Source: an uncultured Alphaproteobacteria bacterium (GTDB lineage Bacteria; Pseudomonadota; Alphaproteobacteria; Rs-D84). From it: 59,080 bases of DNA. Shown one piece after another: positions 1 through 59,080 of the stretch. Where the stretch lies: positions 1 to 59,080 of the forward strand of contig CALXLO010000005.1 of assembly GCA_944389235.1 (NCBI GenBank), written 5' to 3'. The notes under the pieces were generated by a model, which had not been told where the DNA came from, made no database searches, and saw nothing but the letters and a program-made list of their open reading frames with translations. The stretch's first letter is position 1. The number at the start of each line of letters is the position of its first letter. The translations under genes were made by a program, and so were the position numbers.

Positions 1-319
1 AACCACCTGTGTTTTTCTGGTGGTTTTTGTTTATATTTTTATGGGGGTTAACATGGCAAAATCAAAAACCAAAGCAGGATTATTTGACGAATTGCTAAAC
101 GCATATTGTACATTGTTTACTTTGCTGGAACGCATAAAGCCAATCGTAATGGCGGAACTGGAATCACAACGGCGCGCATATTCATCCCCAAAATTCAAAC
201 ATTCAAGATTAAAATAAATTTTGTAATAAAAAACAACTATACTAAGTTGAACTATTATCAAACGCCCCTGCGCTGCGGGATGCATCCCCATGCACAAAAT
301 AAAATCGCCCGTTGGGCAA
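1..319 (+). repeat. Dispersed repeat carrying a 54-aa ORF, copy 1 (cut by window start)
   Basis: Bases 1-319 match, almost base for base, the reverse complement of 26518-26834. The shared part starts with a hairpin (CCACC...GGTGG) ahead of a 54-aa ORF. It continues through a conserved 100-base 3' tail and ends at a small GCCC-GTT-GGGC hairpin. A shorter second copy lies at 513-805. Copies 1 and 3 are inverted relative to each other, about 26 kb apart. No transposase and no terminal target duplication are visible, so this is called a repeat, not an insertion sequence. The left end may extend beyond the window. Confidence 0.85.
53..217 (+). CDS. Small conserved repeat-borne protein, copy 1 (54 aa, unknown)
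   Basis: This is a 54-aa ORF starting MAKSKTKAG and ending KHSRLK. The ATG at 53 is preferred over an in-frame upstream start because a GGGGG-rich stretch (AUGGGGGUUAAC) sits just before it, and because the three copies agree from this Met onward. The centre is predicted helical (LFDELLNAYCTLF, then a segment ending in AELE), flanked by basic ends, so a small DNA- or RNA-binding or coiled-coil protein is conceivable. No known family was recognised. Copies at 641 and 26617-26781 differ by only a few residues. Maintenance of the reading frame in three copies argues that it is translated, but this is inference. Confidence 0.55.
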   Translation: MAKSKTKAGLFDELLNAYCTLFTLLERIKPIVMAELESQRRAYSSPKFKHSRLK

Positions 320-512
320 AAAAAACAGCCACACTTCGCGCCAGGCTTCATGGGGTACTAAAATTTTTTAATCTTACCGGGCAAATTGAATATAAATTGA
401 TTTACATTTTACTTTTATAAAATCTAATGGTATGATTTTGATTGGCAAGGGCGTATTGCTCTTGCTGGGGCTTTTCAACCCTGCGTATAGCGTCAGAGTA
501 TGACGATACAAT
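320..512. other. Intergenic spacer, no gene recognised
   Basis: The spacer between repeat copies 1 and 2 is AT-rich, with no ORF having a convincing start, no tRNA and no clear hairpin terminator. Translations across it are short and look like noise. Confidence 0.5.
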
Positions 513-805
513 ACTCCAACTTTTTGGTTGGAGTGCGGTGAATATATCGAATAAACCGCGCAATTCTATACGATTGTTGAAAAACTCCAACCACCTGCAT
601 TTTTCTGGTGGTTTTTGTTTATATTTTTATGGGGGTTAACATGGCAAAATCAAAAACCAAAGCAGAACTATTTGACGAATTGCTAAACGCATATTGTACA
701 TTGTTTACTTTGCTGGAACGCATAAAGCCAATCGTAATGGCGGAACTGGAATCAAAACAGCGCGCATATTCATCAAAAAATTTCCAAAATTCAAGATTAA
801 AATGA
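513..805 (+). repeat. Dispersed repeat with 54-aa ORF, copy 2
   Basis: The copy opens with the hairpin ACTCCAAC-loop-GTTGGAGT (513-534), then a diverged stretch, then CTCCAACCACC with a second hairpin, then the ORF. The same order, read on the minus strand, is present at 26518-26920 (ACTCCAAC...GGTTGGAG, GAATATAT, GAATAAA, CGCAATTCT, CTCCAACCACC). The 5' part therefore belongs to the repeat but diverges faster than the ORF. The 3' tail of copies 1 and 3 is missing here. It is replaced directly by the intrinsic terminator at 811-838. Confidence 0.75.
641..805 (+). CDS. Small conserved repeat-borne protein, copy 2 (54 aa, unknown)
   Basis: This is the second copy of the 54-aa ORF (MAKSKTKAELF...SRLK), starting at the ATG at 641 behind the same GGGGG-containing leader. 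It differs from copy 1 in a few positions, including E for G at residue 9 and the C-terminal residues before SRLK. It is followed within 15 bases by a strong terminator shared with the convergent ABC permease gene, so it can be the end of a short transcript. Function unknown. Confidence 0.55.
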   Translation: MAKSKTKAELFDELLNAYCTLFTLLERIKPIVMAELESKQRAYSSKNFQNSRLK

Positions 806-810
806 TGCTA

Positions 811-838
811 AAAAAAGACCGGCATTTGCCGGCCTTTT
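811..838. terminator. Bidirectional intrinsic terminator (CCGGCATTTGCCGG)
   Basis: The hairpin CCGGCATTTGCCGG (819-832) is flanked by an A-run on the left and a T-run on the right. It can end both the plus-strand small ORF and the minus-strand permease gene. This is one of about ten near-identical palindromes in the window. Confidence 0.85.
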
Positions 839-2055
839 TATTCATATCGCAGACTGTCAATTGGATTCAGTTTTGCCGCTTTCATTGCCGGCATAACCCC
901 AGATGCCAATCCGACCACAATCGCGACACTGACCGATACCACAACCGGCCATGCACTGAATGGTACTTCATACCCCATTATAAATCGTCCAATACCCTGG
1001 GACAGACCGACACCAAACAATAATCCAACCATAGAGCCAATAAAAGAAATTAAAATTGCTTCGGATAAAAATTGAATAATGATATGGCGTTCACGGGCAC
1101 CAATTGCTTTGCGTATGCCGATTTCGCGTGTGCGTTCTGCAACCGATACCAACATCATATTCATAATACCAATAGAACCAACTAATAACGATACAGCTGC
1201 AATTGCAACCAACAGCATGGTCATATATCCTGTTACGGTATCCATTGCCTCCATAACCTGCTTCATATCCATAATTTGAAAATCGTCGGCTTCGTCATCT
1301 GCCAGTTTATGTCGGTCGCGCAACAATGCTGTTATTTGTTCAATTGCCAGTGCATTATCTGCCCCGTCTTTTAGTTTTAATGTAATCATGCTTACAGAAT
1401 TTGGGAATCGACTGCCTTGCAGACGCTTTTTTAGTGTAGTAATTGGTATAATAACCATATCATCTTGGCTGCCCATTGCGGAATCACCGCGTTCTTTGGT
1501 AACACCGATGATTGTAAAAGGCATATTTTGAACACGGATAACTTCGCCAACTGGGTTTTCTGGCATATTTAATTCTTCGGCTGTTTGGGGTCCAATAACT
1601 GCGTATGTTGAACCATTGCGCACGGCCGCCTGGTTAAAAAATGTGCCGTATTTCATTTCCAGATTTTGTACCTGTTCATATCCTGGGTACACGCCAACCA
1701 TTGATGATGCCCAGTTTTGATTACCGTATATAATCTGGGCTGCGCTGTTTTGTACTGGGCTGAATGCGGCAACATCAGGTAATTGTCCGATAAATTCACC
1801 ATCTTGCATAGTCAAAGTTTGGCGATTGCCAGTACGCACACCCGCGCTTTGCGCCGCGCCCGCGCGAATCATAATCGTTCCTGTCCCCAGTGATGAAAAT
1901 TGGTCGCTGATTTGTTTTGACACTGTTTCACCAACTGCGACCATTATAACCACCGCCATAACGCCAATGATAATACCCAGTACTGTCAGGAAAGAACGGA
2001 TTTTATTTCCACTGATAGACAGCCATGATTCTTTGAATATATCGTTAAATGTCAT
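838..2055 (-). CDS. MacB-like ABC transporter permease
   Basis: Inner-membrane permease of the MacB/FtsX superfamily, 405 aa. Visible parts are an N-terminal membrane helix (about residues 20-42), a large periplasmic MacB core domain (about 45-250), three C-terminal helices (about 280-305, 330-352, 368-392), the conserved ERTREIGIRKAIGA loop, and the typical SLRYE terminus. The ATPase is encoded separately by the gene just upstream (29-base gap), so this is the split, not the fused, MacB arrangement. With the upstream adaptor and TolC-like genes it would form a tripartite mechanotransmission exporter. The substrate (macrolide, peptide or lipid-like) cannot be read from the sequence. Confidence 0.9.
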   Translation of the reverse strand: MTFNDIFKESWLSISGNKIRSFLTVLGIIIGVMAVVIMVAVGETVSKQISDQFSSLGTGTIMIRAGAAQSAGVRTGNRQTLTMQDGEFIGQLPDVAAFSPVQNSAAQIIYGNQNWASSMVGVYPGYEQVQNLEMKYGTFFNQAAVRNGSTYAVIGPQTAEELNMPENPVGEVIRVQNMPFTIIGVTKERGDSAMGSQDDMVIIPITTLKKRLQGSRFPNSVSMITLKLKDGADNALAIEQITALLRDRHKLADDEADDFQIMDMKQVMEAMDTVTGYMTMLLVAIAAVSLLVGSIGIMNMMLVSVAERTREIGIRKAIGARERHIIIQFLSEAILISFIGSMVGLLFGVGLSQGIGRFIMGYEVPFSAWPVVVSVSVAIVVGLASGVMPAMKAAKLNPIDSLRYE

Positions 2056-2084
2056 TATACAAATCCATTTTTATTATTATGTTA

Positions 2085-2849
2085 TTATTGATGTTGTTGC
2101 AACACGCGTTCATCACGCGGTACGCGCCCGTCGTATGTTATGCGCCCGTCATAGATATGAATCAGACGCTGGGAATATTGGGCAATTTCAAATTCATGGG
2201 TTATCATGACAATTGTAATGCCCATTTCTTGATTTAATTTCTTAAAAAATGTCAGAATATCATTACCCATTTTACTGTCCAGCGCACCTGTTGGTTCGTC
2301 TGCCAAAATTAATTTTGGATTCCCCGCCAATGCGCGTGCGATTGCAACGCGTTGCTTCATTCCGCCCGACAGTTGTGTTGGCAAATAAGATTCAAAATTT
2401 TCCAGCCCCACCCGATGCAACATTTCGCGCGCGCGGCGTATGCGTTCATCCATCGGTAATCCGCGATACATCAGTGGCAACATTACATTATCCAACACAC
2501 TGCGTTTTGCCAACAAATTAAATTGCTGAAACACAAACCCGATGTATTCATTGCGAACGACGGCCAATTCGTCTGTGGTCAGATTGGTAACATCTTTGCC
2601 ATACAGTTTGTATGTGCCACTGGTTGGGGTATCCAGCGCACCGATAATATTCATACATGTTGACTTACCACTGCCTGATGGCCCCATGATAGATACAAAT
2701 TCACCCTGGTTAACATCAAAGGTTATATCAAATAGAACTTGCTGTTCGCCACCCATTTCAACCGGAAAACTTTTACATATTTTGTTTAATGAAATTATAT
2801 TTACCGGTGCGGATTTGGTGGATTTATCCGATTTTGTTTTCATAGACAT
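2085..2849 (-). CDS. ABC transporter ATPase, MacB/LolD type
   Basis: Cytoplasmic ATPase partner of the permease, 254 aa. Walker A is GPSGSGKST (about 56-64), the signature is LSGGMKQR (about 158-165), and Walker B with D-loop is LILADEPTGALD. The Q-loop is FVFQQFNLL and the H-loop follows VMITHE. The family is the MacB/LolD clade (MMRGLPM-like region present as MYRGLPMDE). Two ATGs, 2849 and 2843, are possible; neither ribosome-binding site is decisive. A terminator-like palindrome (2911-2938) separates it from the adaptor gene, so ATPase and permease may be transcribed partly independently. Confidence 0.9.
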   Translation of the reverse strand: MSMKTKSDKSTKSAPVNIISLNKICKSFPVEMGGEQQVLFDITFDVNQGEFVSIMGPSGSGKSTCMNIIGALDTPTSGTYKLYGKDVTNLTTDELAVVRNEYIGFVFQQFNLLAKRSVLDNVMLPLMYRGLPMDERIRRAREMLHRVGLENFESYLPTQLSGGMKQRVAIARALAGNPKLILADEPTGALDSKMGNDILTFFKKLNQEMGITIVMITHEFEIAQYSQRLIHIYDGRITYDGRVPRDERVLQQHQ

Positions 2850-2910
2850 TCTCTTGCTCTGTTCAATTATTTATCACAAATTATATCACGCATAACAAAA
2901 AAATTCATGT

Positions 2911-2938
2911 AAAAAAACCGGCATTTGCCGGTTTTTTT
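2911..2938. terminator. Intrinsic terminator (CCGGCATTTGCCGG)
   Basis: The hairpin CCGGCATTTGCCGG at 2918-2931 has an A7 run on one side and a T7 run on the other. On the minus strand it lies between the adaptor gene and the ATPase gene and would end or attenuate the tolC-macA transcript. Confidence 0.8.
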
Positions 2939-2949
2939 GCTTATTTTTA

Positions 2950-4131
2950 TTATCTGGGTGGTCCCATACGAACACTGGACGAACCAGACGATGATAACCC
3001 ATACCGACCAAATATTATGCGGTCGCCATCTTGGATTTCATCAGATATAATTTCTGTTTCGGTTGCGGTTACCAATCCTTTTTCATACGGTATTAACAGC
3101 ACTGTTGATTTACCATCAACAATGCGTTGAATTGCCAGATGTGTTGACGGTGTTGCATCGCCTGGGTTATCAACAATACCATCAAAACTGCGCAGGATTA
3201 ATGCAGAATTTTGCACTTTCCATACATCTGTTTTTTCAGAAATTAAAATGGTAACAAACGCTGTCATTCCTGGTTTCAGGCGCAAATCGCTGTTATCAAC
3301 ATCAATTACCACGGTGTATACCACAACATTTGATGTAATTGTCGGCGACAAGCGGACTTGACGCACATTACCAACAAATGTTTGTGTTGGATAGGCATCA
3401 ACAGTAAATGTTACTTCTTGTCCTTCTTGAATCATGCCGATATCAGCCTCGGACACGGCGGTTTCAATTTGCATTTTTGATAAATCTTCGGCAATTTCAA
3501 ACAAGTCTGGTGTTTGAAAAGATGCCGCAACAGTTTGACCCACATCAACCTGGCGCGAAATAACAGTGCCGTCAACCGGTGATGTAATTGTGGCATAGCC
3601 CAAATTGGTTACCGCACGGTCATATTGTGATTGCATGCGTTTAACAGACTGTTCTGCCTGTTCATATGTGGTCAAAGATTGTTCTAATTCGGCACGCGCA
3701 ATAATATCGTCTTCGTATAATATTTTATTGCGTTCGTATTCACTTTTTGCATAGTTGCGTTGTGATTCTGCACTGACCAGTGATGCTTTGGCTTCATCAA
3801 CCGATGCTTGTAATACAGACGGTTCTATTTCCAGCAATACATCGCCCTTTTTTACCTTGGAATTATAGTCAACATAAATTGCGGCAATTGTACCACTGAC
3901 CTGGGAACCGACATTAATTGTATTTAATGGTTGAATTTCACCAGTTGCGGTTACCACTTGGCGTAAATCGCCGCGATAAATTGTCGCAGTTGCAAATCCC
4001 GCAGATTGATTGCCAGAATTTCCACCCATGAAATATGCCAACGCGCCTGCGACGACAATAAATAATAAAATCCACAATTTGCGGCGTTTAATCCACGCCC
4101 ATACGCCAGACTTTTTGGGTTCTTTATTCAT
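2950..4131 (-). CDS. MacA/HlyD-family periplasmic adaptor of ABC efflux
   Basis: Membrane fusion protein, 393 aa. The short cytoplasmic N-terminus is rich in Lys/Arg, followed by one membrane anchor (about 19-36). A lipoyl/barrel-sandwich half (GEIQPLNTINVGSQVSG) leads into a helical hairpin (about 100-170), then the second lipoyl half (ITSPVDGTVI) and a beta-barrel domain. It would bridge the inner-membrane MacB-like permease and the TolC-like channel. Its start overlaps the end of the tolC-like gene by 8 bases, so the two are translationally coupled. Some Thr/Ser-rich C-terminal residues (SSSGSSSVRMGPPR) look disordered. Confidence 0.9.
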   Translation of the reverse strand: MNKEPKKSGVWAWIKRRKLWILLFIVVAGALAYFMGGNSGNQSAGFATATIYRGDLRQVVTATGEIQPLNTINVGSQVSGTIAAIYVDYNSKVKKGDVLLEIEPSVLQASVDEAKASLVSAESQRNYAKSEYERNKILYEDDIIARAELEQSLTTYEQAEQSVKRMQSQYDRAVTNLGYATITSPVDGTVISRQVDVGQTVAASFQTPDLFEIAEDLSKMQIETAVSEADIGMIQEGQEVTFTVDAYPTQTFVGNVRQVRLSPTITSNVVVYTVVIDVDNSDLRLKPGMTAFVTILISEKTDVWKVQNSALILRSFDGIVDNPGDATPSTHLAIQRIVDGKSTVLLIPYEKGLVTATETEIISDEIQDGDRIIFGRYGLSSSGSSSVRMGPPR

Positions 4132-5452
4132 TTATAATGCCCTCCTCTATTAAACCATCTTTGATATCGCCGATTGCCAGCGCCAATGCAGCCCGTTTGG
4201 TAAACAAGTCATATTTTGCCGCATTATTTTGTTTATGTGCGTCTGCCAAGTCTGCCAACGCCTGTTGCCAATCCAGCATAGTTGCCTTGCCAACCTTGTA
4301 CATACCGGCGGTAACATTTTCAGATTCACGCGCAGATGCCAACAGTGCTGCGGTCTGGGTCAACACAGTTTGTGCAGTTTTGTAATTTTGATACGCGGTA
4401 AAAACATCCAGCACCGCATTATCTGTTGTTTGTCGTTCTTGTTCTTGGGCGCGTTCATAGTTCGCCTGGGCAGCGCGACTGCTGTAATAATTTGAAAAGC
4501 CGGTAAATATCGGCATAGATGCACGAATACCAATACTGCCACTGATTTGGTCTTGACCCGCGTTGAACACATCAGACGGTGTGTTGTTCCAAGACAAACT
4601 GCCGCTGGCTGATATTGTTGGCAAATTAGATAAAAATGTGCTGTTTCTGCGATGCCATGCTGCATCTTTGTTGGCCGACGCACGCAATAAATCTGGTCGT
4701 TTTTGTCGCGCGATTTCAATTAATTCATCTATATTTTTATTTTCCGATTCAGAACCAAATTCAGCCGGCATATCGGCAATTGCTATATCTTGGTCAGCCG
4801 GGAAAGACAATTTTGCCAATAAATTACCCTTGGCAATTTCACGATTATTTTTTGCGCGTTCCAGTTCTAGTTCACTGCTGGCCAATGTAACATCAGCCTT
4901 TAACACATCAGCCTTGGCAACGACACCGGCCTTGTATTTAGTATCTGCCATTTCTTTGGCGGTTTTTGATACCTGTTGTACAGCAGATGCTGTTATAACA
5001 TCTGCGTCGGCATTTAACAGTGCATAATATGCACCAATTATGCTGTATACATAGTTTTGTACCGATTCGCTGTAATCAAAGCCTGTTGCGCGCCAAGTGG
5101 CAATTAATTGGTTTACATCAGATAAACGCTTGCCAAAATCGAATATTAAATAAGACGCAGATATTGATGCGCCATACGACCAATTATCCCATTCACGGTT
5201 TCGGTATGGCAAGCTGGCAGATGCAGATGCACTGACCGATGGCAAGTATTGTGAATATCCGGCGTTTTTATTAAATCGCGCGGATTCCAGTGATAGATAT
5301 GCCGCCGCTGTTTCAGGATTGCGACACAGCCCCAGTTCAATAACTTGTTGCAGTGTTAACTCGCCATCTGGCACAGATGTCATTGTGCGACAATTTTCAG
5401 CCGCAAAAACCGGCACCGGCAACATGCATAATGCGATTAATAACTTTTTCAT
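4124..5452 (-). CDS. TolC-like outer membrane efflux protein
   Basis: Outer membrane efflux channel, 442 aa from the Met that begins a signal peptide (MKKLLIALCMLPVPVFA, cleavage after VFA). The upstream in-frame Met gives a non-secretory leader and is rejected. Two long OEP repeats with heptad-rich helices are visible (around residues 130-240 and 330-430), as is the N-terminal LTLQQVIELGLCRNPE motif typical of the family. It is the first gene of the minus-strand export operon and supplies the exit duct. TolC is often shared among pumps, but here it is linked to the MacAB-like genes. Confidence 0.9.
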   Translation of the reverse strand: MKKLLIALCMLPVPVFAAENCRTMTSVPDGELTLQQVIELGLCRNPETAAAYLSLESARFNKNAGYSQYLPSVSASASASLPYRNREWDNWSYGASISASYLIFDFGKRLSDVNQLIATWRATGFDYSESVQNYVYSIIGAYYALLNADADVITASAVQQVSKTAKEMADTKYKAGVVAKADVLKADVTLASSELELERAKNNREIAKGNLLAKLSFPADQDIAIADMPAEFGSESENKNIDELIEIARQKRPDLLRASANKDAAWHRRNSTFLSNLPTISASGSLSWNNTPSDVFNAGQDQISGSIGIRASMPIFTGFSNYYSSRAAQANYERAQEQERQTTDNAVLDVFTAYQNYKTAQTVLTQTAALLASARESENVTAGMYKVGKATMLDWQQALADLADAHKQNNAAKYDLFTKRAALALAIGDIKDGLIEEGIINE

Positions 5453-5554
5453 TGATAAAAATCTCTCGTTATCCCCGTAATAATATATGTAATAATACAA
5501 TTTTTCTGTTGAATTACAAATTTTTTTTGCTTAGTATGATTGCACACAGTTGTT

Positions 5555-5628
5555 GGCCTGGTGGCAGAGTGGTTATGCAGAGGACTGCAAATCCTTGTAT
5601 GCCGGTTCGATTCCGACCCAGGCCTCCA
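5555..5628 (+). tRNA. tRNA-Cys (GCA)
   Basis: Cloverleaf: acceptor GGCCUGG pairs with CCAGGCC, followed by U and an encoded CCA. The anticodon loop CUGCAAA sits on a 5-bp stem (GAGGA/UCCUU), giving anticodon GCA. The T-arm is GGUUCGAUUCC. The variable region is short, as expected for Cys. The 3' end of this gene is duplicated 205 bases downstream. Confidence 0.95.
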
Positions 5629-5737
5629 AAAATCAAACATCCTGCAAGGGGTGTTTTATTTTTGGAAAATTGGAGCCATCGAACCGGCACGGTTCGCATA
5701 AGAGCAGGATTTTGCCAGCGCAAAATGTTTGCGCGCC
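5611..5737 (+). repeat. 127-bp direct repeat, unit 1, overlapping the tRNA-Cys 3' end
   Basis: The unit runs from the TTCCGACCCAGGCCTCCA end of tRNA-Cys to GCGCGCC. It recurs at 5816-5942 with about four substitutions in 127 bases. The unit contains small inverted repeats (GAACCGGCACGGTTC; GCGCAAAATGTTTGCGC). Overlap with a tRNA 3' end is the classic geometry of an attachment-site duplication. Confidence 0.9.
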
Positions 5738-5815
5738 GAAAAATCCGTGCGAATGGTGAGTCAAGTTGCGTTTAGCAACGGTTCCCGTATGCGCAGCGAT
5801 ACGGGAATGCGAACT
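5738..5815 (+). other. 78-base structured spacer between the two tRNA-Cys-derived repeats
   Basis: The spacer holds a TTGC-GTTTA-GCAA hairpin and a long hairpin, TCCCGTAT-GCGCAGCG-ATACGGGA. There is no credible ORF. It is what lies inside the duplicated tRNA 3' ends. Confidence 0.6.
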
Positions 5816-5942
5816 TTCCGACCCAGGCCTCCAAAAATTAAACATCCCGCAAGGGGTGTTTTATTTTTGGAAAATTGGGGCCATCGAACCGGCGCGGTTC
5901 GCATAAGAGCAGGATTTTGCCAGCGCAAAATGTTTGCGCGCC
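5816..5942 (+). repeat. 127-bp direct repeat, unit 2, with an 18-base tRNA-Cys 3' remnant
   Basis: The unit begins with TTCCGACCCAGGCCTCCA, identical to the T-arm/acceptor end of the tRNA-Cys at 5555, and then repeats the following 109 bases. No 5' part of a tRNA is attached, so this is a tRNA fragment, not a second gene. recF starts 45 bases downstream. Confidence 0.9.
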
Positions 5943-5987
5943 TGATGTTTTCTTGTATTTTGCATTTTTGCGGTGTATTATCGGGCT

Positions 5988-7079
5988 ATGATAAAAACAC
6001 TGACTTTGACGAATTTTCGCAATCATACAATGTGCCGACTGTATACTAATAATCGGCATAATATAATTATAACCGGTCCAAATGGTGCGGGTAAAACCGC
6101 TGTACTAGAAGCGGTATCAATGCTGTCTGGCGACCGCGGAATGCGTGGTGCCCCGATGACTGATATTGCGCGCTTTGGCGGTGATGGCGGTTTTTCTGTT
6201 TTTGCAGAATTAAACGATGAAACGGAAATATCTGTATCTTATGCATCCGGCGACACAAATCGGCGGGCGCGTATTGATGGCGATGTGGCAACCATTGGCG
6301 ATTTAGCCGCGCGCTTGCGCATGGTGTGGTTAACCCCACGCGAAGACAGAATTTTTATTGATGCTGCGGCTGGGCGACGCGCGTTTTTTGACCGTATGGT
6401 TGCCAGTTTTGATGCCGCGCATGCTGGGCGTGTGGCGCGATTGACAAAGTTATTGGGGGAACGCGCATTTGCATTAAAGTGTGGACGCGATTCGCGTTGG
6501 TTGGACGCGCTGGATGTGCAAATTGCGGCAACAGCTGTTTCTGTTGCTGTGGCCCGCGTGCAATATGCAGGTCAGTTAAATTATTTCTTGACCCGGTGCG
6601 CGGTATCTGTATCTGGTATGGTTGAACAGATGTTAATTAATGGCGGTGCTGCGGGGGCTGTGGAACGCGATTATATGGAATATTTGATACATAATCGTGA
6701 ATTGGCGGGCGATAAAATGATTCTTGATGGACCGCATAAGTTTGATTTCAGTGTGTTTAATATCGCGCTGAACTTACCTGCCCCGTTAACCAGCACCGGT
6801 CAGCAAAAGGCTGTCTTGCTGGATTTAATATTGGCACATGCGCGACTGATACATACAAAAACAAATAACCGTCCGTTGATTTTATTGGATGAAGCCGCCG
6901 CCCATTTAGACGAAAATGCGCGGGCGCAATTGTTTGCAGACTTGGGTGCGGCTGATGCACAAGTATGGGCAACCGGTCTGGACGAAAATATTTTTGCAAA
7001 TGTCCCAGATGCAACATTTGTTGCTTGCATGAACGGTGAAATAAATAATATACTGGTTCCGGGATGTACAAATGAGTAA
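5988..7079 (+). CDS. recF: DNA replication and repair protein RecF
   Basis: SMC-like ATPase that helps load RecA at single-strand gaps with RecO and RecR, 363 aa. The N-terminal MIKTLTLTNFRNH is the family signature and fixes the start five codons after an upstream in-frame codon. Walker A is GPNGAGKT (30-37). The C-terminal signature STGQQKAVLLDLILAHA and Walker B LILLDEAAAHLDE follow. Length is normal. Its last 8 bases overlap sspB. The usual dnaA-dnaN neighbours are absent here. Confidence 0.92.
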   Translation: MIKTLTLTNFRNHTMCRLYTNNRHNIIITGPNGAGKTAVLEAVSMLSGDRGMRGAPMTDIARFGGDGGFSVFAELNDETEISVSYASGDTNRRARIDGDVATIGDLAARLRMVWLTPREDRIFIDAAAGRRAFFDRMVASFDAAHAGRVARLTKLLGERAFALKCGRDSRWLDALDVQIAATAVSVAVARVQYAGQLNYFLTRCAVSVSGMVEQMLINGGAAGAVERDYMEYLIHNRELAGDKMILDGPHKFDFSVFNIALNLPAPLTSTGQQKAVLLDLILAHARLIHTKTNNRPLILLDEAAAHLDENARAQLFADLGAADAQVWATGLDENIFANVPDATFVACMNGEINNILVPGCTNE

Positions 7080-7542
7080 TATTGATTATCAAACATTATT
7101 AGATAACGCATTAAAGTCTGTGGTCAAAGACGCATTGATTCATGCACAATTTAACGGCTTGGGCGACGGGGCACACTTTTATATAACATTCAAAACGCGT
7201 GCACCGGGGGTTGTTTTGCCGGATTTCTTGCGTATACGCTATCCTGATATAATGACAATTGTATTGCAATATTCGTATAATAATTTGCATGTATCGGACA
7301 AAGAATTTGGTGTCCAGTTAACTTTTGATGGTCGACCATTTTTTATTCGCGTGCCATTTTCTGCGCTGGTTGAATTCAAAGACCCATCTGTTGATTTTAT
7401 GCTGTCTTTCCAGCCCAAGACCGCGACCGCATCGGCGGATAATGATATGGAATTACCGCTGGATGAAAAAACAGAATCGGTACCAGATAATGGTCGCATT
7501 GTGTCATTGGATGAATTTAGAAAAAACAGAAATAAACACTAA
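7072..7542 (+). CDS. sspB: SspB-type ClpXP adaptor (alphaproteobacterial)
   Basis: Protein of 156 aa matching the SspB/DUF1321 family: IDYQTLLDNALKSVVKDAL at the N-terminus, GAHFYITFKT, FGVQLTFDGRP, then IRVPFSALVEFKDPSV. It tethers substrates (ssrA-tagged proteins and specific regulators) to ClpXP. The acidic linker (residues about 120-145) leads to a C-terminal tail, IVSLDEFRKNR, resembling the ClpX-docking peptide. ATG lies 8 bases inside recF, implying coupled translation. It is followed at once by a terminator. Confidence 0.88.
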   Translation: MSNIDYQTLLDNALKSVVKDALIHAQFNGLGDGAHFYITFKTRAPGVVLPDFLRIRYPDIMTIVLQYSYNNLHVSDKEFGVQLTFDGRPFFIRVPFSALVEFKDPSVDFMLSFQPKTATASADNDMELPLDEKTESVPDNGRIVSLDEFRKNRNKH

Positions 7543-7570
7543 AAAAATACCGGCATTTGCCGGTCTTTTT
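7541..7570. terminator. Bidirectional intrinsic terminator (CCGGCATTTGCCGG)
   Basis: The hairpin at 7550-7563 lies between A7 and T7 runs. It separates convergent sspB and infC. Confidence 0.85.
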
Positions 7571-8122
7571 TTATTGTTTTACAGGTGAAATAATAATTGA
7601 TTTTGTTCGTTCGTCGGGTTTAGATTTTGATTCCAGTGTACCGCGTTCACCAACAATTTCCATTATATGTGCAAACAATTCTGGCACTGCATCTTTGCCG
7701 CGCGCTAAAACTTTTTTTGAACCGCGGGTCATAACAGCGACTTTAACCTTGTTGCCTTCGTCTAAAAATTCAAAGACCTTTTTCATTTTTATATTCAGGT
7801 CATTTTCTTCTATGAAAGGTTTTACCCAAACTTCTTTCATGCCAACTGTTTTTTGGTTGCGTTTTGCCTCAGCCGCGCGTTTTTTTTGCTCATATTTATA
7901 TTTACCAAAATCCATGATTTTAGTAATTGGCACTGCGCCATTTGAACTGATTTCAACCAAATCCAATCCTGTATCAGATGCCAACTGCAATGCTTGGGGT
8001 GTTGGCATTACCCCCAGATTTTCGCCATTATTACTGATTACCTGGACTGTTTTTGCAAATATACGATTGTTTACGCGTGGGCCGTTATCCCGGCGACTAT
8101 CACGATTTAATGTCGGTTTAAT
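7571..8122 (-). CDS. infC: Translation initiation factor IF-3 with AUU start
   Basis: IF-3 prevents premature 50S joining and proofreads start codons. Reading back from the obvious C-domain gives RVNNRIFAKTVQVIS and GENLGVMPTPQALQLA, the conserved IF-3 N-domain, so the true start lies upstream of the first in-frame ATG. The only suitable codon is ATT at 8122, seven bases after GGAG. AUU is the known autoregulatory start of infC in enterobacteria. Length is then 183 aa, normal for IF-3. Unlike the common infC-rpmI-rplT order, rpmI and rplT lie 36 kb away in this window. Confidence 0.93.
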   Translation of the reverse strand: MKPTLNRDSRRDNGPRVNNRIFAKTVQVISNNGENLGVMPTPQALQLASDTGLDLVEISSNGAVPITKIMDFGKYKYEQKKRAAEAKRNQKTVGMKEVWVKPFIEENDLNIKMKKVFEFLDEGNKVKVAVMTRGSKKVLARGKDAVPELFAHIMEIVGERGTLESKSKPDERTKSIIISPVKQ

Positions 8123-8170
8123 GGTATGCTCCTTTTGTTTTAATTTTTTATATCATATTGAAATTATTAT

Positions 8171-8941
8171 CTATTCATCTGCGTTTTTCAACAAATTTTG
8201 CGCAGATTGCAATGCGTTCCAAACATCGCGCTTTGCCGCAGGTTTTAATATCAAATAATTCGGGTGAAAAATCGGAATCAAATGCGCCCCAGATGTATGT
8301 GTAATTGCAACCCCGTGCCCATGTGGCAAAGAAATATTGCCGATTTCAGATGCTGCCACTGCGCCCAATGTTAAAATCAGTTGCGGATTCAAAAATTCTA
8401 AAATTCTGTTAACAAATGGGCGTGCTAAATCCAGTTCATCACGCGTTGGTGTGCGCCCCCCGGGGGTACGCCAAAACACTAATGGTACCAGTGATACATT
8501 TTCACGCGACATACCAATTGCGTTCAGCATTTTATCCAGTAATTCACCCGTGGCACCAGACAATATTCGTCCAGATGCGTCGTCATCAGCGCCGGGAACA
8601 TCTGTTATTATAACCATCCCGTTTGGTTCTGGTGCAATATGTGCCAAAACAACATTTGTTGCCCCAGAACGCAAAGGATGACAAAATTCCGCAATCATGC
8701 GTTGCAGTGAATTAATGTCTGTGGGTCGCGCCGCCATTGCCGCGGCGGTATCTGGCGACATTTGGTGTGTTGGCGCAATTGGTGGTACAATTGATGTCTG
8801 GGTGCGCGATAATTGTGGTGCGTTGGGCTGGGCATCTGGTGTACTGGTAATATTTTCAGCATTGCGTAAAACCATTGGCGTATCATCCAGTTCCCACAAA
8901 ACCCCAGCCATTTGCAAATCTTGCAATTCAGAATTATTCAT
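8171..8941 (-). CDS. Uracil-DNA glycosylase family 4-like protein, divergent
   Basis: Protein of 256 aa with a UDG superfamily domain in the C-terminal two-thirds: TDVPGADDDASG in place of the usual GEAPG block, then VFWRTPGGRTPT, LILTLGAVAASEI and IFHPNYLI (motif with His-Pro). The four Fe-S cysteines of family 4 are almost all missing; only FCHPL keeps one. The N-terminal 80 residues are low complexity, Pro/Thr-rich and probably disordered. It may still remove uracil, or it may be a binding-only relative. Gene lies alone between infC and pal. Confidence 0.75.
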   Translation of the reverse strand: MNNSELQDLQMAGVLWELDDTPMVLRNAENITSTPDAQPNAPQLSRTQTSIVPPIAPTHQMSPDTAAAMAARPTDINSLQRMIAEFCHPLRSGATNVVLAHIAPEPNGMVIITDVPGADDDASGRILSGATGELLDKMLNAIGMSRENVSLVPLVFWRTPGGRTPTRDELDLARPFVNRILEFLNPQLILTLGAVAASEIGNISLPHGHGVAITHTSGAHLIPIFHPNYLILKPAAKRDVWNALQSAQNLLKNADE

Positions 8942-9019
8942 TTTTTGAATTTCCTTGATTTTTTTACCATTTTAATATAGACTAAAACACGAGCAACAGA
9001 AACTCAAGGGAGTATTTTC

Positions 9020-9436
9020 ATGAAAATAAAAAACTTTGCTATGTTGGCCGGTGTTGCCGGTTTGTTGGCGGCATGCGGTGGTTCAACAATTGTTGAACCG
9101 GCGGACTTGAATGACCAACGCGTATATTTTGCGTTTGATTCTTCGGAAATTTCTGATGAAGCACGCGATAACCTGTTGGGTCAGTCGCTGTATATGAAGA
9201 ATCATGGTGATGTCAAGATTCAAATTGCTGGTAATTGCGACGAACGCGGTTCCACAGAATATAACTTGGCATTGGGTGCGCGTCGTGCAAACGCAGCCAA
9301 AGAAGTTTTGGTTAACGACGGTATTGACCCGGCCCGTATTTCTACAATTTCTTATGGTAAAGAACGCCCATTGGTCCAGGGTACTGGCGAAGAAGTTTGG
9401 AAATGGAATCGTAATGCCACAACAACAGTTAAATAA
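9020..9436 (+). CDS. pal: Peptidoglycan-associated lipoprotein Pal
   Basis: Outer-membrane lipoprotein of the Tol-Pal system, 138 aa. Signal peptide with lipobox LLAAC (Cys19). The OmpA-like domain shows VYFAFDSSEIS, GNCDERGSTEYNLALGARRA and ISTISYGKERPL, the peptidoglycan-binding set of residues. The family form is usually slightly longer (about 150-170 aa), so the linker is short. The tolB and tolQRA genes are not adjacent. AAGGGAG precedes the ATG with a spacing of about nine bases. Confidence 0.93.
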   Translation: MKIKNFAMLAGVAGLLAACGGSTIVEPADLNDQRVYFAFDSSEISDEARDNLLGQSLYMKNHGDVKIQIAGNCDERGSTEYNLALGARRANAAKEVLVNDGIDPARISTISYGKERPLVQGTGEEVWKWNRNATTTVK

Positions 9437-9454
9437 TTATTGTTTAATTGTAAA

Positions 9455-9484
9455 GAAAACACCGGCATTTGCCGGTGTTTTTTA
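9455..9484. terminator. Bidirectional intrinsic terminator (CCGGCATTTGCCGG)
   Basis: The hairpin ACACCGGCATTTGCCGGTGT (core 9462-9475) is followed by a T-run. It serves pal and the convergent accC. Confidence 0.85.
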
Positions 9485-9497
9485 TATATTTTTTAAT

Positions 9498-10904
9498 TTA
9501 TTTTTTTGTTTTTGATTGACCAGAACTTTTTTTCTGTTTTGTTCCGGCTTTTTTGTTATTTTCGCTGGTTAAAAAAGATTCCAGCCAATGATTGTCAAAG
9601 TTCAATGTTTTTACATCACGATTCCGCAACAGTTTTTGCTGCAACGGTATAGTGGTTTTAACACCTTCTATGACAAACTCGTCCAATGCACGGTCTGCAC
9701 GCATGATACATGCCGGTCGTGATTGTGCATGAACAATTAACTTTGCAATCATAGAATCATATGTCGGCGGGATTGTGTACCCAGTGTAAACTGCACTGTC
9801 TACGCGCACCCCCAGTCCCCCAGATGGTGCATATAAAGTAATTTTTCCCGGATTGGGGGTAAAGTTTTCTGGGTCTTCGGCATTGATACGAAATTCAATC
9901 GCATGTCCATGTGGAACAACATTTGATTGGGTATACCCCAACTTTTCCCCCGCAGCGATTCGGATTTGTTCACGCACCAAGTCCACGCCATAAACCATTT
10001 CTGTAACTGGGTGTTCAACCTGTAACCGTGTATTCATTTCCAAGAAATAGAATTTACCGTCTTCAAACATAAATTCAAATGTTCCAGCATTTACATAACC
10101 CATTTTCTTGGCAGCGTTTTTGCATACCTCTATCATATCATCGCGTTGCTTTTGCGTCAGGATGGCGGCGGGGCATTCTTCCATAACCTTTTGATTTTTG
10201 CGTTGCAACGAACAATCGCGTTCGCCAAAAATTACGACATTGCCATGCGAATCGCCCAAGACCTGAAATTCGATATGACGCGGATGTAATAACAGTTTTT
10301 CCATATACAGTGTGTCATCGCCGAAACCAGATTTTGCCTCATTTTTTGTCATCTGGAACGCTTCGGCCATATCATCTGCACTCATTACCGGACGGATACC
10401 GCGTCCACCGCCACCTGCGGCAGCCTTTAACATTACAGGGTATCCGATGTTTTCCGCCCACGCGTATGCGTCATCTAATGTTTCAACAGCGCCATCAGAA
10501 CCGGGTACCACGGGCAATCCGCATTTTATTGCAGTTTGTTTGGCGTTAACCTTGTCGCCCATTTTTTCAATCATTGCCGCAGACGGTCCAATCCAGATTA
10601 AACCATGCTGTTCAACCTTTTGCGCAAAGTCAGCGCGTTCGGATAAAAAACCATACCCTGGGTGAATTGCGTCGGCATTTGTTAACAGCGCAGCTGTTAA
10701 AATCGCAGATTCGTTCAAATAAGAATCTTTGGATGGTGCCGGTCCAATACATACAGATTCGTCAGCCAGTTGAACATGCATCGCATTTTTATCCGCAGTT
10801 GAATAAACTGCGACCGTGCGTATGCCCATATCGCGGCACGCGCGAATAATACGCAATGCAATTTCACCGCGATTAGCAATTAAAACTTTTTTTATCTGAG
10901 ACAT
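9498..10904 (-). CDS. accC: Acetyl-CoA carboxylase biotin carboxylase subunit
   Basis: Carboxylates biotin on BCCP using ATP and bicarbonate, first step of fatty acid synthesis. 468 aa, with the biotin carboxylase N-domain ([20 protein letters not shown]), the ATP-grasp glycine loop [11 protein letters not shown], catalytic [14 protein letters not shown] and the C-domain. A Lys/Ser/Gln-rich tail of about 22 residues (starting [13 protein letters not shown]) exceeds the usual length of about 450. It starts two bases after accB ends, so it is co-transcribed. Confidence 0.96.
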
Positions 10905-10906
10905 TT

Positions 10907-11359
10907 TTATTCAATAACAATTATTGGTTGATCAAATTCTACTGCTTGGCCATCGGAAACCAGAATTTCTTTGACAACGCCGTCTTTATCAGATTTAATC
11001 GGATTAAATGTTTTCATGGCTTCTATCAATGCGACGGTATCGCCGGCCTTGATATGTGCCCCAACCGATGTAAACGGCTTAGCGCCAGGTTCTGGTGCCA
11101 GATATGCGACCCCAACCATTGGTGATTTCAGTGCGTATCCACTAATTTTATCATCGCCCCCCGCAGGTTCGCTGTTTGTATTTTTGGATTCAGATGATAC
11201 CGGAAAGTTCGGCATAGCGACCGCGGCGGTCTGTTGTTTGGACAAATGAATATGCTTGCGATAAACACCGAACAAAAACTGGCGTTCCAAGTCTAATTCT
11301 GTAATTCCCATTTCATCCATAATTTTTGACATGGATTCTACGGTTGCACGAAATGACAT
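10907..11359 (-). CDS. accB: Biotin carboxyl carrier protein of acetyl-CoA carboxylase
   Basis: BCCP, 150 aa. The N-terminal dimer-forming helix segment is followed by a Ser/Asn/Glu linker (about 50-70) and a biotinyl domain. The biotinylation site is EAMKTF, Lys116. It accepts CO2 from AccC. Here VIEAMK is LIEAMK and the thumb is PKPFTSVGAHIKAG-like, normal for the family. First gene of the accBC operon; rnpA-yidD lies upstream on the same strand, 75 bases away. Confidence 0.95.
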   Translation of the reverse strand: MSFRATVESMSKIMDEMGITELDLERQFLFGVYRKHIHLSKQQTAAVAMPNFPVSSESKNTNSEPAGGDDKISGYALKSPMVGVAYLAPEPGAKPFTSVGAHIKAGDTVALIEAMKTFNPIKSDKDGVVKEILVSDGQAVEFDQPIIVIE

Positions 11360-11434
11360 TTTATATCCTTTATTATATTAACCTTGCATCAATTTTTTCA
11401 TGTGCCTGAAATTTTACCACAATCGTTGCGTATG

Positions 11435-11686
11435 TCAAGGGACTGGGTCATATCCAAATCCACCGCCCGGTCGACAGCGTAATATTCGTCGCAAGCCCAT
11501 TATCGTACCACGCAATACACCGTATTTTTCAATGGCGCATGCGGTATATTCGCTGCACGATGGGACAAACCGACATGCAGCCCGTCCGCCGATAAATGGC
11601 GATATGCACGACTGATACATTCGCACCAAAGATATCGCGGCGCGGCGCGATACAGATATATGATTTTTATTGCTGGTGTTCGGCAT
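11435..11686 (-). CDS. yidD: Membrane protein insertion efficiency factor YidD
   Basis: Small amphipathic membrane-associated protein, 83 aa from ATG at 11686. Family motifs: LVRMYQSCISPFIGG, CRFVPSCSEYTACAIEKYG and RILRCRPGGGFGYDPVP. It overlaps the end of rnpA by 20 bases, the standard rnpA-yidD arrangement. A longer in-frame start exists inside rnpA but gives residues without family similarity. yidC, which usually follows, is absent. Confidence 0.92.
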   Translation of the reverse strand: MPNTSNKNHISVSRRAAISLVRMYQSCISPFIGGRAACRFVPSCSEYTACAIEKYGVLRGTIMGLRRILRCRPGGGFGYDPVP

Positions 11687-12017
11687 TGTGTGTTTTCTTG
11701 ATATAGTGCAGCGCTTTGCGCATGGCGACACGACCATCTGTTCGTTTGGCAATCAGTATCGGATGTCGTGCGATAAATATATAGTCCATATCATCACACA
11801 TTCGCCATTCGTTAAATCTAATCCAATCGCGCAACAGGCGCTTTGCACGGTTTCTGTCCACGGCATGACGAAATGTTCGTTTGGTTGCAACGATACCGTA
11901 TTTTGGGTTATCTGGATGCTTAACAGGCTTGGCGCGCACAAAAAAATATACGCTGCGCGCATTCAGGTCTTGGTCTGTTATTGCAAAATCAATATGTTTT
12001 TTTATTGTGTCTCGCAT
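11667..12017 (-). CDS. rnpA: Ribonuclease P protein component
   Basis: Basic protein subunit of RNase P, 116 aa, needed for tRNA 5' maturation. It shows the RNR box in HAVDRNRAKRLLRDW, plus KYGIVATKRTFRHA upstream of it, and DYIFIARH. Length is normal. In most bacteria rpmH (L34) sits immediately upstream; the 120 bases upstream here encode no L34. Confidence 0.9.
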   Translation of the reverse strand: MRDTIKKHIDFAITDQDLNARSVYFFVRAKPVKHPDNPKYGIVATKRTFRHAVDRNRAKRLLRDWIRFNEWRMCDDMDYIFIARHPILIAKRTDGRVAMRKALHYIKKTHNAEHQQ

Positions 12018-12080
12018 AGGGTATATATTATCATAATATTTATATAAGCAAATAAAAAAGCATTTTTGTATTATGGCGGC

Positions 12081-13186
<1,106 letters not shown>

Positions 13187-13188
<2 letters not shown>

Positions 13189-13219
13189 AAAAACACCGGC
13201 AAATGCCGGTATTTTTTTA
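13187..13219. terminator. Bidirectional intrinsic terminator (CCGGCAAATGCCGG)
   Basis: Core palindrome 13196-13209 with flanking A and T runs between convergent mreB and gpsA. Confidence 0.85.
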
Positions 13220-13220
13220 T

Positions 13221-14087
13221 TTATTTTAATCTCATCTTTTGTTGCATTTCAATTAATACAGGTGTTTCTATATTCAAATTTTTTGCGCGTTGAATTAATC
13301 CAGATAACGCAAATATACCTTCGACTGTACCAACCGGGGCATTTCCATGCGCGATTGCCATGCCACCTGCGAAATTACGACTGGTTTCAGATGTCGCAGA
13401 TAAAAACAAGTCCCCTATTCCGCATAAATCCAAGAAAGTACGCATTTGCGCGCCAGATGCCATACCGATTTCAACAACTTCGTTCCATGCGCGTGTAAAT
13501 ATCATTGCGCGTTCATTTTCACCCGCCGCTGCCACAGAATTATAACCACATATTAACGCAACTGCATTTTTCCCAACACCACATATTTCTGCACCAATAA
13601 CATCACTGCTGGGGTTTATATACAGCATACTTAATATCTGGGTTCCAATTTCAACAACAGATTGTGGACCGGCCAGTGTGCTGCCTGTGGGGATGTTGTG
13701 TGCAACCTCGGCCGCGAACTGAGGACCAGATAACACACCAAAATTTGTCGCACCTGGCATTTCAGTGCGGATTATTTCTGACATAAAATCACCTGTTGCC
13801 AGTTCTGCACCCTTGGTACAAATAATAATCGGCTGATTTTTATAGTACTGACATGCACTGCGTATTGTTTCGCGAAAGAATGCCCCTGGGGTTACAATTA
13901 GCCACGCATCACACGCACTTAATTTCGCCATGTCGCGCGATATTTGTATATTTTCTGGTAATTCTATGCCATCAAATTGCTTATATTCACCATCGTATGA
14001 CCATAAAATAACATCTGACCCGCCGCGTGCAGCACAAATTGCTAATGCTGTCCCCCACGCGCCGGCACCAATTACACCGACATTCAT
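13221..14087 (-). CDS. gpsA: Glycerol-3-phosphate dehydrogenase [NAD(P)+]
   Basis: Reduces dihydroxyacetone phosphate to sn-glycerol 3-phosphate for phospholipid synthesis. The Rossmann motif is GAGAWGTALA (7-16). CTKGAEL and SGPQFAAEV are the GpsA active-site blocks, and the later ETSRNFAGG is the phosphate-binding block. 288 aa against the usual 320-340; shortening is spread over the N- and C-terminal parts. Its start overlaps the end of the upstream TPR gene by 4 bases (ATGA). Confidence 0.92.
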   Translation of the reverse strand: MNVGVIGAGAWGTALAICAARGGSDVILWSYDGEYKQFDGIELPENIQISRDMAKLSACDAWLIVTPGAFFRETIRSACQYYKNQPIIICTKGAELATGDFMSEIIRTEMPGATNFGVLSGPQFAAEVAHNIPTGSTLAGPQSVVEIGTQILSMLYINPSSDVIGAEICGVGKNAVALICGYNSVAAAGENERAMIFTRAWNEVVEIGMASGAQMRTFLDLCGIGDLFLSATSETSRNFAGGMAIAHGNAPVGTVEGIFALSGLIQRAKNLNIETPVLIEMQQKMRLK

Positions 14088-15700
14088 TTCAATTTCCTTA
14101 ATTTCTTTTCCAGATTTGGCACAACAACCAATCCATCATCAGATAATTCAATGGCGCGCATATACGCATCGCGTGCCAGTTTTTCATCATCCAGTGCGAC
14201 ATATAAATCGCCCAGGTGTTCAAACAGCGACGAACAAGACGCAGCAATTTCCCCAACCCGTTCCAGTATTTCCAGTGCCGCAACCGGTCCTTCGCGAACA
14301 ACAACAACACTGCCCAGTGTATCCCACGCCATGATATTTGTTGGGTCTTGCTTTACCAACATCATTGCGTAATCATACGCGTTTTCTATTTCGCGCCCCT
14401 GGGCCGCCCAAATTTTTGCCTGTAATGCTAGTATCTCTGCATCCAGTGGCAAAACCGCCGACGCATCATACAAATCAGATTGTGCTGCGTCTAAATCGCC
14501 GAAAGTATAATATATTTGTGCCCTGCTTTTGGTAAAAAATGCACGCCCTATTTCATTCAGATTTTCATCTGCCAGTGCCGCATCTATTACACGCAGTGCC
14601 GCACGCCGATTTCCGTTTTGAACATTATGTGCAACCAGTTTACTAACCGCCGGCACAAACAGCGGATTTTCACGCGTTGCGCGTTCCAGTGCGTCTATAT
14701 CACCCTTTTTATCAGCGGTACGCAAGACAGCGAATAAATAAAACGGGCTGGTTGGTGATATCTTATTAAAATATGTTTCATAATCACCAACATTATTATA
14801 AAAAAATTGCCCCAGATAGTAATTAACTGCATCACTGTGCTGGCCAAAATCTGGGCCTGTTAATTGCGCGAAACGCAATAACAGCATTGCTAAATCCGAA
14901 TACATCATTATCTGGGTATGCGACACAGTTTGAACCAAACTGAACGCCAGTTGGTTTGCATAGCCGTCAAACATAGACCATTCGGGAACATCATCATAAT
15001 CCAGCATAAATAAACCGCCTGGGCGTGATGTAAATTCATCATGCAGTGTACGCGCTGCATCGTCCATATTATTATGTTCATAGAACGACATTACATACAT
15101 ATAATCGTTCATATTCATAAAATCTGTGCTGACACTTGCAAATTCGTCTGCGGCATGTTTAATATCGCCATTTTGTGCATAAATTTGACCGCTGATAAAA
15201 TGTTGCCAAGATTCGTTTGTGGGTAATAATTTTATAAACTTTAATGCCGATTTTGTTCGGTCTGTTGCAACAGATGACCACACACGCAGCGGTGCTGCCA
15301 ACGCAGATTCGTCTTTCTTGTGGCGTTCGTATAATTTCGCCCAATCACCCTGTTGCACTAAATGGGCATCATAAATTAATCGTGATGCAGTGGTCTTTTC
15401 ATCAGCCAATATTTCTACACCATCTGGCATATATCCGCTTAAAAAATCAGCCAAGAATTTTGTCGATTGAACTGTGGCATATTCTATTTCATTTAATTGA
15501 CCGGCAAATTTTGCAGCATTTGCAAAATCGTTTACATATATTGCATGTTGCGCCGCCAAGAATGCGCCATATTGTGTTGTCGGATATTCGTGATGCGCAT
15601 TGTTATTATGACCCGATACATAATACCATATTGCGCCACCTGCCACAGCGACAGCAGCCAATAACACAGCACCAATAAATAAAGTTTCTGTTTTTCTCAT
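14084..15700 (-). CDS. Membrane-anchored TPR-repeat protein, unknown role
   Basis: Protein of 538 aa with one N-terminal membrane helix (about 8-27) and an otherwise periplasmic/soluble helical-repeat body. TPR-like repeats are clearest in the C-terminal third, with the tell-tale AYDYAMMLVKQDPTNIMAWD and LFEHLGDLYVALDD stretches. It may act as a scaffold for envelope proteins; the sequence does not show which. Co-transcribed with gpsA (4-base overlap). Divergent from rsmG, with only 26 bases between the two starts. Confidence 0.75.
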   Translation of the reverse strand: MRKTETLFIGAVLLAAVAVAGGAIWYYVSGHNNNAHHEYPTTQYGAFLAAQHAIYVNDFANAAKFAGQLNEIEYATVQSTKFLADFLSGYMPDGVEILADEKTTASRLIYDAHLVQQGDWAKLYERHKKDESALAAPLRVWSSVATDRTKSALKFIKLLPTNESWQHFISGQIYAQNGDIKHAADEFASVSTDFMNMNDYMYVMSFYEHNNMDDAARTLHDEFTSRPGGLFMLDYDDVPEWSMFDGYANQLAFSLVQTVSHTQIMMYSDLAMLLLRFAQLTGPDFGQHSDAVNYYLGQFFYNNVGDYETYFNKISPTSPFYLFAVLRTADKKGDIDALERATRENPLFVPAVSKLVAHNVQNGNRRAALRVIDAALADENLNEIGRAFFTKSRAQIYYTFGDLDAAQSDLYDASAVLPLDAEILALQAKIWAAQGREIENAYDYAMMLVKQDPTNIMAWDTLGSVVVVREGPVAALEILERVGEIAASCSSLFEHLGDLYVALDDEKLARDAYMRAIELSDDGLVVVPNLEKKLRKLK

Positions 15701-15726
15701 GTGAAAGTTATGCTACAATAAACTTT

Positions 15727-16287
15727 ATGAATAATAAAGAAAAATTTGACCGATACGAATCATTATTGCGACAATGGTCGAAACGCATGAATCTGGTTGC
15801 CCCCAGTACACTGGATGATATAAAAACGCGCCACTTTGCCGATTCTGCGCAACTGGCAGATGTTTTGCCAAAAAATGCGCACATCGTTGATTTGGGCAGT
15901 GGCGCTGGCTTTCCTGGGGTTGTATTGGCAATAATGGGGTGGCGTGTTACATGTATTGAATCAATTAATAAAAAGGTTTTATTTTTATCTGATGTCAAAG
16001 AAAAACTGGGGTTAGATAATTTGACAATATATCACGGTCGTGTGGAAAACTTTGTCGCCACCCTGCCCCACGAAAATAAAAATATAGTTTTTACTGCACG
16101 CGCATTTGCGCCATTGGTTAAAATCTTGGATTATGTTGCAAAAACAAAGCGGCCAATTTTCTTGCTAAAAGGCCGGCAAATACCGGCAGAAATTGATGTC
16201 GCAAAACAATATTACAAGTTTGATTATGAATTGATACCATCTAAAACCGGCGACGGATACATTGTTATTATCAAAAATTGCCGGTAA
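15727..16287 (+). CDS. rsmG: 16S rRNA m7G527 methyltransferase RsmG
   Basis: Methylates G527 in 16S rRNA using SAM. 186 aa, with the family opening (KFDRYESLLRQWSKRMNLVAPST) and SAM motif VDLGSGAGFPGVVLA. The catalytic-side FTARAFAPL block is present. TACAAT ends eight bases before the ATG, so the message may be nearly leaderless. The classic mnmG-rsmG-parA-parB order is partly kept: rsmG precedes parAB, but mnmG is 16 kb away. Confidence 0.95.
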   Translation: MNNKEKFDRYESLLRQWSKRMNLVAPSTLDDIKTRHFADSAQLADVLPKNAHIVDLGSGAGFPGVVLAIMGWRVTCIESINKKVLFLSDVKEKLGLDNLTIYHGRVENFVATLPHENKNIVFTARAFAPLVKILDYVAKTKRPIFLLKGRQIPAEIDVAKQYYKFDYELIPSKTGDGYIVIIKNCR

Positions 16288-16300
16288 TTTCACATGAAAT
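16287..16300. promoter_or_regulatory. parS-like palindrome, ATTTCACATGAAAT
   Basis: One mismatch to the core of the broadly conserved ParB site TTTCACGTGAAA. Lies between rsmG and parA, where parS sites are common. Confidence 0.55.
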
Positions 16301-16368
16301 AAACTATAATATTTTGATTTTACTTACTTTTTATATTTAGGATAAAACTTGTTTCTTGTGTGAGTTTT

Positions 16369-16382
16369 ATTTCATATGAAAT
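16369..16382. promoter_or_regulatory. Perfect palindrome ATTTCATATGAAAT, second parS-like site
   Basis: Perfect 14-base inverted repeat, 82 bases from the first. It differs from the classic parS core at the two central positions. The pair may bind ParB or autoregulate parA. Confidence 0.45.
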
Positions 16383-16434
16383 ATGTTATAATATATTGAA
16401 AACAGTTGATTTTTGTGTATGAAAATATATTGTC

Positions 16435-16464
16435 TTGACCGAATCGTTGACGATATTGTATTCT
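16435..16464 (+). promoter_or_regulatory. Possible parA promoter
   Basis: TTGACC, 18 bases, TATTCT. The -10 is a partial match. The parA ATG lies about 32 bases beyond. Confidence 0.4.
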
Positions 16465-16495
16465 GAATTTGTTAACAAAAGGGGAATTTATATCT

Positions 16496-17269
16496 ATGGC
16501 GTATATTATTGCATTTGCAAATCAAAAGGGCGGGGTGGGCAAAACCACAACGGCTGTAAACCTGGGGGCTTCGTTGGCGGGAATAAAAAAACGCGTATTG
16601 TTAATTGACCTGGATTCCCAGGGAAATGCCGGTACAGGTCTGGGGTTTGTCCGCAGTGCGCACCCACAAAGTGTTTATGGGGTTATTACAGGTTCTGCAC
16701 CAGCATCTGATAATGTGTTGTCTACCGCGGTGCCGGGGTTGCATATTATGCCGGCATCACCGAAATTGGCAGCAGTGGAAAATTATTTGTTGGATGACGA
16801 AGGGGGAATATACAGTCTGCGTGACGCGTTGCGTCCATTACAGAACCATTATGATTATATATTAATTGATTGTCCGCCGGCAATGGGTGCATTAACAATG
16901 AATGCATTGGCCGCAGCAAACAGTGTTATTATACCATTACAGCCGGAATTTTATGCACTGGAAGGAATTACGCATTTGATTAACAATATTAATGGTATTC
17001 GTAATAAATGGAACCCGGAACTGGGGATTTTGGGAATATTGTTGACCATGTATGATAAACGATACGGTCAAACCAGTGCTGTCGAAGACCAAGTTCGCAA
17101 GACATTTGGTGATATTGTTTTCAAAACAGTTATTCCGCGTAATGTCCGTGTGTCTGAGGCACCCAGTCATGGTCAACCAGCATTGTTTTATGCATTTAAT
17201 TCACCCGGTGCACAGGCATACTTGCGTGTCGCGACCGAGGTTGTTCAACGCTTAGAAAAAGAGGAATAA
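16496..17269 (+). CDS. parA: Chromosome partitioning ATPase ParA
   Basis: Deviant Walker A ATPase that drives segregation of ParB-parS complexes, 257 aa. P-loop is QKGGVGKTT (10-18); LLIDLDSQGNAGTGLG and YILIDCPPAMG are the A' and Walker B motifs. The ATG at 16496 is preferred to an upstream in-frame start because MAYIIAFANQKGG matches the family. parB follows after three bases. Confidence 0.95.
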   Translation: MAYIIAFANQKGGVGKTTTAVNLGASLAGIKKRVLLIDLDSQGNAGTGLGFVRSAHPQSVYGVITGSAPASDNVLSTAVPGLHIMPASPKLAAVENYLLDDEGGIYSLRDALRPLQNHYDYILIDCPPAMGALTMNALAAANSVIIPLQPEFYALEGITHLINNINGIRNKWNPELGILGILLTMYDKRYGQTSAVEDQVRKTFGDIVFKTVIPRNVRVSEAPSHGQPALFYAFNSPGAQAYLRVATEVVQRLEKEE

Positions 17270-17272
17270 GAT

Positions 17273-18151
17273 ATGGCATCAAAATTTGGACTGGGACGCG
17301 GTCTGGCAGATTTGCAACAAGAAATGGAAAATATACCAGATATATCGGTGCTGGCGGCCGGTGGGCGTGTTGTTGTAAAGCAAATTCCACTGATTCAAAT
17401 TGGGGCAAATCCAGACCAGCCGCGCAAAACATTTTCAGATGCAGAATTGGCAGAATTGGCGGCATCAATCAAAGAAAAAGGGGTTTTACAACCGATTTTA
17501 TTGCGTGCGGTTGATGGGCGGCCATATATGTATGAAATTGTCGCAGGCGAACGCCGCTATCGTGCCAGTAAAATGGCGGGGTTGACAGAAATTCCGGCAT
17601 TGGTAAAAAGTATTACCCCAGAAAACGCGATGGAAATCGCGCTGATTGAAAATGTCCAGCGTGAAAATTTGAACCCAATAGAAGAAGCCGCCGCGTATAA
17701 AAATATAATGGACAAGTGCGGGTATGAGCTGGCTGATGTTGCGCGATTAATTGGCAAGTCAGACAGTTATATCAGAAATATTATGCGTTTGGATAGTTTA
17801 CCGGCTGATGTAAAAAAAATGGTTGCAGATGGCGAATTATCTGCATCGCATGCGCGCACAATTGCGGTCGCAGAAAATCCAACAGAATTGGCGCATCGGA
17901 TTATAAATAAAAAAATGTCTGTGGCAGATACAGAAAAAATGGTGAAAGTTGCCACGCGGCGCGCATCTGGTCGTGCGTATTCGTCAAAAACAATAGACGA
18001 TGCAACCGTGCGTGATATTGAATCGCGCCTGTCATCTGCGTTGGGGGTGTCTGTTACGCTGCGTGAAAAACGCGGTGGGGCAGGGCAAATTATTTTATCA
18101 TTTGCGACCCGAACACAAATGCAAGATTTGGTAGATAAATTAACCAGATAA
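17273..18151 (+). CDS. parB: Chromosome partitioning protein ParB
   Basis: CTP-dependent DNA clamp protein that loads at parS, 292 aa. ParB/Srx domain with NPDQPRKTFSDAEL, CTP-binding arginine patch GERRYRASKMAG and IENVQRENLNPIEEA. A helix-turn-helix follows (DVARLIGKSDSYIRNIMRL), then a C-terminal dimerisation segment. Same operon as parA; a terminator follows. Confidence 0.95.
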   Translation: MASKFGLGRGLADLQQEMENIPDISVLAAGGRVVVKQIPLIQIGANPDQPRKTFSDAELAELAASIKEKGVLQPILLRAVDGRPYMYEIVAGERRYRASKMAGLTEIPALVKSITPENAMEIALIENVQRENLNPIEEAAAYKNIMDKCGYELADVARLIGKSDSYIRNIMRLDSLPADVKKMVADGELSASHARTIAVAENPTELAHRIINKKMSVADTEKMVKVATRRASGRAYSSKTIDDATVRDIESRLSSALGVSVTLREKRGGAGQIILSFATRTQMQDLVDKLTR

Positions 18152-18157
18152 ATCATA

Positions 18158-18190
18158 ATAAAAAAAGCCGGCATTTACCGGCTTTTTTGA
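18158..18190 (+). terminator. Intrinsic terminator of parAB (GCCGGCATTTACCGGC)
   Basis: Palindrome 18167-18182 with one wobble pair, A-run before and T6 after. Same family as the other CCGGC hairpins. Confidence 0.85.
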
Positions 18191-18295
18191 TACTTTTTAT
18201 TTAGTGTTGCAATATAAGTATATTTTCAGTTTATTTTATTTGCCTTTTTAGGATTCTTTTTGTATGTTTTTTGTGTAAAAACGCAGGGGACGATT

Positions 18296-18499
18296 ATGGA
18301 CGAAAAAAAATTATCGTTTGAAGACGCTTATAAACAACTGGCTGATTTAGTAAAAAAGATGGAATCTGGTGAATTACCGTTGGCGGATTCTGTGGCTGCA
18401 TACGAACAAGGAATTAAATTAAAAGCATATTGTGAACAGTTGTTAAAAGAAGCAGAATTAAAAATAGAAACTTTGAAAGTTGGTCCAGAACAAGCATAA
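18296..18499 (+). CDS. xseB: Exodeoxyribonuclease VII small subunit
   Basis: Small helical subunit of exonuclease VII, 67 aa. Family signature LSFEDAYKQLADLVKKMESG, then LPLADSVAAYEQGIKL. Start taken at MDEKK (18296) after AGGGGA; a longer frame start gives no similarity. xseA is not in the window. mutS starts 12 bases after the stop. Confidence 0.93.
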   Translation: MDEKKLSFEDAYKQLADLVKKMESGELPLADSVAAYEQGIKLKAYCEQLLKEAELKIETLKVGPEQA

Positions 18500-18511
18500 A
18501 TGGATTAAATC

Positions 18512-21055
18512 GTGGCAGATAAAAGCAAATTAACCCCAGTTATGCAGCAATATATGGATATGAAAGCTGAAAATCCAGATGCGCTGCTGATGTTTCGTTT
18601 GGGTGATTTTTACGAGGCTTTTTTTGATGATGCCAAGGTTATCAGCAGCAGTTTGGGTCTGGTGCTGACCCAGCGCGGCACAGATGGCGATGGGGAAAAC
18701 ATACCAATGTGTGGGATTCCGTGGCATGCGGCAGATAATTATTTCGGTCGTTTGGTTCGCGCAGGTTTTTGTGTCGCATTGGTTGAACAAATGGAAACCC
18801 CAGCCGAAGCCAAAGCCCGTGGTCATAAGTTCATAGAACGACGCGTTGTGCGTGTATTAACGCCTGGGACATTGACCGATGAAAACTTGTTGGCACCCAA
18901 AAGTTCTAATTTTTTAATTGCTGTTGTGGCTGTATCTGACGGGTTGTTTGATATTGCGGGGTGCGATATTTCCACCGGCGAATTTTTTATTGGCAAAACA
19001 TCTGATGTTATTGATGATTTGGTTCGCATAAACCCAGCCGAAGTTATTTACCCAGAATCTGTGGCCGAAGATGCGACTTTTTTACGCATACGCAATATGT
19101 TCAAAACGACACCTGTGTATGAAAAACTGTATCATCGGGCAGATATTGACCAGATTGTATCGCGTGTATTCGGTGGCGCGGTATCATCAGACAATGCGAC
19201 AACAAATTGTGATGGTGCAATTTCGCTGTTGGCGGGCTATTTATTTAATACCCAGCGCGGTGCGGCGATAACATTTCGTGCGCCGTATGAATATAAATCT
19301 GGGCGACAATTATTGATTGATTCTGCAACATGGAAAAGTTTAGAAATAGATGCACCAATTAATGATGGTGGCGCATGTTTAATTGATGTGCTGGACAATA
19401 CCAAGACAGCTGCGGGTGCACGAAAATTGCGGTCTTATTTACGAACGCTGTCCGCAGATGTTAATGAAATTCACCGTCGTCAAGAACATATTGGGCATTT
19501 ATTATTAAACCCAGATGTTATGGGCATGGTGGCATCGGCGTTGGATAATGTGCCAGATGTTGGGCGCAGTCTGGCGCGATTAATGGCGGGGCGGGGTACA
19601 CCGCGTGATATGCGTCATATTGCGAATTTTTTAACGGAATTACCAAATGCAGTAATGCTGGGCGCACGATTAGATTCTGATTTTTCTGCGCGATTTTCTG
19701 CGATTCGCACAAATGATGAATTGGCGCTGGAATTAAATCGTGCGTTGTGCGATGAATTACCGACATTTTTCCGTGATGGCGGTGTTATTCGTGATGGTTT
19801 TGATATATCGCTGGATAACATGCGGTCATTGTCGCATGGTGCGCGGGAAACGATTGCAGGAATGCAGGCAGAATATGCCGCCGCAACTGGTGTGCATAAT
19901 TTGAAAATAAAATACAACAATATGCTGGGGTATTTTATAGAGGTTCCGTCCAATCGTGCTGATGCGTTAATGGCACCAGAATCTGGATTTATCCATCGTC
20001 AGACTATGGCGGGTAATATGCGTTTTACAACTGCGCGATTAATTGATTTAGATAATGATGTGCGCAGTGCAGCAGAAAAATCTGCCGCGATAGAGGCGGA
20101 TATTATAAACCGCTTGATTGAAAAAATACGGGCGATATCAGATGATTTATTGGCGGCGGCTGATTTATTAGCGGATTTAGATACATGGTATTCATTAGCC
20201 GTTGCGGCAGACAAGTATTCATGGGTTCGCCCAGAAATTACCGACGATGTGGCATTTGATGTCGTTGGTGGGCGGCATCCGGTCATAGAATATGTTTTGC
20301 GCAGTCGTGGCGATAATTTTGTTAAAAATGATTGCAATTTGAATGCAAAGTCTGTTGCACTATTAACTGGTCCAAATATGGCGGGTAAATCAACATATTT
20401 GCGTCAGAATGCATTATTAGTTGTAATGACTCAGATGGGGTCTTTTGTTCCGGCAACGCGTGCGACAATTGGAATTTGCGACCAATTATTCAGTCGTGTT
20501 GGCGCGTCTGATAATTTAGCCGCCGGTCAGTCTACATTTATGGTTGAAATGTGTGAAACAGCCAACATACTGCGTCGTGCGACGAAAAATTCATTTATAA
20601 TATTTGATGAAATAGGGCGGGGTACCGCAACATACGACGGTATGGCAATTGCCCAAGCAGTATTAGAATATATGAACGATTTGCATGCCAGAACATTGTT
20701 CGCGACGCATTATCATGAATTAACATCACTGGTGGGTGATGATAATGGGCTGTTGGGCAATGTATCGTGTTTAACAATTGATGTGCGTGAACATGATAAC
20801 CAGATTATATTTATGCACAAAATTGTTGCAGGCGTTGCAAATCGGTCGTATGGTATCCAGGTTGCAAAAATGGCGGGTATGCCAGAATCTGTGGTTGCCC
20901 GGGCAGAATGTGTGCTGGACGCGCTGGAATCACGCGATGCACAGCATCATATATGTGATGCGCCATGTTTACGGGCGGAATCTGATGCAACGCGCCAGAC
21001 GCATGGGTGTGTGGCACAACCAGGGGTAAAGGAACAATTAAAACTGTTTGGGTAA
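18512..21055 (+). CDS. mutS: DNA mismatch repair protein MutS
   Basis: Mismatch recognition ATPase, 847 aa. Mismatch-binding domain with LLMFRLGDFYEAFFDDA (the Phe-x-Glu motif), P-loop GPNMAGKST (about 620), Walker B IIFDEIGRGTATYDG and the ATPase end. The C-terminus reads EQLKLFG, a match to the sliding-clamp binding motif QL[SD]LF. The start is GTG at 18512; the nearest ATG runs into a stop after two codons. mutL is not nearby. Confidence 0.96.
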   Translation: MADKSKLTPVMQQYMDMKAENPDALLMFRLGDFYEAFFDDAKVISSSLGLVLTQRGTDGDGENIPMCGIPWHAADNYFGRLVRAGFCVALVEQMETPAEAKARGHKFIERRVVRVLTPGTLTDENLLAPKSSNFLIAVVAVSDGLFDIAGCDISTGEFFIGKTSDVIDDLVRINPAEVIYPESVAEDATFLRIRNMFKTTPVYEKLYHRADIDQIVSRVFGGAVSSDNATTNCDGAISLLAGYLFNTQRGAAITFRAPYEYKSGRQLLIDSATWKSLEIDAPINDGGACLIDVLDNTKTAAGARKLRSYLRTLSADVNEIHRRQEHIGHLLLNPDVMGMVASALDNVPDVGRSLARLMAGRGTPRDMRHIANFLTELPNAVMLGARLDSDFSARFSAIRTNDELALELNRALCDELPTFFRDGGVIRDGFDISLDNMRSLSHGARETIAGMQAEYAAATGVHNLKIKYNNMLGYFIEVPSNRADALMAPESGFIHRQTMAGNMRFTTARLIDLDNDVRSAAEKSAAIEADIINRLIEKIRAISDDLLAAADLLADLDTWYSLAVAADKYSWVRPEITDDVAFDVVGGRHPVIEYVLRSRGDNFVKNDCNLNAKSVALLTGPNMAGKSTYLRQNALLVVMTQMGSFVPATRATIGICDQLFSRVGASDNLAAGQSTFMVEMCETANILRRATKNSFIIFDEIGRGTATYDGMAIAQAVLEYMNDLHARTLFATHYHELTSLVGDDNGLLGNVSCLTIDVREHDNQIIFMHKIVAGVANRSYGIQVAKMAGMPESVVARAECVLDALESRDAQHHICDAPCLRAESDATRQTHGCVAQPGVKEQLKLFG

Positions 21056-21060
21056 ATGTT

Positions 21061-21555
21061 ATGTCAGGAATAAGAAAAATACTGGAACCAGCATTTGTGG
21101 TAAGATATCCGATTTCGTCAGTTGGATTTTATGAATTTGGCAATATTGATGCACTAAAAAAATTCTTGCAAGAATTTGATTTTGTTCGCGGATGTGAACA
21201 TCTGGGGTTTTGTATCCCGTCGTTTCAGTTGGGAACAAAGATGTCTTTTAATTTAGACGGCTATTCACATAATGCACTGCGATGGGGACCGCGTTTTATA
21301 TTAACAGACGGTTCTGATTTTGCCGTCGATAACGGCAAAATGTCAATAACAATACCGAATATATCGCAAACGCGTTATCCAAATTTCTTTGTAAAGCAGT
21401 ATTCTCAGGTGTCTTTGCCGCTGGATTATGCAGATGCAGTATTGGATTTACAAAATATGTCTCAGTTATGGCCAATATGCTGTGGTAATCGCACAAAATT
21501 GCAGACTTTTCTGGGGCGCGCAGCGCGGGAACGCTATCAAATAACCAGGTTATAA
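21061..21555 (+). CDS. Unknown protein, first of a tandem paralogous pair (164 aa)
   Basis: No family recognised. The ATG at 21061 is chosen since the upstream extension overlaps mutS. The protein resembles the next gene along its length: FQLGTKMSFNLDGY...RWGPRFI and DAVLDLQNMSQLWPICC followed by FLGRAARERYQITRL at the end. No signal peptide or membrane helix is evident, so it is probably cytoplasmic. Both paralogues have exactly 164 aa. Codon use matches its neighbours. Sits between mutS and truB in a single direction of transcription, six bases after mutS. Confidence 0.7.
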   Translation: MSGIRKILEPAFVVRYPISSVGFYEFGNIDALKKFLQEFDFVRGCEHLGFCIPSFQLGTKMSFNLDGYSHNALRWGPRFILTDGSDFAVDNGKMSITIPNISQTRYPNFFVKQYSQVSLPLDYADAVLDLQNMSQLWPICCGNRTKLQTFLGRAARERYQITRL

Positions 21556-21573
21556 AAACACAGGGTGGCACCA

Positions 21574-22068
21574 ATGTATGTAAAACCGCTGATTATATTT
21601 GAAACAAAGTTAAACGGGACATTGGTGGACAGTTTTCGGGTTTTTCGTACGCCGCACACATTAAAAACATTTTTAGAATCTTGGAATTATATGCAGCCAT
21701 CGCCATCTGGTGAAATGTCCGAAGTTTTACCAGAATTTCGTCTGGGTACGCGGCTGCGTTTTAATTTGGATGATTATTTATGTCGGTCGGATATTTTGTG
21801 GGGACCGCGTTTTATCATAGGGCGTGCTATGCGCATGGATGGCAAGCGTTTATTTGTTGATGCCCCAATGACCAAGATTGGTGCATTTGGGTTGGCAAAT
21901 TCACCGCGTGAATGGCGCGAGATTCCTTTCCATCATGGTATGGCAGATGCGGTAATTGATTTAACAAATATGCGCCAATTGTGGCCAAAATGTGAATTTA
22001 GTCGTTCTGAACTGGCGCGATTTATGACACGCGTTGCCCGACAAAGATATATTATACGGGGGCGTTAA
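21574..22068 (+). CDS. Unknown protein, second of a tandem paralogous pair (164 aa)
   Basis: Paralogue of the gene at 21061. Shared blocks: F..FRLGTRLRFNLDDY and LWGPRFI (about residues 50-85), then DAVIDLTNMRQLWPKC and FMTRVARQRYI near the end. ATG at 21574 preferred over GTG at 21565 on account of the match in length. No catalytic motif was recognised. It ends two bases before the truB start, suggesting coupled translation. Role cannot be assigned from sequence. Confidence 0.7.
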   Translation: MYVKPLIIFETKLNGTLVDSFRVFRTPHTLKTFLESWNYMQPSPSGEMSEVLPEFRLGTRLRFNLDDYLCRSDILWGPRFIIGRAMRMDGKRLFVDAPMTKIGAFGLANSPREWREIPFHHGMADAVIDLTNMRQLWPKCEFSRSELARFMTRVARQRYIIRGR

Positions 22069-22070
22069 TC

Positions 22071-22946
22071 GTGGCAGACGGGTGGATTATCTTGGACAAG
22101 CCATCTGGCATAACCAGTCGTGCGGCCGGCACGCGCGTGGCACGCATGTTTGGGGCGCGAACATTTGGTCATGTTGGCACACTGGACCCCATGGCATCGG
22201 GGGTATTGCCCATCGCAATTGGTGCAGCAACACGAATGATACCGTTTGTTGAAGACGCACGCCCGTCAATCAAAGAATATTTATTTTCTGTTCAATTTGG
22301 CACAGAAACAGATACATTAGATATAACCGGCGCGCAAACTGTGCGTACAGATATTATACCAACAACAGATGCGGTTATTAATGCGCTGGGGCAATTTATT
22401 GGCGATACAGAACAAACGCCACCGATGTACAGCGCGGTGCATATTGATGGTCGTCGTGCATACGAACTGGCGCGGCGGGGCATGGCGGCGCAAATGCCGG
22501 CGCGGCGCGTGCACATTGATGCGTTAAAGTTAATATCGTGTAATGATAATTTATGGACATTTTGTGTACGATGTGGACGCGGGACATATATACGCGCATT
22601 GGCGCGTGATATTGCCGCTGCATGCGGCACTGTTGCAACGGTTAGCATGATACGCCGCACAGAAACAATCGGATATGATGTAAAAAACGCTGTAAAACTT
22701 GATTTTTTAGAAAATCTGGTTAATAATGGTGCGGATTTCAGTAAATATCTGGAACCAACAGATTTTGGACTGGGGGACATTCCGGTTTTGAATCTGGACG
22801 ATAAATCGGCAAAATTATACAAAAACGGCGGGTTTGTCGCGACAAATGGGGCAAATGGATTACAACGCGTTTATTCTGATAGTAAGTTTATTGGTATTGG
22901 AATAATTTGCGATAATGTATTGCGTCCAAAACGAACAATAAAATAA
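22071..22946 (+). CDS. truB: tRNA pseudouridine-55 synthase
   Basis: Makes pseudouridine 55 in the T-loop of tRNAs. 291 aa with GTG start. Catalytic block GHVGTLDPMASGVLPIAIG (Asp about 43), then TPPMYSAVHIDGRRAYELAR and GTYIRALARDIA, the family's conserved motifs. The C-terminal PUA-like domain (about 235-291) is short. rpsO follows after 16 bases, the standard truB-rpsO pairing. rbfA and infB are missing upstream. Confidence 0.95.
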   Translation: MADGWIILDKPSGITSRAAGTRVARMFGARTFGHVGTLDPMASGVLPIAIGAATRMIPFVEDARPSIKEYLFSVQFGTETDTLDITGAQTVRTDIIPTTDAVINALGQFIGDTEQTPPMYSAVHIDGRRAYELARRGMAAQMPARRVHIDALKLISCNDNLWTFCVRCGRGTYIRALARDIAAACGTVATVSMIRRTETIGYDVKNAVKLDFLENLVNNGADFSKYLEPTDFGLGDIPVLNLDDKSAKLYKNGGFVATNGANGLQRVYSDSKFIGIGIICDNVLRPKRTIK

Positions 22947-22962
22947 AACAAAGGAAAAATAA

Positions 22963-23235
22963 ATGTCCGTTACAAAAGAAAAAAAACGCGAATTGATACA
23001 GCAATTCAAAACAACAGATACAGATAATGGTGGTTCTGCGGCATCCCAGGTTGCTGTTTTAACTGAACGGATACGCAATCTGACCGTGCACATGAAGAAT
23101 AATCACAAAGATTTACATTCCAGACATGGTCTGACCAAGATGGTTAATCGCCGTAAAAAATTGTTGGCGTACATCAAGAAAAACAGTACCACAGAATACG
23201 AAGATTTGATTAAAAAATTGGGTCTGCGTAAATAA
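22963..23235 (+). CDS. rpsO: 30S ribosomal protein S15
   Basis: Primary 16S rRNA-binding protein, 90 aa, normal length. Family hallmark: GSAASQVAVLTERIRNLT, then LHSRHGLTKMVNRRKKLLAY. ATG follows AAAGGA. A terminator follows at once; pnp, the usual next gene, is 600 bases on with its own promoter. Confidence 0.97.
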   Translation: MSVTKEKKRELIQQFKTTDTDNGGSAASQVAVLTERIRNLTVHMKNNHKDLHSRHGLTKMVNRRKKLLAYIKKNSTTEYEDLIKKLGLRK

Positions 23236-23262
23236 AAAACCGGGATTTTCCCGGTTTTTTAT
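23234..23262. terminator. Intrinsic terminator of rpsO (CCGGGATTTTCCCGG)
   Basis: Hairpin 23240-23254 with A-run before and T6 after; also serves the convergent Cys-rich gene. Confidence 0.85.
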
Positions 23263-23266
23263 TATA

Positions 23267-23623
23267 TTACATTCCCATACAGTAAGCGCAATCACCGCCT
23301 GATATGCCGGACGGTAAAGATGCGTGTATTGTACAACATTCTGTGCGTTTTGATGTTGCGTTGCACCCGCTATAACTCTGCACATAGGTGCCGGTGCTGT
23401 CGCTAAGCGTTCTATCTGCGCGACTGCAATATGTCCCAGATAAACTCCAGCCTGATGGACAAGAATAAGATGTCTGATATGCCCCATTTGGACAGCAATA
23501 TTTACCCCTGGTTGTTGAATTGCAAAAATTTTGCTCAGTATATGTGCATTGCAAACTGCCCAAAGCATAGACATTGCAAACAGACAACGCAAATACGAAT
23601 ACACTAAATAAGTATTTTTTCAT
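23267..23623 (-). CDS. Small cysteine-rich secreted protein (118 aa, unknown)
   Basis: N-terminal signal peptide (MKKYLFSVFVFALSV then cleavage near VYA). The mature part of about 98 residues has 11 cysteines, including two CC pairs (GKYCCPNG and RTECCTIH), and many Ser, Thr, Tyr and Gly residues, but few charged residues. This pattern suggests an exported disulfide-rich surface or adhesin-like protein. The start is the Met with the signal peptide (23623), not the upstream Met. No family recognised; it stands alone between rpsO and pnp on the opposite strand. Confidence 0.65.
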   Translation of the reverse strand: MKKYLFSVFVFALSVCNVYALGSLQCTYTEQNFCNSTTRGKYCCPNGAYQTSYSCPSGWSLSGTYCSRADRTLSDSTGTYVQSYSGCNATSKRTECCTIHASLPSGISGGDCAYCMGM

Positions 23624-23696
23624 TTGAAATATTCCCACTCTATATTTTTTACAAGTACATTATATCTTGCACAAAGATACATATCAATTAAATTAT

Positions 23697-23724
23697 TTGC
23701 AATGGCGTAAATATGGTTTATAAT
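23697..23724 (+). promoter_or_regulatory. Probable sigma-70 promoter of pnp
   Basis: TTGCAA, 16 bases, consensus TATAAT (23719-23724). The same hexamers and spacing precede the tRNA-Val array at 27010. A leader of about 100 bases follows. Confidence 0.6.
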
Positions 23725-23750
23725 CGGCACTGCGCGGGGGATAAATTGTT

Positions 23751-23786
23751 CATTCTTGCATTTTATTCGGAATGCAAAAACGAATG
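23751..23786 (+). promoter_or_regulatory. Stem-loop in the pnp leader
   Basis: Nested inverted repeat: CATTC/GAATG outside, TTGCATT/AATGCAA inside. In E. coli, pnp is autoregulated through an RNase III-cut leader hairpin; a similar role is inferred here, not shown. Confidence 0.5.
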
Positions 23787-23837
23787 ATTTTTCTTCGCGC
23801 TTAATTAAAGTTATAACAATATTAGATGGAGAAAAAT

Positions 23838-26006
23838 ATGTTATTCGGTTTATTTAACAAAGATGAAAAAAAACAATTAAATAATCCTATTGCGGTTGAA
23901 ATTCCATACGGCAATACAACATTGCGCCTGGAAACCGGCCGCATGGCAAAGCAGGCAAATGGTTCTGTTTTGGCAACAATGGGCGGGACAATGGTCTTGG
24001 CAACCGTATGTGCAGAAAAAACAGCGGTCGAAGGGCAAGATTTCTTTCCGTTAACCGTTGATTACCAAGAAAAATTTGCATCTGCTGGTCGCATTCCTGG
24101 TTCACGCGACAGACGCGAAGGCAAACCATCAACCACAGAAACACTGATTGCGCGTTTGATTGACCGTCCAATTCGGCCGCTGTTTCCAGAAACTTTCAAA
24201 AACAAAGTGCAAATTGTTGCCCAGGTGTTTTCATACGACAGACAAAATCAGCCAGATATTTTGGCAATGATTGCTGCGTCTGCGGCGTTGGCGTTATCTG
24301 GTGTGCCGTTTGCAGGTCCGATTGGTGCGGCACGCGTCGGGTATTCAGATGGTAAATACATCTTGAATCCGTCCAAGTCTGAAACCGAAGATTCTGAAAT
24401 GGATTTGGTTGTTGCTGCGACCAAAGATGGCGTTTTAATGGTTGAATCTGAAATCGGCGAATTAGACGAAGCAACAACATTGGGTGCGGTTAAATTTGGA
24501 TTTGACGCACAACAAGATGTTATTCGTGCAATCAATGAATTGGCAGATAAAGCCGGCAAAGAACATTGGGCTGTGCCCGAACATTCAGATGAATATATCG
24601 CAATGCAGACAGATTTTGAATCTTTTGCGGGCGATATTGAAAATGCACTGCAAATAAAAGAAAAATTGGTGCGTCTGGATACATTGGCACAAATTCATAC
24701 TGCGGCCAAGGCGCGTATTCCAGAAATGTTCCCAGAAACCACAACGGCGACATCGACACTGGAATCGTGGGCAGATGAAATAATTGAAAATATCACTGCA
24801 CGCATTATGCGCAGTAATATCTTGGCGGGCAAGCCGCGTATCGATGGGCGCGATAATAAAACCGTTCGTCCGATTGAAATTGAATTGGGTGTGTTGCCGC
24901 GCGCACATGGTTCTGCGCTGTTTACACGCGGTGAAACCCAGGCGTTGGTATCATTAACCTTGGGCGGTGGCAAAGATGCACTGCCGATGGAGGGGTTAGA
25001 TGGTGCCGAAGAACGCGACTTTATATTAAACTATAATTTCCCGGGTTATTCTGTCGGCGAATGCAAGGGCTTGAAATCACCTGGTCGTCGCGAAATCGGT
25101 CATGGAAACCTGGCATGGCGTGCGTTGCACCCAATGGTGCCATCGCGCGAAAAATTTGACTATGTTATTCGCGTTGTGTCAGATATTTTGGAATCAAATG
25201 GTTCGTCATCAATGGCGACAACATGTGGTGCCACATTGGCAATGATGGATGGCGGTGTACCACTGACCCGTCCAGTTGCCGGTATTGCAATGGGCTTAAT
25301 CAAAGAAGGTGATGATTACGCTATCTTGACCGATATTTTGGGCGACGAAGACCACTTGGGCGACATGGATTTCAAGGTAACAGGTACTGACCGTGGTATT
25401 ACGGCATTACAGATGGATATTAAAATTACATCTATTACTTTTGAAATCATGGAACGCGCATTGGCCCAGGCCAAAGACGGTCGTATGCACATTTTGGGCA
25501 AAATTGAAAAGGCTATCAAGGCACCACGCGACCATGTGTCTGAATTTGCGCCACAAATGTATACTATGAAAATCAATCCGGACAAGGTTCGTGATGTTAT
25601 CGGCAAGGGCGGGGTGGTTATCCAGGCCTTGACGCGTGAAACGAACACTCAAATCGACCTAGAAGATGATGGTACCGTTAAAATTATGGCGGTATCCAAA
25701 GACGATGCTGATGCAGCAATGGAACGCATCAAAGGCATTATTGCAGAACCCGAAGTCGGTATGATTTATCCAGGTGTTGTATCTGGGGTCAAAGATTTTG
25801 GACTGTTTGTGAAAATTCTGAACGGATTTGAAGCAATGGTTCATATTTCTGAAATAACCGGTGAACGCATCGCCAAGATAGAAGACACCAAGATAAAAGA
25901 AGGCGATAAAGTATTTGTTCGCTATCTGGGTGCTGATAAACGCGGTAAAACGCGTATGTCTATGGTCGGTATTGACCAGAAAACAGGTGCGGAAATAGAA
26001 AAATAA
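23838..26006 (+). CDS. pnp: Polynucleotide phosphorylase
   Basis: 3'-5' phosphorolytic exoribonuclease of the RNA degradosome, 722 aa. Two RNase PH domains with the linker between, GDEDHLGDMDFKVTGT in the active second domain, then KH (MKINPDKVRDVIGKGG, about 560-620) and S1 (GVVSGVKDFGLFVKILNGFEAMVH-like region, about 628-700) RNA-binding domains. The ATG at 23838 with GGAG at 23828 is preferred over ATG at 23826, which lies in the Shine-Dalgarno. Ends without the usual disordered tail. Confidence 0.96.
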   Translation: MLFGLFNKDEKKQLNNPIAVEIPYGNTTLRLETGRMAKQANGSVLATMGGTMVLATVCAEKTAVEGQDFFPLTVDYQEKFASAGRIPGSRDRREGKPSTTETLIARLIDRPIRPLFPETFKNKVQIVAQVFSYDRQNQPDILAMIAASAALALSGVPFAGPIGAARVGYSDGKYILNPSKSETEDSEMDLVVAATKDGVLMVESEIGELDEATTLGAVKFGFDAQQDVIRAINELADKAGKEHWAVPEHSDEYIAMQTDFESFAGDIENALQIKEKLVRLDTLAQIHTAAKARIPEMFPETTTATSTLESWADEIIENITARIMRSNILAGKPRIDGRDNKTVRPIEIELGVLPRAHGSALFTRGETQALVSLTLGGGKDALPMEGLDGAEERDFILNYNFPGYSVGECKGLKSPGRREIGHGNLAWRALHPMVPSREKFDYVIRVVSDILESNGSSSMATTCGATLAMMDGGVPLTRPVAGIAMGLIKEGDDYAILTDILGDEDHLGDMDFKVTGTDRGITALQMDIKITSITFEIMERALAQAKDGRMHILGKIEKAIKAPRDHVSEFAPQMYTMKINPDKVRDVIGKGGVVIQALTRETNTQIDLEDDGTVKIMAVSKDDADAAMERIKGIIAEPEVGMIYPGVVSGVKDFGLFVKILNGFEAMVHISEITGERIAKIEDTKIKEGDKVFVRYLGADKRGKTRMSMVGIDQKTGAEIEK

Positions 26007-26014
26007 TCGCAACG

Positions 26015-26054
26015 ATAACCGCGCCTGCCAATGTTCTTTGGGTGGCGCGGTTAT
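26015..26054 (+). terminator. Stem-loop after pnp
   Basis: ATAACCGCGCC pairs with GGCGCGGTTAT around an 18-base loop. The 3' flank is ATTATAATT instead of a pure T-run, so it may end only part of the transcript before ybaB, or stabilise the pnp mRNA. Confidence 0.5.
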
Positions 26055-26078
26055 TATAATTAACCAATGGTGTAAATT

Positions 26079-26378
26079 ATGGATATGGAATCTTTGATGG
26101 CCCAGGCCAGCGCACTGCAAGATAAGGTCGCCGCGGCGCAAAATAAATTGGCGGCAACACATGTCAAAGGTATTGCCGACGGTGGCGCATGTGTTATTGA
26201 TATGACCGGCAAGTATGACTTGGCAGATATAACAATTCGCGACGATGTGCTGACCCGTGGCGCAGATGCCGTTGCACAAATTGTTGCAATTGCCTATAAC
26301 GATGCCAAGGCCAAGGCAGACGCATTGATTGAACGCGTAATGGGCGAAGCAACCGCCGGCGTTCCGATGCCAGAATAA
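26079..26378 (+). CDS. YbaB/EbfC family nucleoid-associated protein
   Basis: Small dimeric DNA-binding protein, 99 aa. LMAQASALQDKVAAAQNKLAATHVKG then ITIRDDVL and IAYNDAKAKADALIERVMGE match the family, which normally begins with repeated Met/Gln helix segments. It lacks the usual dnaX and recR neighbours. The Gly/Met-rich C-terminus is short. Two Met candidates exist (26079 and 26085). Confidence 0.85.
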   Translation: MDMESLMAQASALQDKVAAAQNKLAATHVKGIADGGACVIDMTGKYDLADITIRDDVLTRGADAVAQIVAIAYNDAKAKADALIERVMGEATAGVPMPE

Positions 26379-26428
26379 AAAAAGGCTAGACAACGCGATA
26401 AAAAAGCCTTATTATTTGCCAGCGATAT

Positions 26429-26505
26429 GGATGTTTAGCTCAGTTGATTAGAGCGTCTCGTTTACACCGAGAAGGTCGGGGGTTTGAGTCCCTCAACATC
26501 CACCA
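26429..26505 (+). tRNA. tRNA-Val (UAC)
   Basis: Acceptor GGAUGUU pairs with AACAUCC, then A and encoded CCA. Anticodon arm UCUCG-UUUACAC-CGAGA gives anticodon UAC. D and T arms are standard (AGCUCAGUUGAUUAGAGC; GGGGGUUUGAGUCCCUC). Confidence 0.96.
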
Positions 26506-26512
26506 CAAAATA

Positions 26513-26539
26513 TAATCGCCCAACGGGCGATTTTATTTT
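26513..26539 (+). terminator. Intrinsic terminator after tRNA-Val(UAC)
   Basis: AATCGCCC-AAC-GGGCGATT then TTATTTT. Its right arm forms the edge of the inverted repeat copy at 26518. Confidence 0.75.
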
Positions 26540-26834
26540 GTGCATGGGGATGCATCCCGCAGCGCAGGGGCGTTTGATAATAGTTCAACTTAGTATAGCT
26601 GTTTTTTTTACAAAATTTATTTTAATCTTGAATGTTTGAATTTTGGGGATGAATATGCGCGTTGTTTTGATTCCAGTTCTGCCATTACGATTGGCTTTAT
26701 GCGTTCCAGCAAAGTAAACAATGTACAATATGCGTTTAGCAATTCGTCAAATAGTTCTGCTTTGGTTTTTGATTTTGCCATGTTAACCCCCATAAAATAT
26801 AAACAAAAACCACCAGATAAAAACACAGGTGGTT
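26518..26834 (-). repeat. Dispersed repeat with 54-aa ORF, copy 3 (inverted)
   Basis: Reverse complement of 1-319, nearly identical throughout, including the 3' tail with GGGATGCATCCC and the GCCC-GTT-GGGC hairpin. Weaker similarity to copy 2 continues upstream to 26920 and ends at a CTCCAAC/GTTGGAG hairpin (26891-26914) followed by T5. The copy abuts tRNA-Val(UAC), a typical landing place for mobile DNA. Confidence 0.85.
26617..26781 (-). CDS. Small conserved repeat-borne protein, copy 3 (54 aa, unknown)
   Basis: 54 aa, MAKSKTKAELF...SRLK, with the C-terminus of copy 1 (SSPKFKHSRLK) and most internal residues of copy 2. ATG at 26781 has the same GGGGG leader. Frame intact. No known family; role unknown. 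Confidence 0.55.
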   Translation of the reverse strand: MAKSKTKAELFDELLNAYCTLFTLLERIKPIVMAELESKQRAYSSPKFKHSRLK

Positions 26835-27009
26835 GGAGGCTTCTAACAATTAGCAAGAATTGCGACTTTTATTCAATATATTCAAAGTCCCTCCAACCAC
26901 GAATTGGGTTGGAGTTTTTATCGTCCCTGCGGACGCTTGCTATTGGATTAGAAGTATCCAGCGACAGAACACCCGTCGCAAAAATTATTATAGTCAGCAT
27001 AATTTAATA
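26835..27009. other. Spacer between repeat copy 3 and the tRNA-Val array promoter
   Basis: Holds the diverged upstream part of the repeat and a CTCCAACC...GGTTGGAG hairpin followed by T5 (26891-26919), which can act as a plus-strand terminator. No gene recognised. Confidence 0.5.
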
Positions 27010-27037
27010 TTGCAATCTGAAAATTGTTTGGTATAAT
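27010..27037 (+). promoter_or_regulatory. Probable promoter of the tRNA-Val array
   Basis: TTGCAA, 16 bases, TATAAT (27032-27037). It matches the pnp promoter in both hexamers and spacing. The first tRNA-like unit begins 20 bases later. Confidence 0.6.
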
Positions 27038-27057
27038 CGCCAAGTTAAAATAGTTTT

Positions 27058-27121
27058 GGTGGTTAGTTCAGTGTAAATATTGTCGATTTCATGGACAAAT
27101 CACCGGAACAAAGGCAGTTTT
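27058..27121 (+). pseudogene. Truncated tRNA-Val-like unit A (64 bases)
   Basis: Starts GGTGGTTAGTTCAGT and ends with the same 40-base tail (CATGGACAAATCACCGGAAC...) as units B and C, but lacks the anticodon arm. No encoded CCA and no intact T-loop. Confidence 0.7.
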
Positions 27122-27210
27122 GGGTGGTTAGTTCAGTTGGTCAGCCGCGTGCGTTGACATCGTAAAGGTTGTCGGTTTCATGGACAAATCACCGGAACAA
27201 AGGCAGTTTT
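27122..27210 (+). pseudogene. Degenerate tRNA-Val-like unit B (89 bases)
   Basis: GGGTGGTTAGTTCAGTTGGTCAG, then an anticodon arm GTGCG-TTGACAT-CGTAA retaining GAC with one mismatch and one wobble. The T-arm is destroyed (no TTCGA). GGTGGTT can still pair with AATCACC as a 7-bp acceptor, but the base after it is G and no CCA follows. Identical to unit C. Confidence 0.75.
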
Positions 27211-27299
27211 GGGTGGTTAGTTCAGTTGGTCAGCCGCGTGCGTTGACATCGTAAAGGTTGTCGGTTTCATGGACAAATCACCGGAACAAAGGCAGTTTT
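27211..27299 (+). pseudogene. Degenerate tRNA-Val-like unit C (89 bases)
   Basis: Same 89 bases as unit B without a visible difference, so the duplication is recent or kept identical. Runs straight into the functional tRNA-Val. Confidence 0.75.
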
Positions 27300-27376
27300 G
27301 GGTGGTTAGCTCAGTTGGTTAGAGCGTTACGTTGACATCGTAAAGGTCGTTGGTTCGAGTCCAATACCACCCACCA
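27300..27376 (+). tRNA. tRNA-Val (GAC)
   Basis: Acceptor GGGUGGU/ACCACCC, then A and encoded CCA. Anticodon arm UUACG-UUGACAU-CGUAA gives GAC. T-arm GGUUCGAGUCC intact. Preceded in tandem by three degenerate copies, probably on the same transcript. Confidence 0.96.
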
Positions 27377-27472
27377 TCTTTTGCCAAGGCTTCTGGCATG
27401 ATAGTAAAAATAATGTTATAAAGAAAAATGCGAATGTATAAATAATCTTAAATTAAAATTCTGACGGGTTTT

Positions 27473-27496
27473 ATGGGCACCCCGTTGGGTGCCCAT
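27473..27496 (+). terminator. Perfect 10-bp stem-loop between tRNA-Val and metG
   Basis: ATGGGCACCC-CGTT-GGGTGCCCAT followed by ATTATTT. It could end the tRNA transcript or act in the metG leader; the metG ATG is 25 bases downstream. Confidence 0.6.
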
Positions 27497-27521
27497 ATTA
27501 TTTGAAACACAGGGGTAAACC

Positions 27522-29534
27522 ATGACAACCAATAACAAAAAACAAAAATATTTAATTACATCTGCATTGCCGTATGTAAATGGTGATTTACACCTGGGGC
27601 ATTTGGTGGGATGTTGGCTGCCATCGGATATATATGCGCGTTTTTGCCGCGCGCGCGGACGCGATGTATTATACATCTGTGGCGCAGATGAACATGGCAC
27701 ACCCGCCATCGTTGGTGCAAAAAAAGAAGGATTGCCCGTATTAGAATACAATAATAAATATTATGAAAAGCATCTGCGGGCTGTCCATGATTTTGAATTG
27801 TCTTTTGACCTGTATGGTCGCACGCACACGCAATTACAAGAAAAACTGATTCACGAATTATTTAACAGATTAGATGCACTGGGATTAATAGAAGAACGCG
27901 AAACCATGCAGCCTTTTTCCGTTGATGACAATATGTTTCTGGCCGACAGGCAATTGGTTGGGACATGTCCAAAATGTGGATATGAAAACGCCAGTGGCGA
28001 CCAATGCGACAGATGCAGCGCAACATACGACGCATCTGAATTAATCAATCCACGCAGTACAATTTCTGGCAGTACAAATATTGAAATACGCCCAACAAAA
28101 AATTTATTCTTTTTGGCTTCGCGCGTCCAAGATGTATGGCGTAAATGGCTGGGGACACACGCACCAAAATGGTCGCGTACAGCGGCGGCAATTGCTGCGG
28201 GTTGGGCAAACGACGAACTGCGCGACACATCAATAACGCGTGATTTACCATGGGGAATACCTGTAAACAAGCCTGGATATGAAAACAAAGTTTTCTATGT
28301 CTGGTTTGATGCACCATGGGGGTATGTTTCTATATCCCAGGCCGCAACTGATGATTGGGCATCATGGTGGAAAAACGACGATACATATTATGCGCAATTT
28401 ATGGGCAAAGATAATGTTAAATTCCATGCTGTATTCTTTCCAGAACAACAACTGGCGATAAATGATGGATGGAAAACTGTTGATATGCTGAAATCTATGA
28501 ACTTTTTGAACTTTGAAGGTGGCAAATTTTCAAAATCGCAACATCGTGGGGTGTTTTTAGAAGACGCTATTTCAATTGCACCGGCCGATGCATGGCGGTA
28601 TGCACTGGCGGCATCTGCGCCGGAAACAGATGATACTGATTTTACTTTTTCGCGCTTTGCAGATATTGTCAATAAGGACCTGAATGGGATGCTGGGGAAT
28701 TTTGTGTCCCGCGTTTGTAAATTAACCGCCAAACACTTTGGCGACACTGTACCGGCGGCCAGTACGCATGATGCAGAACTGGAAAAACAAATAAACGAAA
28801 AATTGCGCGAATTAACAGATGCGCTGGACGCGTGCGAATTTCGTGCAGCTGTCTTTGCACTGCGTGGGCTGTACGCGATTGGTAATGAATATATGACACT
28901 GCAAGAACCATGGACACTGGTAAAAAATGGCAATCTGGGGGCAGGGGGCGCAGTATTAAATCAATGTATGCAATTAATTGATTTATATGCACGCGTGTCG
29001 GCACCGTTTATACCAAATGCCGCAGAAAAAATGCGCCAAATATTTAATGCAGATTTAGACTTGTCTTGGCCGATTCGATACGAACAACGCATTGCAAACG
29101 GGGTAAAATTTACTGTTCCGGAAAATCTATTTACACGAATCGATGACGAAACGGTCGCAAAATTAACTGATAAATATGCACCAAAATCAGACAACGCACC
29201 CAAACCTGTTACGGCAAAAATTATTGATGTAAAAGACCACCCAAGCCGTGAAAATCTGCATATTCTGACCGTTGATGATGGAACCAATCACCAATTACAA
29301 ATCGTATGCGGCGCACCAAATGTTCGCCCTGGAATGATTGGCGTATTGGCACCAGTTGGAACAAAACTTGTTTGTACAAAAAAACCTATTGTCAAAAAAA
29401 CAGTTGCAAACATAGAATCTTTTGGTATGATGTGCAGCGCGAAAGAGTTGGGCGTGGGCGACGATGGTGAAAACTTATTGGAATTGGATTCTGATACACC
29501 CGTCGGTCAAGTATACGAAAATATTAAAAAATAA
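27522..29534 (+). CDS. metG: Methionyl-tRNA synthetase
   Basis: Charges initiator and elongator tRNA-Met. 670 aa. HIGH motif as HLGH in NGDLHLGHLVG, Zn-knuckle with two CxxC pairs (CPKCG and CDRC), KMSKS as KFSKS. The C-terminal about 105 residues form a Trbp111/EMAP-type tRNA-binding domain (ENLHILTVDDG, VCGAPNVRPGMIGVLAPVG), which promotes dimerisation. Length normal for this form. Start ATG with GGGG nine bases upstream. Confidence 0.96.
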   Translation: MTTNNKKQKYLITSALPYVNGDLHLGHLVGCWLPSDIYARFCRARGRDVLYICGADEHGTPAIVGAKKEGLPVLEYNNKYYEKHLRAVHDFELSFDLYGRTHTQLQEKLIHELFNRLDALGLIEERETMQPFSVDDNMFLADRQLVGTCPKCGYENASGDQCDRCSATYDASELINPRSTISGSTNIEIRPTKNLFFLASRVQDVWRKWLGTHAPKWSRTAAAIAAGWANDELRDTSITRDLPWGIPVNKPGYENKVFYVWFDAPWGYVSISQAATDDWASWWKNDDTYYAQFMGKDNVKFHAVFFPEQQLAINDGWKTVDMLKSMNFLNFEGGKFSKSQHRGVFLEDAISIAPADAWRYALAASAPETDDTDFTFSRFADIVNKDLNGMLGNFVSRVCKLTAKHFGDTVPAASTHDAELEKQINEKLRELTDALDACEFRAAVFALRGLYAIGNEYMTLQEPWTLVKNGNLGAGGAVLNQCMQLIDLYARVSAPFIPNAAEKMRQIFNADLDLSWPIRYEQRIANGVKFTVPENLFTRIDDETVAKLTDKYAPKSDNAPKPVTAKIIDVKDHPSRENLHILTVDDGTNHQLQIVCGAPNVRPGMIGVLAPVGTKLVCTKKPIVKKTVANIESFGMMCSAKELGVGDDGENLLELDSDTPVGQVYENIKK

Positions 29535-29543
29535 AGGTTAATT

Positions 29544-29813
29544 ATGTACAGCAACAGACAAGTTGATTTATCTATTAATGATGAAACGATACGCATTATA
29601 TGCAATCAGTGCAAGGCAAATGAAAAATGTATGTCTGGGATGCAGTGCCAAGTTTTGCAATATATTACTGAACGCGTGCCAAATGTGACATGGCGTTATA
29701 GTGATGTAAACCCTAAAATTGGTATTGTTGCCGATTCCCAAGACGCACTGGACAAGGTACGCGTTATTGTAAACCGTGCAATCAGAATGCGTACAATGGA
29801 TAAATCGCGATAA
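29544..29813 (+). CDS. Hypothetical protein with four cysteines (89 aa)
   Basis: No family recognised. The N-terminal half has CNQCKANEKC and QCQVL, a CxxC plus two more cysteines that could bind metal. The C-terminal half is alpha/beta (PKIGIVADSQDALDKVRVIVNRAIRMR). It sits ten bases after metG and nine before queH on the same strand, so a role in tRNA metabolism is a guess from context only. Confidence 0.6.
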   Translation: MYSNRQVDLSINDETIRIICNQCKANEKCMSGMQCQVLQYITERVPNVTWRYSDVNPKIGIVADSQDALDKVRVIVNRAIRMRTMDKSR

Positions 29814-29821
29814 TATAAAAT

Positions 29822-30409
29822 ATGACTGATGCCCGAAATGTTCGCCTGGTTTTAATGTCTTGTTGCGCACCATGCAGCGCGGGCGCAATAAAACAACTGG
29901 CCGATGGCGAAATTCCGGGTATCAGCGATTTTATTGTTTTATTTTTTAATCCTAATATTTTTCCCGCAGATGAATACGACCGGCGTTTAGCTGAACAGAT
30001 AAAATATTGTAATTCGCTGGGGGTAAAATACGCAATCGGCGAATATGACCACAACGCATGGCGGTGCGCAGTACGCGGTATGGAATCAGAACCAGAACGC
30101 GGCGCGCGTTGCAGTGCATGTTTTCAATTTCGTTTTGATTATGCGCGACGATGGGCCGCAGAACACGGATATGACGCAGTGGCATCTGTATTCGGGGTGT
30201 CGCGACACAAAGACCAATCACAAGTTGACATGGCCGGAATTACCGCACTGGGTGATAAATATATGCCAATAAAATGGGACGAAAAATTGCGTCAGAAAAT
30301 TGGGCACGAATCAAATTTCTATCGGCAAAATTATTGTGGATGCGAATTTTCTATGCGACCACAACAGAAAAATGACAACACTATGATAAAAATTATTCCC
30401 ATCAGATAA
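29822..30409 (+). CDS. queH: Epoxyqueuosine reductase QueH (DUF208)
   Basis: Converts epoxyqueuosine to queuosine at tRNA position 34. 195 aa. Diagnostic Cys motifs: SCCAPCSAG at the N-terminus, ARCSACFQFRFDYA and YCGCEFS; also FFNPNIFPADEYDRRLAEQ. This is the non-QueG type with Fe-S and mononuclear iron ligands. It stands alone; queuosine synthesis genes are not in the window, so tRNA-guanine transglycosylase must lie elsewhere. Confidence 0.9.
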   Translation: MTDARNVRLVLMSCCAPCSAGAIKQLADGEIPGISDFIVLFFNPNIFPADEYDRRLAEQIKYCNSLGVKYAIGEYDHNAWRCAVRGMESEPERGARCSACFQFRFDYARRWAAEHGYDAVASVFGVSRHKDQSQVDMAGITALGDKYMPIKWDEKLRQKIGHESNFYRQNYCGCEFSMRPQQKNDNTMIKIIPIR

Positions 30410-30464
30410 TATTTGCGCACGACATATTTCAATTCTATAATCCCAAAATGTAAAAGGAGTTTAT

Positions 30465-31340
30465 ATGTCATCTATACTTGTTTTCCCCGGCCAGGGTTCC
30501 CAGGCTGTCGGTATGGGGCGCGAATTATACGATAATAATCCAGACGCACGCGCCGTCTTTGCAGAGGTTGACGACGCATTAAATCAAAAATTATCAGATA
30601 TTATCTTTAACGGCCCAATGGACGAATTGACATTAACAACAAATGTTCAACCGGCAATTATGGCTGTATCTATTGCTATGCTGCGCGCATCGGGCGTACC
30701 GCTGACAGAATATGTCGCAGGGCATTCACTGGGTGAATATACGGCGTTATGTGCCGCCGGCGCGTTGTCTGTTGGTGATACAGCACGACTGCTGCGTCTG
30801 CGTGGGGATGCAATGCAACGCGCAGTGCCGGTGGGTGCAGGACTGACCGCAGTCATTTTGGGGCTGGATATTGATAAAGTACGCGAAATATGCGCCCAAA
30901 CAGATTGCGATGTCGCAAATGATAATTGCCCAGGGCAAGTCGTTGTATCGGGTGCGCGTGATATTGTCGAAAAAACACTGGAACTGGCGAAATCTGCGGG
31001 CGCAAAACGCGCAATGCCGTTGGCACTGTCTGTGCCGGTACATTGTCGGATTCAGGCACCTGCCGCAGATGAAATGCGTGCAGCACTGGAAAAAATAGAA
31101 ATAAAAACACCACGCGCAATCTTGATTTCAAATAAAACAGCGGCACCTATGTCAGACCCAACAGAAATAAAAGATGCGTTGGTATATCAAATTACACACG
31201 GCGTACGGTGGCGCGAATCAGTACTAAAAATGCACGAACTGGGGATAAACGAAACAATAGAAGTTGGACCAGGGGCAGTGCTGACAGGACTGACCAGCCG
31301 TATTTGTCCAGAATTAACCGCAAAGAAATTGGAGATATAA
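30465..31340 (+). CDS. fabD: Malonyl-CoA:ACP transacylase
   Basis: Transfers malonyl groups to ACP, 291 aa. FPGQGSQAVGMG oxyanion block, nucleophile GHSLGEYTAL (Ser about 90), VPVHC with the catalytic His. AAGGAG precedes ATG. Operon with fabG (one-base gap) and mnmG. Confidence 0.96.
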   Translation: MSSILVFPGQGSQAVGMGRELYDNNPDARAVFAEVDDALNQKLSDIIFNGPMDELTLTTNVQPAIMAVSIAMLRASGVPLTEYVAGHSLGEYTALCAAGALSVGDTARLLRLRGDAMQRAVPVGAGLTAVILGLDIDKVREICAQTDCDVANDNCPGQVVVSGARDIVEKTLELAKSAGAKRAMPLALSVPVHCRIQAPAADEMRAALEKIEIKTPRAILISNKTAAPMSDPTEIKDALVYQITHGVRWRESVLKMHELGINETIEVGPGAVLTGLTSRICPELTAKKLEI

Positions 31341-31341
31341 A

Positions 31342-32070
31342 ATGTTTGAATTAACAGGCAAAGTTGCTTTAATAACCGGCGCAACCGGTGGAATCGGTGG
31401 CGCAATCGCACACAGAATGAAAGAAGCCGGCGCAACAGTTGTTGTGTCTGGGCGCAATATAGATAAACTGAACGCACAATTTGATGATGGGTATATAAAA
31501 ATTCCTGTTGATTTGGCATCTGACGGCGGCGCAATTGATTTAGTTGCCTCAACCGTTGATACCGCTGGAAAAATAGACATCGTCGTTAACAACGCAGGTA
31601 TCACAAAAGATACCTTATTAATGCGTATGACAGATGACCAGTTTGACGATGTTATAAATACAAACCTGCGTTCGTGTTTCAAGATGTGTCGTGCGGTTAT
31701 TATGCCTATGATGAAAAATCGTTTTGGTCGGATTATAAACATGGCATCAATTATTGGTGCAATCGGCGGACCGGGTCAGGCAAATTATGCTGCATCCAAG
31801 GGGGGAATGATTGCCATGACAAAATCTATTGCCGCAGAAGTTGGCTCACGCGGGATTACCGCAAACTGTATCGCCCCAGGATTTATCAAAACACCAATGA
31901 CAGATGTTTTGTCTGATGAACTGAAAAAATCTTATTTGGCGCAAATCCCGGCGGGCCGCTTTGGCGAACCAGACGATATTGCCGCCGCATGTGTGTTCTT
32001 GGCATCTGATGCGGCATCGTATATAAATGGCCAGGTTTTACATGTAAATGGTGGCATGGGTCGATTTTAA
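31342..32070 (+). CDS. fabG: 3-oxoacyl-ACP reductase
   Basis: NADPH-dependent reductase of the fatty acid elongation cycle, SDR family, 242 aa. Cofactor motif TGATGGIGGAIA, NNAGIT, catalytic Ser in MASIIGAIGG and YAASKGG (Tyr-x3-Lys). acpP and fabF, common next genes, are absent; mnmG begins six bases after. Confidence 0.96.
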   Translation: MFELTGKVALITGATGGIGGAIAHRMKEAGATVVVSGRNIDKLNAQFDDGYIKIPVDLASDGGAIDLVASTVDTAGKIDIVVNNAGITKDTLLMRMTDDQFDDVINTNLRSCFKMCRAVIMPMMKNRFGRIINMASIIGAIGGPGQANYAASKGGMIAMTKSIAAEVGSRGITANCIAPGFIKTPMTDVLSDELKKSYLAQIPAGRFGEPDDIAAACVFLASDAASYINGQVLHVNGGMGRF

Positions 32071-32075
32071 GTAAA

Positions 32076-33725
32076 ATGACAAGTTATGATGTAATCATTA
32101 TCGGTGGTGGACATGCCGGGGTCGAAGCCGCCACCGCATCTGCCCGACGGGGTGCAAAAACATTGCTGATAACCCAAAACGAATATGATTTGGGCGCAAT
32201 GTCGTGCAACCCCAGTATCGGTGGACCAGGCAAATCCCAAATGGTCGCAGAAATTGACGCAATGGGCGGCATAATGGGACGCGCCGCCGATGCTGCGGGT
32301 ATTCAATTTCGTATGCTGAACGCATCACATGGCGCAGCAACCCAGGCATTGCGTGCACAAATTGACCGCGTGTTATATCATAATGAAATTGTAAAAATAC
32401 TGAAAAACTATCCTAATTTAACTGTGCAAATTGAAACTGTAAAATCGCTGGACATCGCGAAAATGTGTATCAACAGCGAATATACTGCACGGGCAATCGT
32501 ACTGACAACTGGCACATTTTTACATGGTCTGGTTACACGCGGAAATGAAAAAATATCATCTGGGCGTATTACTGATGACGGTCAATACCAAGCAGCAGAT
32601 ACAAATATATCAAACATTTTATCTGATTCTGGGTTTCGTATAATGCGTCTGAAAACAGGGACCCCCGCACGCATAGAACGCGCGTCTGTTGATTTTTCTG
32701 TATGTGAAATCCAGCCGGCCGACAACCCACACGATTGGTTTTCAGAACCAAATCCTGATAATAATTTCAGTGCAGTATGCTATATAACACACACCACCCA
32801 AAAAACACACGATATAATTCGCGAAAATATCGCATCCGCCCCAATGTATAACGGCGATATTCATGGCACAGGTCCGCGCTATTGTCCCAGTCTGGAAGAT
32901 AAAGTTATGCGATTTCCGGAACATAAATCGCACCATGTTTTCTTGGAACCCGAAGGACTGACCAGCAACCTGATTTACCCAAATGGAATTTCGACCAGTT
33001 TTGGTACAGATATCCAAGATAAATGGATTCGTACTATACCAGGACTGGAAAATGCGCACATTGTACGATATGGATATGCCATTGAATACGATGCGATTGA
33101 CGCACGCGCACTGCGTGATACACTGGCATCCAAAGATATTCCCGGTTTATTCTTTGCCGGTCAAATTAATGGCACATCAGGATATGAAGAAGCCGCCGCC
33201 CAAGGCATCGTCGCCGGCAGTAATGCTGCTGCATACGCATTGGGGTTGGCACCTTTATTGCTGGACCGAACAAACGCGATGATTGGTGTTATGATTGACG
33301 ATATAACCACAATCGGTGTTGATGAACCGTATCGCATGTTTACATCACGCGCAGAATATAGGTTAAATCTGCGGGCAGATAATGCAATTGTGCGATTGGG
33401 TGATATGGCAGTAAATCTGGGATTAATAGATTCAAAATCGCGCGATAAAAAATACACATATCGCGCTGATAAAATTGCCGAAAATGATAAAATTTATGCC
33501 GGATATATCCAGCGCAACGAACGCGAAATTGCGGCGTACCGGCGTGATGCAGAATTAAAAATTCCAGCACATTTTGAATACAAAAATTTACCGGGATTAA
33601 CCAACGAATTGGTTGAAAAATTAACCGCCACACGGCCAGAAAATATCGCAGACTTGTCGCGTATACCCGGCATGACCCCCGCCGGAATAATGGTTGTTAT
33701 GCGTAAAATAAAATGTGGTAATTAA
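32076..33725 (+). CDS. mnmG: tRNA cmnm5U34 modification enzyme MnmG, short form
   Basis: FAD-dependent partner of MnmE for wobble uridine modification. FAD motif GGGHAGVEAATASARRGAKT, then CNPSIGGPGKSQMVAEIDAMGG, and late GLFFAGQINGTSGYEEAAAQG. 549 aa against about 620 usual; the loss lies mainly in the helical region after LGLIDSKSRDKKY, while the C-terminal MnmE-interaction part (LPGLTNELVEKLTATRP...RIPGMTPAGIMVV) remains. mnmE and rsmG are not adjacent. Confidence 0.92.
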   Translation: MTSYDVIIIGGGHAGVEAATASARRGAKTLLITQNEYDLGAMSCNPSIGGPGKSQMVAEIDAMGGIMGRAADAAGIQFRMLNASHGAATQALRAQIDRVLYHNEIVKILKNYPNLTVQIETVKSLDIAKMCINSEYTARAIVLTTGTFLHGLVTRGNEKISSGRITDDGQYQAADTNISNILSDSGFRIMRLKTGTPARIERASVDFSVCEIQPADNPHDWFSEPNPDNNFSAVCYITHTTQKTHDIIRENIASAPMYNGDIHGTGPRYCPSLEDKVMRFPEHKSHHVFLEPEGLTSNLIYPNGISTSFGTDIQDKWIRTIPGLENAHIVRYGYAIEYDAIDARALRDTLASKDIPGLFFAGQINGTSGYEEAAAQGIVAGSNAAAYALGLAPLLLDRTNAMIGVMIDDITTIGVDEPYRMFTSRAEYRLNLRADNAIVRLGDMAVNLGLIDSKSRDKKYTYRADKIAENDKIYAGYIQRNEREIAAYRRDAELKIPAHFEYKNLPGLTNELVEKLTATRPENIADLSRIPGMTPAGIMVVMRKIKCGN

Positions 33726-33730
33726 AAATA

Positions 33731-33762
33731 TTAAAAAAAGCCGGCTTTTGCCGGTCTTTTTT
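33731..33762. terminator. Bidirectional intrinsic terminator (CCGGCTTTTGCCGG)
   Basis: Core 33741-33754 with A7 and T6 flanks, between convergent mnmG and the outer-membrane protein gene. Confidence 0.85.
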
Positions 33763-33766
33763 AATA

Positions 33767-34351
33767 TTAAAATCTGTATCCCAGACCGGTTGTCAAACCG
33801 AATCCAGATATGTCCATATCTGCGTCATATCCATATACATCGACACTGAATGATGCACCGGCATATTCCAGACCAACCTTGACATACATATTGTCATTAA
33901 ATGTGTACTTTACACCGGCACCAATGCCATAGCCAAAACCAATTTCATTATCAACATCTAATGAATCAATACTGATAAATCCGATACCAGCAGATAATGA
34001 AATATATGGTTGTAATTTAGTGTCCATAAACGGAATATCCAATTTTAATCCCAAATCAAAAATAGATGTGTCTTCTTGATCTGAATAAGATGGGGTAAAG
34101 GCCAGTTGAATCCCATCAAAATCAGCACCAACAGACAGCGATGTACCCGCATTGATTGATGTTGTATCAATGTCTGACAGTGTTTGACTGTCCAATTTTG
34201 TTTTTGTCCCGGCACTGGAAAATATCGATGCGCCATATTCCATAAAGAATCTGGTGTTATCAAATATATTGGTTGTGCTGGCTGGCGTTTCTGTGGCAAA
34301 GACACTTGCAGGCAATAATGCACATAGTGCAACAGGAATTATTTTTTTCAT
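33767..34351 (-). CDS. Outer membrane beta-barrel protein (OmpW/porin-like fold)
   Basis: 194 aa with signal peptide MKKIIPVALCALLPASVFA and cleavage after VFA. Alternating-hydrophobicity strands follow (GFGYGIGAGVKYTF, YVKVGLEYAGA), and the chain ends GLTTGLGYRF, with terminal Phe as needed for BAM insertion. Acidic loops (SDQEDTS, VDNEIG) face outward. Probably an 8-stranded surface protein. The Met with signal peptide is the start; the longer frame has no secretion signal. Confidence 0.8.
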   Translation of the reverse strand: MKKIIPVALCALLPASVFATETPASTTNIFDNTRFFMEYGASIFSSAGTKTKLDSQTLSDIDTTSINAGTSLSVGADFDGIQLAFTPSYSDQEDTSIFDLGLKLDIPFMDTKLQPYISLSAGIGFISIDSLDVDNEIGFGYGIGAGVKYTFNDNMYVKVGLEYAGASFSVDVYGYDADMDISGFGLTTGLGYRF

Positions 34352-34379
34352 ATTTTTTCCTTTTATAAAAAAAGTTAAA

Positions 34380-34397
34380 CCGCCACAGTATTGGCGG
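34380..34397 (-). terminator. Terminator-like hairpin upstream of the outer membrane protein gene
   Basis: CCGCCA-ATACTG-TGGCGG then TTTAACTTTTTTT when read on the minus strand, about 30 bases before the ATG. Can be the end of a small RNA or an attenuator. Confidence 0.65.
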
Positions 34398-34620
34398 TCG
34401 GGGAGTTGATAAATCATATCTGTTAGATGATTCCGCTGTCTTTGGTAAAACCTGTTGTATACCAGCTGCCCCCGACCCAATGTCGGGGATATAACGGTGC
34501 AAAAACACCATTACACCAGATAACGATGCTTTCGCACCGAACAGATATGGACTTATCACAGTCCGAACGCCACATTAATGTGGGTTCTGGGTTCATTATG
34601 CGGGAAAAAATCCACAAATA
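34398..34620 (-). ncRNA. Candidate structured RNA or leader, four hairpins
   Basis: Successive inverted repeats without a credible gene: CCACATTAATGTGG palindrome (34570-34583), GGACT/AGTCC (34549-34564), GGTG/CACC (34496-34509), CCCCGAC/GTCGGGG (34470-34488). All precede the terminator hairpin at 34380. No 6S, SRP, tmRNA or RNase P motif recognised. Confidence 0.35.
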
Positions 34621-34744
34621 CAAGTAGTTGTATATCTATATATTACATCTATACGCATATATAAGTTATATATCAACAAGATTGAAATCACATCAATTTA
34701 TTACTGGAAATCTGGGAAAACATATATTAATATAAAACGGCATT

Positions 34745-34820
34745 GCCGGTTTAGCTCAGCTGGTAGAGCATCTCATTCGTAATGAGGGGGTCGTAGGTTC
34801 AAGTCCTATAACCGGCACCA
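34745..34820 (+). tRNA. tRNA-Thr (CGU)
   Basis: Acceptor GCCGGUU/AACCGGC, discriminator A and encoded CCA. Anticodon arm UCUCA-UUCGUAA-UGAGG gives CGU (reads ACG). T-arm GGUUCAAGUCC. Confidence 0.96.
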
Positions 34821-34831
34821 AAAAAATGTAA

Positions 34832-34864
34832 TAAAAAAAGCCGGCTTTTGCCGGTCTTTTTTTG
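34832..34864. terminator. Intrinsic terminator after tRNA-Thr (CCGGCTTTTGCCGG)
   Basis: Core 34841-34854, A7 before, T7 after; also ends the convergent small gene. Confidence 0.85.
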
Positions 34865-34871
34865 ATGTTTT

Positions 34872-35213
34872 TTACTTTGATTTTTGACCCATTTCGACCA
34901 TAATTTGTTCCAATATGTCCTGTAATTTTTTTGAATTTGGGTTTACAGAAAACAAAAATTCGCGTGCATCATTCGACAATTGGTCTATTTCTGAAAGCAT
35001 TATTTTTAATACATGATATGGATGCAGACTGGATTTATATTTTTTCATCGGAACACCGTATTTAGCAAATGTATATTGACATACATCTGTAAATTTTTTA
35101 TCCGATGGTACATAATAAACTGCGCGTTTACCCGTCCTATCTATCACAGCAGATACTTCCTTGCTTAAACGCGCCAATAATTCAGAATCCAGTTTTCTGG
35201 TCGCGTTTTTCAT
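34872..35213 (-). CDS. Hypothetical protein (113 aa)
   Basis: No family recognised. Charged, soluble, mostly helical: LDSELLARLSKEVSAVIDR, then YYVPSDKKFTDVCQYTF and a C-terminal helix LQDILEQIMVEMGQKSK. ATG at 35213 (MKNATRKLD) preferred over an upstream Met, giving a normal basic N-terminus. Alone between tRNA-Thr and ileS, on the opposite strand from both. Role unknown. Confidence 0.6.
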   Translation of the reverse strand: MKNATRKLDSELLARLSKEVSAVIDRTGKRAVYYVPSDKKFTDVCQYTFAKYGVPMKKYKSSLHPYHVLKIMLSEIDQLSNDAREFLFSVNPNSKKLQDILEQIMVEMGQKSK

Positions 35214-35348
35214 GTCGTTTGTTTTTATACAACGCATATACAAAAGTATTTGTTGATTTTTGGCAAAATACCGTGTATAAATATCCCCGTAATGAACACA
35301 GCAATAATTATTATAAAATAAACTGGCACTGCGCTTTGGCGGTGGCTG

Positions 35349-35372
35349 GGGCGCATAAGCGCCCGTTTTTTA
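35349..35372 (+). terminator. Hairpin with T-run upstream of ileS (possible attenuator)
   Basis: GGGCGC-ATAA-GCGCCC then GTTTTTT, 20 bases ahead of the ileS ATG. No leader peptide rich in Ile codons is evident. Confidence 0.65.
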
Positions 35373-35392
35373 TAATGGCAAGGAGTATAAAA

Positions 35393-38300
35393 ATGGCATA
35401 TCCAAAAACAGAACCCAAGGCAGACTTTCCCGCGCTGGAACATGAAATCTTGGCGTTCTGGCGCAAAGATGATACTTTTCACAAATCATTGAATCAAACT
35501 AAATTAGGACATCCGTTTTCGTTCTATGATGGGCCACCATTTGCAAACAACTTGCCACACTTGGGACATTTGGGTGTGTCTGCGGTCAAAGATATGGTCG
35601 GACGATATCAAACAATGCGCGGTCGGCATGTTGTGCGCGAACTGGGGTGGGATTGCCACGGTTTGCCCGCTGAAAATTCTGTTGAAAAACGCCAAGGTCG
35701 CCAAGCCAAAGACATTGTTGCAACAGATGGTATTGACGCATTCTGTGAAATGTGTCGGTCTGATGTTTTAACTTATTCTGGCGAATGGATGAAGTTCATA
35801 GAACGCATAGGTCGATGGGTCGATGGTGGTAATGAACATGGATATCGCACAATGGATAAAAATTACATGGAATCCGTTATGTGGGCCATCAAAGAACTGT
35901 ATAATCGCGGCTTGTTATACAAAGATTATCGTGTTAATCCATACGATTGGAAACTGGGGACTGTGTTATCTAATTCCGAAGCGTCGTCTGAATATATGGA
36001 TGTTATGGACGATGCAATCACTGTTTGGTTTGAATTGGAAACAGGTGAACGCGTGTTGGCATGGACAACAACCCCATGGACACTGCCTGCGAACAGTGCG
36101 CTGGCGGTAAATCCAAATATGAAATATCTGCGTATGCGCGACAAAGGCGGCGCAATATATATCATCGCAGAATCCAGATTATCTGCATACGCAAAACAAT
36201 TTGAAAATGCCGAAAAAGTCGGTGAAATAATGGGTACTGATTTGGTCGGAAAATCTTATACACCACTGTTTGATTACTATGCAAACACATCTGATTTGTT
36301 GTACCAAGTTATACCCGCAGATTATGTATCAGATGCAGACGGTACCGGAATTGTGCATATAGCCCCTGCATTCGGCGAAGACGATTTCTGGGCAGCAAAA
36401 AATATTGATGCAAATTTTCCTGTTATTTTGAATGTTGATGATTATGGAAATTTTGACGCAACTGTACGCGATTGGGTCGGTGAAAATATATTTACTGCAA
36501 ACCCAAAAATTATTCAATATCTGCGTGAAAATGGGCACTTGGTCAAAAAAGAGCAATACAAGCATTCATACCCGTTTGGTCCACGCAGCAAAGAAAAATT
36601 AATTTATCGTGCAACTGATTCTTGGTATATTGATGTGCCAAAATTGCGTGAAAAATTAATCGCAAATAATGAAAAAGTACATTGGACATCCGCAGGCGAA
36701 AGATTCCGCACATGGATTTCTGGGGCGCGACCATGGTCTATTTCGCGCAACCGTTTTTGGGGAACGCCTTTGCCAATTTGGCAACGCGATGGCGAATACA
36801 AAATATTCGGTTCCATTGCAGAAATAGAAGAATTTTTTGATACGAAAATTAATGACCTGCATCGACCAACATTGGACAAACTGACCAAAGACGGTTGGAC
36901 GCGCATACCTGATGTTCTGGATTGTTGGGTTGAATCAGGTTCTATGCCGTTTGCGTCGTTGCACTATCCGTTTGAAAACGCGGACAAGTTTAATGCGACT
37001 TTCCCAGCCGATTATATTATCGAAGGACAAGACCAAACACGCGGATGGTTTTATTCTTTGATGGTGCTGGCAACCGCACTGTTTGACAGCCCTGCATTCA
37101 AGACAGTTTCTGTTAACGGGATAGTAGTAGATGATAATAAAAAGAAATTATCAAAATCACTGGGGAATTATATAAATCCGTCTGAACAAATTGAAAAATA
37201 CGGCGCAGACGCAATTCGCCTGTTTATGCTGGGGTCTAATTTTATGAAAGCGGAACCCGTCAGTATTGATATGGCAGGTCGCGTATTTAACGACGCAATA
37301 AAAACTATTTTAACACCGCTGTGGAATGCGTATCATTTCTTTACATTGTATGCAAATGCTGGAAATATTACCGCGCACGACAATGTAAATTCTGATAACA
37401 CGCTGGATAAGTATATAATTGCGGAATTAAACGAATTAATTTCAGTCGTCAGATATGCACTGGATGAATATAAACCAGATATCGCAATCAAAGAATTTGT
37501 TAGATTCTTGGATATATTAAACAACTGGTACATCCGTCGCGGACGCGTCAGATTCTGGGACGAAGACCAAAGCGCATTTGATACATTGTATCATATACTG
37601 ATAAATTTATGTCGCGCATTGGCACCGTTTGCACCGTTTATATCTGATTATATTTATAAAAATCTGACCGGTGCAGACAGTGTACATCTGCAAAGTTTTC
37701 CTGATGCGACAACATACGACAAAAAAATTGTAGAAAACATGCGCCGTGTACAATCTGTGGTTTCCGTGGGAAAACAATTGCGTGAACAATATAAATTACG
37801 CAATCGGTTACCATTGGCAAAAATGACCGTCGCAGGTACAGATTTATCAGAATATACTGATATCATCAGTGATGAAATGAATGTTAAATCTGTGGAATTT
37901 ACAGACAAAATATCTGATGTAGCAGATGCGTTTATATATCTAATCACACCAAAAATTGGGGCGCGACTGGGGGGCGCATTGCGTGAAATTATACCAGCGG
38001 TAAAACGCGGTGAATATAAAATTGCAGACAATAAACTGGTCGTTGGCAAATATGAATTAAATGCCGATGAATATGAAAATCGTTTAACTGTGCGTGATGG
38101 CGTATCAGGCGCAGCATTGCCAGATAATACCGCCGTTGTTGTATTGGATACAGCAGTAAACACAGACCTGGTTGCCGAAGGGTTGGCAAATGATGCACTG
38201 CGTTTTATCCAAGATACACGCAAGACAATTGGTCTGGATGTTTCTGACCGTATCAATATGGTTTACTGTGCTGATGCAGAATTGTCAAACGCCATTGAAC

Positions 38301-38419
38301 AACATCGCAGCAGAATTATGCGCGACGCATTGATAAAAAATATGTCGCAATCTGATAATTGTATGTATAATACAGAAATAGAAGGTCATAAATTAGCAAT
38401 ATCTATTGATAAAGCATAA
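35393..38419 (+). CDS. ileS: Isoleucyl-tRNA synthetase, type 2 (eukaryote-like)
   Basis: 1008 aa. ATG at 35393 follows AAGGAG; the much longer open frame upstream is a stop-free accident. HIGH motif HLGH in NNLPHLGHLGV, and RELGWDCHGLPAENSVE is the IleS2 version of this block. CP1 editing domain (about 180-400) includes LAWTTTPWTLPAN. KMSKS motif as KLSKS (DDNKKKLSKSLGNYINP). It ends in the type 2 C-terminal domain and lacks the Zn-binding Cys set of type 1 enzymes. Type 2 enzymes are often less sensitive to mupirocin; for this one that is inference. Confidence 0.95.
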   Translation: MAYPKTEPKADFPALEHEILAFWRKDDTFHKSLNQTKLGHPFSFYDGPPFANNLPHLGHLGVSAVKDMVGRYQTMRGRHVVRELGWDCHGLPAENSVEKRQGRQAKDIVATDGIDAFCEMCRSDVLTYSGEWMKFIERIGRWVDGGNEHGYRTMDKNYMESVMWAIKELYNRGLLYKDYRVNPYDWKLGTVLSNSEASSEYMDVMDDAITVWFELETGERVLAWTTTPWTLPANSALAVNPNMKYLRMRDKGGAIYIIAESRLSAYAKQFENAEKVGEIMGTDLVGKSYTPLFDYYANTSDLLYQVIPADYVSDADGTGIVHIAPAFGEDDFWAAKNIDANFPVILNVDDYGNFDATVRDWVGENIFTANPKIIQYLRENGHLVKKEQYKHSYPFGPRSKEKLIYRATDSWYIDVPKLREKLIANNEKVHWTSAGERFRTWISGARPWSISRNRFWGTPLPIWQRDGEYKIFGSIAEIEEFFDTKINDLHRPTLDKLTKDGWTRIPDVLDCWVESGSMPFASLHYPFENADKFNATFPADYIIEGQDQTRGWFYSLMVLATALFDSPAFKTVSVNGIVVDDNKKKLSKSLGNYINPSEQIEKYGADAIRLFMLGSNFMKAEPVSIDMAGRVFNDAIKTILTPLWNAYHFFTLYANAGNITAHDNVNSDNTLDKYIIAELNELISVVRYALDEYKPDIAIKEFVRFLDILNNWYIRRGRVRFWDEDQSAFDTLYHILINLCRALAPFAPFISDYIYKNLTGADSVHLQSFPDATTYDKKIVENMRRVQSVVSVGKQLREQYKLRNRLPLAKMTVAGTDLSEYTDIISDEMNVKSVEFTDKISDVADAFIYLITPKIGARLGGALREIIPAVKRGEYKIADNKLVVGKYELNADEYENRLTVRDGVSGAALPDNTAVVVLDTAVNTDLVAEGLANDALRFIQDTRKTIGLDVSDRINMVYCADAELSNAIEQHRSRIMRDALIKNMSQSDNCMYNTEIEGHKLAISIDKA

Positions 38420-38432
38420 AAAGGAGAAAATC

Positions 38433-38828
38433 ATGCACATACATAAATTTTGGCATTGGATATTAAATTTTATCGCAATATTGTTAATCTTTGCGGCGGG
38501 GTTCGTTATTGGATTGTGGGATAATGCCAACGCAAGCAAAATAACAATTACTTCGCAATGCACAGGTATCGGTGTTTCAAAAAGTTTTTCTTCTAATTAT
38601 GAAAGCATAAATGGTCGCGTTATCAAAGATGAACAAACAAAATCAGAAACATATACAACCCGCTGTTTGTGCTTTGCATCAGACAGAACACATAAAAATA
38701 TCTGGGTTGATTCGGTGGAAATTTCTGGCAAATCCGCAGATGATGTACGCACGCAATGTGATAACACATGTCAAACATTGTGCGAAGAACATTTGGCTGA
38801 ATTTAGTTTTGATAATTATACCAAATGA
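38433..38828 (+). CDS. Membrane-anchored Cys-containing protein (131 aa, unknown)
   Basis: One N-terminal hydrophobic segment (about 9-30, ILNFIAILLIFAAGFVIGLW) that may be an anchor or uncleaved signal, then an exported domain with six cysteines, spaced C..C.C (CLCF) and CDNTCQTLCEE. The Cys pattern suggests disulfides in the periplasm. ATG at 38433 follows AAGGAG. Starts 13 bases after ileS and overlaps nth by 4 bases (ATGA). No family recognised. Confidence 0.65.
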   Translation: MHIHKFWHWILNFIAILLIFAAGFVIGLWDNANASKITITSQCTGIGVSKSFSSNYESINGRVIKDEQTKSETYTTRCLCFASDRTHKNIWVDSVEISGKSADDVRTQCDNTCQTLCEEHLAEFSFDNYTK

Positions 38829-39493
38829 AAAACGCCTTAACACCAGAAATTTATTTCAAACATGTTCCGACCGTTATAAATATGAATATTCGGTCGGAAT
38901 TATATTCCGTAAACGAATTTACATTTGCAGTTGCGGTTATTTTATCTGCCCAGGCAACAGATAAAAAAGTTAATGAAATAACCCCTGTGTTGTTTCAAAT
39001 TGCCCCATCACCGGCAAAAATGTTGGCTTTGGGTTTGGATGGGTTAAAACAACATATACGCGTTTTGTCTTTCTTTAATAACAAGGCAAAAAGTATAATC
39101 GGGTTATCAATGGCACTGATAAACGATGTCGGCGGCAATGATGATGATTATAAATTTCCACAAAAATATCACAATCGTGATGCACTGATGAAATTGCCGG
39201 GCGTTGGACAAAAAACCGCTAATGTTATAATGAATGTATTATGGAATGCACCAAATATCGGTGTTGATACACATGTTTTTCGAAACGCGCATCGCTATGG
39301 ATGGGTTGGACCAGATGTAAACACACCAGAAAAAACAGAAGAACAATTATTAAAAATAATTCCGAAAAAATATCATCCGATTGTAAATCATGTAATGGTA
39401 TTACATGGTCGTTATATTTGTCGCGCGCTGCGCCCAAAATGTGGTGAATGCCCAGTTGCAAAATGGTGCAACGCACCAGATAAAATAATATAA
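38825..39493 (+). CDS. nth: Endonuclease III
   Basis: Bifunctional glycosylase/AP lyase for oxidised pyrimidines, 222 aa. Helix-hairpin-helix LPGVGQKTANVIMN with catalytic Lys, VDTHVFRNAHR with catalytic Asp, and the Fe-S cluster CRALRPKCGECPVAKWC (C-x6-C-x2-C-x5-C pattern). Length normal. Last gene of the ileS transcript. Confidence 0.95.
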   Translation: MKNALTPEIYFKHVPTVINMNIRSELYSVNEFTFAVAVILSAQATDKKVNEITPVLFQIAPSPAKMLALGLDGLKQHIRVLSFFNNKAKSIIGLSMALINDVGGNDDDYKFPQKYHNRDALMKLPGVGQKTANVIMNVLWNAPNIGVDTHVFRNAHRYGWVGPDVNTPEKTEEQLLKIIPKKYHPIVNHVMVLHGRYICRALRPKCGECPVAKWCNAPDKII

Positions 39494-39499
39494 AAAAAG

Positions 39500-39532
39500 T
39501 ATAAAAAACACCGGCAAATGCCGGTATTTTTT
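39500..39532. terminator. Bidirectional intrinsic terminator (CCGGCAAATGCCGG)
   Basis: Core 39511-39524 with A-run before and T5 after, between nth and the convergent pilin genes. Confidence 0.85.
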
Positions 39533-39534
39533 AT

Positions 39535-39618
39535 TCATAATGCAATCATGTATCCGCATGCCAATATTGCAATAACCATGACCACAAAAACTATTTTTTG
39601 TTTTGTTGAAAATTTCAT
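39535..39618 (-). CDS. Small membrane peptide next to the VirB2-like pilin (27 aa)
   Basis: Begins MKFSTKQK and then has one hydrophobic helix ending AILACGYMIAL. GGGGGA lies eight bases before the ATG, and it starts 14 bases after the pilin gene. The LAC motif resembles a lipobox, which would leave only seven mature residues, so a transmembrane peptide is more likely. VirB7 is a small lipoprotein in similar positions, but identity is not shown. Confidence 0.5.
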   Translation of the reverse strand: MKFSTKQKIVFVVMVIAILACGYMIAL

Positions 39619-39632
39619 CTTATTTTCCCCCT

Positions 39633-40034
39633 TTACCATCCGGTTGTTAAATTCGGACAACCAAAGTTTTCGCCATTGCTTAAAAATGTCAGTAATATAC
39701 CAATAGAGAATAACAACGCGACACCAATTATCATCGGAACACCAATTGCCTTTAACCCTTCGGCAACATTATCTTTACCGCCAATTTTACCGCTGGTTAT
39801 GGCTTCCCATCCATATTTAGCCAATATAAATCCGGCACCAACAAATGCCAAAGTACGCAATAATTTGAAAACATCTTGGAATCGTGCAATTAATTGGCAT
39901 AAACCAGCATTTGACGCAGGTGCCGCCATTGCCGGCGCAGCAATTAACACGATTGCCAATGCAATTAATGCCGAATCTAAACCACCGTTTGTAATGGCGG
40001 TTTTTATTTTTCCAAAAATCCCAGATTTCTGCAT
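39633..40034 (-). CDS. TrbC/VirB2-like type IV secretion pilin
   Basis: 133 aa. N-terminal basic region, long signal-like helix ending AAPAMA-A (cleavage about residue 37), two further hydrophobic helices (FKLLRTLAFVGAGFILAKYGWEAI and IGVPMIIGVALLFSIGIL). This layout is that of TrbC/VirB2 pilin subunits. VirB3- and VirB4-like genes lie 15 kb away in this window. Alternative: a holin-like or unrelated two-helix membrane protein. GGGA precedes the ATG. Confidence 0.75.
   Translation of the reverse strand: MQKSGIFGKIKTAITNGGLDSALIALAIVLIAAPAMAAPASNAGLCQLIARFQDVFKLLRTLAFVGAGFILAKYGWEAITSGKIGGKDNVAEGLKAIGVPMIIGVALLFSIGILLTFLSNGENFGCPNLTTGW
39967..39988 (+). repeat. Arm 1 of a 22-base inverted repeat, inside the pilin gene
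   Basis: AATGCCGAATCTAAACCACCGT is the exact reverse complement of 40066-40087. It encodes part of the TNGGLDSALI segment of the pilin on the minus strand. Confidence 0.85.
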
Positions 40035-40055
40035 TTTTTTTATCCCTTGTTTGTA

Positions 40056-40083
40056 CCGAATCTAAACGGTGGTTTAGATTCGG
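40056..40083. promoter_or_regulatory. 12-bp perfect stem upstream of the pilin gene
   Basis: CCGAATCTAAAC-GGTG-GTTTAGATTCGG. Followed by a T-rich run on the plus strand. Its right arm is also arm 2 of the long inverted repeat, so two alternative pairings exist. Confidence 0.7.
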
Positions 40084-40087
40084 CATT
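40066..40087 (+). repeat. Arm 2 of the 22-base inverted repeat
   Basis: Exact reverse complement of 39967-39988, 77 bases away, in the pilin leader. Confidence 0.85.
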
Positions 40088-40145
40088 GTTTTTTATACTT
40101 TACACCCATATATTATGCCACTTTTCCGGGGATTTATCAAGAAAA

Positions 40146-40174
40146 TAAAACCCCGCAATATGCGGGGATTTTTT
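40146..40174 (-). terminator. Intrinsic terminator of the pheST operon
   Basis: CCCCGCAATATGCGGGG (40151-40167) with T-run on each side when read from either strand. Overlaps the pheT stop region. Confidence 0.8.
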
Positions 40175-42476
40175 ATTTATCACGAATTTGGGCATTACAT
40201 TTCTTTTCAACCCCAGAAATAACAGATTCTTGCATTTTCTGTAAATCTGAATCAGACATATTTTCTGTTGGTGTAATTGTGATAGTAAACGCAACAGACT
40301 TTTTACCATCACCCATATCAAACGCATCAAACACAATAACATTTGTTATATGTGAATCTGACTGGATGGCGGCGTTAACCAGTTTTTCTGCTGGCATATC
40401 TGAATCAACAATAAAGGCAAAATCGCGCGTAATTGGCTGAAAATCGTCCAATTTAGGTTCGCGCCCATGACGCGTCCCCGGCAGATTATCCACATCGTCA
40501 ATAACCGCAATATTTACACGCGTTTTTATTTTCAGCGCATGTGCTGCAATTGGTGATAATTCGCCAAATTCCGCGATTTTCTTTTTACCTTGGAATATTG
40601 CGCCATATCTGAACGGATGCGCCCAACGCGGTGGATTATCAGACGACACTGTAAAATTCTGACCATGCATCAATGCGATTAAATCTGCCTTGACATCGTA
40701 AATATCGTATGGTCGATTGCGATGCGCCCAATGACGCGGCGATGTATTACCGGTGCGCACAATACATATTTGTGTTCTTTGCTGGCCCGGCATATCACCA
40801 GAAAATACAGTACCTAATTCAAACATACTTAAATCAGGATATCCGCGTTTTTCATTTTCAGAAACAAAATTCAGCATTGTACCCAACAAAGAATTCCGGG
40901 CTGTATCCATATCTGCCACAATCGGATTCACAATTCGCACACTGGGTGCATCAGACAATATTTGTTCTGTCTTGGAATTACCAAAACCGTATGCCTTGAC
41001 TTCATTTAATCCACGCGCAGCCAGTTCACACTTGGTTTTCGTGTAAAAATCACTGTGTTTGGCCGGCGCAGATAATTTGTGTGTTGCTGTTTTTTCTAAA
41101 CTGTCGTATCCATAAATTCTGATTAATTCAGAAACTATATTTTCAGCAATTTCAACATCAACACGCGCCGAATACGGTGTTATAATCCATTTATCGCCCT
41201 GTATATCAATTCCGAATCCCAGTTTGGTTAATATTTCACGCTGGGTATCAGGCAACATATCAATTCCCGTCTTGCGCATGAATAAATCCGGCGTATAGAC
41301 GATTTTTCTGTTATCGGTTGGGATTGCCCCACCAATACCAGTACCAACAATTTTACCACCACATGCATCCATTATAATACGCGCAGCATTTGCCAATGCT
41401 GTGCCACTGATAGTTGGGTCTATGCCGCGTTCATAACGATATGATGAATCTGTTGATATACCCAAGCGCTTGGATGTTTTGCGTACGCACACAGGATTAA
41501 AATATGCACTTTCCAAAATAATATTTTTTGTTGCGTCTGTTGTCATACCGCGCGCACCACCGATAACACCCGCCAGTGCCAAAATACCTTTGTCATCAGC
41601 AATAACCATATCTGATTCGCATAAAGTATGTGTATTACCAAACAAGTCTGTAAATTGTTCCCCTGGTACTGCCATACGCACAGTTATATCACCACAAATT
41701 TCATCTGCGTCAAAGCAGTGCATTGGTTGCCCCATGTCATAACAGATATAGTTTGTCGCATCAATTGGTGCATTCTTTGGGTTTATACCAATTGCTGTTA
41801 ATCTGTGTGCAATCTTTGTTGAACTGGGGGCAACAGAAATATTATGAATTTCACAAAATTGATATACTGGACAATTTTCTGTTTTAATATTTACCCCGCG
41901 GTCAGATTTTACTGGTGCCAAAACATCGTCTGTTGGCGCAATAAATTTACCCATGCCACATGCAGCTAAATCACGCGCAATACCACGCACAGCCAAATAA
42001 TCTGGTCGGTTTGGGGTAATACCTGCATCAAACACTGTTGCCATATCCAGCACCGGCGTGCCGATAACAGTATCATCTGGTAATTCAATAATACCGTCAT
42101 GGTCATTATTAATACCCAGTTCACGACCACTGCACATCATACCGTCAGATAAATATCCGCGGATTTTACCACTTTTGATTTCATGTCCTTGGATAACACA
42201 TCCAGGCCGTGCCAACGCAGAAATCAACCCAACGCGCACATTGGGCGCACCACAAACAACTTGACGCAATTCAGTATCACCATCATCAACCATCAATATA
42301 TGCAAATGGTCGCTGCCATCCATTGGGCGAACTTGTACAATCTTGGCTGCAATCGGAATAATTGGTGTGATTAATTCTTCTACTTCCAATCCTGTACGCG
42401 TCAGAGTATCCGCAATTTTTTGTGCAGATGCGTCTGTATCTAAATATTCCATTAACCAATCGTATGTCCATTTCAT
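40173..42476 (-). CDS. pheT: Phenylalanyl-tRNA synthetase beta subunit
   Basis: 767 aa. N-terminal tRNA-binding OB domain (VRPMDGSDHLHILMVDDG, VVCGAPNVRVGLISALARPG), B3/B4 editing domain, B5 (RKTGIDMLPDTQREILTKLGF), a catalytic-like core and the C-terminal anticodon-binding FDX-ACB domain (FAFIVDSDMPAEKLVNAA). Length is near the usual 790-800. Second gene of the pheST pair, 16 bases after pheS. Confidence 0.96.
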   Translation of the reverse strand: MKWTYDWLMEYLDTDASAQKIADTLTRTGLEVEELITPIIPIAAKIVQVRPMDGSDHLHILMVDDGDTELRQVVCGAPNVRVGLISALARPGCVIQGHEIKSGKIRGYLSDGMMCSGRELGINNDHDGIIELPDDTVIGTPVLDMATVFDAGITPNRPDYLAVRGIARDLAACGMGKFIAPTDDVLAPVKSDRGVNIKTENCPVYQFCEIHNISVAPSSTKIAHRLTAIGINPKNAPIDATNYICYDMGQPMHCFDADEICGDITVRMAVPGEQFTDLFGNTHTLCESDMVIADDKGILALAGVIGGARGMTTDATKNIILESAYFNPVCVRKTSKRLGISTDSSYRYERGIDPTISGTALANAARIIMDACGGKIVGTGIGGAIPTDNRKIVYTPDLFMRKTGIDMLPDTQREILTKLGFGIDIQGDKWIITPYSARVDVEIAENIVSELIRIYGYDSLEKTATHKLSAPAKHSDFYTKTKCELAARGLNEVKAYGFGNSKTEQILSDAPSVRIVNPIVADMDTARNSLLGTMLNFVSENEKRGYPDLSMFELGTVFSGDMPGQQRTQICIVRTGNTSPRHWAHRNRPYDIYDVKADLIALMHGQNFTVSSDNPPRWAHPFRYGAIFQGKKKIAEFGELSPIAAHALKIKTRVNIAVIDDVDNLPGTRHGREPKLDDFQPITRDFAFIVDSDMPAEKLVNAAIQSDSHITNVIVFDAFDMGDGKKSVAFTITITPTENMSDSDLQKMQESVISGVEKKCNAQIRDK

Positions 42477-42492
42477 TGTGCATACCCCATTG

Positions 42493-43440
42493 TTAAAAAC
42501 TTGCTTTCTTTACCCAGCGAATATCGCCGTCGTATAATTTTCTTAAATCGTTTAAGCCGTATTTCAGCATTGCCAAGCGGTCCCAACCAAAACCAAATGC
42601 AAATCCTTGGTATTCATCAGGATTTATATTGCAATTACGCAAAACATTTGGATGCACCATACCAGCCCCCATAATTTCCAACCACTTTTTACCTTGCCAT
42701 TTCATGTCAATTTCAATGCTGGGTTCAGTAAATGGAAAATAAGACGGACGAATACGCAATTCTAAATCATCCATTTCAAAAAAGCGTTTCAAAAATTCTT
42801 TGACATCACCGATCAAGTCAGACAATGTTATGTTTTTATCTATATACAAACCTTCTATTTGATGAAACATTGGACCGTGTGTTGCGTCCATTTCACGACG
42901 ATATGTTGCACCAATACCAAACATTTTTATTGGCGCACCGCGCGATTCCATACTGCGAATTTGTATCGCAGATGTCTGGGTGCGCATAACATTACCATTT
43001 TCTAAAAAGAAACTATCTTGCATATCGCGGGCAGGGTGATATACCGGGGTATTTAATGCAGTAAAGTTATGCCAATCATCTTCAATCTCTGGTCCGGTCC
43101 ACATTTCATAACCAAATGATTCCAGTATCGCAGCAATATCTGCCAGCGCATGTGTTATCGGATGCAATGTTCCCGGGTTTTCCGGCTGAGGATTTAATGA
43201 CACATCCAGACGCTGGCGCTGCATATCAGCCAACATAGCGGCATTTTCCAGTTCATTTTGACGCAACTTGAATAATTCACGCAATTCAGCATTTTCACGA
43301 TTTAACGCAGCACGCGCGTCATTATCAAGATTTTTCATTTCTTTTAATCGCGCCGTCATTGTACCGTTTTTACCGAATGTTGCGGTATATAACGCCTGTA
43401 ATTCATCCAACGATTGTATATTTTTAATTTGTTCTTGCAT
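42493..43440 (-). CDS. pheS: Phenylalanyl-tRNA synthetase alpha subunit
   Basis: Class II catalytic subunit, 315 aa. Motif 2 region (RTQTSAIQIRSMES, FGIGATYRREMDATHGPMFHQ), then RPSYFPFTEPSIEID and motif 3 (FAFGFGWDRLAMLKYG). The N-terminal coiled-coil for tRNA is shortened to about 75 residues. A terminator-like hairpin sits just before its start. Confidence 0.96.
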   Translation of the reverse strand: MQEQIKNIQSLDELQALYTATFGKNGTMTARLKEMKNLDNDARAALNRENAELRELFKLRQNELENAAMLADMQRQRLDVSLNPQPENPGTLHPITHALADIAAILESFGYEMWTGPEIEDDWHNFTALNTPVYHPARDMQDSFFLENGNVMRTQTSAIQIRSMESRGAPIKMFGIGATYRREMDATHGPMFHQIEGLYIDKNITLSDLIGDVKEFLKRFFEMDDLELRIRPSYFPFTEPSIEIDMKWQGKKWLEIMGAGMVHPNVLRNCNINPDEYQGFAFGFGWDRLAMLKYGLNDLRKLYDGDIRWVKKASF

Positions 43441-43460
43441 AACATTTACCCTTTTGAAAC

Positions 43461-43484
43461 AAAAAAGCCGTCATACGACGGCCT
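43461..43484 (-). promoter_or_regulatory. Possible attenuator between rplT and pheS
   Basis: On the minus strand: GCCGTC-GTAT-GACGGC then T6, 20 bases upstream of pheS. No Phe-rich leader peptide is seen between rplT and the hairpin, so it would be a plain partial terminator. Confidence 0.6.
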
Positions 43485-43519
43485 TTATAATACAAAATAT
43501 ATACCCCACCGCCAAGGCT

Positions 43520-43888
43520 TTATTTAGCATCTGGGGAAATAAATCGTTTTGCAGTATCAACCAATTTTGCAAAGTTTGCATCGCCGGCATACGCCATCTG
43601 GGCCAGAACTTTTCTGTCCAGCGCGACACCTGCTTTTTTCAAACCATTCATAAATTGGCTGTATGTCATGCCATTTGCGCGTGCAGCGGCATTTATACGA
43701 ACAATCCACAAACCACGAAATTCGCGTTTTTTCACACGACGATCGCGATATGCGTATTGTCCTGCTTTTTCAGTTTTTTCGCGTGCAGCACGATAAGTTG
43801 TACTGTGGCGACCCAAATATCCCTTGGCCCGCGCTAATATCTTGTTATGTTTTTGTCTGACGGTTGTTCCGCGTTTTACCCTTGCCAT
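43520..43888 (-). CDS. rplT: 50S ribosomal protein L20
   Basis: 122 aa, normal. Opens [22 protein letters not shown], has [14 protein letters not shown] and [10 protein letters not shown]. Binds 23S rRNA early in assembly; known autoregulator of rpmI-rplT in several bacteria. 18 bases after rpmI. Confidence 0.97.
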
Positions 43889-43906
43889 AAATCTACCCCC
43901 TAAATA

Positions 43907-44110
43907 TTATTTCAAACCATACGGGGCCAAGATTTTCGCCTGTCCCTTCATGTTATCATTCAGATACTGCGGTTTTGAACCAGCGTTATTTGCACGCTTT
44001 GACTTACTGCGCAGCAGTTTTTTGTGGGCGTTTCTGGCAACACGAATTTTACCGGTTGCAGTCATAGACGCACGCTTTTTCAAGTACGATTTTGTCTTTA
44101 ATTTTGGCAT
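43907..44110 (-). CDS. rpmI: 50S ribosomal protein L35
   Basis: 67 aa from ATG at 44110 (MPKLKTKSYLKKRASM). KIRVARNAHKKLLRSKSKR matches the family. The longer frame upstream lacks similarity. First gene of rpmI-rplT-pheS-pheT; infC is elsewhere. Confidence 0.96.
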   Translation of the reverse strand: MPKLKTKSYLKKRASMTATGKIRVARNAHKKLLRSKSKRANNAGSKPQYLNDNMKGQAKILAPYGLK

Positions 44111-44250
44111 TTTAACCTCTTTTTTTAACTTATCCTGGTGGCAATGCCGTTGCCACTTTGGACACTTACACGGGCAATATTGTGGCATAATAAAACGAAA
44201 AATCAAGTTTTTATTGAATATATGTCTTTTAGTGGTTAAACTTATGCCCG

Positions 44251-45072
44251 ATGAATCAAAATAAATTGTCCGCCAGATTAAAGTCTATTATAAAATCCGC
44301 CGCTGCGGCCGCGGTGTTGCCGGTATTGTTTATATATATTATGATTGCAAAACCAGATTATAAACTGATGGACGGATTGGCGCATGTTGTATTACCTGTG
44401 GCAAATTGGGTTGGTGATGTAATAACTTGGCCTGTGCGTGCAATTGGCGCAGCAGTTGATAATGTACGCGAATTATCCACTTTGCGTACAGAAAACGCAG
44501 AATTACGCGCGGCATTGGACAATGCGCTGCGCGATAAAAACGCATGCGATATTGCAATGGCTGAAAATCAACGCTTGGTACGCGATTTAGATATAATCCA
44601 GGCACAAGCGCATGATGCCGTTATCGCAGACATTACATACGATAACAGCGTGTTTCATCATGGAAACTTTTTTATAAACAAAGGTGTTCGCCATGGACTG
44701 GAAAATGGCATGGTTGTTATTTCACCAGACGGTATGTTGGTTGGAATTATAACTGATACCGCACCTGGTTTTTCACGCGTGCGAACATTAAATGATACAG
44801 ATTCTAATATCGCAGTGCGCGTTGCTGGGTCTGATGTATACGGTTTTTTACGCGGTAATGGTTCTGAAATGCCGACTATTGGATTTTTCAGCGACCCTGA
44901 ATTTGTACCAACACCTGGATTAACATTGATTACCAGTAATATCAGCGGAATGTTGCCAAATGGTATCATGGTCGGTAAAATGCAAAACGAAACAGATGTA
45001 CAGATTTCCGCACCAGATAAATTATCACGCGTTATTGTATTACAGTTTGACGCACAAAATGAATATAAATAA
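44251..45072 (+). CDS. mreC: Rod shape-determining protein MreC
   Basis: Inner-membrane organiser of the elongasome, 273 aa. One N-terminal membrane helix (about 15-32), coiled coil (about 70-110, LSTLRTENAELRAAL), then the two beta-barrel domains (GVRHGLENGMVVISPDGMLVG; TSNISGMLPNGIMVGKM). First gene of a packed operon; mreD begins on the last base of its stop. Confidence 0.94.
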   Translation: MNQNKLSARLKSIIKSAAAAAVLPVLFIYIMIAKPDYKLMDGLAHVVLPVANWVGDVITWPVRAIGAAVDNVRELSTLRTENAELRAALDNALRDKNACDIAMAENQRLVRDLDIIQAQAHDAVIADITYDNSVFHHGNFFINKGVRHGLENGMVVISPDGMLVGIITDTAPGFSRVRTLNDTDSNIAVRVAGSDVYGFLRGNGSEMPTIGFFSDPEFVPTPGLTLITSNISGMLPNGIMVGKMQNETDVQISAPDKLSRVIVLQFDAQNEYK

Positions 45073-45530
45073 TGAAACAGAAAATTATTAATTTTTTACG
45101 CGCTGCGTTGCCTTTTATCGCCGTGCTGGTGCTGTGGCGGTTATCTGTGCCATTTTGGAATCCGGTTGGTATTTTAGCAATAATACCGATATTTTATTGT
45201 TCTTTTGTACGACCAGTGCCTTGGTTTACGCCATTTGCCGCAATATTTTGTTTTTTGATAGATTATCGTGGTGATACATTAGTTTTTTGGACAACAGCAT
45301 ATTGTTTGTTCTATGCAATTAATGGATTTCAAAGTTATATTGATTTAACACGAATAGATAAAAATGCACTGAATGTGTTTATGATATTTTTTGGATTGTC
45401 TATATTTATTTTACTGATGGTAAATCCGACTGTTGAAAATATTATGCACAGCGCATGGTTGTTTGCATGGACATCTACTTTATATATACCAATAACTGCA
45501 ATAATCAAAAGGGTGTGTGATGATAGATAA
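45072..45530 (+). CDS. mreD: Rod shape-determining protein MreD
   Basis: 152 aa, about five predicted membrane helices (for example VGILAIIPIFYCSFV and VFMIFFGLSIFILLMV). Weakly conserved family; identity rests on size, topology and position between mreC and PBP2. Overlaps mreC by one base and mrdA by eleven. Confidence 0.85.
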   Translation: MKQKIINFLRAALPFIAVLVLWRLSVPFWNPVGILAIIPIFYCSFVRPVPWFTPFAAIFCFLIDYRGDTLVFWTTAYCLFYAINGFQSYIDLTRIDKNALNVFMIFFGLSIFILLMVNPTVENIMHSAWLFAWTSTLYIPITAIIKRVCDDR

Positions 45531-47298
45531 AGAAGTCGCGCGTACTTTTGACCGACGCAGTGCATTATTTTTAACTGGTGGTGCAATATTAACATCGCTG
45601 TTGGTAATGCGTATGCTGCACATGCAGTTATTTAACTATCGTGAATATACGCGCAAAAGCCAAAATAATTCTTTTCGTATTCAAATAAATATGCCAGAAC
45701 GGGGTAAAATATTATCTGGTAAAAACACACCAATATCACGCGATGCACCAACATACAGAATTTATGTAATCCCCGAAGAAACAGATGACCTGGATTATGT
45801 AATAAAAACTGCGGCGGCTGATTTAGGACTGAACAAAAAACGCACAGACAGAATATATGCACGAATAAAAAAACAACGCGCGTTTCAACCTGTGTTAATC
45901 AGTGAAAATTCAAATTGGTCCCAACTGGCAAAATTACAGGCACGCAATATACCTGGTCTGCATGTACGCAGCGGATTCAGACGCGTATACGAAATGGGTC
46001 CGGCCGGCGCACAGATATTTGGATATGTCGGCGCACCAGATAATCCGGTGGAAAATGCGCCTTTCTTTACCACTGGTATCACAGGTCTGGAAAAAAGATA
46101 CGATGATTTATTGGCTGGAACCCCTGGTCAAACTGTTATGATTACAAATGCTGTTGGTCGTGTCACAGGCGAAGATAAATCACAATTTATACCGGCAATT
46201 ACCGGTAAAAATCTGCGAACAACAATTGATGAACAGGCGCAACGAACATTATACGATTCATTGATGTTGCATCGGGCTGGATGTGGTGTTGCGCTGGATA
46301 TAGATACCGGCGATATATTGGCAATGGTTTCTGCGCCCAGTTTTGACCCAAATATGTTTGATTCTGATGATGCAGACGAATATATGCAAACACTGCGTAA
46401 TGATTATATGAAGCCGTTTATGAATAAACCCATAGAAGGTTTATATCCCCCCGGTTCAACATTCAAAATTGTTGTTGCATTGGCCGCATTAGAAGCGGGT
46501 GCAATAACCCCAAATGAAAAAATATTTTGTCCAGGACATTGGGATTACGGCGACCGACGATATCATTGCTGGGAATCACAGGGGCATGGTTGGGTTGATT
46601 TAGCAGGTGCGTTAAAACATTCTTGCGACATATATTTTTATCAACTGGCACTGCGGATTGGTATCGATTCTATCAAAGAAATGGCATTAAAACTGGGGCT
46701 GGGACAAAAATTTATGGATGGGGTGTTATCACGCGAAATGACGGGAATTATCCCAGACAGATACTGGAAAGAAGAACAAATTGGTTATCATTGGGTGCAT
46801 GGCGATACGATTATTTCTGGTATCGGTCAAGGTTTTATATTAACAAATTGCTTGCAACTGGCGGTTATGATGGCACGCGCGGCATCTAATCGTGTTGTTA
46901 TACCGCGATTAATCGCATCTGATACGCCGGTTAAATTTGACAATTTGGGATTGCAGAAAAAAAATGTTAATGCGGTATTGCGCGGCCTGGAACAAGTAAC
47001 ACGCAAAGGCGGCACCGCCGCCAGCGCCGCAATTAATGTTAATGGTGCGCGTATGGGCGGTAAAACAGGGACATCACAAGTACGCAGTATTTCACGCGCA
47101 GAACGCGAAAGTGGCGTGCTTAGCAATGAAGAACTGAAATGGAATATGCGCAACCATGGTTTATTCGTTGGATATGCCCCAATAAACAAGCCTAAATATG
47201 CCGTATGTGTTATAACTGAACATTCCGGTGGTTCCAGTTATGCAACACGCGCTGTTGGTAATGTAATGCAAAAATTACTGGGCGGAGAAAATAAATAA
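45520..47298 (+). CDS. mrdA: Penicillin-binding protein 2 (transpeptidase)
   Basis: Elongation-specific D,D-transpeptidase, 592 aa. One N-terminal membrane segment (about 13-35), dimerisation/pedestal domain (FRIQINMPERGKIL), then transpeptidase motifs: SxxK in PPGSTFKIV, SxD/N as HSCDIYFYQ, KTG in GGKTGTSQV. ATG at 45520 after AAAGGG is preferred over GTG at 45517. Pairs with RodA encoded next. Confidence 0.95.
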   Translation: MIDKEVARTFDRRSALFLTGGAILTSLLVMRMLHMQLFNYREYTRKSQNNSFRIQINMPERGKILSGKNTPISRDAPTYRIYVIPEETDDLDYVIKTAAADLGLNKKRTDRIYARIKKQRAFQPVLISENSNWSQLAKLQARNIPGLHVRSGFRRVYEMGPAGAQIFGYVGAPDNPVENAPFFTTGITGLEKRYDDLLAGTPGQTVMITNAVGRVTGEDKSQFIPAITGKNLRTTIDEQAQRTLYDSLMLHRAGCGVALDIDTGDILAMVSAPSFDPNMFDSDDADEYMQTLRNDYMKPFMNKPIEGLYPPGSTFKIVVALAALEAGAITPNEKIFCPGHWDYGDRRYHCWESQGHGWVDLAGALKHSCDIYFYQLALRIGIDSIKEMALKLGLGQKFMDGVLSREMTGIIPDRYWKEEQIGYHWVHGDTIISGIGQGFILTNCLQLAVMMARAASNRVVIPRLIASDTPVKFDNLGLQKKNVNAVLRGLEQVTRKGGTAASAAINVNGARMGGKTGTSQVRSISRAERESGVLSNEELKWNMRNHGLFVGYAPINKPKYAVCVITEHSGGSSYATRAVGNVMQKLLGGENK

Positions 47299-48443
47299 TG
47301 GCAAAACAAACACGCGTTTCTAATGCCAATATGATGAGTTTTTCAGAAAAACTTAGCCGTTTTTCATGGTCTATGTTTATTCCGATGTGTTTAATATTGG
47401 CAATATCAATTGTTGTGTTATATTCCGCCGGTGGTGGTGCATGGCGACCATTTGCATTATCACAATTGATTAAAATAGGTCTGGGGTTTGCAGTATTCTT
47501 TGTCGCGGCTTTTTCAAATATAAAAACATGGATTAAATCAGCATACATTATTTACGCAATTGCATTAATTATGATTGTGCTGGTTACATTTGTCGGGCAT
47601 ACCGGTATGGGTGCACAAAGATGGTTGAATCTGGGATTTTTTCATGTACAACCATCTGAACTGATAAAAATTGCATTGGTGTTAGCACTGGCGCGATACT
47701 TTGCATGGATGAATTCTGTTGAATTATCACAAATAAAAAATTATGCGTTGCCAATGGCAATGTTATTAGTGCCTTTTTTGTTAATTGTGGCGCAACCTGA
47801 TTTAGGAACTGCATTATCACTGGGGATGATTACAGTTGGAATTTTTTATATCGTTGGTGCGCAAAAAAAATGGTTTATTATCGCAGCTGTACTGGGGTTA
47901 ATGGCGGCACCTGTTATATGGTTCGGTGGTCTGCATGATTATCAGCGCGACAGAATTATAACTTTTATAAATCCTGACCATGATGCCCAGGGTGCGGGAT
48001 ATCAAATTAACCAAGCAAAAATTGCATTTGGTTCCGGCGGAATGCTGGGCAAAGGATATATGGCCGGTACACAATCACAACAATCATTCTTGCCAGAAAA
48101 ACAAACTGATTTTATATTTACCATGTTGGGTGAAGAATTTGGTTTTATCGGCGCATTTATATTGTTAATGCTGTATACTTTTATTGTTGGTGTGTTGTTC
48201 AGATGCGCAAAAACATGCCGCAACCGATTTGGTCAATTGGTGTGTTTTGGATTTATGTTGAACTTTTTTATTTATTATTTTATAAATATTTCTATGGTTC
48301 TGGGGTTAATGCCAACAGTGGGTGTACCTTTGCCGTTAATGTCTTTTGGCGGCAGCAGTCTGTTATCACTGATGTTTGGATTTGGACTGTGCCAGAACGC
48401 ACATATTCATAAAGACCAACAATTATCTGCCAAAGGAAGTTAA
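47298..48443 (+). CDS. rodA: Peptidoglycan glycosyltransferase RodA
   Basis: SEDS-family polymerase, 381 aa, about ten membrane helices. Signature pieces: GHTGMGAQRWLNLGFFHVQPSE, LIVAQPDLGTAL, QINQAKIAFGSGGMLGKG and GVPLPLMSFGGSSLL. The catalytic Asp region is AQPDLG-like. One-base overlap with mrdA. Confidence 0.95.
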   Translation: MAKQTRVSNANMMSFSEKLSRFSWSMFIPMCLILAISIVVLYSAGGGAWRPFALSQLIKIGLGFAVFFVAAFSNIKTWIKSAYIIYAIALIMIVLVTFVGHTGMGAQRWLNLGFFHVQPSELIKIALVLALARYFAWMNSVELSQIKNYALPMAMLLVPFLLIVAQPDLGTALSLGMITVGIFYIVGAQKKWFIIAAVLGLMAAPVIWFGGLHDYQRDRIITFINPDHDAQGAGYQINQAKIAFGSGGMLGKGYMAGTQSQQSFLPEKQTDFIFTMLGEEFGFIGAFILLMLYTFIVGVLFRCAKTCRNRFGQLVCFGFMLNFFIYYFINISMVLGLMPTVGVPLPLMSFGGSSLLSLMFGFGLCQNAHIHKDQQLSAKGS

Positions 48444-48447
48444 TATT

Positions 48448-50706
48448 ATGAATTTGCTTATCGTTGAATCACCATCAAAAGCAAAAACGATTGAAAAATA
48501 TCTGGGGGCGGGGTGGCGTGTTATTGCGTCTGTTGGGCATGTGCGTGATTTGGTCCCAGAAAACGGCAGTGTTGATACAGCGCATGATTTTGCAATGCGT
48601 TGGCAAATTATGCCAGGTAAAGAAAAACAAATAAAACAAATTACAGATGAACTGAAAAACGCAGACGCAGTGTATCTGGCATCGGACCCGGACCGCGAAG
48701 GAGAGGCAATCGCATGGCATATATTGGATATATTACGCGATAAAAAAGCATTGTCTGGGAAAAAAGTATATCGTGTGGCTTTTCATGAAATTACTAAAAA
48801 GGCGGTATTAGATGCAATTGCGCATCCGCGTGAAATTGACCAGAATTTAGTTGATGCATATATGGTACGACGCGCGCTGGATTACCTGATTGGATTTAGT
48901 ATATCACCATTGTTGTGGCGGCGAAATCTGGGGCGCAGCGCAGGTCGTGTGCAATCTGTGGCGGTAAAACTGGTTGTTGACCGCGAACGCGAAATAGAAG
49001 CTTTTAAGCCAACAGAATATTGGTCTTTGACGGCAAAATGTAATTCGCAAAATTCTGAATTTAATGCGATGTTATCAGGGGTAAATGGTAAAAAAATTGA
49101 AAAAATGACCATTGCCGGTCGCGCCCAGATGAATGAAATATTAAACAAAATTGGTGAACCTGTGATTGATGCGCATGTTATCGCAATTGATAAAAAGAAA
49201 ACATCGCGCCGCGCCGCAGCACCTTTTACCACCAGTACACTGCAACAAGAAGCATCACGAAAATTATATTTCTCATCGCGGCGAACAATGTCTGCGGCAC
49301 AAAAGTTATATGAACAAGGTTTAATTACATATATGCGAACAGACGCAACAAATTTGTCTGGGGACGCAGTAAATGAAATTCGCGAATATATACAAAAAAA
49401 TTATGGCTACGCGTTTGTACCTAAATCACCAAATATATATATAACTAAATCAAAAAACGCCCAAGAAGCACACGAGGCTATTCGTCCAACACATTTTGAC
49501 GGGGCGCAACCTGCACTGTCTGGGGATGAAGAAAAGTTATATGATTTAATATGGAAACGCACAATTGCATGCCAAATGACAAATGCCGAATTTGACAGCG
49601 TCAGCGCAGACATAGAAACAGACGCACATAACGCGATATTCCATGCTGTTGGTACCACGCGTACATTTGATGGCTTTATGCGTATATATACCGAAGATAA
49701 AGATGACGGCGATGATAATTCTGAATCAAAACTGCCGGTATTAAATGTTGGTGATATTATAAAAATATCACAACTGACCCCAGAACAACATTTTACACAA
49801 CCACCCGCCAGATATACCGAAGCATCATTGGTAAAAAAACTAGAAGAACTGGGGATAGGGCGACCGTCTACATACGCGACAATTATGTCAACAATTGTTG
49901 ATAGAAATTATGTTGAACAAGACAAACAGCGCCGTTTTCATCCGACACCAGGTGGCTGGGTAATTTCTGCATATTTATCAAAATATTTTAATGATTTGGT
50001 TGATGTTAATTTTACCGCAAAAACAGAAGATACATTGGACGATGTTTCAAACGGAAAACAACAAAAACTGGATGCTTTGCGTGATTTCTGGAACCCAACA
50101 TCTGTAATGATTGATGATGCACGCGGTATAAAAACATCTGAAATAATTAACGCAATAAATGAAAATATGCACGCGCACTTGTTCCCAGATAATAATGATA
50201 AATGTCCAAAGTGTGGCGGAAAATTGGGAATAAAATTATCAAAATATGGCGCATTTATCGGTTGTGAAAATTATCCAACATGTGATTATACACAAAAATT
50301 GACAGATTTTGGCAACGCACCAGATAAAGATGCCACACCCCAATCAAAAAACGAACCTGTTGATTTAGGCGATGGAATATATTTTCGTATTGGAAAATTT
50401 GGTCCGTATGTAACGGACGGCAAAAAAAATGTTGCTGCAAAAAAATATACCGCAGATACAATAACATTGGATGCTGCACGCGAATTATTATCGGGTGAAA
50501 TAAAAAAATCTGAACCTGTTGTAATTGGTGAAAATCCAGCAACCGGAAAAACAATATATTTTTATCCGACTGGCAAATATGGCGCATATATATCTTCGAA
50601 TCGTGTTAATGTTTCTGTATCTAAGCAGCCTGATTTAGATACTGCGATTGAATTAATAAATAATAAAAAACCAACAAAAAGATTTACAAAAAAATCTAAA
50701 AAATAA
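48448..50706 (+). CDS. topA: DNA topoisomerase I
   Basis: Type IA topoisomerase, 752 aa, shorter than E. coli (865). TOPRIM at the N-terminus (MNLLIVESPSKAKTIEKYLG, YLASDPDREGEAIAWH), active Tyr in GLITYMRTDATNLS. One complete C-terminal Zn ribbon (CPKCGGKLGIKLSKYGAFIGC with CDY), then two Cys-less repeats (RIGKFGPYVTDG). Basic tail. ATG at 48448 chosen, as the longer frame lies in rodA. Being in an elongasome operon is unusual. Confidence 0.95.
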   Translation: MNLLIVESPSKAKTIEKYLGAGWRVIASVGHVRDLVPENGSVDTAHDFAMRWQIMPGKEKQIKQITDELKNADAVYLASDPDREGEAIAWHILDILRDKKALSGKKVYRVAFHEITKKAVLDAIAHPREIDQNLVDAYMVRRALDYLIGFSISPLLWRRNLGRSAGRVQSVAVKLVVDREREIEAFKPTEYWSLTAKCNSQNSEFNAMLSGVNGKKIEKMTIAGRAQMNEILNKIGEPVIDAHVIAIDKKKTSRRAAAPFTTSTLQQEASRKLYFSSRRTMSAAQKLYEQGLITYMRTDATNLSGDAVNEIREYIQKNYGYAFVPKSPNIYITKSKNAQEAHEAIRPTHFDGAQPALSGDEEKLYDLIWKRTIACQMTNAEFDSVSADIETDAHNAIFHAVGTTRTFDGFMRIYTEDKDDGDDNSESKLPVLNVGDIIKISQLTPEQHFTQPPARYTEASLVKKLEELGIGRPSTYATIMSTIVDRNYVEQDKQRRFHPTPGGWVISAYLSKYFNDLVDVNFTAKTEDTLDDVSNGKQQKLDALRDFWNPTSVMIDDARGIKTSEIINAINENMHAHLFPDNNDKCPKCGGKLGIKLSKYGAFIGCENYPTCDYTQKLTDFGNAPDKDATPQSKNEPVDLGDGIYFRIGKFGPYVTDGKKNVAAKKYTADTITLDAARELLSGEIKKSEPVVIGENPATGKTIYFYPTGKYGAYISSNRVNVSVSKQPDLDTAIELINNKKPTKRFTKKSKK

Positions 50707-52322
50707 TGGCAGGATTTGACAGAAATTTTACTGATGAATTACGGGCGCGATTATCATTGGTGGATGTTATATCGCGACGCGTACCATTGGTAAAAAAAGG
50801 TCAAAATTATTGGGGATGCTGCCCGTTTCATAATGAAAAAACCCCCAGTTTTTCTGTTAATGAAGACAAAGGTTTTTATCATTGTTTTGGTTGTGGCGAA
50901 CATGGCGATATTATATCTTTTGTCATGAAATCTGAAAATGTTGATTTTCGCACCGCAATAACAGAACTAGCCGCCCAGGCTGGATTAAAACTGCCAGATT
51001 ACAAACCAAAATCACACGAACAAATTGCACGCGAAGAATCTTATTTTGAAATAATGGAAAATGCGGCATCAATATATCAAAAAAGATTATTTGACCCAGA
51101 TGGTGAAATCGCACTGGCTTATATTCGTGGGCGCGGATTTAATAATGATATGATAAAAAAGTATCGCATCGGATACGCACCTAAAAATAATATAATCGCA
51201 AACAAATTTGTAAATATTAAACAAGATAATTTGCTGGCAACTGGATTATGTCGTCGCGGTGATTATGGTATGTATGACTTTTTTCGTGATAAATTAATGT
51301 TTCCAATTTTCAATGCGCATGGAAAAATTGTCGCTTTTTCAGGCCGCAGTTTAGATGGCAGCGAACCCAAATATATAAACACATCAGATACAGAATTATT
51401 CCATAAACGCAAAACTATATTTGGATTTAATTTTGCACGCGATGCAATTCACCGCGCAAATCGCAGCATTGTTGTCGAAGGTCAAATTGATGCAATTCAA
51501 ATGCAATGTAATGGTTTTCCTGAAACAGTTGCACCACTGGGGACTGCATTGACCGAAGACCATATATCTATGTTATGCAAGGCAAATCGCAATATAACAT
51601 TTTGTTTTGACGGTGATGTCGCCGGACAAAAAGCCGCCGCACGCGCATGTGATATTGTTATGCCATTTTTGCGTGATGCGTCTGATGTAAAATTTGCATT
51701 TGTATCTGGGGGCAAAGACCCAGATGAAGTATTAAAAACCGGTGGTCAGCCAGCAATGCAAAAAATTATTAATGATGCAACACCACTGGTTGATTTTTTA
51801 TGGAACTTGGCAAACGCCGGATTTACTGTATCCACACCAAATGGGCGAACCCAAGCAGAAAAATTTATTAAACAAAAAATTGAAAAAATATCTGATGCGA
51901 CTTTGCGCGGCGAATACGAACATGAATACAATTCACGCATGTTTAATCAATGGCATAAATGGACAAAGAATAAAAATAATTTACAAAAAATTGAATTGCC
52001 AGAAATTGATGCCATCACAAAAAACACACTGATATTTATAACAAATAAATATCCAGAAATTGCCGAACGATATGTTGATTTTCTGTCGTCATTAAATATT
52101 TCACTGGATGGCAACGCACCAGAATTACCAATGAATGAACGCGATGCAGAAAAATATATTGTATCATTAAAACTGCAAAAATGGCTGGAAACACTGCATA
52201 TACAGCGCAAAGAATTAACTGCACAAATGTTATCAGGTGTTGATGTTAATGAACAAATATCTGAAATAGATAAAAAAATACATGACGCAAACGAAAAATT
52301 AGAACAATTAATTTCTATATAA
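50706..52322 (+). CDS. dnaG: DNA primase
   Basis: Makes RNA primers at the fork, 538 aa. Zn domain CCPFHNEKTPSFSVNED with YHCFGCGEHGD, core with YAPKNNIIANKF and FPIFNAHGKIVAFSGR, TOPRIM VVEGQIDAIQMQ and DGDVAGQKAA. C-terminal helicase-interaction domain is short. Overlaps topA by one base. rpoD, its frequent partner, is not next. Confidence 0.95.
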   Translation: MAGFDRNFTDELRARLSLVDVISRRVPLVKKGQNYWGCCPFHNEKTPSFSVNEDKGFYHCFGCGEHGDIISFVMKSENVDFRTAITELAAQAGLKLPDYKPKSHEQIAREESYFEIMENAASIYQKRLFDPDGEIALAYIRGRGFNNDMIKKYRIGYAPKNNIIANKFVNIKQDNLLATGLCRRGDYGMYDFFRDKLMFPIFNAHGKIVAFSGRSLDGSEPKYINTSDTELFHKRKTIFGFNFARDAIHRANRSIVVEGQIDAIQMQCNGFPETVAPLGTALTEDHISMLCKANRNITFCFDGDVAGQKAAARACDIVMPFLRDASDVKFAFVSGGKDPDEVLKTGGQPAMQKIINDATPLVDFLWNLANAGFTVSTPNGRTQAEKFIKQKIEKISDATLRGEYEHEYNSRMFNQWHKWTKNKNNLQKIELPEIDAITKNTLIFITNKYPEIAERYVDFLSSLNISLDGNAPELPMNERDAEKYIVSLKLQKWLETLHIQRKELTAQMLSGVDVNEQISEIDKKIHDANEKLEQLISI

Positions 52323-52350
52323 AAATACCGGCAAATGCCGGTATTTTTTG
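52321..52350. terminator. Bidirectional intrinsic terminator (CCGGCAAATGCCGG)
   Basis: Core 52328-52341, flanked by A5 and T6. Ends the mreC-dnaG operon and the convergent ychF. Confidence 0.85.
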
Positions 52351-52354
52351 TACT

Positions 52355-53434
52355 TTAATTATTAAATAAAAAATGACAAATATCGCCGTCTTGCATAATA
52401 TATTCTTTACCAACAAGACGCATTTTGCCCGCATCGCGCGCAGCAACTTCGCCGCCACAGGTAATAAAATCGTCTGGTGATATAATTTCAGCACGAATAA
52501 ACCCGCGTTCAAAATCAGTATGAATTTTTCCGGCAGCCTGGGGGGCGGTCATGCCGCGTGTTATTGTCCATGCATGCGCTTCTTTGGGACCAATAGTATA
52601 AAAAGTTTGCAATCCCAGTGTTGCATACCCAGTACGAATAATTTGATCCAACCCAGATTCAGATAAACCTAAATCTTCCAGAAACATTTTGCGTTCAGAC
52701 AAATCGACAATCTGGGCAATTTCCATTTCTATTTTTGATGATATAACCAATACTGGTGCAATTGCGCCATATTTATCACGCACTGCATCTGAAAATTTAT
52801 TCCCAGATGCCGCTGATGCTTCATCAACATTGCATACATAAATTACTGGTTTTGCAGTTAACAAATTAAATGGATGTGCATCAATACCAGATTCACGCGC
52901 CGGCGTGCCACGCGCCAATCCATCACGAATTGCGTTTGCATCTGATAATAACTTGATTGCGTTTTTATCCAGACCATGCGCCTTTTTTTCCAGATTTTTT
53001 ATCTGTTTGTCCAGACTTTCTATATCTGCCAACATTAATTCTGTTTCAATAGTATCAATATCTGCCAATGGATCTATTTTTCCATTAACATGCACAATAT
53101 CGTCATTTTCAAAACATCTGACAACATGAATTATCGCATCTGTTGATAAAATATTGCCCAAGAATTTATTTCCTAATCCTTCACCAGTTGATGCGCCACG
53201 AACCAAGCCTGCGATATCAACAATTTCTAGCTGGGTTGGTATAATTTTTTCAGATTTTGCAACATCTGCCAATTTATGTAATGTCGCATCAGGAACAACA
53301 ACACGACCGGTATTAGGCTCAATCGTACAAAATGGATAATTTTGTGCATCAGCCGCCGCACTTTGCGTCAACGCATTAAATAATGTAGATTTACCGACAT
53401 TTGGCAATCCGACAATTCCACAATTGAATCCCAT
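52355..53434 (-). CDS. ychF: Ribosome-binding ATPase YchF (OLA1)
   Basis: Obg-related P-loop ATPase, 359 aa. G1 GLPNVGKSTLFNAL, TRSAA-type region as TQSAAADAQNYPFCTIEPN, DIAGLVRGAS, and the TGS domain at the end (FYTIGPKEAHAWTITRG, RGFIRAEII). ATG at 53434 preferred over a TTG two codons earlier. Divergent from the SufBD gene. Confidence 0.95.
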   Translation of the reverse strand: MGFNCGIVGLPNVGKSTLFNALTQSAAADAQNYPFCTIEPNTGRVVVPDATLHKLADVAKSEKIIPTQLEIVDIAGLVRGASTGEGLGNKFLGNILSTDAIIHVVRCFENDDIVHVNGKIDPLADIDTIETELMLADIESLDKQIKNLEKKAHGLDKNAIKLLSDANAIRDGLARGTPARESGIDAHPFNLLTAKPVIYVCNVDEASAASGNKFSDAVRDKYGAIAPVLVISSKIEMEIAQIVDLSERKMFLEDLGLSESGLDQIIRTGYATLGLQTFYTIGPKEAHAWTITRGMTAPQAAGKIHTDFERGFIRAEIISPDDFITCGGEVAARDAGKMRLVGKEYIMQDGDICHFLFNN

Positions 53435-53461
53435 TTTCAAATCCTTTATAATGCAGATAAT

Positions 53462-54142
53462 ATGTCATACCTATGGAACAAATTCAATATAAAAACCTTT
53501 GCAGCGGAAACTGTTGTTTTTCGTGATGGTGTATTTTGCCCAGATTTATCAACATTAAAAAATACAGATATTGACAAGAAATACGATTTGCCTGTTCATG
53601 TTATATATGTTGGCGAAATTGCCGGTAAATGCCGGCTGGAAATTAATATCGGCGCAGAAAATCAGCCAGTATTTTTGTCTGTAAATATAAAAAATAAAAT
53701 GCCGGCTTTTTTGAATATTTTTATCAAAAATGCCGGGAAAAATTCTGAATGTCGCGGTCATGTTTTTATTGAAAATATGTCCACAATAAATTATGAATGT
53801 TTGGCACATCATTATGTGTCCGATACTGGAATTTTAATAAACACAAAATTATTGGCACACAGAAATACAAAATCTAAATTATCTGGTACCGCAATCATAG
53901 AACCAAATTGTGAACACACTGTATCGGATATTGGATTTTCTGCAATGGCAGATGATGGCGCAAGAATTGAATTTTTACCATGCCAAAAAATTGCATCTGT
54001 TCCAGATTCTGCCCAACATAGTGCCACAATATATCACGCAACAGAACCGCAAATAGAATACTTGCGACAAGCTGGTTTATCTGGTGCCGAAGTTGATGCC
54101 GCTATGCGTGAAGCATTTATGAATGATTTTTCGCTGTTTTAA
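53462..54142 (+). CDS. Stand-alone SufBD-like domain protein
   Basis: 226 aa, with the SufB/SufD beta-helix core: FIENMSTINYECLAHHYVSDTGIL, GTAIIEPNCEHTVSDIGFSAMADDGARIEFLP-like segment, then the C-terminal block SAQHSATIYHATEPQIEYLRQAGLSGAEVD, where Ser/His-His residues align with the usual SHGATVG-type stretch. Normal SufD is about 400 aa, so half the N-terminal part is gone. sufC, sufB and sufS are not adjacent. It could be a scaffold subunit working with genes elsewhere, or a decayed copy; the frame is intact. Confidence 0.7.
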   Translation: MSYLWNKFNIKTFAAETVVFRDGVFCPDLSTLKNTDIDKKYDLPVHVIYVGEIAGKCRLEINIGAENQPVFLSVNIKNKMPAFLNIFIKNAGKNSECRGHVFIENMSTINYECLAHHYVSDTGILINTKLLAHRNTKSKLSGTAIIEPNCEHTVSDIGFSAMADDGARIEFLPCQKIASVPDSAQHSATIYHATEPQIEYLRQAGLSGAEVDAAMREAFMNDFSLF

Positions 54143-54144
54143 TA

Positions 54145-54170
54145 AAAATCCCGGTAAAAACCGGGATAAA
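54145..54170. terminator. Terminator between the SufBD gene and rpmJ
   Basis: TCCCGG-TAAAAA-CCGGGA (54149-54166). The T-run is better on the minus strand, so it serves rpmJ chiefly. Confidence 0.7.
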
Positions 54171-54189
54171 ATAATACGCAAATATGCAA

Positions 54190-54324
54190 TTATTTTTTTC
54201 TAAACCCCTGCTTTGCCTTTAATTTAGGATTTGCTGGGTCAATTAAAATAACCTGTTTACCACGACGAATTTGTTTAACATTGCCGCGTTTTTTCCAAGC
54301 CTTTAATGAACTTAAAAACTTCAT
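54190..54324 (-). CDS. rpmJ: 50S ribosomal protein L36, Cys-less variant
   Basis: 44 aa, read directly from the sequence: begins MKFLSSLKAWKKRGNVKQIR and ends NPKLKAKQGFRKK. This matches alternative L36 (SLKSLKKR...; NPRFKARQG). None of the zinc-binding Cys/His residues of the classic form remain. Length is 44 against 37-46 usual. Its own start and terminator make it a single-gene transcript. Confidence 0.88.
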   Translation of the reverse strand: MKFLSSLKAWKKRGNVKQIRRGKQVILIDPANPKLKAKQGFRKK

Positions 54325-54643
54325 GTTCGTATCCTTTGTTGTGTGGTCATTATAAACAGTTTTTATAAAAAATCAAATATTATATTAATTATTTGTTGTT
54401 TTTATTGGGCCTGTTAGTTTTGTTGAAAATTGTTTTTAGTTTTTTATTAACAAGTTTTCAACAATTTTTTGCCAGATTTCTGGCGATTTTTGTTATGTTG
54501 TTGAAAACATCGGTTTAATAATTAACTGTTAAAAACATGATTAGTTATCAACAATTTTAACAAAATTTTTATGTTGTTTTTTATACTTGTTGAAAACTGT
54601 TGAAATTGTTATAATTTTAGCATCAGGGGGGATTTTATCCAAA
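54325..54643. other. AT-rich spacer with five TTTTCAACA-type 9-mers (candidate oriC)
   Basis: TGTTGAAAA or its complement at 54421, 54455 and 54499, the variants TTATCAACA at 54545 and TGTTGAAAT at 54598, and TGTTGAAAA at 54588. TTTTCAACA differs from the DnaA box consensus TTWTNCACA at one position, always the same. No gene is seen here. May instead be operators for the VirB3-VirB4 genes. Confidence 0.5.
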
Positions 54644-54940
54644 ATGCGACAGCAAGTACTGAAAGCATTAGCAAATCCGGCGCGTATATTTTATGTGCCT
54701 TATACATTGGCTGTGATTAATTTCGCAGTTCAATTTATTGTATTTATAATAGTGTTTATTGCTGGATTAATTGCGTATGGGGCTGAATCTTGGGTAAATC
54801 CGCTGTATTTTCTGATATCTGTTTGCCTGGTGCATATAATATTGGCGGCGTTTTCAAAGCGTGAACCACAACTGGGGCAGATTATTTCAGCAAAATTACA
54901 GTTGTTTAAGAAAAAAATACCAGGACGGTTGGCGGCATAG
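54644..54940 (+). CDS. virB3: VirB3/TrbD-like type IV secretion membrane protein
   Basis: 98 aa, two predicted membrane helices (about 22-46 and 54-75) after a basic N-terminus (QVLKALANPARIFYVPYTLA, matching the VirB3 opening of short soluble part, then helices). Ends in the charged EPQLGQIISAKLQLFKKK. ATG at 54644; a GGGGGG tract lies 13 bases before, unusually far. Identity is supported by VirB4 following after three bases. Confidence 0.82.
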   Translation: MRQQVLKALANPARIFYVPYTLAVINFAVQFIVFIIVFIAGLIAYGAESWVNPLYFLISVCLVHIILAAFSKREPQLGQIISAKLQLFKKKIPGRLAA

Positions 54941-54943
54941 AAT

Positions 54944-57358
54944 ATGAATGAATTTTTTGACAGTTTCGCAGGCGGTGTATTTCCTATTACAGCCACAATT
55001 TTGATTATGGCTGTGGTGTTTGTGTTTATTATACTGTTAATCTACATCCCGGCATTAACGCGCAAGATTTTCCCGAAATTTGGATATACACGCTATTCTG
55101 CATATCTGCCGTTCAAGACAGTGTATAATGATAATTCGTTGACATTGACAAATGGTGCTATATTGCGTGTATACCGTGTCGCAGGTGTTCAAACCAGTAT
55201 GCAAGATGCGCAAACGCGTGAAAAATTCTTGGGCCTGCGCGCCCAGTTATTTAATCAGATTCGCGACCCAAATGTCGTACTGCGTTTTTATATGATTCGC
55301 GATGCAGTTGATGAAAATACAGACTATGAATTTGATCAACCTGTATTGCAAAAAATATATAATAAATGGAAATCCCAAGGATTGCGGATTTTTACAAATA
55401 ATTATTATATTGCGCTGTCTGTTGGCGGGACAAACGCACGCGAAAAATTAAACCAATACAGCAGTTATATAGAATCTGTCTTGGCGGCATATAAACCAAC
55501 AGTTTTGCGTAATGATTCACCAGATAATATGGCGCGATTCTTTGGTCGTATATTATCGCCAATTACAAAACCATCGCCAATTGTGTGTGATAATCGTATT
55601 GGTGATATTGCAACTGTTGATGATGTTGATTTTTTGCCAGATGGCACTGTGCGTTATGTTGGGGCAGGGCGGCAAACTTTTGCGGCAATGGTGTCATTCA
55701 AAACATCGCCAGATTATCTGGATGAAGATTTCTTTAATTCTATATCAACCATACAAACAGAAATGATTTGTATGAACGGTTTTAGTATAATGGATGCGTC
55801 CGGCATAGAAAGTGTTTTACGGCAACGACGCGCCACAGCCGATGAAAAAAACAAGTCTTCGACAGAACAAATTTCTGCGGCAGAATCTGCGATGGATGAA
55901 AATATTTCCGGAAATCAGAATCTGGTTGGATATTATCCGTTGTTTATAATATTTGGTGCAACACCTGATGCATTGAAAAAATACATAGATGATTTTAACA
56001 AGATTGCTGCATCGTTTGGGGTTTCACCAATTACAGAAAGTTTTGCAGCCAAGGTTTCTTGGTTTGCACAAATTCCGGGTTTTGATACATTTCCACGCAG
56101 TTTCAAAATGTTGTCAAAAACTGCTGCAATCAGTGTGCCTATGTCCAGTACTTCGCGTGGTGTTTCAAACAGTGATTGGGGACCTGGACCATTGGTTGTA
56201 TTTCCAACTGCCCAGGGGACACCGTATCAATTCCAATTCCATGTATCTGACCAACCGGCGGCTGTGGCACATACTTTGACAATTGGACCAACAGGTGGTG
56301 GTAAAACAACATTGTTTAGTTTCTTGATTTCGCAATCATTGCGACACCCGAAATTAAAAGCTTTCTTTTTTGACCGTAATAAAGGCGCGGAAATCTTTAC
56401 ATTGGCGGTCGGTGGAAAATATGTTGTTATGCAAGGCAAAGAAAAAGATGAATCTGCTTTGACATTTCAAACACACTTAAATCCGTTAAAAATGCCAGAT
56501 ACTGCATCTAATCGGGCGTTTTTACGGCGTTGGTTTGCAATGATTACAGGACAATCTGACCCGTTATCAAGTGATGAAATTGCGCGTGCGGTTTCTGTTA
56601 ACTTTGATTACTTGCAGGAAAATGACAGATTGTTGAAAAATTTATGGGAAAGTTGTTTTTCATCATCTGGTAATATGCGGCCGGCATTGAAAAAATGGGT
56701 AGACCCATTGCAATATGGTGATATATTTAATGAAGATTCTGATACATTGGATTTGAACGCCAGGTTAACAACTTTTGATTTTACCGAAATTTTACAAGAT
56801 GAAGTTTTGGCACCGGCGGTTATATCATATATATTACACAGAATAAATAATATAACTGTATCTGGTGGAAACCCGTCTTTAATCATGATTGATGAAACTG
56901 CGCCGATGCTGGAAAATAAAATGTTTCGTGAAAACTTTATTACCGGACTGCAAGAAGGGCGCAAAAATCGCCAGGCATATATGGTCGCGTTCCAGCGCGC
57001 AAATGTTCTGGATAAATTGGGAATTGGTGATGTTGTTCGGGGGCAAGCACAAACTGTGCTGTTTTTCCGTAATCCAGCCGCCGATGCGTCTGATTATGCG
57101 TATTGGAATTTGAATCCATTGGAAATGGCATTTATCCAAGGCAAAGCATATCCAAATTTGAAACGCGCTGTATTGCTGTCGCGGCCGGTTACAGGCGAAT
57201 CTGTTATATTAAATACAGAACTTGGCGGATTGGGTAATTTATTGCGATTGTTTGAATCTGGGCGGTCGTCTGTTTTATTGGCCGAAGAATTATATAAACA
57301 ATTTGGAAATAATTTTGTTGCAGAATACCTGAAAAAACAGGGCGCAGGTGATGTGTAA
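54944..57358 (+). CDS. virB4: VirB4/TrbE-like conjugal transfer ATPase
   Basis: 804 aa. N-terminal membrane helix (about 14-38), CagE/TrbE domain, then the ATPase core: Walker A GPTGGGKTTLF (about 448), FFDRNKGAEIF, Walker B SLIMIDETAP and QEGRKNRQAYMVAFQ. It powers pilus assembly and substrate movement in a type IV secretion system. A separate N-terminal helix is not universal in VirB4 and may replace part of VirB3 anchoring. VirB5, B6, B8-B11 and D4 are not in the window. Confidence 0.92.
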   Translation: MNEFFDSFAGGVFPITATILIMAVVFVFIILLIYIPALTRKIFPKFGYTRYSAYLPFKTVYNDNSLTLTNGAILRVYRVAGVQTSMQDAQTREKFLGLRAQLFNQIRDPNVVLRFYMIRDAVDENTDYEFDQPVLQKIYNKWKSQGLRIFTNNYYIALSVGGTNAREKLNQYSSYIESVLAAYKPTVLRNDSPDNMARFFGRILSPITKPSPIVCDNRIGDIATVDDVDFLPDGTVRYVGAGRQTFAAMVSFKTSPDYLDEDFFNSISTIQTEMICMNGFSIMDASGIESVLRQRRATADEKNKSSTEQISAAESAMDENISGNQNLVGYYPLFIIFGATPDALKKYIDDFNKIAASFGVSPITESFAAKVSWFAQIPGFDTFPRSFKMLSKTAAISVPMSSTSRGVSNSDWGPGPLVVFPTAQGTPYQFQFHVSDQPAAVAHTLTIGPTGGGKTTLFSFLISQSLRHPKLKAFFFDRNKGAEIFTLAVGGKYVVMQGKEKDESALTFQTHLNPLKMPDTASNRAFLRRWFAMITGQSDPLSSDEIARAVSVNFDYLQENDRLLKNLWESCFSSSGNMRPALKKWVDPLQYGDIFNEDSDTLDLNARLTTFDFTEILQDEVLAPAVISYILHRINNITVSGGNPSLIMIDETAPMLENKMFRENFITGLQEGRKNRQAYMVAFQRANVLDKLGIGDVVRGQAQTVLFFRNPAADASDYAYWNLNPLEMAFIQGKAYPNLKRAVLLSRPVTGESVILNTELGGLGNLLRLFESGRSSVLLAEELYKQFGNNFVAEYLKKQGAGDV

Positions 57359-57372
57359 AAATAATATATAAA

Positions 57373-57990
57373 ATGCGTATAGGGCAACTGGCTATAATAT
57401 TTGGAATGTTTTTTTCTGCTGCTGCGATGGCAGATGATTGTTTGTCGTATAAAATTACCCCAAATGTTGATTTAACTGTACCGCAATGGACAAAACAAGT
57501 TGTGCAACCATTACAAGAAATGGATTTTTTACATGGTAATGTTGTTGCAACAATGGTTGATAATTATGATATTGTTGCAGATATTACAAATATAGAAGAT
57601 GGATATTGTGTTGCACTGAAATCTGTTAATGCGATGGTTGGATACAGTGATTTCTTGGTCCAGATTGATATTCGCCATGCGCCGGATACATGTTCATACA
57701 ACGCGATTTTGGCACACGAGGACGAGCATATACGCGCATATCTGTCGGTGATGGATGATAACCGTAAAAATTTGCAAAGTGCGATATATAATGCTGCAAA
57801 TTCAATTACACCAATTTTTGTTTATAATCAATCTGATATAGATGCCGCAATTAATGAATTAAATGCTGAATTACAGGCGCATCCAGATTTAATTTTAGCA
57901 AAACAAAAAATCAAAGCTGCCGAAGAAATCCGTAATAAACGCGTTGACCAACATGATACAGGCGAAAGTTTACGCAAATGCTTTGAATAA
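57373..57990 (+). CDS. Secreted HExxH protein (DUF922-like)
   Basis: 205 aa with signal peptide (MRIGQLAIIFGMFFSAAAMA, cleavage after AMA). A zincin motif LAHEDEHIRAY (HExxH) near residue 117 and conserved Cys residues around it (CVALKS, CSYNAI). A C-terminal helix-rich tail (about 150-205). DUF922 family members are secreted proteins with this motif, of unproven peptidase activity. Directly follows virB4 (14 bases), so a muralytic or processing role beside a secretion system is a reasonable inference only. Confidence 0.65.
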   Translation: MRIGQLAIIFGMFFSAAAMADDCLSYKITPNVDLTVPQWTKQVVQPLQEMDFLHGNVVATMVDNYDIVADITNIEDGYCVALKSVNAMVGYSDFLVQIDIRHAPDTCSYNAILAHEDEHIRAYLSVMDDNRKNLQSAIYNAANSITPIFVYNQSDIDAAINELNAELQAHPDLILAKQKIKAAEEIRNKRVDQHDTGESLRKCFE

Positions 57991-57996
57991 AATTAT

Positions 57997-58329
57997 TTAT
58001 TCACGCGTATATGTAAATGTTATGTCGCCGTCGCGCAAAACTAATGTATTTGATGTTAATTGTTCAATTTCATATACATCGGTAAATTCAATTATTTGAC
58101 CGTTACCAATACTGCGCCCAGTCATAATTAAATTATCACCATCGCGCCGCCAAGTATCATACGCCAATGTTGCCATGTTTACAGATGATGCTGTGCCGTC
58201 GGTGTTTAATACAAAACCCTGGGTCATATTTTCCATGCCAGGCACCGGCTGAACCCAAGTACCATATATGGTCGCATCACCGCACGCCGCTAAAAATAAA
58301 ATACAAAATAATGAAAATATCTTTTTCAT
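57997..58329 (-). CDS. Small lipoprotein, lipocalin-like
   Basis: 110 aa. Signal peptide with lipobox LFLAAC (Cys16), mature body beginning GDATIYGTWVQPVPG, followed by strands of the short lipocalin-like fold (GFVLNTDGTASSV, DTWRRDGDNLIMTGRSIGNG, LVLRDGDITFTYTRE). GTW and strand pattern match PF12702-type proteins, but there is no catalytic motif. Convergent with the HExxH gene, six bases between stops. Ligand unknown. Confidence 0.7.
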   Translation of the reverse strand: MKKIFSLFCILFLAACGDATIYGTWVQPVPGMENMTQGFVLNTDGTASSVNMATLAYDTWRRDGDNLIMTGRSIGNGQIIEFTDVYEIEQLTSNTLVLRDGDITFTYTRE

Positions 58330-58634
58330 GCCTTATATTATATCAATAATTTTAATATTGTTAAATCATTATTTATATTTTTTTGCAAATACATTAAAAT
58401 GCGTATAAATCATCTTTTGATAATTAATTTTTTATAATGTATTAATTTAATTAAAAAAAGCCCAGAAATCTGTGCGGAATTTTGGTTGCCGGGTATGGAT
58501 TTACTTCGCTGCACTGAAACATTTGCTTGTGCAAACGGGCGTACTGCTGTCCGCCTGGTTTCTGCGGTTCAAATCCAATACAATACGCATAAAATAAAAA
58601 AACATACCACAAAGGGTATGTTTTTCATTTTAAC
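58330..58634. other. Spacer with a degenerate tRNA-like fragment and a terminator
   Basis: No gene recognised. TCTGCGGTTCAAATCC at 58561 repeats, in opposite orientation and with a few changes, the T-arm of the tRNA-Asn fragment at 58635. Hairpin AACATACC/GGTATGTT with T5 is at 58601-58625. The rest is AT-rich. Confidence 0.45.
58600..58626. terminator. Intrinsic terminator beside the tRNA-Asn fragment
   Basis: AACATACC-ACAAAG-GGTATGTT flanked by A and T runs on both strands. Confidence 0.7.
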
Positions 58635-58675
58635 TGGTTGCGGAGTGTGGATTTGAACCACAGACCTTCAGTTAA
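58635..58675 (-). pseudogene. 3' half of tRNA-Asn (anticodon side to CCA), truncated
   Basis: Read on the minus strand: GUUAACUGAAGG, intact T-arm UGUGG-UUCAAAU-CCACA, acceptor strand UCCGCAA and CCA. The 5' half (acceptor, D-arm, 5' anticodon stem) is absent; the sequence ahead, CTTGACCC, does not pair. This is what remains when an element integrates in or near an anticodon loop. Confidence 0.75.
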
Positions 58676-58859
58676 CGGGTCAAGTGTTTAATAGTGTTTA
58701 ATATTGTTTAATTTTTCTTGATTTTCTGCGTGCTGTGTCACATAATAACTTTAACAAGATTTAATAAAAATTGGTAGCAAAATGTGAAAATTTGTGATAT
58801 CAGTAGCAAATAGGTAGCAAAACAAAAAAGATAACGGGTCAAATTTACAGGGGTAAAAA
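58676..58859. other. Left end of a putative integrated element, noncoding
   Basis: Contains short direct repeats: GTGTTTAAT-type units (58684-58710), GTAGCAAA-type units (58770-58820), and TAACGGGTCAA at 58673 and again at 58832. No gene recognised; AT-rich and unlike its left neighbour. Confidence 0.45.
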
Positions 58860-59080
58860 ATGACAGATACGACACTGAAACTGTTCCAAGATACGAATAT
58901 CAGAACCCAATGGGATGCGGATGCTGAAAAGTGGTATTTTTCCATTGTTGATGTTATTGCGGCATTAACCGGCACAGACAACCCAAGACGTTATTGGTCT
59001 GATTTAAAACGCAAGTTAACTCAGGAAGGTAGTGAGTTGTACGAAAAAATCGTACAACTGAAATTACAATCGTCCGATGG
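58860..59080 (+). CDS. Bro-N/prophage antirepressor-like protein (partial, runs off window)
   Basis: First 73 residues only. LKLFQDTNIRTQWDADAEKW, then YFSIVDVIAALTG, RRYWSDLKRKLTQEGSELYE match the BRO N-terminal domain family (phage antirepressors and chromosomal relatives). ATG is preceded by AGGGG with suitable spacing. Its position just inside the truncated tRNA-Asn supports membership of a mobile element. The C-terminal domain is out of view. Confidence 0.7.
   Translation, partial: MTDTTLKLFQDTNIRTQWDADAEKWYFSIVDVIAALTGTDNPRRYWSDLKRKLTQEGSELYEKIVQLKLQSSD

Follow-up and report, generated by a model that had tools for sequence, protein, structure and literature searches.

Layout of the locus and nature of the units

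The locus was analyzed in a window of 59,080 nucleotides, the whole stretch of DNA under study, which belongs to a genome of 823 kb. Among the relatives retrieved by a metG scan are records bearing the name Candidatus Enterousia, and the host of the window is a Ca. Enterousia-like alphaproteobacterium. The genus Enterousia is assigned to the order Rs-D84 of the Alphaproteobacteria and has reduced gut genomes, in which pseudogenes are reported not to have accumulated (PMC12306168). A promoter, three units (A, B and C), tRNA-Val(GAC) and metG follow one another head to tail (Table 1), and the coordinates of the layout described in the earlier note, namely a TTGCAA-N16-TATAAT promoter, a truncated unit and two identical 89-nt units ahead of tRNA-Val(GAC), were confirmed.

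Table 1. Positions of the features discussed (window coordinates unless a locus is named)
Feature	Positions	Strand	Remarks
Sigma-70 type promoter TTGCAA-N16-TATAAT	27010..27037	+	Upstream of array and tRNA; TTGCAA 27010-27015, TATAAT 27032-27037
Unit A, truncated element, 65 nt (64 from first GG)	27057..27121	+	Covariance model, 15.7 bits
Unit B, full element, 89 nt	27122..27210	+	Covariance model, 92.6 bits; body 27122-27193, linker 27194-27210 with TTTT at its end
Unit C, 89 nt	27211..27299	+	Identical to unit B (repeat comparison); body 27211-27282, linker 27283-27299
Intact tRNA-Val(GAC) with CCA	27300..27376	+	ARAGORN; Rfam, 71.4 bits
metG (methionyl-tRNA synthetase)	27522..29534	+	Conserved downstream neighbour used as anchor; outside the element
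~185-nt structured RNA	26808..26992	-	
~185-nt structured RNA	429..613	+	
~185-nt structured RNA, locus L094	248..1387	-	

The promoter boxes are separated by 16 nt and match the consensus at 10 of 12 positions. Two promoter-like sites were observed in the region, with 1.1 expected from shuffles. Of about 60 relatives, nearly all have the TTGCAAT...TATAAT box at the equivalent position. In carriers it precedes the element by ~9-22 nt, and in most non-carriers it stands at this distance before the tRNA itself. As sequence evidence for a promoter, this recurrence is stronger than the shuffle count. A scan for terminator-like sites detected no intrinsic terminator between the promoter and the tRNA. 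Because the promoter stands in front and no terminator intervenes, the units and the true tRNA-Val are probably carried on one transcript, as the earlier note had proposed.

The repeats of the array, 105 nt at a spacing of 89 nt, are far above chance. Unit A has lost its middle third, comprising the anticodon arm and an AGCCGCG block, and retains the basal hairpin, and units B and C retain a TTGACAT loop. None of the three units carries CCA, and the G1 of the units has no C72 partner; pairing of the stem begins at G2 (GGTGGTT/AATCACC, with one G-U). This agrees with the earlier description of degenerate tRNA-Val copies without CCA, of which B and C keep the anticodon loop and a pairable stem. 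ARAGORN called only the last copy as a tRNA and missed the units. Scoring with Infernal-type models, which had been suggested before, gave the same picture: the units matched neither the tRNA family (RF00005) nor any other Rfam family at E≤1, and the true copy scored 71.4 bits.

The elements are homologous to tRNA-Val, from which they differ at a mean of 15 positions. They retain the anticodon arm along with the 5' half, but the 3' D-strand has given way to a common block, AGCCGCG, and the T-loop and 3' T-strand are replaced. The T-arm is destroyed in all elements but that of locus L122 (genome G152, ~1490-1580), where it is intact and the acceptor stem is rich in G-U pairs. The 3' half of the L122 element is unlike the tRNA of its own species and is therefore no fresh conversion product; this element is an intermediate form that helps to establish in which order decay or refolding proceeded. 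The anticodon of the 28 variants is GAC in 21, GAU in 6 and AAC in 1, so that GAC is not the kept feature that it had been taken for. Given the lost tRNA features and the GAU and AAC anticodons, we infer that the units are tRNA-Val derivatives and do not decode.

The first 71 nt of tRNA-Val(GAC) are identical in the copies of most relatives. A subclade comprising L035, L036, L040 and allied loci has a tRNA-Val(GAC) with five substitutions, which form a TCACG...CGTGG anticodon stem and GAGCCC in the T-arm; the elements of this subclade share the 5' anticodon-stem change and not the 3' changes. Two candidate roles for the units were rejected. A valine synthetase decoy was discarded on the ground that C36, which we take to be an identity base for this enzyme, is altered in 6 of the 28 variants, and a T-box-like control on the ground that specifier and antiterminator are absent.

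Distribution, loss and amplification in the genus

A covariance model of the element was built from 19 of the units located on the metG tree. When the genus was searched with this model, 32 of the 156 genomes proved to carry the element, a carrier being a genome with places above 62 bits; the elements scored 64-101 bits, against 60.4 bits for the true tRNA-Val(GAC). A strict pattern applied to 201 genomes of the order matched in 26, all of one genus, and in 0 of the 45 other genomes. In every retrieved locus with a contig long enough, the element lies directly upstream of tRNA-Val(GAC). No dispersed copies were found when the genomes of the order were scanned by the pattern and the 156 genus genomes by the model, and viral contigs gave 0 matches. 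Within the window's genome, none of 32 distinct tRNA genes besides tRNA-Val(GAC) has comparable adjacent copies, in a check that covered 33 distinct genes and left out ~7 of the 40 tRNAs. Pure decay, one of the options offered in the earlier note, is disfavoured by this distribution, in which the element with its AGCCGCG block is neither absent nor random in relatives.

Dozens of relatives have tRNA-Val(GAC) ahead of metG, and a unit stands between promoter and tRNA in 22 of the 63 scorable rows of the metG tree. The carriers on this tree have one copy each, except for two in L046 and three in the window, and two tandem copies are also present in G176 and G146. In the genus-wide count, tandem copies occur in three genomes, including the window's, and the remaining carriers have a single copy. 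Copy numbers may be underestimated, because the array of G146 is cut off by the end of its contig and 89-bp repeats may be collapsed in assemblies of short reads. The array of the window is a local amplification. The identity of B and C, previously attributed to recent duplication or selection, favours recent local duplication; selection is disfavoured by the single copy of most carriers.

Presence and absence of the element require 13 changes on the metG tree, 11 of them forced by well-supported branches, and presence is clustered, with only 1 of 500 shuffles giving a count as low. We read this pattern as a probable single origin followed by many losses, since the units share AGCCGCG and nearly all have a wrecked T-arm. 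Frequent loss indicates that the element is not essential. In the close pair L067 and L072, the former carries the element and the latter has an empty site with the same promoter and spacer, and some non-carriers, such as L028, have linker-like remnants. Direct repeats of GGGTGGTTAG account for the precision of the losses as well as for the tandem gains.

This history would also be produced by a neutral relic, that is, a dead tRNA-Val duplicate kept similar through recombination with its intact neighbour and repeatedly deleted via the direct repeats, the three copies of the window being a transient expansion. The 13 changes on the tree, the empty site of L072 beside a close carrier, the remnants in non-carriers, the copy number of 1-3 and the decayed state of unit A all favour such a relic, which we regard as a serious though less likely rival to a functional element. 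The report that these reduced genomes lack pseudogene build-up (PMC12306168) argues against it, as do several features of the element's sequence and predicted fold.

Sequence constraint and predicted fold

Among 14 divergent carriers across deep clades, the body of the element has a mean identity of 0.84, the linker 0.59 (0.46 when shuffled), the spacer 0.48 (shuffled, 0.40) and the upstream sequence 0.58 (shuffled, 0.55). The mean at metG fourfold sites is 0.39, near saturation, and the body thus lies well above the neutral level, contrary to what a relic predicts. Identity reaches 0.87 at sites equal to the tRNA and 0.61 at the 13 derived sites. Because the tRNA-equal sites are more alike, copy-correction from the neighbouring tRNA may contribute to the similarity of the elements, and the greater variability of the derived sites is in keeping with a neutral relic. 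However, the AGCCGCG block has undergone 1 change against 12.9 expected (p 3.5e-5) and is present in 27 of the 28 variants despite tRNA-identical flanks, where conversion would bring in the tRNA version. The units of L122 and L125 are also unlike their own tRNA at CGTAAAGG/CGTGGAGG, indicating that conversion is inefficient there. Coevolution of spacer and linker was not significant (p=0.11).

For 25 of the 28 variants, RNAfold predicted a single hairpin without branches that has the anticodon arm at its tip, a hairpin being scored when it made up ≥90% of the ensemble and the count moving by one between sampling runs. The single hairpin appeared in ~30-40% of samples of the true tRNA, in 18% of cases of randomly mutated tRNA-Val and in 53% of column-shuffled alignments, so that the hairpin topology exceeds the random and column-shuffled expectation, against a neutral relic. 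Simulations along the element tree gave a single hairpin in 47% when started from the reconstructed ancestor, with 0 of 100 reaching the observed values, and in 62-74% when started from modern strong hairpins, with 5 of 250 reaching the observed hairpin fraction. Hairpin stability alone is not exceptional when simulations begin with a strong hairpin. The RNAalifold consensus contained a weak local helix, GTGGTT/AGCCGC, alone, and no compensatory changes were found in its pairs. Unit A is predicted to fold as the basal hairpin despite its lost centre. Together, the fold predictions give moderate support to the view that the single-hairpin shape is probably under maintenance. A tRNA-like regulatory RNA, as proposed in the earlier note, stays among the options, but the cloverleaf lacking a T-loop gives way to the predicted single hairpin.

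A structured RNA of about 185 nt was observed separately (Table 1). It has a TATAAT-like box ahead, a terminator-like CCACC...GGTGGTTTTTG at its end and a small ORF after it, which begins MAKSKTKAELFDELLNAYCT... in the window and has no Pfam match there; different small ORFs follow elsewhere. The loci examined contain 35 distinct copies, up to 5 in a row at ~240-nt spacing. When 30 non-redundant copies are compared, changes on both sides are seen in 19 of 34 consensus pairs, and this RNA is structurally better supported than the tRNA-Val element. Its copy at 26808-26992 had no Rfam match at E≤1. The conserved 3' end of the RNA (CTCCAACCACC) is complementary to GGTGGTT, the 5' strand of tRNA-Val and of the element; this complementarity may be due to chance, since CTCCAACCACC is also the RNA's own terminator arm.

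Possible origin, role and known counterparts

Our leading interpretation, held with middling confidence, is that the array represents a genus-specific element, once a duplicate of tRNA-Val and now a co-transcribed hairpin leader RNA with a presumed function. A one-time tandem duplication of tRNA-Val(GAC) would have placed a copy between the promoter and the gene. This first copy would have lost its tRNA identity through the AGCCGCG block in the D-arm, the replaced T-loop and 3' T-strand, and the lack of C72 and CCA. The resulting unbranched hairpin of ~72 nt, a computed fold, would then form the 5' leader in the precursor of tRNA-Val(GAC). RNase P cleavage at G1 of the true tRNA would release the leader in the form of a single hairpin or several, presumably with ...UUUU at the end of the released leader in most carriers. 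The three units of the window could have arisen by unequal crossing-over between the copies of GGGTGGTTAG with which the units start, with A as a decayed copy. The hairpin would work mainly in cis by tuning the maturation or yield of tRNA-Val(GAC), with action as a trans small RNA less likely. We tentatively propose that a few mutations converted a tRNA duplicate from a cloverleaf to a conserved hairpin that was recruited as a leader controlling its parent tRNA.

It is improbable that the hairpin, once 5' maturation of the tRNA has freed it, acts in trans, whether by sponging or via the exposed loop UUGAYAU, with a dose that would rise with the number of tandem copies. A discrete predicted hairpin of ~72 nt with an exposed loop, the UUUU before G1 in most linkers, the 2-3 copies in three genomes and the precedent of tRNA-Other of Bacillus cereus, a non-decoding tRNA-like element in a regulatory RNA (PMC3399842), are consistent with such activity, but the element is never found away from tRNA-Val(GAC) and the loop sequence is variable. 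An unconventional working valine tRNA, with a T-arm truncated as in some mitochondrial tRNAs, is very unlikely: the retained 5' half and TTGACAT loop and the intact T-arm of L122 are outweighed by the absence of an encoded CCA, of the G1-C72 pair and of a match to RF00005 or any call by ARAGORN, by the GAU (6/28) and AAC (1/28) anticodons and by the alternative single-hairpin fold predicted. Equally hard to credit is a site-specific integration scar with att repeats left by a mobile element using tRNA-Val; partial copies adjoining a tRNA are generally typical of such scars, but here they lie on the 5' side without the 3' part usually retained, nothing mobile lies between them, viral contigs have 0 matches, and the promoter distance equals the tRNA position in non-carriers.

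We found no previous description of the element in the literature searched. New bacterial regulatory RNAs are suspected to arise from duplicated tRNA genes, but cases that combine genus-wide homologues with an intermediate and numerous losses are not easily found. Here, across ~156 sequenced species, one locus offers presence, absence, amplification and an intermediate beside the unchanged parent gene, and the gain of an RNA function by a dead tRNA is therefore directly testable. For annotators, degenerate copies beside tRNA genes in reduced genomes are not necessarily debris.

Three known systems resemble the element in part. The rtT RNA (RF00391) of the E. coli tyrT operon consists of tandem repeats on the downstream side that include a 3' segment of tRNA-Tyr and belong to the tRNA transcript. 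In the 3 genomes with tandem units, these units, which also contain tRNA sequence, may likewise share a transcript with the adjacent tRNA; the other carriers have a single unit. Unlike rtT, the element lies upstream and derives from tRNA-Val over its whole length with altered D- and T-arms. It had no match to RF00391 at E≤1. 3'ETS-leuZ is an RNA piece from a 3' external spacer, released by tRNA maturation and possibly with a role of its own. The element would likewise be a spacer piece of a tRNA precursor freed by maturation, but 3'ETS-leuZ comes from the 3' spacer and is not tRNA-derived, whereas the element is a 5' leader and a former tRNA. The pseudo-tRNA tRNA-Other of B. cereus has no role in translation and is thought to be the tRNA-like part of a larger regulatory RNA (PMC3399842). 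Both it and the element are tRNA-derived and, for the element judging from sequence, non-decoding. However, tRNA-Other flanks a genomic island, whereas the element, which is present in many species and in some as a tandem array, is a predicted hairpin leader directly preceding the tRNA from which it derives.
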